A stretch of DNA of 64,000 nt from Colius striatus (taxonomy: Eukaryota; Chordata; Aves; Coliiformes; Coliidae), in NCBI RefSeq assembly GCF_028858725.1, contig NC_084774.1, positions 11,196,001-11,260,000 on the forward strand, given 5' to 3'. Made by a program: the position numbers and the translations under genes. This document shows, piece after piece, positions 1 through 64,000 of this stretch; within the stretch, counting starts at the first letter, position 1; each line of letters begins with the position of its first letter. The notes beneath the pieces were generated by a model. It ran no database searches, was not told where the DNA came from, and worked only from the letters and a program-made list of their open reading frames with translations.

Positions 1-15
1 TCCATTGACGGTATC
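1..15 (-). other. Possible 5' edge of a further SS18L1 exon cut by the window start
   Basis: On the minus strand a strong pyrimidine tract ending CTCTTTCAG (16-24) precedes GATACCGTCAATGGA at the window edge. With the phase-1 end of exon 8 it would read Gly-Tyr-Arg-Gln-Trp. This is open, but it does not match the continuation I expect for SS18L1. It could be an alternative exon or a chance acceptor. Confidence 0.25.
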
Positions 16-827
16 CTGAAAGAGCAAAATGAACAGAGGCTATACAGATGGCATTGCTTTTCCTAAATGCCATCTTACTGTATCATAATTAAGATTTTGT
101 AGTTAATTTACAGTTCAAGTATCTTCATAGTATTACTGAATTTACTGACTTAACTACTGTTGAAGTTTTTTGATGGTATAATTGCATACTCATAGTATTG
201 GTAATTTTCAAAGGTTCTTTTCATCTAACTCATGTGTTTTTCACAACTGGTAAGGGCCAGTAGGCTTTCTTACTTAACAGAAATTTCCATTTCTGGCTGC
301 CATTCTTTTCCTGCTCTCAATCCCACTTCTCCCTGCAGCATGTTAGTTTACCTTTGTCAGCACAACCTTTTACTTTAATGCAGCCATTTTTATTTGTATT
401 ATATAAAATGTTTGTTAAACAGTTTTGCAAGAAGGGAGGTTAGTGAGATCCTGGAAGTCTTTTACTGCAAAAAAACAGTTCAGTATCCACAAGTTACAAG
501 TCCAACTGTCTCAGCTACAACCAAGGATCATTTTAGTAATGAGTATGAGGCTAGGTACAGGTTGTTGGTGATCCCACAAGGCTGCACAGCATGGCTGCCT
601 CACAGTGCCATTACTGACACACCACTGTAGACAGTCTGATACAGGCTTGCTATAGAACATGTTATACATAGCTAAATTCTATTTCCTGCACACTCCTTAA
701 GTAAAGGGTAAGTAGGAGTTTGTGATGCAGAAATCGCAAGTCATGTTTTACATTTTCATAAGCACTTCATCAGTATCTTAGGGTGTTAGAGGTTTGGTTT
801 ATGAAGATTGCCAAAATATTTTCCTAC

Positions 828-920
828 CTCCTTCATAATAGTGTTGTGTAGAGTCATCAAATGACCTGTCATAGCTCTGCTCAGTGTAGGACGACTGCTG
901 ATAGGCATAATCACCGTGTC
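828..920 (-). CDS. SS18L1: SS18L1 coding exon 8 (residues 281-312)
   Basis: A 93-nt exon reading GHGDYAYQQSSYTEQSYDRS to QHYYEG, plus the first base of a Gly codon. The acceptor is TTGCAG and the donor GTAGGA. The next exon, expected to begin near NSQYSQQQ, was not found in 1-827. Confidence 0.94.
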
Positions 921-3900
921 CTGCAAGGAATTGCGAAGATTTATCAGTTTTACTTGTCAGTATCACTGAAGATATAATACTGAATGATATATTATGACCC
1001 TGCTTATGAACAATGATGAGGCTGAGAGGAAACACAGACCACTTAGATAGGAAGCTGAATGTATGGCAAGGGAAGTCACACCTACGGATTGCATTCACTA
1101 ATCCAAACTTGGCTTTGTGCTCTTTTCCAAGCAGTTTGGGTAGCAGGAGGCACTGATGTCTATGGTTGTGTACCAGGCCCCCATGCCTTGGGATCAGAAT
1201 TCTCTAGCATTAAAATTGGAAATGAATTGGACTGGGTTTGCCACCCATGGATGTGGCAGTCATGCTGGTCTACACTTCAGCAGCATTACAGTGAGTATGG
1301 CTCAGAGGCATTACCATCTGGATAGTATTGCTGATTCATAGGTTCTGATGAGCCTTGTCCATGACTGTACTGCTCACTGTAATATTCTTCCTGACCCATG
1401 TACTGCTGCGAGGAACCTGCACAGCAAAGACAAGAGAGAGCAAACTGAGCCCCTGAACTCCTAAGGGCTGGGTTTTTCTTACCTATTTTTTCTGAACTGA
1501 AAACAGTGTTTACATCTGGATAAGTAAAGAAGCTATGTATGTTGAGAGCAGTTTTAAAGATGCTCACTAGAAAGAGGAAATACATTTGTATTCTCAGAAG
1601 AAGATGGTTGAAATTGAAATTACACAACGGTCAGTAACATGTCCTAAAATCACTCACTTCTGTGGCATCGCTGGAAGCAATGGATACGTTTCACCTACTG
1701 ATCCAAGTTCTTAGAAAGCACAGCAATGTATTCCATGCTCAAGAACACAGTCAGTGTTAAATCTATTTAAATTCATGTATTAATTTGTTTCTTAGCAAAA
1801 TACAACTTATGTTAGAATCAGTCTAGTGATTGTATTACCACTTAGAACTTTTTCCAGAGAGGTCTTAGAGCATGGGAGTTATCCTCTGGTGTTTTCCTTT
1901 CCTTGGCCTAATTTTTCATACTAATTGCTGTCAAATTATATCTTCTTTGCAGAAATGTGCTTTTTGTTAATTGTGCTGTGTTACAGCTGATCCAATGCCA
2001 CTTGAAAGAACTGAAAAGATTCCCAGTGGCTTCAGCCTGCCATATATCAAATTGTTCATCTTTGATACGTGATCCCTTTTAGACAGAATTTGGTTCTCAA
2101 GCACCTGAAATAATTAATCTTGAGAATACATTAAAGTTTATCTGATTGTCACGATACTTCCACCACTTGAGATTTACTGTGTTCCCAGATGGGATTCCCT
2201 CTTCATAAACGTGACTTGGAAATTGTGTTGATTTGCCTACCCCACAGGACAGACTGAATATCATCAATCTCATCAGAACTGTAGCAACAAGCTAGCAATA
2301 GAGTTTACCTTGCTGTGAAGCTCTGTAAGGGCCCATTGGTCGCTGGCCCATCATGCTGTTGCCTTGGTTGCTCTGACTCATCATGGCAATGGAGGACTGT
2401 CCCTGGTAATGCTGGCTTCCTCCTTGCACCGAGTTGTAATGTGACGTTGCTGCTTGCTGGTGCATCATGGAGACTACAATGTACATAGAAAACACTTGTT
2501 TTCTAAAAGGATGTGACAGTTCTCTCCCTAAGTCTCTCAGTAAGCAAGGTAAAGCCCTCAACCAGCATGCATCCTGATCATTCTGTGAATTTTCCACAGG
2601 GGGAGATGTTTTCCTACTGCACATTATTTAACTCTTCTGCACTGTAGCCCAGAAAGGATGTTGTTACATGGTCAGTTCTTGCCATTTGCTTCAGTCAGAT
2701 ATTTAAAAAATGCATCTAGCCTTGATTATTATTAGGGTTTTTTTACAAAAAGTAATCATTACTAGAGTAGGATTTAAGAAAGAATTAAGAACTGATGCTT
2801 GTTCCTCTACTTACTGACTAATTCATTGCTTCATTTCTTTTCTAATCAGCTCTTTCCTCCGCTTCCATCTGATTATGTACCTGATGATTATACAGTTTCA
2901 ATAAACTGACATTCTAGGATTTATTTCATCCCTAAATTTCATATTGCCAGGAGGAATTCTTAAGCATTGGACATCCCATTCAATACTCACTACCAAACAC
3001 TTTTACATATTAAGAGATTAATCCTGAGTTGTCTATGCCCTGCAAGCAGTGCGAAGTGTCAATAAAATCACAAAAATGGGATAGTAATGTACAAATAGTA
3101 ATTGTGCAATCAATTCACCTCTTTCAGCTAGGATAGAGGTGCTTCTTGGATCCCTCCCCCAGTTCTGAGGCTAGCAGACTGCTGCTACACTTTTAGCTGA
3201 CCCTCTTTCTCCCAACTCATTGCAAACCATAGCAAGTGGTGTATGTTAAAGCAAGTCTGAAACTGTTCTGGCTTCCACAAGGTGCCTGACACCTTGAAAG
3301 CCTTAAAGCTGCTTTTTCCTCTTGTGTGCTTGTAGTTGTCTACAGAAAATATTTCCAGAACAAATTCATGTGTGGTAAACCTCTGAGGTCACTGAAAAGT
3401 CAAGTTGTCCCAGAAGGAGGAAGAGGAGTTTACCTGGATTAGACTGCATGTTGATGTTTGTTCGAGAGACATAATTGCCTATTGACCCCTGGCCTTGCAT
3501 TGGCACATTCTGAGATGCAGGCACTGTATGGCTATAACCAGGCCCAGTTCCATGACTGCTGACAGTCATACTCAGAGAGGTCGTGGGCATAGTGTTCTGG
3601 CCTGACTGCTGCATAGACACGTGATTAGGACCTAGAGAAATTAAAGAGAGCAACAAGAAAATCTGTGCTATTATTGGCAAGGTACAGTGAGCATTAAAGC
3701 CCTCATGGCCTTTCTAAAATATCTTATCAGAAGGCAAAGCAAAACAGAAAAAAATCCTCATGATAAAAATTCTTTGTTATCTAGATACAAATGAAAACTG
3801 CCTACTGCACAGTTAATGATCCCCCTCTCCCTGGCAGCCCAGTCCAGGCTGACCAGAACTGCAGACCTGAAGAGCAAAACCAGCAGCAATGCCCTACAAG

Positions 3901-6900
3901 CAGTTCCTCACAGGCAGCAGAATTAACAAATGCCAGTCATTTCAGATACTTGAGAAAACATGTGGAGTCTGGGAACACCCCAGGCTTCTGCAGTGTGTCC
4001 TTTCCTTCCTCCTGTCCTGCTGTTGGCTCCTCTTCCCTCTTCACACAGATGGTGACAATGGGAGGGCACGGTAGTGGCTGAGAAACACTTTGCACATTAC
4101 TCATCCCTCCAGTCCCTCTATAACCAATTAACCTTAGCTAGGGCTCAGTCTCCTCACAGGGTAAGCCTGTCTCTCCCTCTGCTCAAGTTTCACTGGAAGT
4201 ACCTCAGACTTTGGGAAAGTAAATTTTCCAAGTCACCGTTATAATCTGTGTTGTTATGGTACTGCTTTTCCAACATCACTCAATGTAACCATCAGACTGC
4301 CCCAGGGTTTGCATCACCCTGCTTACCTGGCAACACACTGACTTTGAAACATTCAGTTGCTGTTGGGTAGCTAAAACTGGAGAGAATATGGGTCTTACTT
4401 TTGTCATTTATTGCTGTAAATACTTTTATGAATTAGTTTGGAGAAGCTGTTTTCATTGTGTCTTGTTGCTATCTAAATTGTGATCATATGTACTGTTGTC
4501 TATCTAAATTCCACCTGTATTGTTGTCAATCTACATTCATTTAGCTAGAACGGAAGGCATGCAGAATCCCTACAACAGACAATTATGTAGTGATGTTTAG
4601 ATAAGGATAGTTCAAGTCACAGCTATTAAGTGTATATACAGCCTCTGAAAAATGTGTCTAATTATCTTAGTGCAAACTTCATTAATTACTCTTAATGGCA
4701 TTTATAGGCATCAAAATGAGAAAATGTGCTGTAGATTGTTACATTTTCCCCTGATGGAGAGATGCAAGCAGCATTTTCAAAAAGAGAGAAGAGAGACAGC
4801 TCTACTGAAATCAGTGGAGCCAGGTCAATGTATGGCTACAGAGGGACAGTAAACCCTCTGGTTTGCTCCGGGCTTTGTGTGTCTCATAAAGCCGATACTT
4901 CCACTTGTGCCACACAAGGCCACTTACTGTTTAATGGAGCCAGTAGTTGCTTGAGGCAAGAGATGGAGTGAAGCAAGTGTTAGTAAGCTCTGCCCTATTT
5001 GCATGAGAGAATCTTGGCTGCTTTTAAAGGGGGGAAACAAAAAGGTTTGGCTAATTTGTGATTGTAAGGGAAAACATGAAAGCATGACCAAAAGTGTTTC
5101 AGTAAAAACACTGACACAATAAGATAAATACAAAGCACTGAACCTCTTTCATACTTTCATGAATCTAAGGCAGTTGGGCTTTTCTTTGAAAGGCCTCACT
5201 CATGATTTCTCAGCTGGGCCTGATTCTGGCTGGAGGCAGCTGAGTTTTACTAGTTGGATTATGGAATTTACTGGGTTTTCCTGCAGGGCTGTGGCATGAA
5301 GGACACTGACTTGTGGGTGATGGATTATTGGAAGTCTCTGGTTGTTTTTTAGCTTGTCCCCATCAACACTTATCACTACAACTGACCCAGCTCTGCAGAG
5401 TTACCATGTATGTAGGGAATTACATAGTTCCTGTCTTGCAGAGTGGTTCCTCTAAAGCCCTGATTGGGGACAAGAAAGAATAAAATGTAGTAGCTTCTAT
5501 GGCTTGTCCCCCCTTCTTCCCTCTCTTACAATGCCATACCTGTTCATTACAGACTGCCATCCCTATTGCCATTAGATAAGAAATTTTCACAAGGACTAGA
5601 GCTCATGTATTTGAATTCCAGATTTTGTTTGTGCATAGTTCTTCCTAATTTAAAACAAAACCCTGCTGTGCATCAGTTGTTGACTGATGTGACAGAATTT
5701 CTCGGCCTCAAAGCCCACCTGAACACCCAGAATGCTGTGTCATACAGCATCATGGTGTTAATTTGACTGTAGTTGGCACAGAGACAGCAGCAACAGAGAC
5801 TGGCAACAAAAGGGAGTCTTCCCAGGCCCAAGGGGAGGGTCCTACACCCACAGCAGAGCACAAGCTCCTGCATTCCCAGTCACACCTTCACAGGGAAGCA
5901 GAGCAATACCTCTGTCTGCTTTCCAGTGGACTGATGTTCCCATGATCAGATCCTTGGCACTCCCCAGGTGACAGAGTCTTAGTAGCTGGGCAGACAGTGA
6001 ACTACCCTGAGGCCCCCCACAGCTCAAGCTGGGTTTTACCAAGCTGGGGCAACATGAAGTCAACTGCCCTGGCTGCTTCTGTTCTGTGGTGACTGGAGTC
6101 TCCAGGGCTGCCAATCTGGTTCTTTCAATCAACACTAAATTTACTTACATAAAGAACTGGAGGGTGGGGGGCAAATAAGAAAAAACAGCAACAATATCAC
6201 TGAAAATGTAGATTCCCAGTAACACCAAACAGTGTTCTGACTGACATTATAATACTTCTCCTAAGTAATCAATCTTTCAAAAAGAAGGCCTACATAAATA
6301 TAATAAGTTCACCTTACAAGCTGTTTAAAATAGGTACCTCAGCCATTAGTTTCAAAGGTACCATCAGCTTGACCACAAATGGAGTTTTAAAAAGCCAGCA
6401 GTAATTTTCTGGTTTGCATCTGCTCCTGTTGATTTTTCCATTCAGACATTTTTCTCTCTCTGTCATTCTGGGGGAGACCCACAGAAACAAGGGCTGACTA
6501 AATAACTATGAACTACACAACAAAGAAACAGATTATTCTTACTATAAAATGCACAGAGTATATAAAGAAGCTTTTGTCTTTCAATTAGTTTCTTTTAGTT
6601 GCATGAACAAAACCAAACAACCAACCTGTCTTGTTCATAGGAAGCATCCATGCAAACTCTTTGGCTGTATAGTACAATCTCTGCAAGCTTCTGTAGAGGA
6701 CAAAGACTGGTGCAACACCAAATTATTTCTAAGAAGGCATGTCTCCTGGAAGGTCTTTGCAATCTAAAGGCTTGGTTGTGTGCTTAGTCATGCAAGCAAT
6801 TCCATTTTATCCTGTCCAGCCTCACCACATTTGAGATAAAAATACCACAATACAGGAGGTTTTTTTACTAAAAACTTGGATGCAGCTTCACTTGGTGATT

Positions 6901-9900
6901 TTCATTCTGCTTTTCTTTTTAGTGTTTTAATTTCCCCTATAGAAATAGTAAGCAGACTGAAATCTGCCAACACCATTAATGACTGTAGCCATTTTGTGAT
7001 GATTTCAGCATGTGCTGAAATCCCCATATGCCTGAAAGGTGAGTTAGGAGAGGTCTTTTACGGCTCTGTAAGTATATTCTGCATTAATGATTTTGTTGCT
7101 AAGCAACAGCAAAGCAGCACAAAGGGGACTGAAGCTCACCATTGCTAATCTGGCTCTGCATGAGGGAGGAAGGAGGAAGGCCCGTCCCAATTGCATCGCT
7201 GAGATTGCTCTGTGAATGGAGGGATTGGTTGGATGCACTCTGAGTCATTCCTCCAGGGCCCAAGTTGATGTTTTGCGTTGGTGGCTGCAAATAACAAGGA
7301 GGAGAAGCAAATTTTTGGTTAGGCTTTTAAATTAAATAAATAACCACCCCCAAATTAGCCTGACTATGACTAAAAACTGCAACTAAATAGGTGCTTCCTT
7401 TACTTTTGAGGCTTGCTGGTATAAACCTTTCTTCATTGGATCACCACAAGTGAGTGACGTTTGTCATGACATATAGAAGCCATCAGGCAGCACACTGAAG
7501 ACCTTCGAATTGTGCTTATAATAGATCCTGGTTTCTGTGCCCATTCTGTACTGACATGACTTTCATTCTGGGCTGGTCAGAACATAACTGCAGAGGGCAC
7601 AGCCACTGGCACAGACAATACAGAAGCATGTTGACAAATTGGCCTTTGTCAAGCATAAAGCTGTGCCATATTCTTTGTTATGTGTGATACCTCCAAAATC
7701 AATCCATTTAGCAACAAAAATACAATGTGTAAAGACAAATCAGTGCTGAATTAGATTTTTCATGTAAAATAGTGGCTTTTGTTTTTCCTGAGTAAAGAAT
7801 TCAGTAAGAATAGATAAAGAATAATGAATCTGGAACAAATGGAGGTAGTTCTGCTCTGTAGCACTGCAACCACTTACAGTACATAGAGCTGGAGAATAAC
7901 ACAAGTGTCCCAAAGAATGTGTTTTAAACACAGTAAAAGTAACTTTTCATTGGTTTAGTGGTCTGCTTGATCACTTTGAAACTTTAACTGGAAAAAATAC
8001 TGAAAAATGCTTTACTGCTAATGATCAGTAACAGGATCAAAGGCCATTTCCCTCTGAGACAGTAAATATATCTGATGATAGCACTGGTACTTACAGCAGG
8101 AAGCAAGGACTGCATATTCTGGTTAGAATCTGCTATTGTTGCCAAGTAAACCAGGTTTCTGTGCAAGATTTGTTGGTATCTACAGAATAAGAGTAAAACT
8201 TATTTGGAAAGGGTTAACAAGACATAAAATTCCAAATATTCATCTTTTTTTCCCCCTCTTTACAAATTAGTTGAATTACATCAGCTCACTTTTCATCTGT
8301 CACAAGAAACAGCAGCAGTAATGACCCAAGTCTATGCTGTCAGGCTTTTCACCAAGGATCAGTGTGTGTTCAACACCTCGTTTACAAATGGGTAAACTTG
8401 GAGGAAGGGAGAGTTAAAACACACTCTCCCTTGAAAGCATGTGAACTGTGAAGCTGGGACCTCAGTCTTTGAGCACTGACACTGGGCATCTGCTCTGACA
8501 ATTAGCCACTTCTTCCTCTGTTTAACAAGGGTCCTGGTAGTAATAAAATTCCAGAACTCCAGAAACCAAAACTTATTTGCCCTGCCAGCAAGCTGAGACG
8601 AACAAGAGCTTTCTCAAGAGTGCTTTAACTGGAGTGTTTAATCAAGCAGGTGCTACCAGAACCATTTATGCTTCTTCACAGCTCTTGACGAATTGGAAAA
8701 GCTCATAATAAAGAACAGGAGGGCATCCAAAAGCAAACCAACAGCTGTGCCACTGGGCAAAGGGAAGAGTCAAACTTTTGGAAAGAGGGAGGGTTGTAAG
8801 GAGGCAAGAGAAAATGCTTTTTAGCACGTTTTCTGCTGGAAAGGGAAAGGCGAAAACAGATGGGAAGGGGGGAAAGTAGCAAAAAAACGAAGCCAGAATG
8901 ATGACACATTCTCTTTAGCAAAAGCTATCTTTTTTTAGACAACTTTTTGGAAAAGTACAGCTTTCCCCATTTTACCCCATAACTTGACTTTTCATGGGGC
9001 AGCCTGGCTGTTCTTCTTGACTGAAATTTAACCCATCAAGTTTATAAAAGCATAGAACAGCAAGCACTGACACAAACTGGTGTGTATACTGTTTTAGCCA
9101 TAGATAACCACACAGCTGATCAACGTTTAATTCCTTTCTGAGGAAAATGTGTTACGAGCTTTGTACCTGATTCCACTTGTGCTTCAGGAATCTGCAGAGA
9201 ACAAGTGGTCCATTAACCACAAGTGTTTAGAATTATTGTACTAATTGATCTGATACATGTCTTAATACAAGTGAATCTAAAAAACACAGAGTTCAGGTGT
9301 TTTCTCAGTAAACAGAGGAGAAAAAAGTACACTAAAAAATTCTACCATACTCCAAAACTCATCATACTCACTGAGTACATTCTGCAGTTTTCCCCTTGCT
9401 CTGATAATCCATAATACATTGTATTAGGTGGTGATTTTCGTCTAGCATCTGCATAAAAGAAACACCATCAAAACACGTTACTATGAGAATTGGATTAAAC
9501 TCCTGTGGCTTTGTGATTCTCTACATTCATCTTTCTGGGCAGTGGATGGGGTTTCATGCAGCTTTGTCACCTTGGGATATTACAAAGTACCTACATGTGA
9601 TTTTATTGAGACACAAGACTGTGCTTCACAAACAACTCATTTATGAGAAAAGGAGTTAGTTGAAATACCCCAACACAGAACAATGAATGGACTTACCTTT
9701 ATTGCTCCTTAAATGGCAGATTTTTACACTAAAGAAGGGAAACATTTTCTCTGTGAAATACCTCTGCCTCCTCCTAAAGTATCACCCAGCCCTTTCCAAA
9801 GCTTCCTTTTTCACTAACATGCCTACTTGCAAGTAAGAAACATACTTGCCAGCAACTGAAACTCCCTAGTTTTCCTGCACAGACGACTATCACATTGCTG

Positions 9901-12900
9901 GAGTGTAAAATTTACATTACTGGATCTATTGAAACTGTATTTAAGAGAATTACATCCCAATATGTCCTCTGGGACGGTTCAGTTGTAATACAGGGAGGAC
10001 TTCAAAGGAAAACAGAGTAATTATACATCTGTTAATTTATGCGTATCACTGGCTGCTGGCTGAGCTTCATTCAATAAATTCTAGTGACTGACTTGTTCCA
10101 AGAAGATCAGAGCTGCTGGACAAAACGACCACTGACCTGTATTTAATGAACTTGTAACACAATTAAAAGCTTGAAATACCCTTTGATTTGTTTTACAGTT
10201 TAAAATACAACAGTTTGTCAGTTTGCCCCAGCTGTCTGGTGAACGTGGCAAGCTTTCTGCAGGTGAATGATGGAAAAACAACAGCAGGATTTACAATTTA
10301 GATTTGCCTCTGGCAAAATCTCACTACATAAGACAGTTGGTAGGTACTGTTGCTAAAAAGTCTTGCATGATTGGGCCTTGGAACCACTGTGTCATCAGGA
10401 CAGGAGAAGTCTTGAGGAAAGAACATGTGTCCATAGGTGTTAAATGTGCGTTAATCCGTGTAGGTACACGGATCAGAACAAGTTCTTGACCCGTTAGATG
10501 GAAACAAAGGGCTAGATGATAGGGAGATGAGCAGATGAGTCTTTTTAATGCCCTTGCAATCTAGCTAGTCACTTCCTCAGAGAACTCAGCTTGTCTTGCC
10601 TCTTGCTTGTGATTTGCAGGTTCTTAATCCTGCTGGACACCTTTGCGCATCCCCTGTGGCTCAGGTTGGCGGGGGACTGAGGACCCTGGCGCTGTGGTGC
10701 CCAACTGCCCTCCCCAGTTCCCTGTCAGCACTCTGTCAGTCCAGAATCCACATTCCTCCTGCCTACACTCACATGGCAACCCAGGCACAGCAGCTCATTC
10801 TGAGAGAAAATAATCCCAGCACGGCTCTTTGTTGCACGCTCCCTACTCATTGTCATACAGGATTTCCAGGTGAAAATCCTGTATGTGGAATTGGCAAAGA
10901 ATATAAACCTGTCCTTTGCAGCTTCCACAAAAGTATCACTGACAACATTTTCACATTCAGTTAAGATACATATTTAACAGCAGGAGCCCCAGATGTTACA
11001 GGTATCTTCATCAGAAAAGGGCTATGCATCTACAGTTAGCCAAAGGACATTCTGCATACTGGGAATGAGGAATAGCTCTGTTCCTAACTTGCTGGGCAAA
11101 AAGAACTGAGTTCTGGTCTCCATTACACAGGAGAAACTGAAGTTCACTGCTCTGCAAATGCTGTTTGATGAACTATTTTAAAGTACCACCACCACTGGTG
11201 TCATGTCATGGTTGGTGCTGGAATCATTACAGCTTTGAAAGACGAACAAAATTGAGTTCATAAGCTGCTGATATATTATGAATGCAAATAAGAATAGTCT
11301 TCTTTTTCAATGAAATTGTTATGTGTTCTAAAAAGCTCACTTCAGTGAGGATTTTTGGAGTCCATGGCCCAGCTCCTGCTCCTCCTCTCATTGCCTCATT
11401 TCTGTACATGACTTATAAAGCCTATTCAAGTCTCCTCCTCAGCACCACCACTTGTCAAAATCACTGCCAACAGCCCAGCATCAATGAACAGCCCTGAGGT
11501 AACATGCCAGCAAATGTACCTGAGATGGGAAATGTTTTTACATCTGATTGGTAAAGAAATATAATTTTGAACCTTCCATAAAGTTTATGAATATGCAAAA
11601 AAGAAAAATGCTTGGAAATCAAACTGCAGATACTTTGGCTGCCCTTTGTGGATAAAGCCATGGCTTTAAGTATCAACTGCCTGAATTATGACATTCTGCC
11701 CTAACCCAAACTAATCTGAAGGTTAGAGAAAAACTTACCCACTGAGTCTGAAAGATTTCAGTATTTCAAAGTAATTGGTTCACAATACCACATGTGCTGC
11801 AAGAGCTACACTAAATGGGATTAGTTTCCCAGTAGTCTCCTGAGAGTCGACTCAGAGGACTGATGAGAGACTCTTCTGTTTCTCTTGTGGCAGTTTGCTC
11901 TGCCTTAATCTTTTTTTCCTCACAGTCTTCCACTGAGGTGTTTTGGGGTGTTTTTTCCCCCTAGAACTCATAAAGAGGCACCAGATCACAGTTTGGCTGC
12001 AAAACCCACTGATGATCAGTAAATTGCTGGATTAGCAATGGCACTTCTGCCCTGGTCACCATTCAGCAGCGGACACACACCCCTCAGTTCCAGCACACCA
12101 CACAACTCCACATAAACCCGAGACCTATGGGGTGGGGAGGGCCGGGGACAAACACACAAAATTCAGTAGCAGAACAAATGACAAATAGCGGTCAAAGTAA
12201 AACCATGCATGTTCTTTATTGACATCTCCAGCCTCTTCCTCACTGACCGTGCCCTTCGGCAGCAGGAAGGGCTGTCGGGCATGTGGGCACAGTCCCTGCT
12301 GTCAATCCTGCGAAACAGGCAACAATACCGTCCCAGCTAACACCCTCTGCTTCGGCCTCCACACCAGACCCATCCCGAGAGCTCCTCTCCACTGACAATC
12401 TCTCCAAATCTTTGTTTGTCGTTAAACATCAAGAAACACATCACAAAGCATAACAGCATATGCAAAACAGCAGCGGTCGGTGCCCCCTCTGTCTTCTCCG
12501 AGATTAAAATTCTGCATCCAAATACAAAAGGAATCCCTTGCAAATTCAGTTATTTCGTTTTAATTCATTTTGGAGGTTGTTTTTTTCGGGGGGTCGGGAG
12601 CTGACATACCACCAGAAATTAACCATACATCTGCAGGTTTTATTGCCATTCCCCAGTGTATGACTGGCAGCCTTTTTCCCCTTTGCGAGCAGCAGATAAC
12701 GTGCCAGCCCGATTTTATTCCCCGAGTCCGAGTCCTTCTCTCGCTCTCTCTTTGCAGGGATCTGAACACCTTTGCTTTGTTCCACCTCCTCCTCCTCCTC
12801 CTCCTTCCCCCACCTCTCTCTCCAGCTGTCCATCTCTGCAGCCCTCGCAAATTCACGAGTTTTCCTGATCGCCCTAGAAATCAGCCGCCTTCCTCGGCTG

Positions 12901-13027
12901 CGGGAGCACGGACGGAATAAAGGTCTAAAATTGTCTGTATAAAAGCATGCTTTTTTACCTTCTGGATAGTTTGCTGGGTGACCTCCCCTTTGCCTCTTGG
13001 GCGAGCAGAAGCAAAGGCAACCGACAT
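828..13027 (-). CDS. SS18L1: SS18L1 (CREST), nBAF chromatin-remodelling subunit; 5' eight coding exons, C-terminus outside the window
   Basis: Calcium-responsive transactivator homologous to SS18, a subunit of BAF (SWI/SNF) complexes in the nucleus that is important in neurons. Eight coding exons join in frame through GT-AG introns: 12959-13027, 9372-9448, 8095-8179, 7140-7284, 3434-3631, 2309-2473, 1315-1416 and 828-920. They give 311 complete codons plus one base. Residues 1-77 form the SNH region, beginning MSVAFASARPRGKGEVTQQT, which in the family contacts BRG1/BRM. A methionine-rich, Gln/Ser-rich middle follows, then the start of the QPGY-rich activation domain (repeated QQY, YSEQYSHGQ, YAYQQSSYTEQ). 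As I recall it, the human protein has 396 residues, so about 85 C-terminal residues lie beyond position 1. The start is fixed by the conserved N-terminus. SS18L1 is preferred over SS18 because of the PSMA7 neighbour and the residue pattern. Confidence 0.95.
1315..1416 (-). CDS. SS18L1: SS18L1 coding exon 7 (residues 247-281)
   Basis: A 102-nt exon reading GSSQQYMGQEEYYSEQYSHG to QQYYPDG. The acceptor is TGTGCAG and the donor GTAATG; both junctions are phase 1. This is the start of the tyrosine-rich QPGY activation domain. Confidence 0.94.
2309..2473 (-). CDS. SS18L1: SS18L1 coding exon 6 (residues 192-247)
   Basis: A 165-nt exon beginning with the last two bases of Val, then SMMHQQAATSHYNSVQGG and ending near YRASQQ. 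It contains the Met-rich MMSQSNQGNSMMGQRPMGP segment. The acceptor is TTGTAG and the donor GTAAAC; both junctions are phase 1. Confidence 0.94.
3434..3631 (-). CDS. SS18L1: SS18L1 coding exon 5 (residues 126-192)
   Basis: A 198-nt exon encoding GPNHVSMQQSGQNTMPTT through NYVSRTNINMQSNP. Both junctions are phase 1, so it could be skipped without a frameshift. Around SMTVSSHGTGPGYSH it appears about six residues longer than the mammalian protein as I remember it. Confidence 0.93.
3632..7139 (-). other. SS18L1 intron 4, no further feature seen
   Basis: This 3.5-kb intron separates the exons at 7140 and 3631. No repeat family, RNA gene or conserved coding stretch was recognised; the open frames in it are short and without family resemblance. 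The other SS18L1 introns (921-1314, 1417-2308, 2474-3433, 7285-8094, 8180-9371) are likewise plain. Confidence 0.6.
7140..7284 (-). CDS. SS18L1: SS18L1 coding exon 4 (residues 78-126)
   Basis: After a TTTGCAG acceptor the frame reads PPTQNINLGPGGMTQS and continues to SQISN. It ends one base into a Gly codon, with a GTGAGC donor. It is rich in Ser, Gln, Asn and Met. Confidence 0.95.
8095..8179 (-). CDS. SS18L1: SS18L1 coding exon 3 (residues 49-77)
   Basis: The first base completes the Gln codon begun in exon 2; the exon then reads YQQILHRNLVYLATIADSNQ through QSLLPA. Acceptor AG is at 8181-8180 and the donor is GTAAGT. Exons 1-3 sum to exactly 231 nt, or 77 codons. Confidence 0.95.
9372..9448 (-). 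CDS. SS18L1: SS18L1 coding exon 2 (residues 24-49)
   Basis: The exon starts after an AG acceptor (9450-9449) and reads MLDENHHLIQCIMDYQSKGK and onward to TAECT. It ends two bases into a Gln codon before a GTGAGT donor. At 77 nt it carries most of the SNH helix region. It is hidden in open-reading-frame scans because the stretch is short. Confidence 0.95.
9449..12958 (-). other. SS18L1 intron 1
   Basis: The 3.5-kb first intron joins the start-codon exon to the exon at 9448. Its promoter-proximal end contains a pyrimidine-rich (CCT) tract. No other element was recognised. Confidence 0.6.
12785..12805 (+). repeat. (CCT)7 microsatellite
   Basis: Seven uninterrupted CCT triplets lie within a longer pyrimidine-rich stretch in SS18L1 intron 1 (a purine-rich AGG tract on the transcribed strand). 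Confidence 0.9.
12959..13027 (-). CDS. SS18L1: SS18L1 coding exon 1 (residues 1-23)
   Basis: The complement of CAT at 13025-13027 opens a frame of 23 codons ending ...TQQTIQK. It is followed directly by a GTAAAA donor (GT at 12958-12957). The exon ends in phase 0. Confidence 0.95.
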
Positions 13028-19887
<6,860 letters not shown>

Positions 19888-19999
19888 TGAATGAAATTCA
19901 ACTGCTTAGCTGCTTCTTTTAATTCATGTGATGGGTTATTCTGTATAGACACCATGTAGGCATTCCACTCCCTCATCCTGTGCCCCTCTCCAGACCTGC

Positions 20000-20005
20000 A
20001 ATAAA
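20000..20005 (+). terminator. PSMA7 poly(A) signal
   Basis: AATAAA lies 113 nt after the PSMA7 stop and is followed by a G/T-rich stretch (TGGGGTTTTTTT). The 3' UTR would be only about 130 nt, as expected for a housekeeping gene. Confidence 0.85.
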
Positions 20006-20024
20006 CCTACTGGGGTTTTTTTTA

Positions 20025-22074
20025 AAGCTGTTATTTTAAAAATATGGCCCTTCCTTGGATTTTAATTGCCCAGGATTATTTGGTTGGCTACAAAACAGCA
20101 GCAGTGACCCATTAAAGGACAAAGACTCTGCATTTTTTCCTCAGACACTTCACTTCTATTAGTGATTCTTTTCCCCACTCTGGCAGTTGGTAGCTCTCCC
20201 TCGTTAGTTTAATTTGCTGTTTGGAGGGTTGTGTTACAGCCTCACCACAACCTGACTTTTCTAGGCCTTTTCTTCCCTCCCTCCCCTCTTCAAGCAGCAG
20301 GCACAGGGCAGCACCCCAGTGCTGTGGCTGTTGGTGTTTGTGTGCTGGGGTCAGAGGGAGGATGAGGCTGGGTGTTAGGGTCTGTGTTCTCCCAGGGGCT
20401 GGTGCTGTTCCTTAGGGTCAGGGTAAGGCATTGCCAGTGTCACAGCAGCAGCTTCCTCATGCTGCGTCTGAGTGTTACATATGATGTACTCAAAGAGAAG
20501 GCTCCACTCTGCTTTCTCCTCTTGTGTTTGCCTCTGCAGCTTTCCCCCAGGAGCTGGGATTAACTTAGTTTCTGGTTGAGCCTGTTCATGGGCTTGGTCC
20601 CAGGGGCAGGAGCTGGTGCCCCTCTGCAACAGGAAGGAGCTCAGGTGCTGAGGGATGGGGAGACTGGCCTGGCTGCTGCTGGGTGCTAGGGCACATTGCT
20701 CCTGAGGGCAGGATCTTCTCCGTCTCATCTGCTCCCTGCAGCCCTGAACATGGATAATGTGGCAAAGCTTGAGGTACAGACATTTGCTTTAACAGTAGCC
20801 CAAAGGAGAGGGGAGTGGGAGGAGGCAATTTTATTTCAGTAAGGTATTGCATTGTGCCATCTCTCCTCTCCCTCCCTGGCTCTGCCAAAGCTGTTACCAT
20901 CTCTGCCCTGCCAGAAGGGAGATGGGAACAGGCACAGCCCCTGACAGCAGCTCTTCAGCCTCTGGGGAGGGAGGCAGCCAGGCCCGGCTGGCAGCAGAGA
21001 CTGAAAGTGTCCCAGCTCCCTGGGAAAGGTGCTGGGGCTGCTCCAGGCTGCAGCTGCAACTCCCTGATAAGTCATTCACACTCCCCAGCCTCTGGCACCA
21101 CAACAAAGCTGTTTACAGCTAAAAGCTGCAGAGCGGAGTGTGGGCAGAGATCACACGGGCACCAAGGCCAGGACAGCTGCAGCACAACCCCATCAGCAAC
21201 AGCACAAGGGAGCTGCTGGAATTTGGGGTGGTTTCCTCTATCAGTGCTTGGACAACAAAACAGCATGTTTGGGTCCCTGCACAGGCCAGCCCTGCTGTTC
21301 TCTCACAGTGGGAATCTCCCACCTGGGAGCTGAAGGGGCTGCAGCAGAACCCCAGAGCAGGTGCCTGCCCAGGCCCAGCACCAAGTGTTCACTGGGAAGA
21401 AGGGCTCAGCCCTGAGCCCCCCTCACACTGCAGGGAGACAGGCTCAGCTGGGCAGGCTCCAAGGCACTCACTGCAGTGGCTAGCTTGTATGGATTAGATC
21501 TGAGGCTTCACTGCAGCAGTAAGAGCAATTACAACCTTAGAAAGGGATCAGTGCACACCAGCAACAGTTTCATTTTGCCACAGGCACCTCAGACCCAGCA
21601 GCTACCTCGGGCATCACCATTCCACTTTCCCAGTCCCCCACCTTCACACAGCCCCTCCCCCAAACTGTTTCACCACACAGGGCAAAGCCCTGCAGCAGCT
21701 CCCAAGGGAACTCCCACACCCCCCATTTTGCTGGTGGGGGCCCAGACCCAAAGGCCTCTGTGGCTCCTGCAGTGGCCAGCAGCAGTGCGAGCCACAGGGT
21801 CTCAAAGCCCTCCCCTCAGGCCAAGACCACCCCAGGGGGCCGGGGCAGTGACACTCCTGCTTCCCCCTCCAGGAGCCCAGGCAGGCACCCAGAGCAGCTG
21901 CAGTCCAGCACCTTTGTGGGGCTTTGTCAGCTCTTTGAGCACCAAGCAGTTCCTCCCAGACCTCCAGAACACTGCAGGTGGGTATTTGAGCCCTGCTGGG
22001 ACAGGCACTTGCTGGGACAGGAGCTGTAGGGGCTGATGTCACCGAGCTACACACAGACCAAAGGAGGAAGCAAC
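20025..22074. other. Spacer between the convergent 3' ends of PSMA7 and LSM14B
   Basis: About 2 kb of moderately GC-rich DNA. Several open frames exist but none resembles a known family or shows a conserved start. No repeat family was recognised. Confidence 0.6.
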
Positions 22075-23678
22075 CATGAAACATGTACATGTTTATTATA
22101 ATTACAATTTACATTACTCCAAAGAGCAGCCCCACTGCTATCTTCTAATTCTTAGCAATAAAGTCCTACAAAAATAAATCCAAGCTTTTACAGTAACCTA
22201 GGTCAATGCATAACTAAAGTTCTAGCTATGGAAGGGGTTCAGTCATCAAGGTGCTTTTTCAACAGAATTCCCTACCAACCAAAAAAAAGGGACACATGCC
22301 AAAAGCGATTTAACCCACCGATTCATGCAAACAAACGGCCCTCCCTCCCAGCCCCCGCCCCACATACAGCTTTAAAAACCAAAGAAAACCCAACTAAACT
22401 ATGTACAGTATGGGGGTACAGAGGAAACAAATGAAACATGCCCAGCCTTACGCTTCATTCCCTGGGCTCTCATCCCCGCTTTAACGACGGCATCCCATCG
22501 TGTTCCCCGCGGCCCATGCGCAGAGAGCCAGCTGCGTCCGGCGCTACCCACGCGTGGGTACAAACCCAGGGGGAGCTCGGGGCCTCCCGCTCCTTCCCAG
22601 ACAGCCAGCAACTGCCAAAAGCTTCGCTGCGAGCGCAGTGGCGGCCACTCACCGCCCCGTCCAGGACACACACCCTGTCCCCACAGCGCCCTGCCAGGAG
22701 CAGCCCCCAGCCCCAGGGCAGCCGGCGCCCCGCGGCAGCGGCCCACGCAGCTGTACACACTGACACCACTACACGAGCAACAAGCCAGCATTCCCCAGTG
22801 ACAATATACACAGCTCCTCCGCACCAGCAATGCGTCCTTCCAGACAGCCAGTGCTGCTTCACACCGGCTGCCACCGACACCGAGACCAGCAGCACCAAAG
22901 AATCCATTTGGTTACTCGGAACAAACAAGTTGTAGCTGGTTTATTTCAAGTGAGCTTTGGTTCCATGTTAAAAGAGCATGATTTCTCTTCTTCAGGGTTC
23001 AGAAAACGAGTCTGACTTGAAACTTCGACTACAGCAGCCTCTGAGAGACCCAGAAAGAACACGTGAGTTAGTCTGCACTTAAAAAAAACCACAAACAAAA
23101 AAGCCACCCTGAAGAAGGTACCCCTGAACACATTCCCTCTTCCAAAGAACATCCCAGCTGACAGTTGCTGGTCCAAAGTAAGTCCAGAATATAAGCAGTA
23201 GTACATGAAGTTCTGTCCCTTGAGCTGAGACAGTAAACAGTATGAACCCCTCTCCCACATTAGTGCAGCAATCGGTTGTTTTCTTTCTATATACAGTTTC
23301 ATCCTCTCAGGAGAGATGTTAGAACCTATTCAGGAGAAAAGAGACAATTAGATTTGCTATCATGGGGACCTTCTCCTGAGAAAAGCAGCCAAGTTCACAT
23401 CCCTGTTATCAGCCGAAACGCTCGGCCAGAGCCTCAGCTCCAACAGAAGGTCAACCCCAGGAATCAACACCACAGTCAGCATGAGAAGGAACACGTTTAA
23501 ACCACTCTCCTTTCCTTCCACCACTTAGAAGGCTCAATCAGGTGCAATAAGGAATGGTCCTCAAAATCTCCATGAGCCTGGAGAGCAGAAGAGGTTGCAC
23601 AGGCACTTCAGGCAAGGAATGAGATAAACCTGGCTGAGAGACCGCGCTTATTCTTGCTAAAACCACTTGCCTCTGCAG
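22075..23678 (-). other. LSM14B 3' untranslated region (inferred)
   Basis: The stretch between the LSM14B stop codon (23679-23681 on the plus strand) and the nearest convincing minus-strand AATAAA. It has no splice-linked coding match, and its open frames have no family resemblance. Earlier cleavage sites are possible. Confidence 0.5.
22092..22097 (-). terminator. Probable LSM14B poly(A) signal
   Basis: TTTATT on the plus strand is AATAAA on the minus strand, about 1.58 kb past the LSM14B stop codon. The exact end of the transcript is inferred. Confidence 0.55.
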
Positions 23679-23850
23679 TTACACTCTGCCAGTACCAGCT
23701 CTGTGAGTGGTTTGGTTTCTCCTGGCTGCTCCGCTGCCCCTTCCACCTCGAAACCCACCACGGAAGCTGCGGCCACGAAGGAACCGTCCAGACACTCCAA
23801 ACGTCTCTGTATTGAGCTTCCTTTCCTCAGCCCACGTGGTGCGCCTGGAA
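23679..23850 (-). CDS. LSM14B: LSM14B exon 9 (TFG box, RGG tail, stop)
   Basis: After TGCTCAG it completes Ser and reads [20 protein letters not shown], then an Arg/Gly tail ([14 protein letters not shown]) and HRAGTGRV followed by TAA (complement of 23679-23681). Confidence 0.96.
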
Positions 23851-26800
23851 CTGAGCAGGACTGTGTTCAGAGTGCACGTAACATGGAACAGCCACCAACT
23901 GGGTGAGCCAGGGAGCTTCAGCACCCTGCTTTGTTGCACCAAACTGCAGCAGGAGCCAGCTGCGGCACACACTCCCTGACACAAATCCCCCGCTAAGCAC
24001 GGATTGGGAAATGACAGCTGGGTGCTGCTGTCAGCCACCTTCATACTGGGAGGCTAAAGATGGGCCTAGGGAAGGACTGAACCCTGGCATTTTGAACCCT
24101 GCCTTGTTTCTTGACAACTACTAACTCATGAGTGCAGTGAAGCCTCCTCAGGGAGTGGAGGGGCCCTTTCAGAGCTGAGGCAGCTCTACAGCGTGGTTCC
24201 TCCTTCACAGAGCCCCCCGAATCCTACAGACCTCAAAGCCCAGGAAGCTTTGCTGAAGGGAGAAAAGTGACCAAGGGAATTTCCCATACTGACACCACAG
24301 GGATGTCTGACTTCCCCAGGCAGTTGCTAATGCCGTCTCCCACTTCTGATACTGAAGGTGTCTTAATATTCCCAACATGTAACTTAAAGCACTTCCCCAG
24401 ACGTTTCCTGATCTCCTCTCTGCCCAAGCTCCAGGCTTAGCTTGCTCCTCTCTGCAAGTTGCACCATCTTCAGCACTGCATGACCCTGATGCCTCCTCCC
24501 ACGAATGAGATAAGAAATTTGTTTAAAATCAATGGGTTCAAAGTCAGGACTAGGAAACAGAACTGGAAATTCCTGTATCACACTTCAGTCAGCTGCAGCA
24601 GCATCAGGTAAAATCCTTGCATTTTGTTTGCTCCCACTGCACAACACTTGGTTCATCTCCCTCACGTGCCACCCAGCACATGGCAACACTCCATTCTAAA
24701 GACTGTTGTGATGACTTTCTTGCATTCTAAGGCTTTAGAATAATTCAGCTATGTGATCTGGATTCTGTTTGCAATTCCCTGCCTAAAACTGCACGAAGAA
24801 CACGAGGCTTTAGACAATACTCACCTAGACTTCAGCTCTGAAGAAATGTTGTCAAAGAAGGACTTGGATTTATCATAATAGCAGTTGGGTCCCAGAAGGT
24901 CCTCCTCTGTGTTCCCATCGTTGTTTTGAGTTGCCACTCCAGGGTCCCCTTTTTCTTCCCCCGTCTCTGCTTTGTCATCTGAAGATAACAAAACATATTA
25001 CACTTCCTGATGCATCCTGAAGAGCCCTCCGTGCTCTTGCTCCCTCAAACACGTAACCATGCAGTTTCTCAGAACAGCTCTGTCTATGCAGTGTTTACCA
25101 CTAGCTCAGCAATTCAGACTTAATGAAGCCACAAACCTTTAAAGTTTAGTTTCTTCTTGAATTCTTTATCAAGTTCCTCTCTGTTGAATTGTGCATTTGC
25201 ACTTTCAAAGTCAAAGTCACCTTCGAACTTTATTGTATTTTCCTTCACAGTAGTTGGTCTGTTTTGTCCTCTAGAACGGTTTCTGGTTCTCCTGTTTCCT
25301 GAAAGCAGGAGAGTTCAAACACTTGGTAACACACAAGGAGGTTACATGACTTGCCCAAGAGCAGAGGAAACCAGGCTTAGAACTTGGGAGTTTCTGGCTT
25401 CCAGTCCTGTGGTTAGGCCACACTTCCTTCTGACCTTGGCTGCGGAAGGTTTATTACAGCAACACTTTCACTTTCTGAAAAGCATTCCTGGATGTCAGTC
25501 TTGCCATTAAAAGAGAGCACACCCAGCTCTCCTTCCTGTGTGAGGAGAGGAAATCAGAACACCTACTGTACCAATAAAAGCTGAGGGAAGCAGGGAAAAC
25601 TCTTCCCTGTTATTCCTCTGCAAGCACGGTACTCTAAGCTGTCTACAGACCTGTGATGAAGGCAAAGAGCAGCAAGTCACTGGTTTCAGAAAATCCCCTC
25701 AAGGCTCATCTCCCCACCAAGGGAGCCTGGGCTTGGTACAGCTTGTGCTTTCCAACCAAGACACCACCAAGTGCTCTTCAGAAAAGCTGTAATCCCTTCC
25801 ACGGTGCTGCCCTCAGGCAAGTTAATTTGAAGACCTCTGAGTTTTATATCTTGCCTATTCCCATTTTGCTTGGGCAGAAGTATCTGTTTGAATTTAACTT
25901 GACCTTCTTTTGAGCCATGTTTAACCTGCAGTCTTGGGATAAGACCCCTACTGTATAAAAGCAGGGGCTCCATAGTTCCTCTTGGTTAGAAGAGCTCTGA
26001 AAATTCTGATCAGGCTGCCCTTCCCAGTAAAACACACCTCAGGTTGCAGAAGAATCTATTTGCTGCTGCCAGCTCATAGCACCATTTTTCTAACATACCT
26101 CCAAGCTCCTAGAAAGACACTAGAAGTCTGTCCTTGAAATGTTCTGAACTTATGTGACTCCAGGAGCTGTTCTGTTAGGGAAGCATCTCTGGATCACCAA
26201 AGTTCTACCCAGCTTTATTCTGCTCTCAATTTTCTGTCTTAATAGTCTTTCCCTGGCACTAACAGCATTTGCCTTCCTAGGCCAACACGACTGGTTAGTG
26301 GCAGGTTAACCTACCCGATCTTCTCCTTTGAGGTCTTCTGTTTTCATCATTCACCTGTCCTTGGGTTTGCACAGGGGCTGCCTGAACTGTATCTACCAAA
26401 CAAGAAGGATAAACTTCAAGGAGCAGGGGAACAAAGCCAAAACAGTTTAGTCTTGCTATGCACCTTTGAAGGATGCCTCAAACCAGCACCCACACCAAGC
26501 GACACGTACATACCATTGGTCTTACTGTTGCCCTGAGGAACCTGCCGTCCAGTGCGCTGAACCCCTGGAGTGACTTTCACTGGGGGTGGCTTTTGGGCAT
26601 TCATGTTGTCCACAGGGCCTGTCTGCACAGCCTGCTCTACCATGGGGCTCTTGCGGACTGGGTGCACAGGAGGAAAGCCAGCACCTGGAAAAAATCCCCC
26701 AGAGTTAGTCCCTCTGAGCTGTGCCAGCGCTGCTCAGACCCTGCCCGCTGCTACACAAACTGCTTGGTCGAGAATTACCCAAAGCCTCGAGTGTTTGTCA

Positions 26801-29800
26801 CCACGCACCACGTGTATGTGGCAGATACAGTGGGGAAGGCACTACTGCCACACGAGTTGTGGCTCTCAATCCAGAGCTTTAAAAGCAGCAAATATGCCCA
26901 ATTATTTCCTTAAACCAGTTAGACACACATGAGATAAACAAGTCAGGTCAGCCTCTTAGCTTATACCTCTATCTAATTTCTAGGTGTATCCTTGGTTATG
27001 GAGGATTTTTACAGGATACTTGAAATCTGAAGCAAAAATCCACCGTTTGGAAACTGCTTAAGACAGCTTCCCCACTTTAGTCAAAAAAGCTTTACCACCT
27101 CAACTGTATCCCATTTTGCAAGCTGCCTTTAGAAGTCCTTCAACTTCATTGCTCATTGTTAGCTTTCAGACAAAGAAAACCTGAAACCAGACCAGGATCT
27201 CAAAGTTACCCTTTTAAATTCCTTCTTGGTCAAGGCCAAAGTGTTACCAAGACTTCTGTTGCTCTTCCATCCAGGCTTATTTATTCACACTACAAAACAT
27301 GTAAACACTTTTCATGGTTTGGTATACCTTACACCAATTATGTTAAAAAGTGACAGGCTTCAGTACTCAGAAGAAACACTGCATTCTAGATTTAATTAGA
27401 AGTTTTGGAGTACTACAGGTTTATGGAGTTATGCATAAGAACTGCTTGGAAGCAAACTTTAACTGAGTATACTTAAGAGCAAGAAAAGGGAAAAGCTGAA
27501 GAGTACACACAGAACAAGCCACTGACACTTCTGGGTCACCCAAGTCCCCATGAGACATACTCAGTAGGAAACATCATGCAGGTTCACAGTTAATGTACAC
27601 CTGGAAGACTTGCAAGGAAGACAGATGTATCCTAGGGATTGTTTAGTAGGACAAGGCTGCTGTGCAAGTTTAACATGATAAAGTTTCAAAGCTTTGCCAG
27701 AATACTGAGAAAGCATCTACAGATAGATGGCCAAAACCAGAGAGTAAGCAAAAACAGTTTCATGCCAACACAAGCATACATGCTCAAGTTAAAAACAGAT
27801 GAAACTAATTACCATGTTTAAATGCAGGCTGCACCTGGTCTCTCTGCTCTGAGAGTGGTCAGTCTAGTATCTCTACTCAACCTCGTTTAAAAGTTTTACA
27901 CAAAGAAGCAAGCACCCAGAACTATCCACTATCCACTCACCACATCCCAGGAATTGCTCCCTGTTAGTCATGCATAACTGGGAGGCTTGGCAAGATACCT
28001 GTGGCCCTTCCTCCATGAAATCCATCCTGATATTTCCTCAGTTACAGCAATACTCTCGCATTTTCTATCAACCTTATGTCTCTAACAGCAAGGCCACCCA
28101 CAATTTCAGCAGGGTGCCTCTCTTTCCAAGAAACACTAATTAATTCCTCAGCCAGTCTCTAAAGTGACACATGTTCCTGGACAGGATGCAGCACACCAGC
28201 ATCCCTAAACATCAGCCTTCTCCTGATACTTACACAAGAGGATCAGCTGTCATGTACTCATTCTTTTTCCTGTCTCTCTAATTGATACTTCTAGGACAGG
28301 AGGAATACTTCAGGTAAAAGGCAAAAACAGCTGAGAACAAACTAGTTCTACTATCATTACCCATGTAAACGCTATCATTCTGGGAGGGGTTAAAAACAAC
28401 AGAGTGTTTGCAAGTGCCATGCAGTTCTTCCAAATATTTGGAGTCCTCAAACTGCTGTTACCCTTGGAAGAGAGCTGATGGGGCTCTGAAGACATGTCAG
28501 GCTCTGAAACAGGTTGTGGAGACGGAGAAGAACTAGGGCTGGAAGCAGCTGCTGATGCTGGAGGGCTTACCAATTTCTCTAAAGAGATAGAGGGAAGAAG
28601 AGAAAGCAAATAGATATGGATAAGATACAAGGTAGTGAAATATCTGAAGGACTTGGAAGGAGATACAAGAATCTCTAGAACAGCATTAGAGCAGATTATT
28701 TACAGTTCTCTCTGGGAATACAAGTTTTTTTACATGTGAGGTACATCTAAGATAGAGGAGGTTCGAAAGGAACTGGCCTCAACATTTCTTTCAGAAAGAA
28801 ACTTTAACTGTTTAGTTTGTTTCTTTCTTTCATGTGTGTGTGTAAGTGAAAGGCAAGGCTGGCCTCCTGGCAATAGGATCATCACACAAAGTCGTTAGCT
28901 GCTTATTCACTACTTCTTGCAGCCTGACACTTGGTGAGGAATTCAGTAGGAGTTACTGTTACTTGATTTCATGGTATCTGCACACAAGGACTGTACCTTT
29001 ATTCTAGCAAGTAAAGTTTTTACTTACCTAAACCTAACGAAGCTGCATACTGCTGGCTAAGTAAAGAGCTGGCAGCAAGCTGGCTGTAAGGTGGCATACC
29101 TCTAAATGGGCTGTAAGGCACATGTGGCTGAAAGGATGATGTAGAGGCAGAGCCCAGTGAAGACTGTAACAAGACAAAGTACATTTCCATTTACAGCATC
29201 CAGAAGTCAACTTGGTTTGGCAGTGATTCTCTACTTCATGTGCAGCATTACTAAAACTTAAGTAAATACTGAGAAGGGTTAGTTTGCCTCTATGATTTCC
29301 CTGCATTCTCAGCAAGGTAAACTAGCTCTGGCTTTTGTTGCCTCAAGTCTTTAATGCTGCTGCTATTTTAAACATTACAACAAAATCCAGGATGCTTCAA
29401 AAATCTGAAGATTCCTGGAGACACTGACTGGCATTTTTTTAAGTTTATACCAAAAATCAAGTCTTTCATCAACAACTTTTTATCATAGCTTCCTATCAAC
29501 ACTTCAGGCTAACATACCTGAACAATGGCAGGATCTTGTGGCAGAGTATGTTGAGCTTTTGGAGGTTCACAGACAGTGATGTCTTTGATGTCACTTCCTC
29601 GAAAAATAATGTATTCATAGATTTCTTCTCTTGGAGGAGCAGGTCTGTCTGTGGGCCGGTCTTCAGTACCAAACGATCTCACTTCAGCAGCAGAAAGATC
29701 ACTATTAGTCCAGTATTACCACTGCAGCATTGTGTAAGTTATTCATGAAGTTAAAAAGCACTCTTGGAACACTTGCCAAAAATGTTACATCCAGAACCCT

Positions 29801-32800
29801 GAATCTCCTTGTTGAACACATCTGTTCCCTCAAACACCAACTTTTCCAGCAGCCTGCATAAACAGTTTTGTTTACATCAAGCTGTGAAGGTAAATACCAC
29901 AGACCAGCTGGAATGCAGAATCCTACTCCAAAACCCAGGACTTCCCCACAGTGCTGTACTGACATATCCCACTTCCCTCCCCAGCCCCTGTAAGCATTCA
30001 GCTGGAGACAACTGTCACTGTAGCAGACCACAGGAGAGGCCCCCGAAACCACAGAGGGAAAGTCTTAGAAAGCTTTGGAGCTCAAATTTGCACCTTTGGT
30101 TTGATATATTTATTACACAGATAGAAGAAAAGTTTTACCAATGTCAAGAATTTCCTATTAAAGTTCCTTCTACTCCATGCCACTGGTTTTATGATTAACA
30201 TGCCACTGCTTACAAAGCAACATCTTAGTGATAAAACTAAAAACTCAATGCCTACCAAAGCTTTACTGAGTCCCAGCTGTCAGAACAGGTACTAACCAGT
30301 GGTGGTACACACTAGTCCCAGCTGTCAGAACAGGTACTAACCAGTGGTGGTACACACTAGTCCCAGCTGTCAGAACAGGTACTAACCAGTGGTGGTACAC
30401 ACTAGTCCCAGCTGTCAGAACAGGTACTAACCAGTGGTGGTACACACTAGTCCCAGCTGTCAGAACAGGTACTAACCAGTGGTGGTACACACTAGTCCCA
30501 GCTGTCAGAACAGGTACTAACCAGTGGTGGTACACACTAGTCTCAGCTGTCAGAACAGGTACTAACCAGTGATGTTATACACTAGAGTGGAAAAAAGGCT
30601 GCATTTGACTTATGTGGCAGCTACCAGGTAGAAGCATAAATTAATTTGAGCCATTAAATAGGAAGTTAGACTCAGACTTACAAAGGTTGTTAGTGAAGGA
30701 AAATAGGTAACAGTTACATCAGACTGACAGATGAAAGCTTGAAATGGGCTTGAGAACAAGCATGGTCTACCTACACAGACATTTTGACCACAAGTTGCAG
30801 AAGCTCATTGAATTTACTAGTTGTTTTCTGTCTTTGTGAAGCTTTACCAGTTCGGATAAGAATCAGTACATGCTGGTTTGATGTGTGCTTTCTGGCAACA
30901 CAAGCATTCTATGTTGGATCTGCATTAATTGCTTCTAACAGGTTACTACAGAACTACTCAACCTCTGCCAGGACATATCACAATTCCTGCAGTGCCTGTG
31001 GTGAGATGCCAGCCTGTTGTCACTCCCACTGCACAACTGGAAAGCTACAGGCACAGACAATCCTGTCACACGGGCCACAGGGGACCAGAGGGCACTACAG
31101 CTTCCCCAGAAAGAGGGCAGCAAAAAGTAGATTCACTCGAGCCCTGTGTGCACTGCTTGTAACTTACTAGGAGCACTGATGGTTGTAGACTCATCAATAG
31201 TTCTGAGATGAAAAATATATCCAGATGGTTTCCTCAATCAGGCAGCAGCCTTCACTTCTGTTCAGCAAGCCCATGAGCTCACGAGGAACAGAAAGCTCCA
31301 GGTCAATGACAAACTTCATCCCTATCACATGGATGGTGGTTAGCACCTCTGCTTACACCTAACTGGAAGCGAATCTTAACAGGTGCAAGGACAAGCTCCC
31401 ACTTCCTCTGAATGACTGTCTTCCATTAGTTCCTGGGGTGTAAGCACCTCTCCAAGTTATTTTAGATCTCCAGCTGCTGTTGAGTCACATTACAGTTGTA
31501 ACCTAGTCACCTAGAAACAGATGATAAACTAAAGGCAAGGCTTATGGCCTTTTACACCAGAACCATATCACTGATTTTGCTGCTCGAGATTAGATTGTTA
31601 CAGCACACAGCTCATGGCAAGACACACTAAAGCTATCCAGGACTACTGATGAATCCCATGGCTAGCTTGGAGAACTTCTCTGAGAACCAGGATCAGCCTG
31701 TCAGCTTCCACATGGAGAACCACATGGCCACAAAGCCCACAAATGGCCAGGCAGCCTCTTAGTTGGCTGGTCCCAAGATTTCCAACCAAAAAGATGGAAA
31801 TGTATGTCTTTGTTGCAGTGAGGGTATCTGAGAGGGCTCTAGGGTTTGAGCACACCTGTCCCTGTATTTTAAGGGTGTTACAGTTTCTGTCACATCACAA
31901 AGTACAGCTAAGCTTCTGCAGAGGTCTTGAAGGGCTGTCTCCCATGAAGAGTTACAGTGACCATTGCTCACAGATGAAAAGGAAATCAATCCCACTCCGT
32001 GCTGCAGCTAGTGTTCTACAACACAGTTGGTACACATGTGCAGGGCTCTATTGGGTTAGACCTTTGAACAGTCGGGAAACATAACAAGGGTGACTGGATG
32101 TCTGGAAAGCAGAGCTTACATGGATATTTCTTGTTCAAAAGCTTTAGTTTCTTCAGACTCCTACAGAAGGGGGACTAAGTTTCTTGTGTTCACTGCCAAC
32201 AGAACAGCAACAGGCTTAAGCTTCCTTTGTTTGCCATTTAAGTTCAGCATCTAACAAGACAGGCAACTTTCTTGCAGTGCATAATTAAGGACATAGAAAC
32301 TCCTTATCCAGTGTTTAAGACATTGTGCATGTATCAAAATATAACAGGAATCAAATAGAAATCAATTCAAGTCAGCCCTGTTTCAAGTAAGAGGCTGAAC
32401 TGGATTCATTCCTGAGGTCTCTTTGAACTCTTTTTTCTATCACTTGGATAATATAAGCCAAGAGAACAGAACTTACATTACATACTGAAGTTCTGAGCCA
32501 TGAACAGTACGATCTAGGCCTTAGTAACAACTTATTTGCTCTCCTGACAACTTCAGCTGTACATCAGGAATACATGGTTCTTCTAATCCTTCAGAGATCA
32601 AGTGTTTTAAACCACTGTCCCCCACAAAGCACAGGGTTGACACTGCTGTCACTGACAACAATGTTATTGCTATGTTCATAAATCTGACACTAATTTTGAT
32701 ATCAATTATCTAACTTTTAGCCCTGAGCTAAAGTGAAAAGCAGAGCTTTGTACCAAGAAGTTGATAGAGTAGCACTTTAAGTGGGGAAAACCGTATTGTC

Positions 32801-34479
32801 TGTCTATTTTAACAACCGCTTCTTAGGCATTCCAGTTCATCCAAACTGAACACTAAGAGATCAATAAATACAAGAACATTCTATGTATAAGATTTCTGGC
32901 AGTTCTTTCTCACACCATAAAGCACTTCAATCACACATGCCCTTGAAAGGTATCACTTCAGCCCCAAAGTAGCAAGTGCTATGTGGAAGCCAGAACTACA
33001 TGAGAAACCATCTCTACTTGCCGCTGGGTAAAAGTGAAGATCCTTCTGCACATACAGCAGAAATTGCTGTTCCTGCAGCCTCTCCATTACTTTGAGTGAA
33101 ACACCAACACTGACAGATCCATTTCTACACTTAAACATACAGCTCTTCGTCTAGAATAAAATAGAATTTGTGCAAACTTGCATTTAACCTCAGAATATAC
33201 ATGAATAGCTGTCAGAGACTCATGTCCAGCAGCACATAAACATCATTACACTGAGGAAACACTGTAGCATAGGCTGCCTTGAGGATAGTTGAGAATCAGG
33301 CAAGACAGCATCTCATGCCAGCAGATAGTCTTTTGAAACAAAAGATGTTTGGTTTGTAGACAGTCTTTATGGATTGCTAAAGGCAACAAAGAAAGTTTGA
33401 ACTTCCCAGAACAGGGAAGGAACAAAACTGAGGCAAAGGTAATACTGATGTATATGAGTTGAACGTTACAAGTGGTACAGAAATAGTATCTTGAGAGACT
33501 AAACAAGAGTTTTTTCGGAGAGTAAACACGGGAGTGCCCAGCATAGGTGACAACTCAATCCAAATGACACCGTTTAAGATAAAGATCACACTTTCTACAG
33601 GGAAACAAGATGCAAGGCCTTGATGAGCAGCCTGTACGGTAGGAAGAGACAGACCCACGTGCAGATAGCCCACGGCGCTTTGTACACCAGTTCTCACCCT
33701 CTTCACCTGAGGTGAGCCCAGTTATTGATCGGCAAAGGAACAAAGGCACATCAACGGCAAGTCTCTTTTCCCCAGCACAGTCCTTGGGCCCTGCTCAGGC
33801 CAAGCACCGAGATACTGCCGGGGAATCAACCCATGAACAGCGATACAGACCATCACCCTTTTTGGCTCCGACAATAGTATGAGGAGCCAGCATTGCTGGC
33901 AGCAATTCCTCCTCTTCAGGGGACTGGTAACTTCCCGTGAAAGCCACGGGCTCCTCAGCATCCCGGGCCCTGCCCGCCCCGCCGGAGCGAAGCGTCGCTC
34001 CGCGGGGGCACCGCACCCCCGCCGTGGCCCGCGCCTGTCCCCGCTCCGCGGAGCGGCCTCCCAAATGCTGACTCACGGAAAGCCAGCAGCGCCGAAGCCA
34101 CAGGGCTCCAACCCCGCCGCCCTGCAGCTCCCCGCACCCCGTCCGGGCCGCAGGCGGCCCCACCGCAGCCCCTCAGGGCGGGCGGGCTCTGCCCGCTGCT
34201 CACCCAGGCCGGGCTCATTGTTCAGGGAACGGAGACAGTGGGCGAGGCGGGAGGGCCCCCCGCGTCCCTTCCGCGAGCGCCGGGCCGCGGCAGCGGCGAC
34301 AGGGCCGCCCGCAGCAGCCCCTCCACCCCCCCGGGAGGGCCCCGCCGCGCCGCCTCACCCTTGGCCAGCGCCACGGTAGAGTTCTCGGTGTCGATGGTGT
34401 AGAGGATGCCCTCATAGCGGATCTGCGCCTTGGAGATCAGGCTGATCTTGCTGCCGATGTAAGGGGTCCCCGAACTCAT
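23679..34479 (-). CDS. LSM14B: LSM14B (RAP55B), LSm-domain mRNP translational repressor, complete
   Basis: RNA-granule protein of the Scd6/RAP55 family that binds mRNPs in the cytoplasm (P-bodies, oocyte RNPs) and represses translation. Nine coding exons join in frame: 34359-34479, 29518-29681, 29028-29163, 28462-28578, 26514-26684, 26315-26392, 25137-25298, 24825-24978 and 23679-23850. They give 424 residues, or 385 without the exon at 28462, which is the length I recall for human. Domains: N-terminal LSm, residues 1-80 ([20 protein letters not shown]); FDF box with FDF at 291-293; FFD box near 350-366 ([13 protein letters not shown]); TFG box near 371-386 ([17 protein letters not shown]); a C-terminal RGG-type tail, 393-406. 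LSM14B is chosen over LSM14A by the short C-terminus and the neighbours. Confidence 0.97.
24825..24978 (-). CDS. LSM14B: LSM14B exon 8 (FFD box)
   Basis: After ATCTTCAG it reads [20 protein letters not shown], an acidic stretch EEDLLGP, then [20 protein letters not shown]. It ends two bases into a Ser codon with a GTGAGT donor. The FFD box contacts EDC4 in the family. Confidence 0.96.
25137..25298 (-). CDS. LSM14B: LSM14B exon 7 (FDF box)
   Basis: After GCTTTCAG it reads [20 protein letters not shown], then [18 protein letters not shown] to KKLNFK plus one base. 162 nt, donor GTTTGT. The FDF motif mediates binding to the DEAD-box helicase DDX6 in this family. Confidence 0.96.
26315..26392 (-). 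CDS. LSM14B: LSM14B exon 6
   Basis: A 78-nt exon after TTTGGTAG reading [20 protein letters not shown] and PQRRRS plus one base. Donor GTAGGT, phase 1 at both ends. It begins the basic stretch before the FDF box. Confidence 0.94.
26514..26684 (-). CDS. LSM14B: LSM14B exon 5
   Basis: After TTTTTTCCAG it reads [20 protein letters not shown], then [20 protein letters not shown] to NSKTN plus one base. 171 nt, phase 1 at both ends, donor [17 protein letters not shown] is a conserved patch of LSM14 proteins. Confidence 0.95.
28462..28578 (-). CDS. LSM14B: LSM14B cassette exon 4 (39 codons, probably optional)
   Basis: An open 117-nt segment between a CTCTTTAG acceptor and a GTAACA donor, phase 1 at both ends. 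It reads [20 protein letters not shown], then [19 protein letters not shown]. Skipping it joins LGL to GAGFPPVHP, which matches the 385-residue form. It adds a Ser/Pro-rich insert between the LSm and FDF regions. Coding status rests on splice sites and frame, not on a homologue I can name. Confidence 0.7.
29028..29163 (-). CDS. LSM14B: LSM14B exon 3 (residues 96-141)
   Basis: After TGTTACAG it reads [20 protein letters not shown] to [10 protein letters not shown] plus one base of Gly or Glu. Donor GTAAGT, phase 1. This is a low-complexity Ser/Tyr/Pro linker. Confidence 0.95.
29518..29681 (-). CDS. LSM14B: LSM14B exon 2 (residues 41-95)
   Basis: After GCTGAAG the exon completes Val and reads [20 protein letters not shown] to PQDPAIVQ. 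Donor GTATGT, phase 0. It finishes the LSm domain ([19 protein letters not shown]). Confidence 0.95.
29682..34358 (-). other. LSM14B intron 1
   Basis: This 4.7-kb intron runs from the CpG-island exon 1 to exon 2 and holds the 45-bp minisatellite. No transposon copy or RNA gene was recognised. Part of the CpG island (from about 33950) lies within it. Confidence 0.7.
30271..30585. repeat. 45-bp minisatellite, seven copies
   Basis: Seven head-to-tail 45-bp units (315 bp exactly). Copies 1-6 are identical; copy 7 (30541-30585) differs at four bases. As 45 is divisible by three, the minus strand keeps one open frame repeating [15 protein letters not shown]. It lies inside LSM14B intron 1, so the frame is probably incidental. 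Confidence 0.97.
34359..34479 (-). CDS. LSM14B: LSM14B exon 1 (residues 1-40)
   Basis: ATG in the strong context GCCGCCATGAG, followed by [20 protein letters not shown] to STVALAK plus one base of Val. Donor GTGAGG. It encodes the first strands of the LSm fold. An upstream in-frame open stretch of Ala and Arg codons reflects the GC-rich 5' UTR; the conserved start is used here. Confidence 0.95.
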
Positions 34480-34508
34480 GGCGGCGGCGGCGGCGGCAGC
34501 GGCGGCAG
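34480..34508 (-). repeat. GCC/GGC triplet run at the LSM14B start
   Basis: An almost uninterrupted run of GGC triplets (GCC on the transcribed strand), with one GCA interruption, directly precedes the LSM14B ATG in the 5' UTR. Confidence 0.85.
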
Positions 34509-34789
34509 GGCCGCCGCCGGGCCGGGCTGCAGAGAGGGGAGAAGGAGGAGGCCGCGCGGGTCGCCGCACCACAGCGCGGAGCCGCCGCGCCCGCCCACGC
34601 ACACTGCGGAGCCGGGAGCCCCGCCGCGCCCGCCTTATATAGGGCGGAGGGAGACGGGCTGGGAGGGGGCAGGACGGAGGCGTGCTGCGGCTCGTGCGCG
34701 CATGCGCCGCAGCCGCCCGCTATTGACCAGACGGGAGACAGGGTCAGGCGCGGAGGGACGGGGGGGGGGGAGTGAAGCGCACGGCTCGT

Positions 34790-34799
34790 GTCACGTGAC
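34790..34799. promoter_or_regulatory. GTCACGTGAC E-box (USF/MiT-TFE type)
   Basis: A perfect 10-bp palindrome matching the core bound by USF and MiT/TFE bHLH-ZIP factors, about 185 bp upstream of the inferred LSM14B start. Binding is inferred. Confidence 0.55.
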
Positions 34800-35399
34800 C
34801 GCGCCAGGCGAGGTTGCCACGTGCGCGGCGGGCGGGGCGGAGCCGGGTGGGGCGGGGCGAGCGCGAGCGCCCTTCCCGCGCGGCGCCACCGCTGAGGGCA
34901 GAGCCGGGCTCCGCCGCCCGCACTCGCCGCGCCGCGGTACTGACAGCGGCCAGCCGGGTGGCACCCGCCGCTCACCGTGTGGCGGGGGTTGTGTCACGTA
35001 ATGCGTGGCAGGGGGAAGGATCACTCTCGCCCCGTGTACGCCCCCCGCCGAGCTGGGCTGTGAGGGAAGCTTTTCCCGCCCTCAGGGCCGCCCGCCGCCT
35101 CAGCTCACGCGGCTCCCTGGCAGGCACCCCGGGGGTTCCTCAGCGGAGAGGCTGCTCCGAGGCTTCCCGCGGATGCTGCTCTGACAAGAGCAGGAATGGC
35201 CGCCTCGTGCCCCAGCCCGTCTTGCTCCCGCCGGTGCCGTGCAGCTGAGGAGCCTGGTTTGGTGCTGGAAGAGCCCTCGGTGCGTGCCGAGGCCGTGAGG
35301 CGCACACCGCGCCTTTGTTCTGCAGGCCAGGCGGGATGGACTCCCCGCTCTGATGGCAGCAAGTCACGTCGTGACAGAGGGACCACAATGCTAGGCCGC

Positions 35400-38300
35400 A
35401 GCTGGGGAATGAATCTTTCAGTGCAGCGTCTCCTGGGATTCCTCGGGCTCCTCAGCCATCTGCGGGTCAATGAGAGACAACCGGTAGCATCTGGCAGACA
35501 TAGTTGCAGGAGGTGAAGTCACTAACCAATGTGAGGGTGGATGGGGATCAGGCAGGGCAGTTACATTTGGGGCAGCAGGTCAGAGTGCACAAATCTCACT
35601 AATTTGTATGACACAAATTAATAAGATTCAAAATAGCAGCTGGAGACAATACAGTGGGAGCCATTGTCTAAGTGCAAAGAGGTTTGCAGGAGCTGCGTGT
35701 GCCCATGCCTTGGTTACATGTCTCCCATCAGTGATACAACAGCGACACACTAGTATGCAGCCCACTGGTTTATCCTCATGTCAGGATGACCTGCTTCCTT
35801 GTGCACTGTGCCTCAGAGAGCAGTTCTCCAAATGTCCCGAGCTGTCTGCCCTGTGACCTTACGTATTTTATAGCGCTACTCTTCATGCTGCTTGTACAGC
35901 CCAGAGAACTGATCACTCCATTTGAACAGAGAAGAGGCCTTCTTTGCCATTCTCTTATGGACATACATGGGCAGTCTTTCTCTTTTCATGCTTCTACCAG
36001 AGAGAGAGTTGCTAAAAATAAATTATTGTATATAAATTAATTAGGCAAACAGTACGTTTTAATAAAAAAGTTCTTAAAGTCAGTCTTTTTAGAGTCTCAG
36101 TTCAGCCTTAAGTATAACCTATACAGAGCAACAAAAGATCCTTTTTTTTTCTGCAGTAAACAGTGCCCTTTAGTGGGCAAATTACTGGTTAGAAACTTAC
36201 CTGATGAAAACACTCATCTAGTTTTCCTGTATGAGGAGTGTCTATGTGAAAAGTTCAAATGGAGAAAAAATAGTATGAGAAATAATAAAATGCTTAGTTC
36301 AGGGCAGTCACAAATAATTATTTTGAATGGGAAAAATTATGTCAGTAAAGGCAGGGCAACCTAGAGAAGCAGCATTCCCCCTTTTGGTTTATATTCCCCA
36401 ACTCCACAGTGTATTTAACTTGATGTTCTTTATTTCCAGTAATTTTTTAGACATGGGCCTCCATGTTTTTCAGTTCAACTAGTTTCTTTCTTTATGAACA
36501 GCAAAATGTCATAAGCACCTCTAGTTCCAGTATCCTGTTCTATATTCAGCAAAAGGTATTATGATTGATTTATCCTTTCATTTCTTTTTAAATACCAGGA
36601 AAGAGAAAAGGACAATCACATGTATTAATACAGTGATGGGGATCGCACAAGAAGACTAATTAAAGGATTGTTCAAAAAGAAGAATACATCAGAGTGACAT
36701 GAGCTATACACTGGTAAGGATATGAAAACATATAGAATTTTAGTTATAGTCATCATGGCCATAAATCAACCTGCCTCTGGAAGGTACTCTTCTTGTAATG
36801 AATTTCCTCAGTATCTTGTTTGACAACAGTCAGAGATAACAAGTGATCAGCAAGAAGAAATATGACACCTGACATTTTAAATTCCCTGTTAGTGTTATTT
36901 ATTCTGCTAAAAAATACAGTTCTTCATCCATTAAGTGTTGAAAGGGGGAAGGAAGCAGCATCTTTCACTATGTAAATTCATGACAAGTGTGCAATCCTGG
37001 GCATCCCTCAGATGAAGAGGGAATATTTGGCTTTGTGTGAAGAAGCCGATTACAGTTCATCATAGTGCTAGGAAGAAACCTAGCAGAGTGGCACCTCATG
37101 ACAGCAGCAGACACAGCTTTCACAGAACAGCATTTTGGAGCACTGGTCTTTGGAGATGAGGAAGGGTACAGTCAGAGTATATAACCACATAGCTAGGTCA
37201 TTTACACGAAAACCTATGTTAGTAGATCTAAGGAGGTTCCCATGGCAGTTGGAATGCAACTAGTGGCATTAAGGGTGGTCACCACCAATATATCTAATGA
37301 CATTTCATAGCAGTTAAAAGACAAGGCTGTGACTTAGAGCAACAATGGAAATTTCTGAGATGTATGATGGTGACAGAGCACTTCTGTGGCAACTGATGGC
37401 CATGTCTATATGAGCTGGACTGACATCTGGCAATGTTAATGACAGAAGGCAGCTGTTGGAAAGACATCTGTAAAGCTCCAGTTTCCAGAACTGAGCCAGG
37501 CACTGGCTGCTGAGGCATTGCCTCTTGCAGTTGGGGACAGTGAGACGTGTTTGCAGTTGCTGGCAAAGAGAGACTATAATGGAAAATGGAGGAACAGTGA
37601 TTTGAATTTGAGTGTGGCAAACAAAACAAATGATAAAAAGGAAAGGAGAATCATGTGAGCCTTAGAGGAAGAAACATAACAGTCATTTTAAAGAAAAAAA
37701 GGATAGCTGTAGGAAAGGAGGGTAGGGTCACCAAGTAAGGAACTTGATTCTGTACTCGTGTGGGGAATGGGTAGGAGAAAAGAGCTCAGGAATGAAGGAG
37801 GGACTAGAAAAAGATGGAGAAATTAAAAAGATGTAGGAAAGATGAGAAGGAAAAAAACGGATCCATCTATCTAAGTGGTTTTATTCTAAATAAAGAAAAG
37901 CAGAGGGACTAGAATAAAGTAAAAAACTCCTGTAAAATCAACTGAAGGAAACTACAGTAAAAGGAAGAGAGGGAAGGAGAATGGAATAAGGAAATGGAAA
38001 GAAAAAAATAGTCACATGAGCAAGAAGAAAAAATTGAAAACTTAGTAATTTTTATTTAGATAATGAGTTTCATACAATTAATTTCTCCATTTCCCACAGT
38101 CTAAGAAGATGAGATACAATGATGCATATAGGGAATGGTACTTCAATGCATCAGTTTGTCTTGCATCTCAGGAAAAGAGGTATTTCTTCTGAAAAAAAGC
38201 CAAAATCCATCAAAACAAGATGTGTTGTTTTCCTTCTTATTCCAGAAATAAATACAGAGATCATATACATGTAATACTGTTCTGCCTTCTCTCTCCTTCC

Positions 38301-41300
38301 CCTCTTTCTTTTTTTTCTCAGTTTTGAGTCTACGCCTCAGACATTTCCATTTTGACATCTTTCATTCCACCCCCATATATCAAACTTAAAGTCAATTTAA
38401 CTCCTGGATTTAAATGAAATATTTTATAAAATGCCATAGTTTTAGGCTTGTGTGGGATTGGCTCTCTTAATTAGTACCTCGACTGTGTAATTTAGTGGAA
38501 CTTGCATAAATCTGCATTATTCGGCTGCATTTCTCAGCAGTCGAAGTGCGTTACAAAGGCAAGACCAGATACATTTTACCAACAAGGATGCAATGACAGG
38601 CACCTTGAATTTCTTATCCAGACCCACAAAGTTTGTGAGTGTCAAAGCAAGATCACCATTTGGGCATTGCTGTCTATTTCAGTGCTCTAACTGTGTCAAA
38701 TACTGATATAAAAGGAGAGGATGTTTGCATGAATGTGGCTGAAAACATATTTTGTACAGATGTGCAGTATTTGTAAGGTATAGTGTCAGTATCTGAGACT
38801 AAGCTTTAGCTATAGAGATTTTAAAAGAAGCATTTTGAATTACCTACTAGATTTAACAGGCTCTTAATCTATACTTTTTAACCAGCTTTGTTATAAATAG
38901 TCACATTAAAATAGTGCATCTTCATTTTCTTTCTCCATGCATGCAGTGCATACCACTTTTCATACTGTAGTTGGTTTACTCTTTTCCCTGCTAAATCAGT
39001 CATTGTCTACATGGCAAGACAGTTCTTTGCTCTAATATAAAACGAGAATTTCTGTTTGTATTTGTGAAAATCCAATGGCAAAATTACCAAAAAATGCTGG
39101 AGATTTTTTTTCTGTTTCTGTAGCATTTCCATGTGGAAGGTTCAAATTACCATGTGGGGATTCAAAATACCAGTCAGACTTCTGAATTCTTCATTTTTTT
39201 TTCTGATAGGTTCAATATATCTATTTCAATTTATGGGATAAGCCAACAGTGCTGGTCTGACCTGCCTAGTTTTTGCCGTTTGTACCTCATGAATCTGCAG
39301 GGCCTACTTATGAAAGTTGTGTTTGACTACCTGAACCTATAGAGGTTAGAAGTCATTGGGCCACTTTTAATGCAACAGAATAAGAAGGGAACATATATTT
39401 ACTTACTTTTATAAACTGAAGGATCTTGGACATGCATAACATCTCATTCGAGTGAGCTCAGATTGCTATTCCAGACTTTTTCACACTCACATCAGTTCAC
39501 TCCAGTGTCTATTCCATGAGCTGTGAAAATGAGATGCAGAAAACACACTCAGTACTAGAACTGAGACCAAGAACACACCCCAAAATCCTCCCTGCTGCTG
39601 CAGTTCATTTCATCGTTGAAGCAGGGGGGAATGGAGCAGTTAGAGAAGTGAGAATACCTTTTATACTGAGGGTATTCTGAGTCACAAATGGCAACATGAA
39701 GTTATCCTGACTAACTAGGTGGTGATTTACTCATGGATGTGGAAGCTGCATATAATTTAAGAGATCCTTTCATGAAGGGTAGCAAACGGATAATGTATGT
39801 GATACAACTTAAAAAACGTTGACAGAGCTGAAGTTTGCAGTTTGGTCACAAAAATCAAAGGATGAAGTCTTACAAGCCAGACCTAGATTCTAAAAAAGGT
39901 GTTTAGGCATTTCCCATTCAAATGAGTAAGATTCAGACCTAAGTTTAGAAATAATTAGGGCATAAAGAGAGATAGTTGTCTATCTAGGACAGTGGGGAGC
40001 ACTAAACACAGCCTAAAATACAAACTTCTATTAGGAATCTCTGAATGTTTTGGGGTGGGTTTTTTTTTTGCTGCATAGGCTGCTTTTTCTTCACTAGCGT
40101 TGTGCTGAAGTGAGCTGCAAGCCTTTGTGTATCCTTTTCACAGATGCACTGATGGGAGGGGATGGGAGGAAAGCAGGATTTCATAAAGTTTTTTCAGGCA
40201 TGAAGTGAGCAAAAGGTGAAGAGCATGCTGAAAGGTAAATAGAAAATAATAAATGAGAATGGAGGCAAAAAATTGTCTTTGAGGGATTAAATGCTGCAGA
40301 GAATTAGTCTGCAAATAAAGATTCTGAAGGGTTTTAGGTTAATGCATTAACTGGGGTAATAAAAAGCTGTGTATTTAGCTTCATGTCCAACTTTCCAAGA
40401 GGCTGAAGAGCTGCAGTGATAACCAATGATCTAAAACCACTTCTAAACTGAAGAGTCTGAGTTACAACTAGACTATCACAACTGACCTACTTGGTACACT
40501 TGATGGTACTCTCCATGGAGAGACTGAGGAGCAGATGGGAGTACAGCCTGATTACATTACTTTTTGGACAGTCTTTTCAGAAAAATATCATGTTTTGGAG
40601 AGGACAAGTTGTATTCACTGTATACTGCAGACCCCTGGATGCTGCAGCCTAGCACATTCCACCCTTTGCTGTACAGAAATCTGTCTTTACTAACTGGGCT
40701 TGGCAAAAATTCCAGAAGGCTGGATAGCAGGGTTTCTCTAAGAGCTCCTCCTTGTCTCTCTGTATTTCTTTCTCTCTCTACAAATTATTGAACACATTCA
40801 GGCTATCAGTATTGAGCACTATTTCATTGGTATTGAGGCTTGAATGGGGTTGAACCAAGACCCTGCTGCCTGGTTCTTGTTAGTGCAAATCAAATCATAG
40901 CACAACACACATCACTGGGCTGAGAATACAGAGCAAAGAGCTCCTTTATTAGGTGGTTTAACTCAGAGACCTCATTTGCATTAATTCTCTCTAGTGGACT
41001 CTGTTCTTGAGCCAAAGAAATGAATCTCCCTTTACTCACCTGTTTTACAAATGACTGGTAGATTCTGCTTCTGTCTGTCCAGCTAGGTAACAGATCGTTT
41101 TACCTGGACTCGGCAGTACGCTGTGCTTTCCCTGCATAACATCTGCTGCAGTTTTCATAGCTTGAATTGTTCTTGGCCTTGTTTTAAAAGGCAACTCTCA
41201 GAAATGTCTTTGAGGATGTGAATTCTTAGTAATTGTTTTATCTGCTGGGGTTTTCTTCATTTATGTTTGTTATTTGACTTTTTAAAATAAGACTAAACAG

Positions 41301-44300
41301 GCTTTGGAGTTTAAAGTTGATAGGTTTTAATTTAGGTTTAGGTTAAAGATACCAAGGATGGTAGGGTAATTCATAGCAATAGGATTTTAATGCAGTTTCA
41401 GAACATGGTTTATGTTGCATGACAATAAACTGTCATTTAATCTCCTTCACATTTTAGAATCCAAACTGTAAATCAATCTTCAGGTGAGAGAGCACTGTCT
41501 CAGTGGCCAGTCAGTTCTAACTCATGCTTCTCCTTACTGTGGCAGTATTTGTGTACACACTTTCCACACACATCTGAAAATTCTGACATGTACTGTTCCA
41601 AAGCCTTTCCATTATTTGTACTTCATGTCTCATTTCTCTATTACTTGATGTATGACAACAGCTTTATTAGTCAGTACACTTCTAATCCACATTTCTGTTC
41701 TGTAAAGTAACCCTAATAATAATGTTTGAGATTTGGCACTTCAATTTTCTCACTTAATTCATATTAATGTGTTTACTTTTTCCAGAGAGCCTCACAGCTT
41801 CATCTTTAGCTCTGCATTTTACTCAACAGCATCCTCAGCATTTACTCTGTCCATGACATCACGTGTGACAAACTTCTAAAGGCATCTGTGACATACAGTT
41901 GTTAGTAAAACATTTTGAAAACAAAACATTTTATGCAAGTGTAACTCAGAGCATAAACTGGCCAGAAGAATCTTAAATGTTGGTGAAGCAGAAAGAACCC
42001 CAAGTAGAGTCAAGGTTGTGAGTTAAAAAAAAAAAATCTTATTTTCTTCTAAACTGAAAGAAATCTGGCATTTTCATTTGCAAGAGAATGAACTAGAAGC
42101 CCAAAGTGACACAGCAGTGAATGAGTTTTCAAACAACTATCAGAGCTGTAATAGGTTAATAATGCACTCTGGTCTTTACAAGGAAGAGTTAGTGATTCAG
42201 TAGCTGTGTGATGCAGGTGGTTCACTACTCCACCCAGATACCAAAGAGGATGGTGTGGCTCCTGTAGAAGAGATGATCCTTCCCAATCAAAAAAGTTTGG
42301 AGTACCTAAAAGCAGCCAGACTGCAGGAGGTTTAAGAGATCTGTTCTCTGTGAATCTCTTAATGACAGGAATGCCTTAGGAAGGGGGCAGCTTGGCTCTG
42401 CACAGACTTATTTTTTCTCTTTGAGTCAGTGGAAATGCTGCTAATGGTACAGAGGTAAGAGCCAGCATGATCATAGCAATGCATGTACCATTGTGCAACT
42501 TCATATAGCTTCTGAAGTCACAAGGATGTTACATTTGATGGCTTCTTGCTGGGGATGAGATGTAGAAGGGATGGCTTCAGGCTGCCAAGTTGTACATAAT
42601 TCTACTTACTTCATGTCAAAGAATAGCAATGAATGAGTAAAATTACAGCCTCACTAAACTGTACAGAGCAGTGAAACTTGCTCTCTCTTTTGCTCTGCTG
42701 AAATCAATAAAGAGAAACAAGCTTTTCAGTTTCATAAAAACAATCTGACATTCTTACACAAGAACATACAAATTGTCTAATGCTTCCCCAACTAATCATC
42801 TTTCCTAAACAAGATGTTATATTTGTTGCCTGCCAGTTAGTCTGATCGTTAATAAATGGTTAGTTTACACAAATGGATGGCTTTACTGTCCTGGCTAGAA
42901 AATTCAGTAATAGCAATGGCAATATTGTACTTCTGTGACAATGGAAGTGATCCCATACAGACAAAACTGGCATAAGGAATAACATAAAAAACTGACCCTC
43001 CATCTGGGTGTGTCATTTCCTTGGTGTTGGAAGTTTTCCCGATCTTGTATTTTGAGAGAGAAAATATTTGTCTGATTTGCTTCAAAACATATACTAGTCT
43101 CCTCTGTCAACTGTGGGAACACATCCCATGTTTAATTGAGTTGTTGGATTTGTTTGGAGTTTCAAAAATGAGCAAAAGCTCTTTAGAGTAATAGGGACAA
43201 GTCCTTCAACTCTGTCTCTGATAGTGAGACTATTATTTTAGGTAGTGTAAGAAAATAACCTGTAGTCTTGAATCATTCCCTAACTATTTTAGACTGCTGG
43301 AGAATTCAGAGAAAAACTCCCTTGTGTAATAGCCTTTTGTGCTGTGTTTTCATTAAGTCTGAGGCAGCTCAATAAAGAAGCTACAGCATGATTTATTTTA
43401 ATCAGTTATTACAGAGAAGTCAGAAAACCCCCAAACTTGACAAAATCATGCTTACATACTTTTTGCATTCCACAAAACATTTAGATACAATCTCCTTTCT
43501 TTACAACCAAAACAAATCTCCTATACTAGACTTCCTTTCCTTTTTTTCTTTCAGTGATGATGTTTCCATACCTCTTCTGTCTACACTGGCTTTCCAGTTC
43601 AGTGTCCTCTATGTCTTTTTTCCTTACACTGTCACTAAGATGCGTCAGGCTGCTCTGAGGAATCCTATCGTCCCATAAGGCTTGGTAAAAGCATTTGGCA
43701 GACTATGAACTAGAGATGGAGTAGGGAAAATGATTTAGCCATTTTTGTCTTCTGAAGACAACTTTCAGAAAAGCTTGTGCCTGTGATTATTCTTCCTGTT
43801 CGAATCTACAAGAATCTGGATTTTGACCTATGAGTTGAAGACATGCTTAAAGTTTTACCAACTTTTCATTCCATTAGGTTCATTTGACATCTCTTACCAT
43901 TGAGATAAAATGCATATATTCAGGCGCACACACACAATCCTCTTTTTAAATAAGTCCTCTTTTTTAAAAGAGGGGTGCCTTGGGGCTATTGAATGATTTA
44001 GGTAGAGACACAAGGGACATAGAACGGGTCTGGCTGTGTTCCTATAACTTATGGTCTCTAGGTATTGTGATAAAACAGATGCCTGTCAAATTCCATAGGA
44101 CAAATATTTCATTTGCAGCAACTGCTGTTTCATGACTTATGTGGCATTAACTGTATCTGGTCTTGGTATTGACCAAGTATGAACACAATGAAGATTTATT
44201 TTCAGTTCTTTCATTTATTTTTATGCAGTTTTGGGGGTGAGCAGAGGGAAGCATATAAAGAAAGAGGATAACATCGATTGCCATAACTGGTCAATTTTAA

Positions 44301-46220
44301 ATAAGCATCCAGTAAAAACTCTTTGTGATGGGGCAAAAAGGTTCCCAGCTCCTCTGGCTCTTGCCTGCACCCAACATACAAAACAGTATTAGAGATATGA
44401 GGAAGCAGTGCACAGCAGCACATACAGCATTATCAGTGACAAGACAACAGTTAGTATATTGACATAGACAAGGAAATTTTCTGTGTCCTTTACATCTCCA
44501 GTGAAATGATCCTCACTCTCAAGAGTGACCAGAGTGGCCATTACTGTATGTCATGTACAAAGCTGGACAGAGCTGTAAGTGGAACAGAAGCTGCCTTCTG
44601 ACTATAGCAGACCACCAAGCTTTGTCTGAAGGCACAGACCAATTTGTCTGTTGTTTTTTAAATTGCTGGGAGGTAGAGGAATGGAATCTAGAAGAGTAGA
44701 GGAGGAAAAAGTGATCTGCACTGCTCAGAAAAGTAAAACAGTGAGGACTAGTGGAGAGAATGTTAGATATTGAATGATGCTGCAAAGCTCAAGGAAGAAC
44801 TAGAACAACTCTGAGTCAAGAGGGCACAAAAGACTCCAGAACTGGAATATCTGTTGTATAAGTATACCCTTTAGCTTGTCTAAGGGTATATTGTTGACAT
44901 CATCCCTGGCAGGGTAATATTTTGCTCACAAAAGATCACAATTGAAGCAGAAACTGCCGAGGTCACCTCTTACTAAAAAGAAATATTTCAAACATATTCT
45001 AACAGATCTTGACTGTAAAATGTGCAAATTGGATTTCCAGTAATGAGACCCATCAGTAGGCACATTTTCTTAACATATTCTGTCAGAGGATCACTTGTAA
45101 ATAGTGATTCAATTTTCCAAAAGTTACTTCAATTTGCTGAGAGAGGAAAGCTTTGTCATTTTGCCCAGTCAGTTCTAATAATTTGCTACATTCAAAATAT
45201 GTGACATTATTGAAGCTCGCTGTAGTGACCAGAAGGACCACTCATCTTTTAATGATACTTTTTTTTTTTCCCCCATGACTCATGTAGACATTCACAAGGA
45301 ACTTTTCAGAACAGATAAAACACCAATCTTTATTGACATGCCTGCTTCTTGTTTCTTCCACAGACACAATTCTGGACATTTGCTTGTAATCTCCATTCAG
45401 AAGATTTGCTTTAAAAGATACCTTCTAGGTACTGGGGTGTGCAGTTGGAAACTTCCATCTTCTCATACAAGAGCTCCTTTTTCTTAGTAAAGTTCCCAAG
45501 CTCTTCCCTTAAAGATGAGTCTGGATATTGATACGTCCTATCTTGGCAGGCAGTAACACGGATGATGAGTTAGATTAAGAGCAGTTGGGAAGGAAAAACA
45601 GTATTCCACAACTCTTTTATACTGCAAAGCCTTGAAAGCTTTTGGACAATAATCCTTTATCCCAAAGTGTATTCTCTGTGTGTCTTCTATTGGACCCAGG
45701 ATGTTGAGTTGCACAGACTTTGGTATGCCTTGGTACAGCCATACAGACAACCAAAAGCAACTCTCGTTCCTACGCCATCTGTAGGCTTCTCTGATGTGTC
45801 CCTTGTCACCATAATCCATACTGCTGTCACCTGTCAGGTGACATGAATTCATGAATTCTAGGCTAACTACATTTTTAGAAAACACACACAGAGAGAATTG
45901 CATTACTTGTATCCCGAGACACAGTCTCTGCGCCATCATCTATGTGGGTTAGTACCACGGGAAAATATAAGGATTGAAAATAATGATATACTAAAAGGAG
46001 CAAGTTAAAAGAACTGGCAGTCCTCCATTTGTCCTGTATAGCTCCTGCTAGCCTCTACTCTTTGACACTAGAGGCAATCCATACATGCCTGTAATGTTCA
46101 AGATCTTTAGATGTACTTGCTGATGGGTGCAATACATAGCATTCACTGTACATTGAACCTGACTATTTCTACACAAACACTGATAATTACCAGTAATCCA
46201 TTACCAGAATCCTTCTGCAA
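35400..46220. other. AT-rich intergenic region, no gene recognised
   Basis: About 11 kb between the LSM14B and TAF4 promoters. Open frames are short and none matches a family I know. A few mononucleotide runs are present (for example T runs near 40061 and 45259, an A run near 42026). Long non-coding RNA or enhancers cannot be excluded by reading. Confidence 0.5.
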
Positions 46221-46224
46221 GTTC

Positions 46225-46735
46225 TTTTTTTCATTGAATGCTTTGTGTTGGAAGGGACTTTAAAGATCTCCTCATTCTAAGCCCCCAGGGACACCTTCCA
46301 CTAGCCCAGGTTGCTCACAGCCCCATCCAACCTGCCCCTGAACACTTCCACGGATGGGGCAGCCACAACCTCTCTGGGCAATGGGTGCCAGGGCTTCACC
46401 ACCCTCACAGGGAAGAACTTCTTCCTTACATCTCATTTAAATCTCTCCTCTTTCAGTTTGAAGATTTTCATCACTTGTCCTATCACTTCAGGCCCCTCCA
46501 AACGTCCTTCTCCAGCTTCCTTGTCAGCCGCTTTAGGGACTGAAGGCTGCTATAAGGTGTCTCCAGAGCCTTCTCTTCTCCAGGCTGAACAAGCCCATCT
46601 CTCTATCTGTCTGCATAGGAGAGGTGCTCCAGCCCTTTTATCTTTGAATCCATTCTCTGAACTCGCTCCAACAGCTCCATGCCCTTCTTAGAGTGGGGCC
46701 CCAGAGTCGAGTACAGTGCTGCAAAGGGCGTTTCA
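46225..46735 (-). mobile_element. CR1 non-LTR retroposon copy
   Basis: Begins CATTGAATGCTTTGTGTTGG, then AAGGGACTTTAAAGATCTCC, GCCCCCAGGGACACCTTCCA and CCAGGTTGCTCACAGCCCCA, through CTTCTCCAGGCTGAACAAGC to GAGTGGGGCCCCAGAG. This is the antisense of a CR1 3' half, about 510 bp. The edges are approximate. Confidence 0.92.
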
Positions 46736-48480
46736 TGAGCCATTAATACCATATTAAACAAAGTGAGCAGTACAGCCCAGAGGAGCTGGAATCTCTGTCC
46801 TGAAGAATCCAGTCTAGAAAGTTACTTCCAATGTCAAACCAGAGGCAGAGTGTATGAAAAGATAAATTATTCAGTAATGAATCCTACACACTTACAATGC
46901 ACAAGTTGTAAAGAATCTCCATTGCTCCTGTAATTTTGTAAAGTTGTTTACCTAATATGGTAGATAAGCCATATGGTACACTGAAGAGAGTGTTAGAACA
47001 AGGCTATGAAGATTTCCAGGGTTTTATTTCTAGTTTTGTATGCAACTGTAAACTGCATTCAAGCTGCCCTAGAATGCAAGCAGTGGAAGAACACAGGCTG
47101 CTCTGCCCCTTGATCCGTTCACGTCCCTGTCACGCTCTGTCCCTCTGTCGCTGCTCGGGGCCGCACTCCTGCTTACGTGCCACGAGAAAAACACTCGCAG
47201 CCATGCTGCATCTTTGGGCTGGTTTAGCTTGTCTAGTTTTTTTACCCTTAATAAATCATTTGAGCAGCTGATGTAGATGAACTGTTCCACTGGTTTGGGA
47301 ATGTGACCAGACACAGTCTAGATGGTTCTTTGGTATGTTGCTTATAGAATTTCACTACAGCTAAAACTAGCAACGTGCTCAACTGTAGCAGCAGCCGGCT
47401 GCTTGGGGCTCCCCTGCTTGAAGGGGCATTCCCACCGTGTGAGAAATGGGCAATATGACCTACAACAATGTCTGTAAAAAAGCAGCTACTTCACAGCATT
47501 GTAATTTGGCAAAAAATCGATACAAATGGAAGTTTTTAGTCCTAAATCCTAGAGGAGGAAAAAGCATTTGCATCCTCTCCCTTGAGTTTTGAATGATGAT
47601 TGAGAAAAGCTGCACAGTACAAAACATCTAAGACAAGAATAAAAGATATACACAAAATTTCTCTGAGGAGCTAGGCAGGCCCTTCGAGGCATGCCATGGG
47701 GTGAAGTGCTCGGAGCTTTAGGAAAGGCTTGGTGGTGCCATTTTTACTCAGCAGCTGAATTCTACTGCAGGTGCAAGAAACCAGGACAGCCATATCCCTC
47801 ACCAGACTGTGAATGGCAAAGACTTTTCATTTAAGGACATTTACTCACCCTATTATTTGAGGCCTATACATTTATAACAAAATACCCACCAGTTTTGATG
47901 TTTCCCCTTTGAGCTTTCACAAACAGCTTCTCCCTTGAAGGCACATTTGTGTATTTGGGAGCAGGGTAAGGCACCAGACGGTACCTTAAGCCCTGCTCCC
48001 ATAGCCCGTGGGGCCAACTAGCCAGCTGAGCAGTTTCCTTCAGATCACAGTACTACAAGTGAAGGGATCACCACAAATATGTAATGCAGGAAGCGCTGAC
48101 ACCCATGTTTGGGCAACCATGTCTCTGACCTATTTAAAGCAATCCCTTCTCATAGGTAACTCCTAACTCTTGTTCTCCTAAGCCTCCACCTTCACAGTCC
48201 TCGCTCAGCCATCAAGCCCAGCAGCCCTGACCATGGCTGGAACTGCCTCAATCCCACTGCCACCCAATTCCAGCCCTTAATTCCACCCATTCCCAGTATG
48301 TAGGAGCAAAGCTTATTTTCTAATACTGAAATAAGAGGTGCTGTTTCTTAAGCTTGATACCCCTTAAAACTTACTACATGCTACGATTTGTCTTTCGGTT
48401 AATATTGTTCCAATAGTTGTCTGGGGAAACAGTGCCCAGCAAAAGACAACCTTTACTAAAAGGCAGGTTGTATTTTTACT
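46736..48480. other. Intergenic spacer before the TAF4 CpG island
   Basis: No gene, repeat family or RNA recognised. Confidence 0.5.
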
Positions 48481-48499
48481 TTAACTATATTTACTTCCT

Positions 48500-49751
48500 T
48501 TATGACGGTTGCTCAATAAGGTCAAAGTGCAGCTCCCTACTGTAAGGCCGGCGCCCAACAGACACAGCCACCTGCGGCCAGCGCCTGCCTGAGCCCCGTC
48601 GCGGCCCTCCAGGCACCTCTGGGGCTCCGAGCCGAAACCCGGCGCGATGGGGCCGTGGCTGCAGCAGCTCCCTGCCGAGCACCGTTTGGCAGACGCACAG
48701 CTCTCCCCCCCAAGGGTTAAGCGGCAGCGGGGGTGTAACGCACGCTGACACACGCGCGGGGATCGTCCCCAGCGCGGCGAGGCCCCCGCCTCGCAGCGCC
48801 GGGCTCGGAGCTGCGACTGGACCGTTTAAAACCGTGATCTCCCTCTCTTTTCTTTCCCCCCTCCCCTCTAGTCTTTCCCCTTTTCCCTTCCCAGCGCGGA
48901 AATCGCAGCCGCCCTCCCCGCTCGGCCGCGCTTTCCAGGGGCTCGCCTCAACCCCTCCACCGCGAGCCCGGAATGCTGAGTCAGGCTGCTCAGGCCGCGG
49001 AGACAAGGCTGCGGAGACTGCGCCTGGCACACAACGGCGGCGGCACCCGCCCCCGCGGCCCGGCTGGCGGGACCGTTCCCCGCCCCGGCCGCACTGAGGG
49101 GCTGCGGCCCCCGGCCGCTCGGGCGGGCAGCGCGCCGGGGCAAGCCCGCCTCTGGCAACGGCAGAGGGAGGCACGGGGGCCGGCGCGCTCCTCCTCACCC
49201 GCTGCCCCCGCCCGGGGCTGGGCGTGGGGCCCGGCCCCCCCGCCCCGCCGCTGCCGGTGGATCAGTTACACGCAGCTGGCACAGGTGTGGGGCGCCCTTC
49301 AGACTCGCGCCGGCCGGGGAAGACCCGGACGCAGGGAGCAGCAGGGAAACGTGCAGCCATTTTGGGCCGAGGCAGACAAAGGGCCGCGGCCGCCAAGGCC
49401 GTTCCGCCGCCCGCCCGCACGGCCGCGGCCTCGCGGGCGCCCACAGCCGTGACCCTGCGCCCCGCGCCGCCCGTTTGCCCCCGTCCCACCCCCGGCCGCC
49501 GCGGCACCGCCGAGCCGCTGCCGCCCGACTCCCAACTAAGCGCTCGCAGCCATTTGCCCTGCCTTTTATAGGCGGCCGCCGGCCAATCAGCGGCGGGCGG
49601 AATCCCTCTCCGGCCGGTGATGTGAGGCTGGGCGCGCGCGCCTGCGCCATGGCGGCGGCCGAGAGTGTGTGTGGGGTGGGGGGAGGGAGGGAGGAGTGAA
49701 AGGGGAGGGGGGGGAGGAGGGAGCAGCTCACAGGAACCCTCCAAAAAAAAG
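48500..49751 (+). promoter_or_regulatory. TAF4 CpG-island promoter and 5' UTR
   Basis: A CpG island of roughly 1.5 kb (to about 50100) leads to the TAF4 ATG. A TATA-like TTTTATAG lies at about 49563-49570 and a CCAAT box (GGCCAATCAG) at 49581-49590. The start of transcription probably falls between about 49590 and 49640. Long antisense open frames here reflect GC content only. Confidence 0.7.
49649..49699 (+). CDS. Upstream ORF (16 codons) in the TAF4 5' leader
   Basis: ATG in an excellent context (GCGCCATGGCG) opens MAAAESVCGVGGGREE and stops at TGA 49697-49699, 52 nt before the TAF4 start. It would be translated only if transcription begins upstream of 49649. It is out of frame with TAF4 (offset 103 nt). 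Confidence 0.45.
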   Translation: MAAAESVCGVGGGREE

Positions 49752-49759
49752 ATGGCGGC
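49749..49759 (+). promoter_or_regulatory. YY1-type element overlapping the TAF4 start codon
   Basis: AAGATGGCGGC matches the YY1 consensus and contains the initiator ATG. YY1 sites of this kind often lie just downstream of transcription starts. Binding is inferred. Confidence 0.5.
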
Positions 49760-50067
49760 GGGCTCGGATCTGCTGGATGAGGTTTTCCTGAACACGGAGG
49801 TGGATGAGAAGGTGGTGAGCGACCTGGTGGGCTCCCTGGAGTCCCAGCTGGCGGCCTCCGGCCACCACCACCAGCACCACAAGGCGCAGGAGCCCCTGAG
49901 GGCCGCTGGGGGGCTGCTGGGGAACCATGTTGTGAGCAGCAGCAGTAGCAGCAGCAGCCCTAGCCCTAGCCCTGGAGGAGTAGTAGTAGGAGGCAATGCT
50001 AATGCCCAAACAGAGAGCAGCAGCAGCAGCAAGATGGGACTGAGTGCCCCAGAGATCACAAAAGCAG
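49752..50067 (+). CDS. TAF4: TAF4 exon 1 (residues 1-105)
   Basis: Starts at the YY1-overlapping ATG. It contains a GHHHQHHK patch, a run of Ser codons with SPSPSPGG, then SAPEITKA plus one base. Donor GTAACA, phase 1. Confidence 0.93.
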
Positions 50068-53000
50068 GTAACATGGGCAGGGGTGGGGGGCTCTGAGGGA
50101 GAGGGGCCCTCCCCTCCCCCCACTCCCCAGCTCCGGCTGCCTCCTTCCCTCACTGCTTTCCCCCCTTTTCCCTCTCTCCTCCTTCTCGTTGTGGCAGGAG
50201 CGGGAGTGCAAAGGGTGGTATCGATCATATGGGGGAGAGCCTCCCCTCATCATGCCCCCTCGGTGTGTATCCGCGCCTCTGCTCCCTCCCCTTTATTTTC
50301 CCTCCTCGCTTCTGCTTACGAGAGGGTGTTTTAGCATGTGTGGGGGCAGCTTTCTCGCAGAATAAGCCGGCAGTGTCCCTCCGTGACTCTGCCGGTCCCC
50401 TCTTCTTTTCCTGCCCTTGTTGCTGGAGTGTAAAAAGGGCTCTCTTAATCTCGGGGGCTGAGGGAGGCAGAGCCCACCCCCCTTGGTAATGGCTGTGCCT
50501 CCTGTGCCGTCTGTGACTGCTCCCCTTCCCTTTCCAGGGGTGGAGGTTATGGGGGGGATTCCCTCTTGATAATGCCGTCTTAGCTGTCTGTGTAAATGCT
50601 CCTTCCCCTCCCCCTTCTCTGTTGCTGAAGTGCAAGGGGGTGTTATTAATCATGACACCTATTTCCTGTAGAGGAGGAAGCGAGGGGGGATTTCAAGGGG
50701 AGGAAGTCCCTCAAAATGCTTCTCCCCCATATCTGCCTGCCTGGATATTCTCTCCCCTCCTTCCTCCCTTGTTCCTGGGGCTTGGAGGGGGCATCCAACA
50801 CCTCTCATTCCTCCGCTGCCCTCAAGGGGGGGTTGTCACAACACCAGGTCCCGGGAAGGGGGGGAATTCAGGCCACAACACCCCACCTTGTACAATGTCT
50901 TCTCCCACCCACCCCCCCAGTAGCTACCTGGGAATATTCCCCTTCTTCGTCTTGTGAAGATTGTAGGGGAGCAGAGAGAAGGCTGGGGCTAAGGACTCAC
51001 TGCATGGGAATGGAGGGAAGCTGTTTTTCAGGGAAATTAAAAAAAAATGTCTCCCCAGAATCTGTCTGCAATTCCTCCCCTCCCCCTCCTTTTTTTCCTT
51101 TCATTCTTGTTGCTGAAGGGTAAGAAGATATTACAGACCTTCTGTTATGATTAATGAAGCCCTTCTAGGAGGATCTCCTTAACCCTTATAACATGCATTT
51201 CAGTATCTGTCTGTCACTATTCTTTTTCCCATTTCTGTCTCCTTAGGGCCAGGACCTGGACTGTGTGTGATTGTACTTGTGATAACACCAGGCCTCAACA
51301 AGGGGCATGAGGATTATTCAGGACAAGAAGCTACATCGTCTTGTCCCTTCTCAAAACCAGCTTTGCCTTTTATTTATTTATTTTGTAACTGTCTCTGACT
51401 GTGGGAACTTCAGATCCAGAAGAACAAATTCTGTGATAAAGCGGAGGGGGTCTTCTGGTAACCTGCTCCAGGCCTTACAGTGCTTCTTATCTTGCCAGGC
51501 CAATGTTCTTCTTTCCTTTTGCTTTTTCACATTTTGCTGTTGTTGAGCCTCCTGATCTAACTGACTTACTCTGTAGGAGATGAAAGGATTAGAGGGTAAC
51601 GTGTGCTGGGCATAGGGAATATGTCTTATTAACATGTCTTCCATTGCCATTTTTCCCTCCATGCAGTTGCAGCCTTGTTGCTACATGTGTTATCGGGCTC
51701 TAGAGTGGGGAAGAGGTCTAAGGTGACTTTCCCTCCTCCCTTCCCTTGGTTCATATCAAATCTGTTTTCCCTATTTTGTCTTACTGTAGTGGTGAAAGCA
51801 GGGGTGTTACAATTGATATTAAATCTGCCAGTCTTTGGTGGGAAATCAGAGGCCTCAAGGTAATGTTTTCAAAGCCATCTTCAGTTTGTGCTCTGTCTTG
51901 TTTCCCTGACTCTGGGCAGGCAGCCTGGGAGATGGAGAAGACTTGGTGATGAGGGAGAACGTTGTGTCTTCGCTGGACTTCTCTCCTTACTACTTCTCTC
52001 TGTTTAACCTTGTTGTTGTTTTGCAGGAGCAGGAGTGCAAGGGGGTGTTATTAATCATAACACCAGGTCCCAGACTTCAGCTCTGGATGGAGCCACTACA
52101 ACGAGCACCAGCACCACCACTGCAGCAGCAGGAGGATCTGAAGTCACTGCTGCTCCAGGGACCCTCAATCAGGGCAAATCGGTGGTTATCAGCACCATGG
52201 CAACTGCCTTGTCCACCAGGAATGGCAAGATTGGGACCACAACAGTGCAAACTTTGAATGGGAGTAATGTGGTGATGAACTCTCACCATACAGGAAGTGC
52301 TGCTTTCTCTGGGACTCCTGTGACAGCTAACCCTGCTTCTGCACCTGCTGTGGCCCCTCTCGTTAACAATGGACCTGGATCTGTGGGGAAAGGAAATACT
52401 GTTAATGCTGTTTTGCCATCAGCTTCCAACACTGTCATCCAGACTTCTTTCCTTAATACTGCTGTGTCTTCTGCATCTTCCTCCTCGCCCACAGTTATCT
52501 CTTCACAGCCACCACCAAGCATTGGAACTGGCGCATCCACAGTAACGCTTGTAAGGCCACCGATTCACACAGCAGGACCCACAGTAGCTGCAGCTGGTGC
52601 AGCCACGCAAAACGGGAGCAATACTGTGATCAATTCAACCATCAGTGTGGGGAGTTTTTCTGCTGTTGCTACAGCCACTGTGGGATCTGGAGTTTCCCTC
52701 CAGACATCGCTTGTGAACAGCCAGTCTGGTTCTACTGTGCCAGCAGCTCCTGCCACACAGGTGATCAAATCTGAGTCTCCTAAAACTATAGTCCAGGCAG
52801 TATCCCAACAGCAGACAATGGCTACTGGTGGCCAGCCCAGTACTACAGGGGGTAACATGATTATTGGGCAAACTATGCAAGCTGGGCTCTCCAATGTTGC
52901 TCCCAATCCTGGTGGGATACCTCCTGCGGCTCCGGGCACCCCCACAGGAATGGCTAAAGGCACTGCCAATACAGTGGCACAAAGTCTGCCAAGGACTCCA

Positions 53001-53112
53001 ACAGCAACGACAAGTGGAATCAGAGCAACTTTGACTCCTACAGTTTTAGCACCTCGTTTGCCTCAACCACCTCAGAATCCAACTAACATTCAGAATTTTC
53101 AGTTACCACCAG
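49752..53112 (+). CDS. TAF4: TAF4, TFIID subunit; exons 1 and 2 only, remainder beyond the window
   Basis: Core TFIID subunit that pairs with TAF12 and acts as a coactivator surface in the nucleus. Two coding exons join in frame (49752-50067 and 52027-53112) to give 467 codons plus one base. The N-terminus MAAGSDLLDEVFLNTEVDEK and VVSDLVGSLESQLAAS is diagnostic. A His-rich patch, Ser runs and an Ala/Thr/Ser/Pro/Val-rich linker follow. Then come TQVIKSESPKTIVQAV and RTPTATTSGIRATLTPTVLA, ending at NIQNFQLPPG. The TAFH domain and the C-terminal histone fold lie in exons to the right. The mammalian N-terminus as I recall it is far richer in Pro and Ala. TAF4 is chosen over TAF4B by its neighbour LSM14B and the long N-terminus. 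Confidence 0.96.
50068..52026 (+). other. TAF4 intron 1, carrying repeated exon-boundary modules
   Basis: A GT-AG intron of 1959 bp. It is C/T-rich and contains several degenerate copies of the sequence surrounding its own 3' end, at about 50198, 50411, 50622, 50822, 51107, 51265 and 51790. Confidence 0.8.
50160..51310 (+). repeat. Degenerate tandem array of roughly 200-bp modules resembling the exon 2 acceptor
   Basis: Each module has a pyrimidine tract, GTTG(CTG/TGG) and an AG, then a GAGTGCAAGGGGG-like core followed by TTATTAATCAT-like text. Starts at about 50198, 50411, 50622 and 50822 give spacings of 213, 211 and 200 bp; weaker copies follow. Segment 50630-50659 matches exon 2 at 52035-52064 in 29 of 30 bases. 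AACACCAGGTCCC occurs at both 50840-50852 and 52059-52071. Confidence 0.75.
52027..53112 (+). CDS. TAF4: TAF4 exon 2 (residues 106-467)
   Basis: After GTTTTGCAG the exon reads GAGVQGGVINHNTRSQTSAL and 362 codons in all, ending CCACCAG before GTAAGTAAG (phase 1). The first part is Thr/Ser/Ala-rich. The segments AQSLPRTPTATTSGIRATLT and LPQPPQNPTNIQNFQLPPG at the end are strongly conserved in TAF4. Confidence 0.95.
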
Positions 53113-56100
53113 GTAAGTAAGAGGATTGAAGGGTTTTGTTTCCTTAAGTACATTTCTTGCAGAGAGGAAGGGATCCAAGTAAGGTTTCTTTCTGTTTAGT
53201 TGCGAATTGTGGAAAAAGCATTACACTTAACAATGAGAATCATCTGGTTTTCAGTAGTAACATAGTAGCATTCTTAGCATGCTTAGTGTACTACTTCGGG
53301 TGACCAAAAAGTCTTTTCAGCAGTAATAATTAGAAGATAATTTTGCCTGGTATTTTTGTTACAATGTGAATGTAAATGAAGCTTCAAACTACCAAAGCAT
53401 GACAATGGAATATTATCAAATGAAGTGTTACTGTTTTATTTTCATGTAAGGCATGTTGACTCTTAAGGTGGTTTTGTCAGTAGTTCGTCTAACCATCGTG
53501 TGCTGTTCGGTTCCCTCTCTGTCCCTGCATGCCCCCAGTACCACAGAGCGCTCGGGAATAGAGAAGCAGCAGATACAACACAAGAAAACTACCTTCTTTT
53601 GCTTTAAATGTCTTCAAAGTGTGACTTTAGAACTCACAGATTTGAAGCTTATGATTGTCTTTTTAGTCACTGGAGTTCTGATACAAAAGGCAGTCTTCTT
53701 ATGTCCTTACCTCACCCTGTTGTGTCTAGGGTTGCAGCTTTTGTAGTAGCTAGTCTCGTGCTTAGTGCTGAGCATCTCTGGACAAGGAATCTAGTCCTGA
53801 GCTCAGTGGGTGAGTAAAAAGCAGGATGAGGAGCATTTCATTTCTGAGAAGTGTTCTGTTCCTCCTAAATTTTGCAGTTCAAGGTTATATGTTTGTTGTT
53901 ATTTTGAATCAAGCCTGTACTTGTATCCAGTTTCATTTTAAACTGATAATAGTTGTTGGAACATACAAGTTTCCGTCTTTTTAATGATGTATAGTAATAG
54001 CTATATTCTTCCTGGTCATTATTTTCAGGGCTGTATACAAAAAGAAACTAGTTAAGTTTTTCTGCTAGTGACAAATGAAATCAGTGGAGGTTGTATGTCA
54101 TCTATTTCAGTTGGTCATAGTATAAATATATCTGTTGAAGCTCCTAACCAATCTTAAAGCAATGTACCTGTTTTGTAAGGTAGATCAGAAACAATACTCT
54201 CTTGCTACACACTGCCTTTTTTGCGTGAGACACTGTCTATGGGATTGTAGTTTGATGTAGTCTGTCAAACATTCTGTGTATCAAAGTTAACAGGCATGAC
54301 TGTTCCCTCTTCTTTGGTCTAGATTATTCCCTATATGAGTAATTTGATTAACCCATGTTACTTATTTTAAAAAATGGCAGGAAAAACTCAAACCTTGAAA
54401 TCCCAGTGCTTGATTTGAAGCCTGGAAATTGATAGGCTGGAAAAGCCTTATTTATTTATATATTGCTACAGTGTATCAAAGGATTTTTCAGCTTTACAGT
54501 CTATTGCCGTGTATACCTACATTTTCATTAATACTGCATTATAAAACTGATTATGGGAAAAATACCACTGTTGAGCCCAGTGGGACCTTTTTTCCAGGTA
54601 GCTGATATTTTCAAACTGCCATAGCATACTGAAATGTGCTACTCCTGGAAGCAACATTGCCAGTCCTTAAGCATAATTGGACCATAAATTACTCCTTTGG
54701 AGGTCTCGATAGATCAAAGTAAAACAGCATAGGTCCTAAACACTTGAAGTTTTTTATTAAGCATTTTATTTTTCTTGTCTGTCCTACACTTTAAAAATAT
54801 TTATAACTTCAAAAGAATGGCATGACTCTTAAAATAAGCAAGTATACATGACTGAATACATGGAAATTGGAAATTGGGTTCTTGCTTGATGACAGACTTA
54901 ATATTGGAAAGGGTTTATTTTTGTGGAACAGACTTTTTTATAAATTGCTTTGGTTTACATCTATATACTTTGTGAAAGCAGCCAACTTTGAAAATGTTTT
55001 GCATAGAACATTTCTTACAGAACACTTAAGAACTGATGGATGTTGAGCTCTTGCAAACATCTCACAGGTGCAAGGGCTAAGCACCCTGAAAGTCCAGCCA
55101 CACGCAACTGCTTCAGTGTTTAGTAGAGTGCCTGTACATTCATAGTGAAAGGAGAGTAGAAGACTGTGCTTTTGAAATTGTATTTTGAAATACAGCATCA
55201 TAGGCCAGATTTTTAAAGGCAGATGGGTAGTTTGAAGCTGAAACTGCAGCGCTTGTATGCTGTGTATCTACTGCATGCATCAAATTTGCATTCACAAGTT
55301 TGTTTTTAAAAGTTAGTACTATGTGCTAATAAGAGTTTGTAAGACTTAGCGCACAACAGAGCTTGAGATCATGTACTGCACATTTTGGTTTTTACACCAA
55401 GATTTACAAACACTTAGAAAATTCATATGGAAGGTTTGACCAATAAGTAAATGTGTTTTGTTGTTATTTTCTTACCTTGAATTACTAGCTCTCCAATACA
55501 TAGTTAGAGTTTCATGTGTGTGGAAAGCTGAATATAAAATGTCAGTAAGTGTTATTAACCTGGGACTTGAAAATTAGAAACCTTGGAAGGTTTCAAATGT
55601 TGTCTTAAAAAGAGCATGTGGAGAATAAGTTTGATCAATGCTCTTTAATATGTGTGACTTTTAGAATAATGCTTTGTATTGCATCAAGACAATCGTGCAG
55701 CAAACTTTGACCAAATTAGAAATGTGTGAAATGGGCTGTAGTTGTTGTGACATTACTGGATTCTGGTATATTGTTTCTCAAACAAACTGGACTATTCAAA
55801 GTATCTGTGCATTAATAGTGGCTTTCCATTACTGACATCCGTGAGGAAGTATTGCACTTAGACTTTTCTTCAGGAGCCTGTGTTTGGGACTTTGTGGTCT
55901 AATTGGACAGATCCGGTTAATGAAGGTTCAAAAATAAAACCTTATTTATAGCTTCTTAGCAGAGATGTGAAAATATTGTCTGATGGCTTTCCAGGGGGAG
56001 AGAACACAATTTTCTCTATATAATGCTGCTTTAAAGATGCAACATCTTTCGAAATTGTGACCGAATGTAGTTTATTTCTGAATACTTCAAGCAGTAATGT

Positions 56101-59100
56101 GAAATGTGTTGTATCCAATGATGTGTTAACAGGTAGGAAAATTGGTGAGTTTATGTTCTGCTGTTAGAGTTGCTCAGAAAAGTCTGCAGAAAGGTATAAC
56201 GAAGTTTATGCTCTAAGATTAATCTTTTGCAGTATAAGAGTTTGTAAAAGTGCTCAGGGGTCATCACTGACATGTGATAGAATCATCTTGTAAAGTGACA
56301 AAATGCGTGTACTTCAAAATCACTTTTCAAAATATTGTCTTCTCCAGCAATGCTTTGATACAGTTTCAAAACCAATCTCTGTGAGCTTATGCTTGCTTAT
56401 GCTTACTTTATCATCAGCTGGAGGGTTCAAAGATTTGATTTCTGTTCTTGCAAGTGCTTTATGTTGTTACTCTTTTCTGCTTTATCTTTATATACAAGTG
56501 TATCAGAATAAGCTTTTAAGGTGCCTGCTTAAAAAAAGGAGCAGATTGGAGAGTGCTGTAGGTATAGAGTGGGAACAATATAGAACAGGTACATCTGGAC
56601 AGCCTTCTCTACTAGCTTAGGTAAAACCGTAATCCAGAAGCCTCTACTTCCCCCATCCACTTTTCTCTCTTGCCTTTGGAGTGAATGTTAGTACTTAGGA
56701 AAGTTTGGTACATTGATCCTGAAGGCAAACTTTTTTTGCCATGAATAAACAAGGTTCTGTGACTCTCAGTTGTATTTGGTGATAGTAGATAGAACAGGTA
56801 GCATTTATAGTTTATGTATTTTTTTTACTTCTGTGATCATGATCAGTATTCTCATTATCAATAATGCAGTTGTACAGCTGTAGTAGAACTGCTATCAAAG
56901 ATTTATTTGGCTTCATATTTTATAATAAAACTTATTACTTGCACAAAATCAGTTGGATCTTCTACTAGCTGATGATAAGGAGACAGACTTCTTCATTGCT
57001 TTCATTCTGGGGACTGTCTCATGTTCCATTTCTGTGGCAGCTGCAGATGTGGGCCTTTTCCTGACTGTGGAACTGAAGAGGCTCCCTTAATAATGGCATA
57101 TTCCAGAGTTCTGAACAGTACTAATGAAAATCACCTCTACAATTGTTCTAAATTGTTAGTGCTTTCTGGAAGCAAAGGGTACCTGAAAGAAGATTGATGC
57201 TATACATCTGCAGCATGTTCAAAGTTTTCTCCATGGTCTTAGAGGCTGGCAACTGGGCATTAAAAGGAAGCTGAACTTTTGTAGAAAGTGATGCTTTTTA
57301 CCTTGTGTTAGCTATGCAAAAAGAATTCTAACTTAGCCCTTCATTATAGTGGCGTTAGGATGGGAAAAGTGCCTGAACACATACTTAAAAAGAGTTCAGG
57401 TCCTTTTCACTTAGGCAGTCATACTTTTTGCAGCTGGAGTTACTGAGAAATAACTCTGCAGGAGTAGTTCTGTTTCCTTCAGTTAGGAGTTGGGGTGCTA
57501 GGCAGTGAGGCAAAAGAGAGCCAAGAGAAAAAGGAGAAAGGTGACAGGCTGAGAAGAATCAGAAACTCTTTTGTGAAACAACTTGTGTTACTTTGTGTCA
57601 TTCTTTGGGTTACTTTGTACTTGAAAGGTATACCCTAGAAGTGCCTAAAGTAACTAGGTCTATAAATAGAGGAGGGAATCTGCAGATACCCATAATATAA
57701 GAAATATAGAAAGGTGCAGAAGAAATACTATGAAGTAGTGGAATGTAGTTATTTCTATTTCCCGCTGAATAGTAAGCAAGTTCAAACATATCCTGATTAT
57801 AGTTTCCCTGTATGTTGCATGTACTGCCAATGTTATGCCTGTTAAATGTGTTGGCATGGCTCTATTTTGTTAAAAATAATGTCTGTAATGCACAATGATA
57901 ATAGTAGCTTCTTATAGTACTGATAGTATGGGTTTTTTCAAAGCATTTTACAAAACTTAGTCTCAGCAACATGCCCGTGTGGTTGGTAAATAAAGTAGTA
58001 TGAGTACTGCTTTAGAGCTGGGGGAAAGAGCAAGTTAGAAAAGTTCTGACTTGCCCAAGGCCATGAGGGAATCGATATTTTTGCCAAGATTAGAGTTTGG
58101 GAGCCCTTTACTTGGCACATAAAGTGTTATCTCTGTGGATGTCTTCTGCAGAAGTCTTCTGGGTGAGGGGTGGATTTTATGTTCAAACCATGCATCAGCA
58201 AAAGGAACATTTTGCTTTATTTGAAATCTGCCATATGTCACAAGACTGAAAGTTATGTGTGTTCTTATTGCAACTTTCTTTACTGAGGAATCCTGTATGC
58301 TTAGCTTTGTACCCCACAGAACTAAGGACTCAGAGAGCCGTGCAATAGGATTTTTTTTTGTTAAAATGAGTGTCATGAGATGTTCTGCACATCTGATGAA
58401 AATACCTCTTTAAGTGATGGGATCTGGTGGGCATAGAACTGTGATTCTTTTAGGCTACGAAAGCTATTACCTTTTACTACCTTTTTTCTAGTTCTATTCT
58501 GGAAAACACTGTTGTTCCCAACTTTGGAAGTACATATATGAATTTGTTTCATATGTCTAGCTGCACATCACGTTGTGGTTTTTCTGGGGTTTTTGTGTAT
58601 CACTAGGCTGATGATCAAGGTTGTTGATCAATGAGCGCGAGTGATTTACTTCTTTTGAGCCATTTTACACTCTGCTACTTTAGAAGTTACGTGGTGTTTC
58701 TATGTTCAGGGAGCCAAATGAATATTCCACCTCTGGAAATCTATGCTGATTACTTTTAAAATGCAGCATATTGGTTTGAGGACCATAAATTTGGATGCTG
58801 CATGGGTCTTGAATCACTAACGTGGGAAGTTAGCGGTCAGAGGTGAAAAGGCAATGCTCTTGGGCACTGACAAAACAGAAATCAGTAGGCATTACAAACT
58901 CTTTTCAAGTCAAATGTTTTGGAGTATGAAAACTCTTAACTATTGTTTTTCTTCTCTGGTTTGGGAAATGATTTGTACATAGAATTCTTAAAAAAGTATG
59001 AAGTAGTTCAGGAATGCAGTTGAAAATACTGACATTAGCCTAATAGGGTTTTAGCAGAGGAGATACTGGCATGTGGAAAGCTTGCTTTCTAGCTTTCTGC

Positions 59101-62100
59101 TCTCATAAGAACTGTGTGATCAGAACACATGTTCAGCATTTTTTCTGTTACTATATAGAGTTTTCCAAAAGTGCTTAAATTCAGCATTTTAACCTGAAAA
59201 TAACTACTCTTGTCAGGATTGTTCTCTGTGCCGAAACTTTATCAAATGTTTGTAAATCCATTTATCTGTGTGAATCTGCTCCTTGAATATGATGCCATTG
59301 CTTGATGTGCAAAAGAAGGCTTTTGCCAGTAAGTGTTGGCAAGTTTAAGTTTGTTAGACGTATTACCTCTTGTGAAAGAAGTTTTGAAGAGGTAGTAGCA
59401 TGAAAAAAATCTTTTAAATTGTGTTTCTCACAACTGAAGAAAATGATGGAGAGGAATTTTTAGTTGTACTTAGCCAGTTGTTTCAGTTGTATTATGAACT
59501 GTAAAGCTCTATGTGAAGGAAGGGCAAACTCTAGAGAATGTGGCACAAAGGGCTTTTTCTGTGCATGGCCACAGGGATGTTCTTTGCCTACAAATAGTTG
59601 TATGATCTGTGAGAGTTGCTGAAGTTTCCCTGATGTCCTTCTGGGACTGAAGTTTTGGTGCATCTGTATCCCTTTGACAGTTTGTACACAGTTGTTTTAG
59701 AGACAGTGGCTGTGGGGATATCAGGCTTTGGGTTTGTGGTGTTTTCAGTTGGTAATGCATTAATTTGAATTTAGTTTTAAGCTAGTTGAAGTCTTGCCTA
59801 AATGCAAGAAGTTGCATTTATACTAATACAAGTTTCTTTATTGTCTGCATACAGTTTTTGCTTTTTCAGCCCTCTTGAATTCTGCTTCCTTATAAGAGAA
59901 GGAAAATAACTTATACAATAAGCATCCTTAACAGTGATATGGTTGCGTCCACACTGGAGATAGTACCACTAAATTATTGTGGCAAAATGGCCCTATTTCC
60001 AGCTCAAATACTGAGTGAATCATAATTACTATACACAGACCAGACTGTAATTAATCAGCTGTAAAGACTGTGAAATCACTTATATTTCAAATTAGATGAG
60101 GCTTTTTTTTCATGAAGACCATGGACACATGAATAGAGCAAATCTTTTTTATTTTTAACCTTTTAGAACAATTTTACCTCAGCTTATTCTAGAATTTTTT
60201 ACCCTGATTCTGTTCTGTGGTAATTTCCTTCCAGAAATGCTGGTTGTCTTCTGGAGGCACTGGTGCTTCAAGGAACTGAGAGCCAAGTTTTTACCACAAA
60301 GCCTCTTGTTTTGGAGTAATTTACTGCAAGTGCCTTTAGCATAATGCTAAATGTAAACTGAAATAATCATCCTTGAAGCTTTATTTATGCCTTTAGAGTT
60401 TTCTTAATAACGCTTTTTTTGGTGAGAAGAAACCCTTGACTCTCATCACTATATAATGGTATAGGCTGTCAATAACTGAGAAAGAGGTGATGATCATAAG
60501 GAATTGATACAACCGTGTTCTGTTTCTGCAGTGAGATCTGTAGAGGCAGAGTTCATTGCCTCAGTGAAGCTATCTTAAGCCATTGTACAAATGTAGATAA
60601 TCTTTAGCTCTGGAACTGTTGTCTGGCTAGAAATAACATTTTATAGAGGTGAGTTTCTGTGCTTGTGTTACCAGTGATCAGAAAGTTACACTTTGGACAT
60701 AAAAGGCTGATTCTCAGCAAAGGATATAAACAGATAATAAATCCTTTTAGTTGGGGACAGTCCTTTTGCTGTGGATTTGTACAGGATTTAGTGCAAGGTT
60801 TGGCTGTGATGCCAAGCTCTTTTTGTGGGATCTGGAAAAGTATATTGATAAAAATTGGTTATCTTCTTGTTGGTGTAGAACTCTGTTTCTGAATTTGAAC
60901 TGTAAATTAGGAACACCATGTATCCTTAATTGTGATGCTTTTTTTTTCCTTAAAATACATTACTAAATTATTTTTTCAATAACATGTTGTAACTAATACC
61001 TAGACAACCAGTAACATAAAACTGGCATCAGTATGTAGTATTATTTTACATAGATAGCATGATTGATCTAAGATTTGTACTGAATCAAGTAAGTGTCTCT
61101 GGTAAAAATGATCTAACTTATCATTATAACTTGATTAATAGATGCTTCTGAGAGTAGTTGAACTGTTAAAAGCCATCGTGCTACTTCAGTACAGAATAAA
61201 ACACATGCTGGATAGATTCTGTACAGACAACCAGGATAGTTTCAGTTGAAATATGTGTGCTGTAAATAGGAGAATATAAGCAAAACTAAACACTGAGGTG
61301 TAGTACTGTGCTCTAGCCTTCCTTAAATGGTTTGAGGGTGCAGCAAGGCTGTAGTAAGCTCTCTTCACACCTTTCTTTGGTTTAATAATCCAGTATTTCT
61401 GTAAGGGAGGGTTAGATTTAGTGCCTGTCTCAGAATGTAGTAACATCAGGTGCATTCAGCATAAACGGTGGCCTGGCAAGTGGGACCAGTTGTTCTCACA
61501 TGAGTCAGTACCAACTCCAAGGAGTAACACTGAGGAATTGCAGCATCAGTGGCAAAAGACTCAGCAGAGGTGACCGGAAGAGTATTTGCTGAGGAATTAG
61601 TGGAGGAGGTCAGAAGAAGAGATCTGGAGTAGGAAGGCTGAGAGTGGCTGAACTGTGCAGCAGTTTATAGAAAAGAATGAGGAGCTTTTAACGAACACGT
61701 GCAGTCACATTGGCCGTAGTATTACGGGTGGATTGGAAGAAGAGACAAGTGTTCATGCCGTGAACTTCAACCTCCTACTTCCTTTCATTCTTCCTTTTTC
61801 CACTGTTAACATTTGCTTTTCTTTCCTTCCCTCCCCTCAATGGGGGAGGGGGAGAGAAGGCACTAATTATTTATAAGTGTTAGTCATACCCAGTCATTAA
61901 GCTTAGTCATTACTCAGGACTGTGCATTTGATGGTTAGTAAAACTCCTTAAAGACTTGAGTTTTGTCGAAAAGCTTTCTGAATTCAAGCTTACAGGTGTG
62001 AAAGTACTTTTTTTTCAGACTAACTGAAAAAGTAGTGCTATTTAGTAAATGATGCTATCAGCCAAGTGACATGTAATATCATGTCCACGTTGATAGTTTG

Positions 62101-64000
62101 TATTTGAACTCACAGGCATAATGTTTGGCATATTCTCAAAGCAGAATAACTTGTGTATTGACAGTGAGAGAGCCATGAAATCACAGGGTTTCTGCAGAGG
62201 AAGATTTGAAGGGAATGTTTCCACTGAGGTTGCACTGGTTTGCTGTCAGTGGATATGTCTGACATAAGATCTCCACAGTTCTGGGTGAAAAGGTGGCATC
62301 AACAAAGGGCTTTGTCACTGTTAAAGTTATAAAGAGTATATACCTAGAGTAGGGCGTTCACAGTGAAGACAAAAGAGATATGAGATTAGAGAAATGTCTG
62401 TCTATGGGTTTTCATGTATTTAGTTGGTTTAGGGTGTTCCTTTTGGAAGGAAGGTAATGTGAATTTAATGCATTACCCCTCATGAAGTATTTGTGTGCAG
62501 ATTGTGGTAAATGCAACATAGCTTGCCCATTCCCATTTCATTGGGTGCTTGAACAGCACTAATATTGATATGCCTTGGGACAGAAAAACTGTTGCCAGAA
62601 ATGAAGGCTAGTTGAGTTTTAAATCTCTTATTTAGAGTAACAGATCAGAAGAATTAATGATGTTTTATGTCTTTCTTTCTCAAACAAATCCGATTTTGGT
62701 ATAACTAAGTATATTGAAATTAATGGCACAGCGAAATCTCAATCACTTTGAGATCAATAATTAAAGTAATTGGTTTAGCTCTTGATAGTGTTTTTCTTAA
62801 TTCTGTCTTTGTCAGACTAAAAGACAGATTTGTGTGATGATTGCGTTGCAGTTTGACAGAGCACTCTGGTGTTTTGGCTTTGTATGCTTGACTAGAAAGG
62901 AATGTTAACACACTTTCAAGGAATATAGCTTTCCAGAAAAGTCAGAATAGTTTCAAAACACACTGTTGTTGAAGTATTTGTCAATTGCTGCTATATAAAG
63001 TGACATATTTCCCAGAATGCTTCTTGCACCTTTTCAGCTGAGCCAGGTAAGACTTTTTCCACATGGGATCACTGATAAATACAGTGGCTTTTTGGCACTC
63101 CATTGTGACCTTATTCCTTTAGCTATGTTCTTAGAGGAGTTGGGAGTTAGTACTTTACAAATGATTCACTTCTTTGCTCTTTAGACAGTACAGTTGAGTT
63201 CTGTAGTTTGAATTCTTGCATAGTAAGAGTAAGCAAAAAGCTTTAATGTGAAGCTGAGTCTCTTTTGACTCCTTAGTAAGAAAAACAAAAGTAATTTTTT
63301 TGTAATATGAACTTGCACACTTGGTCTATGCAAAATAACATTTTCTGTGCACTTCAGTCAGGACTCTTGATGATTTTTTGAGCATGTAGCTTTCTTCTAT
63401 GTTTGCAGTAATCATAAATCAGCTGTTTGAGAATTAGTATTTCACAGACCGTAACTGTTAGTTACGATCTGTGATCTGTGTGTGCAGATTAGGCATGTGG
63501 TGGGGGTGATGACAGGCAAATGCAGTGCTGTAGTAAACTGCTGCTGTATCAAAATTTTCAGTCACTGTATCTGTGTAAATTTTGACTTTATTCCAGAGTG
63601 ATGTGAGTGGAAAAGTGAAAGGAGTAATGTGTTTTTGTAGCTCTGTGGTAAGTTCTTGTCTAAAATTCAGTGCCATGCCAGTCTTCACTGTGATGTAGTG
63701 TTTAGTGCCTGTCAGGGGAGACTCCCAAGTGTTTTTTAGTAAAGGTGCTCTGAAGCAACACCTGACAGTCATGGGTTTTTGTGCCAAGTTGTAGCCCACC
63801 TTAAGCACAGCAGATGCTGAACCTTTAACAGACACCTTTAGGATGTGTTGGACTTAGTGGGCACTGAGTGCTCTCAGTACAGTTGTGTACAAAACCTCAA
63901 CATTCACTGCTTTAGAGTGCCTGTTGCTCTGAAACAAGAGGTGAAGGAATCTGATCTCTCAGGGTGGCCAGTGTGCTAGGCAGCTCTGTCACTGCCTGCC
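53113..64000 (+). other. TAF4 intron 2 (continues past the window)
   Basis: Nearly 11 kb of AT-rich intron. I searched by eye for the next expected exon (MVLVRSENGQLLM...) and did not find it. No transposon copy was recognised; a strong hairpin lies near its right end. Confidence 0.7.
63442..63474. repeat. Hairpin-forming inverted repeat in TAF4 intron 2
   Basis: CACAGACCGTAAC (63443-63455), a 5-nt loop, then GTTACGATCTGTG (63461-63473) pair with a single mismatch; a flanking T-A pair extends the stem to 14. On minus-strand RNA the mismatch becomes a G-U pair. Confidence 0.75.

Follow-up and report, generated by a model that had tools for sequence, protein, structure and literature searches.

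The window analysed is a 64,000-nucleotide stretch of the Colius striatus genome (contig C18, positions 11,196,001-11,260,000), the genome comprising 1,212,370,026 bases in 191 contigs. Contig C18 has a length of 17,800,485 bases and, at 17.8 Mb, is too long for a dot chromosome. The beginning of the TAF4 gene is found on the plus strand of the window and includes the coding part of exon 1 (49752-50067, read from its ATG and ending CAG|GT), a GT-AG intron 1 (50068-52026), and exon 2, the 3' end of which lies at 53112 with GTAAGT directly after it. The borders of exon 1, intron 1, and exon 2 are predictions from reading frame and splice consensus. The protein read from the joined exons is TAF4, and their joined translation matches human TAF4 from the PDB (E=9.2e-42, residues 1-468). 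Human and other mammalian TAF4 genes have a single exon here, with the mammalian exon 1 covering both sides of the intron. GC content is 0.507 in intron 1 and 0.531 in the repeat array that it contains. The start of intron 1, 50068-50183, is rich in C/G runs and carries motifs of quadruplex type, one at 50075 on the plus strand and one at 50107 on the minus strand; a further motif of this type occurs at 50904 on the minus strand.

TAF4 intron 1 carries a diverged array of repeats arranged head to tail. Candidate units, 90-156 nt in length, were cut by eye and scored by leave-one-out, wherein the profile is made from the remaining units, re-aligned without the tested unit, and the score is set against those of 300 shuffles that keep composition in 20-nt blocks. 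Seven of the 11 pieces, together covering the region 50184-51237, outscore all 300 of their local shuffles: u1 (50184-50309; 12.6 bits), u2 (50416-50529, with the TTGTTGCTGGAGTG... core), u2b (50530-50619), u3 (50620-50770), u4 (50811-50949), u4b (50950-51105), and u5 (51106-51237), all on the plus strand. Window-wide E-values from the same profiles are at most 0.0033 for u1, u2, u3, u4, and u4b (3.7e-9 for u3), 0.028 for u2b, and 0.044 for u5; when u1 is the unit left out, the top-scoring site beyond the intron follows closely, at E=0.0094. The same seven units are also recognised by a second model (R1) built on another alignment. Unit u1b (50310-50415, plus strand) is possible yet weak, with nine of 300 shuffles as high in leave-one-out and two of 300 with the profile of the seven strong units.

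The preliminary description of this intron, made from its letters alone, had placed copies near 50198, 50411, 50622, 50822, and 51107; these are u1 through u5, supported by the profiles, while u2b and u4b were absent from its list. The copies it placed near 51265 and 51790 hold up in part. The first is u6 (51238-51385, plus strand), a probable unit, similar to u4 (0/120 shuffles as high) and less clearly to the start of exon 2 (1/120), but missed by the profiles. The second is u7 (51782-51900, plus strand), a doubtful unit: no shuffle is as high in its pairwise comparisons with u3 and with the exon 2 start (0/120 each), but both scores barely exceed the shuffle maximum and the profiles miss it also. 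Neither u6 nor u7 has a match or a shuffle-test score in the leave-one-out profiles. The 200-213 bp spacing reported for the first copies spans two units, the unit itself being about 90-156 nt. A unit of 200 nt was considered and set aside; pairwise z-scores of longer segments are mixed, ranging from -0.4 to 7.6 over 28 pairs, and 90-156 nt fits better.

Mean column identity across the alignment of the seven units is 47%. Tandem Repeats Finder, the kind of program earlier suggested as a check, gives no row for it even at score 30, only short unrelated ones, and the array is thus old or strongly diverged. A self-comparison, also suggested earlier, gives mixed counts. The region 50068-52075 yields 9 self-matches at 18/24, well above its 30 shuffles (mean 1.3, maximum 4), but among other windows (31 tiled over the 64 kb) one reached 8 and another 6, and window 50001-52008, which ends before exon 2, has only 5, as in two others. 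Self-match counts alone are a weak test of the array.

The unit core is similar to the start of exon 2, namely its first 45 nt (52027-52071, plus strand). The match of 29 of 30 bases already noted between 50630-50659 and 52035-52064 is exact and extends to 30 of 31 (50629-50659 and 52034-52064). With 53 nt of exon 2 as the query (52028-52080, without the pyrimidine tract) and both strands of the 64 kb as the target, its own place excluded, the best four places all fall in intron 1. Their scores are 57, 33, 31, and 30, the last of these for a minus-strand match, and no other part of the window scores above 27. As a control, 1500 random 53-mers were compared with their own upstream 2 kb and 8 reach 57, six of which, by position, fall within the 45-bp tandem repeat at about 30.3 kb and the remaining two within the TAF4 locus. 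The exon 2 start has three independent plus-strand matches of at least 28, and three or more are found for one of 400 controls.

Pairwise comparison with the exon 2 start gives the highest score to u3 (60), followed by u1 (39; 26 of 31 aligned bases) and u4 (38.5; 27 of 30 aligned bases with a 4-nt gap), and for each of these none of 120 shuffles is as high; for u2, 4 of 120 are. Throughout the pairwise screen 17 of 153 segment pairs have no shuffle as high among 120, where about one would be expected by chance. The pairs u7/51880-52026 and 51666-51780/u7 were dropped as artefacts of overlapping segments. Two other pairs at 0/120, u1 with the exon 2 body and exon 1 with the exon 2 body, are taken as the noise level.

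The profile of the seven strong units, made from intronic sequence, finds exon 2 at 52029-52068 (E=2.2e-4, 0/300 shuffles), and its next place outside the intron and exon 2 is at E=2.9. It finds nothing in exon 1, 50040-50183, 51531-51780, 51880-52026, or the exon 2 body. As this profile detects no unit within 51531-52026, the array is not continuous up to exon 2, and the pyrimidine tract that had been counted as part of the repeated module lies in a stretch (51880-52026) with no detectable unit homology. When weak units are included in the profile, the exon 2 piece (63 nt) reaches only E=2.6 in leave-one-out and has no shuffle-test score, and it is preceded by 40722-40778, outside the intron, at E=0.028; a control region here, 40690-40800, beats its own 300 shuffles, but with only 2.7 bits. 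Model R1 does not find exon 2 at E<=10. It matches the C/G-rich intron start on both strands (minus, E=1.8e-4; plus, E=0.0042), and because of this an E-value near 1e-4 is not decisive alone, the minus-strand match in particular being evidence that composition can reach the level of the exon 2 match. The link between the array and exon 2 rests mainly on the pairwise matches, with the seven-unit profile in support.

Copies and exon 2 have in common 30-45 exonic nt, plus GCAG in one copy. Unit u1 keeps the first 33 nt of exon 2 with GCAG in front (AG at 50196-50197), and 50194-50215 agrees with exon 2 52023-52044 at 20 of 22 nt. Unit u3 keeps the middle 31 nt of the exon 2 start, and u4 keeps CAAGGGGG and AACACCAGGTCCC of exon 2 on either side of its 4-nt gap. 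The exon 2 copy holds all of the parts kept singly by u1, u3, and u4, a distribution that may fit a source kept by coding selection with copies decaying separately. A CAG acceptor homologous to that of exon 2 is found among the copies in u1 alone, with u2, u3, and u5 having no CAG; the complete boundary of tract, AG, and exon start once ascribed to each copy is therefore not borne out. The GTTG-CTG motif, likewise ascribed to every copy, is indeed present as GTTGCTG at the junction in u2, u3, and u5, but only there.

The 30-of-31 identity between u3 and exon 2 ends abruptly at both sides although the units are otherwise strongly diverged. On the ungapped diagonal, 29 of 30 matching bases are adjoined by tens with 5/10 and 4/10, and with identity dropping in the neighbouring tens the match is a short island. 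This island could have arisen by a later short conversion or template switch involving exon 2 and u3. A separate peculiarity is seen in the second half of u5, where 51113-51161 has an inverted likeness to the exon 2 core on the minus strand (18/20 nt, score 30, compared with 27 for the next-best place elsewhere in the window), as though the palindromic core had been inverted at its own site.

The original proposal, a tandem amplification at this site that took in the exon 2 edge, is borne out by the leave-one-out, profile, pairwise, and 53-nt query tests. Overall the observations of the preliminary description are partly confirmed and its interpretation is partly supported.

DNA searches place the array at one site in its own genome: queries of 121, 1127, and 871 bases from the region, run against all 1.21 Gb, retrieve the locus itself and no other. 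Given this single occurrence nothing points to a transposon, in agreement with the earlier remark that the repeats belonged to no familiar transposon; the search skips very common words and thus weighs against a dispersed element without fully excluding it. Rfam gives five matches within 49500-53500, all far below their gathering scores and none near a curated cut-off, and Pfam has no match for three frames (two intron frames and exon 2). An exact 25-nt pattern has no match in bacterial/archaeal contigs, viral contigs, or plasmids, as expected. Among the literature matches listed, none concerns this TAF4 repeat as judged by title and start of abstract, and literature searches on duplicated splice acceptors, or on intronic minisatellites with splice terms, found none.

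Additional information about the array can be garnered from comparison with exon stuttering, described in chicken in 2026 by Hron et al. (Hron et al. 2026, PMC12954441) as the copying of exon edges into neighbouring introns. The ranges reported there are 20-187 nt for the exon part (median 36), 1-44 copies (median 4), and a span of 112-23,555 bp (median 1,751). Like these, the TAF4 array is comprised of local, imperfect, direct tandems of a coding-exon edge in the intron next to it, and at least one of the copies also carries sequence from the nearby splice site. Its exon part of 31-45 nt, its seven or more units, and its span of about 1.9 kb are all in the published ranges, and the exon frame is open. 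The screen given by Hron et al. uses blastn-short with no dust, matches of at least 20 nt, and a threshold of 42.1 bits (PMC12954441). With these settings TAF4 intron 1 yields one match to exon 2, of 31 nt and in u3, which at 54.0 bits lies above the published cut; none of 200 shuffles of the intron goes above 32.2 bits, and comparisons of exon 2 with 30 other windows stay at or below 22.3. This BLASTn match starts 7 nt inside exon 2, the profile match starts 2 nt inside, and the match of u1 begins at the first base of exon 2.

Several properties set the TAF4 array apart. Copies in the published example differ by less than 20% from their consensus (PMC12954441), whereas the TAF4 units, at 47% column identity, are strongly diverged and only one copy passes the bit-score threshold. 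Stuttering introns are described by Hron et al. as heavily covered by simple repeats, a property not placed among the three main features (PMC12954441); the TAF4 array has no tandem-repeat coverage and moderate GC. According to the same paper, 190 of 236 stuttering introns are on dot chromosomes and 46 are off them, and G-quadruplexes are one suggested cause (PMC12954441). Unlike this preference, the TAF4 array is on a 17.8-Mb contig. The second main feature is extensive length variation between individuals (PMC12954441), and the divergence of the TAF4 copies suggests an array that is now stable. The abstract of the paper terms the stuttering events evolutionarily recent, and its discussion states that outside birds stuttering was not found apart from gerbil genes (PMC12954441). 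TAF4 has no occurrence in the main text; the list of 115 genes is in the supplement (Fig. S5) and may include it (PMC12954441). On this comparison the array may be filed, provisionally, as a decayed member of exon stuttering.

The array is best read as a probable remnant of exon stuttering. On this reading, a copy of the sequence where intron 1 meets exon 2, comprising about 45 nt of the exon and at times the final bases of the intron, would have entered intron 1 within a larger unit of about 90-156 nt. Local tandem duplication, whether by replication slippage, template switching, or unequal exchange, would have turned this unit into a head-to-tail row. With their acceptor disabled, the inner units could have multiplied without harm. 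The intronic copies would then have decayed, while the exon 2 copy was kept by coding selection. That copying ran from the exon into the intron, how the units were duplicated, and in what order the events took place are all inferred, and the array would now be without function beyond a few acceptor-like sites.

A stronger form of the stuttering reading is that of a fossil: stuttering ran and then stopped in a moderate-GC gene off the dot chromosomes, and its copies are now at roughly half identity. This form is put forward tentatively and is rather doubtful at present. Were it true, stuttering would not be only a recent instability of dot chromosomes, and many bird introns may hold relics of exon edges that have escaped notice, since tandem-repeat finders miss them. 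In its boldest version stuttering would have built TAF4 intron 1. Events of this kind are already described, and stuttering would gain time depth from a case that is old and decayed and lies on a larger chromosome. Profiles made from exon edges, instead of tandem-repeat finders, would offer a route to further cases, and the locus itself would be a natural test of an exon edge copied many times upstream of itself.

The main rival to a stuttering relic, although itself unlikely, reverses the direction. An intronic minisatellite would have come first, and its last copy would have been exonised as the 3' splice site moved upstream, such that about 15 TAF4 codons (AGVQGGVINHNTRSQ) would derive from the repeat. 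Consistent with this, the profile match stops inside exon 2, some 45 nt past the splice site, with nothing in the exon body, and the low-complexity stretch of human TAF4 has no recognisable counterpart of these residues. The human stretch, however, aligns poorly throughout, flanks included, and for this reason absence in human says little. An exon copy that holds all the parts of the single intronic copies fits an old coding source equally well, and the exon body also has a pair with u1 at 0/120 shuffles, taken as noise. Minisatellite-like expansion that alters introns and exons has a parallel in human segmental duplications, where internal tandem repeats are reported to change gene structure (PMC2812944). 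The events in that report are recent with units averaging 30 bp (PMC2812944), and those of TAF4 are old with units of about 90-156 nt.

Splicing signals bear on a further alternative, in which the copies would be kept as decoy acceptors, as alternative or poison exons, or as RNA hairpins regulating exon 2 inclusion; on present evidence this is improbable. Scored with approximate matrices, the exon 2 acceptor reaches 11.3 and is exceeded at 51246 (11.4) and by the AG ending at 50537 in u2b (14.0), the strongest acceptor-like site of intron 1. Six further intron sites reach a score of 8, giving eight in all besides that of exon 2. Acceptor-like sites above 8 occur at 4.66 per kb (that of exon 2 included) versus 2.45 per kb on the plus strand in the rest of the window, and exon-like acceptor-donor pairs at 4.56 versus 2.14-3.15 per kb. 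Nine predicted acceptor-donor pairs could bound an exon, seven with a length that is not a multiple of three and two with one that is. These predicted sites could act as working parts, but the excess is small and would be anticipated where pyrimidines abound, the matrices are approximate, and u2, u3, and u5 are among the copies with no homologous CAG. Within the first 45 nt of exon 2 is a perfect hairpin, GGTGTTAT-TAATC-ATAACACC, whose fold has a z of -2.81 (2 of 200 shuffles as good), and the hairpin is kept in u3 with a z of -1.80 (16 of 200). Against a role for the hairpin, the remaining seven of the nine cores folded are no more stable than their shuffles (z of -0.43 to +0.32). The idea that a conserved hairpin accounts for the repeats was rejected, as of the nine cores only those of exon 2 and u3 fold noticeably better.

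It is quite improbable that the intron was born by tandem duplication in a once longer first exon, the duplication giving both splice sites and further duplication then lengthening the new intron. The mammalian gene, in which exon 1 covers both sides, agrees with such a birth, and the core can yield donor-like sites (51120, score 8.8). Exon 1, however, has no unit homology, and the seven-unit profile finds none specific at the 5' splice site; the matches of model R1 at the 5' end of the intron fall on both strands in C/G-rich sequence. A precedent is the potato RdRp gene, in which a tandem duplication across an intron-exon border is reported to have made an intron (PMC4974935). In potato as in TAF4, the duplicated piece takes in the end of intron 1 together with the beginning of exon 2 (PMC4974935). 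The potato event as described is one recent duplication with ten differences between its copies and a new intron with RNA-seq support (PMC4974935), unlike the many old copies within one intron of TAF4, where there is no sign of a new intron.

A transposon or its remains, or merely similar base composition, is very improbable: recurring pyrimidine-rich tracts raise similarity, the control region 40690-40800 outscores its shuffles at its 2.7 bits, and model R1 matches the C/G-rich intron start on both strands, but the DNA search places the array at a single locus in the genome, the two intron frames have no Pfam match, and the pyrimidine tracts are not involved in the exon-core matches.

Other repeats are found elsewhere in the window. 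A short ATTCTATG-type repeat lies at 15482-15502, the sole site found with at most one mismatch; the type resembles the tail of CR1 retrotransposons, and another CR1 pattern has no match. A 39-bp tandem duplication with 90% matches is present at 18140-18218. The 45-bp repeat near 30.3 kb consists of seven copies (30269-30585) in the region of a minus-strand gene that we take to be LSM14B, and there is no clear source for it elsewhere in the window, the longest exact match being 12 nt. Its copies match at 98%, and thus the repeat is probably recent and is a candidate length-variable repeat.
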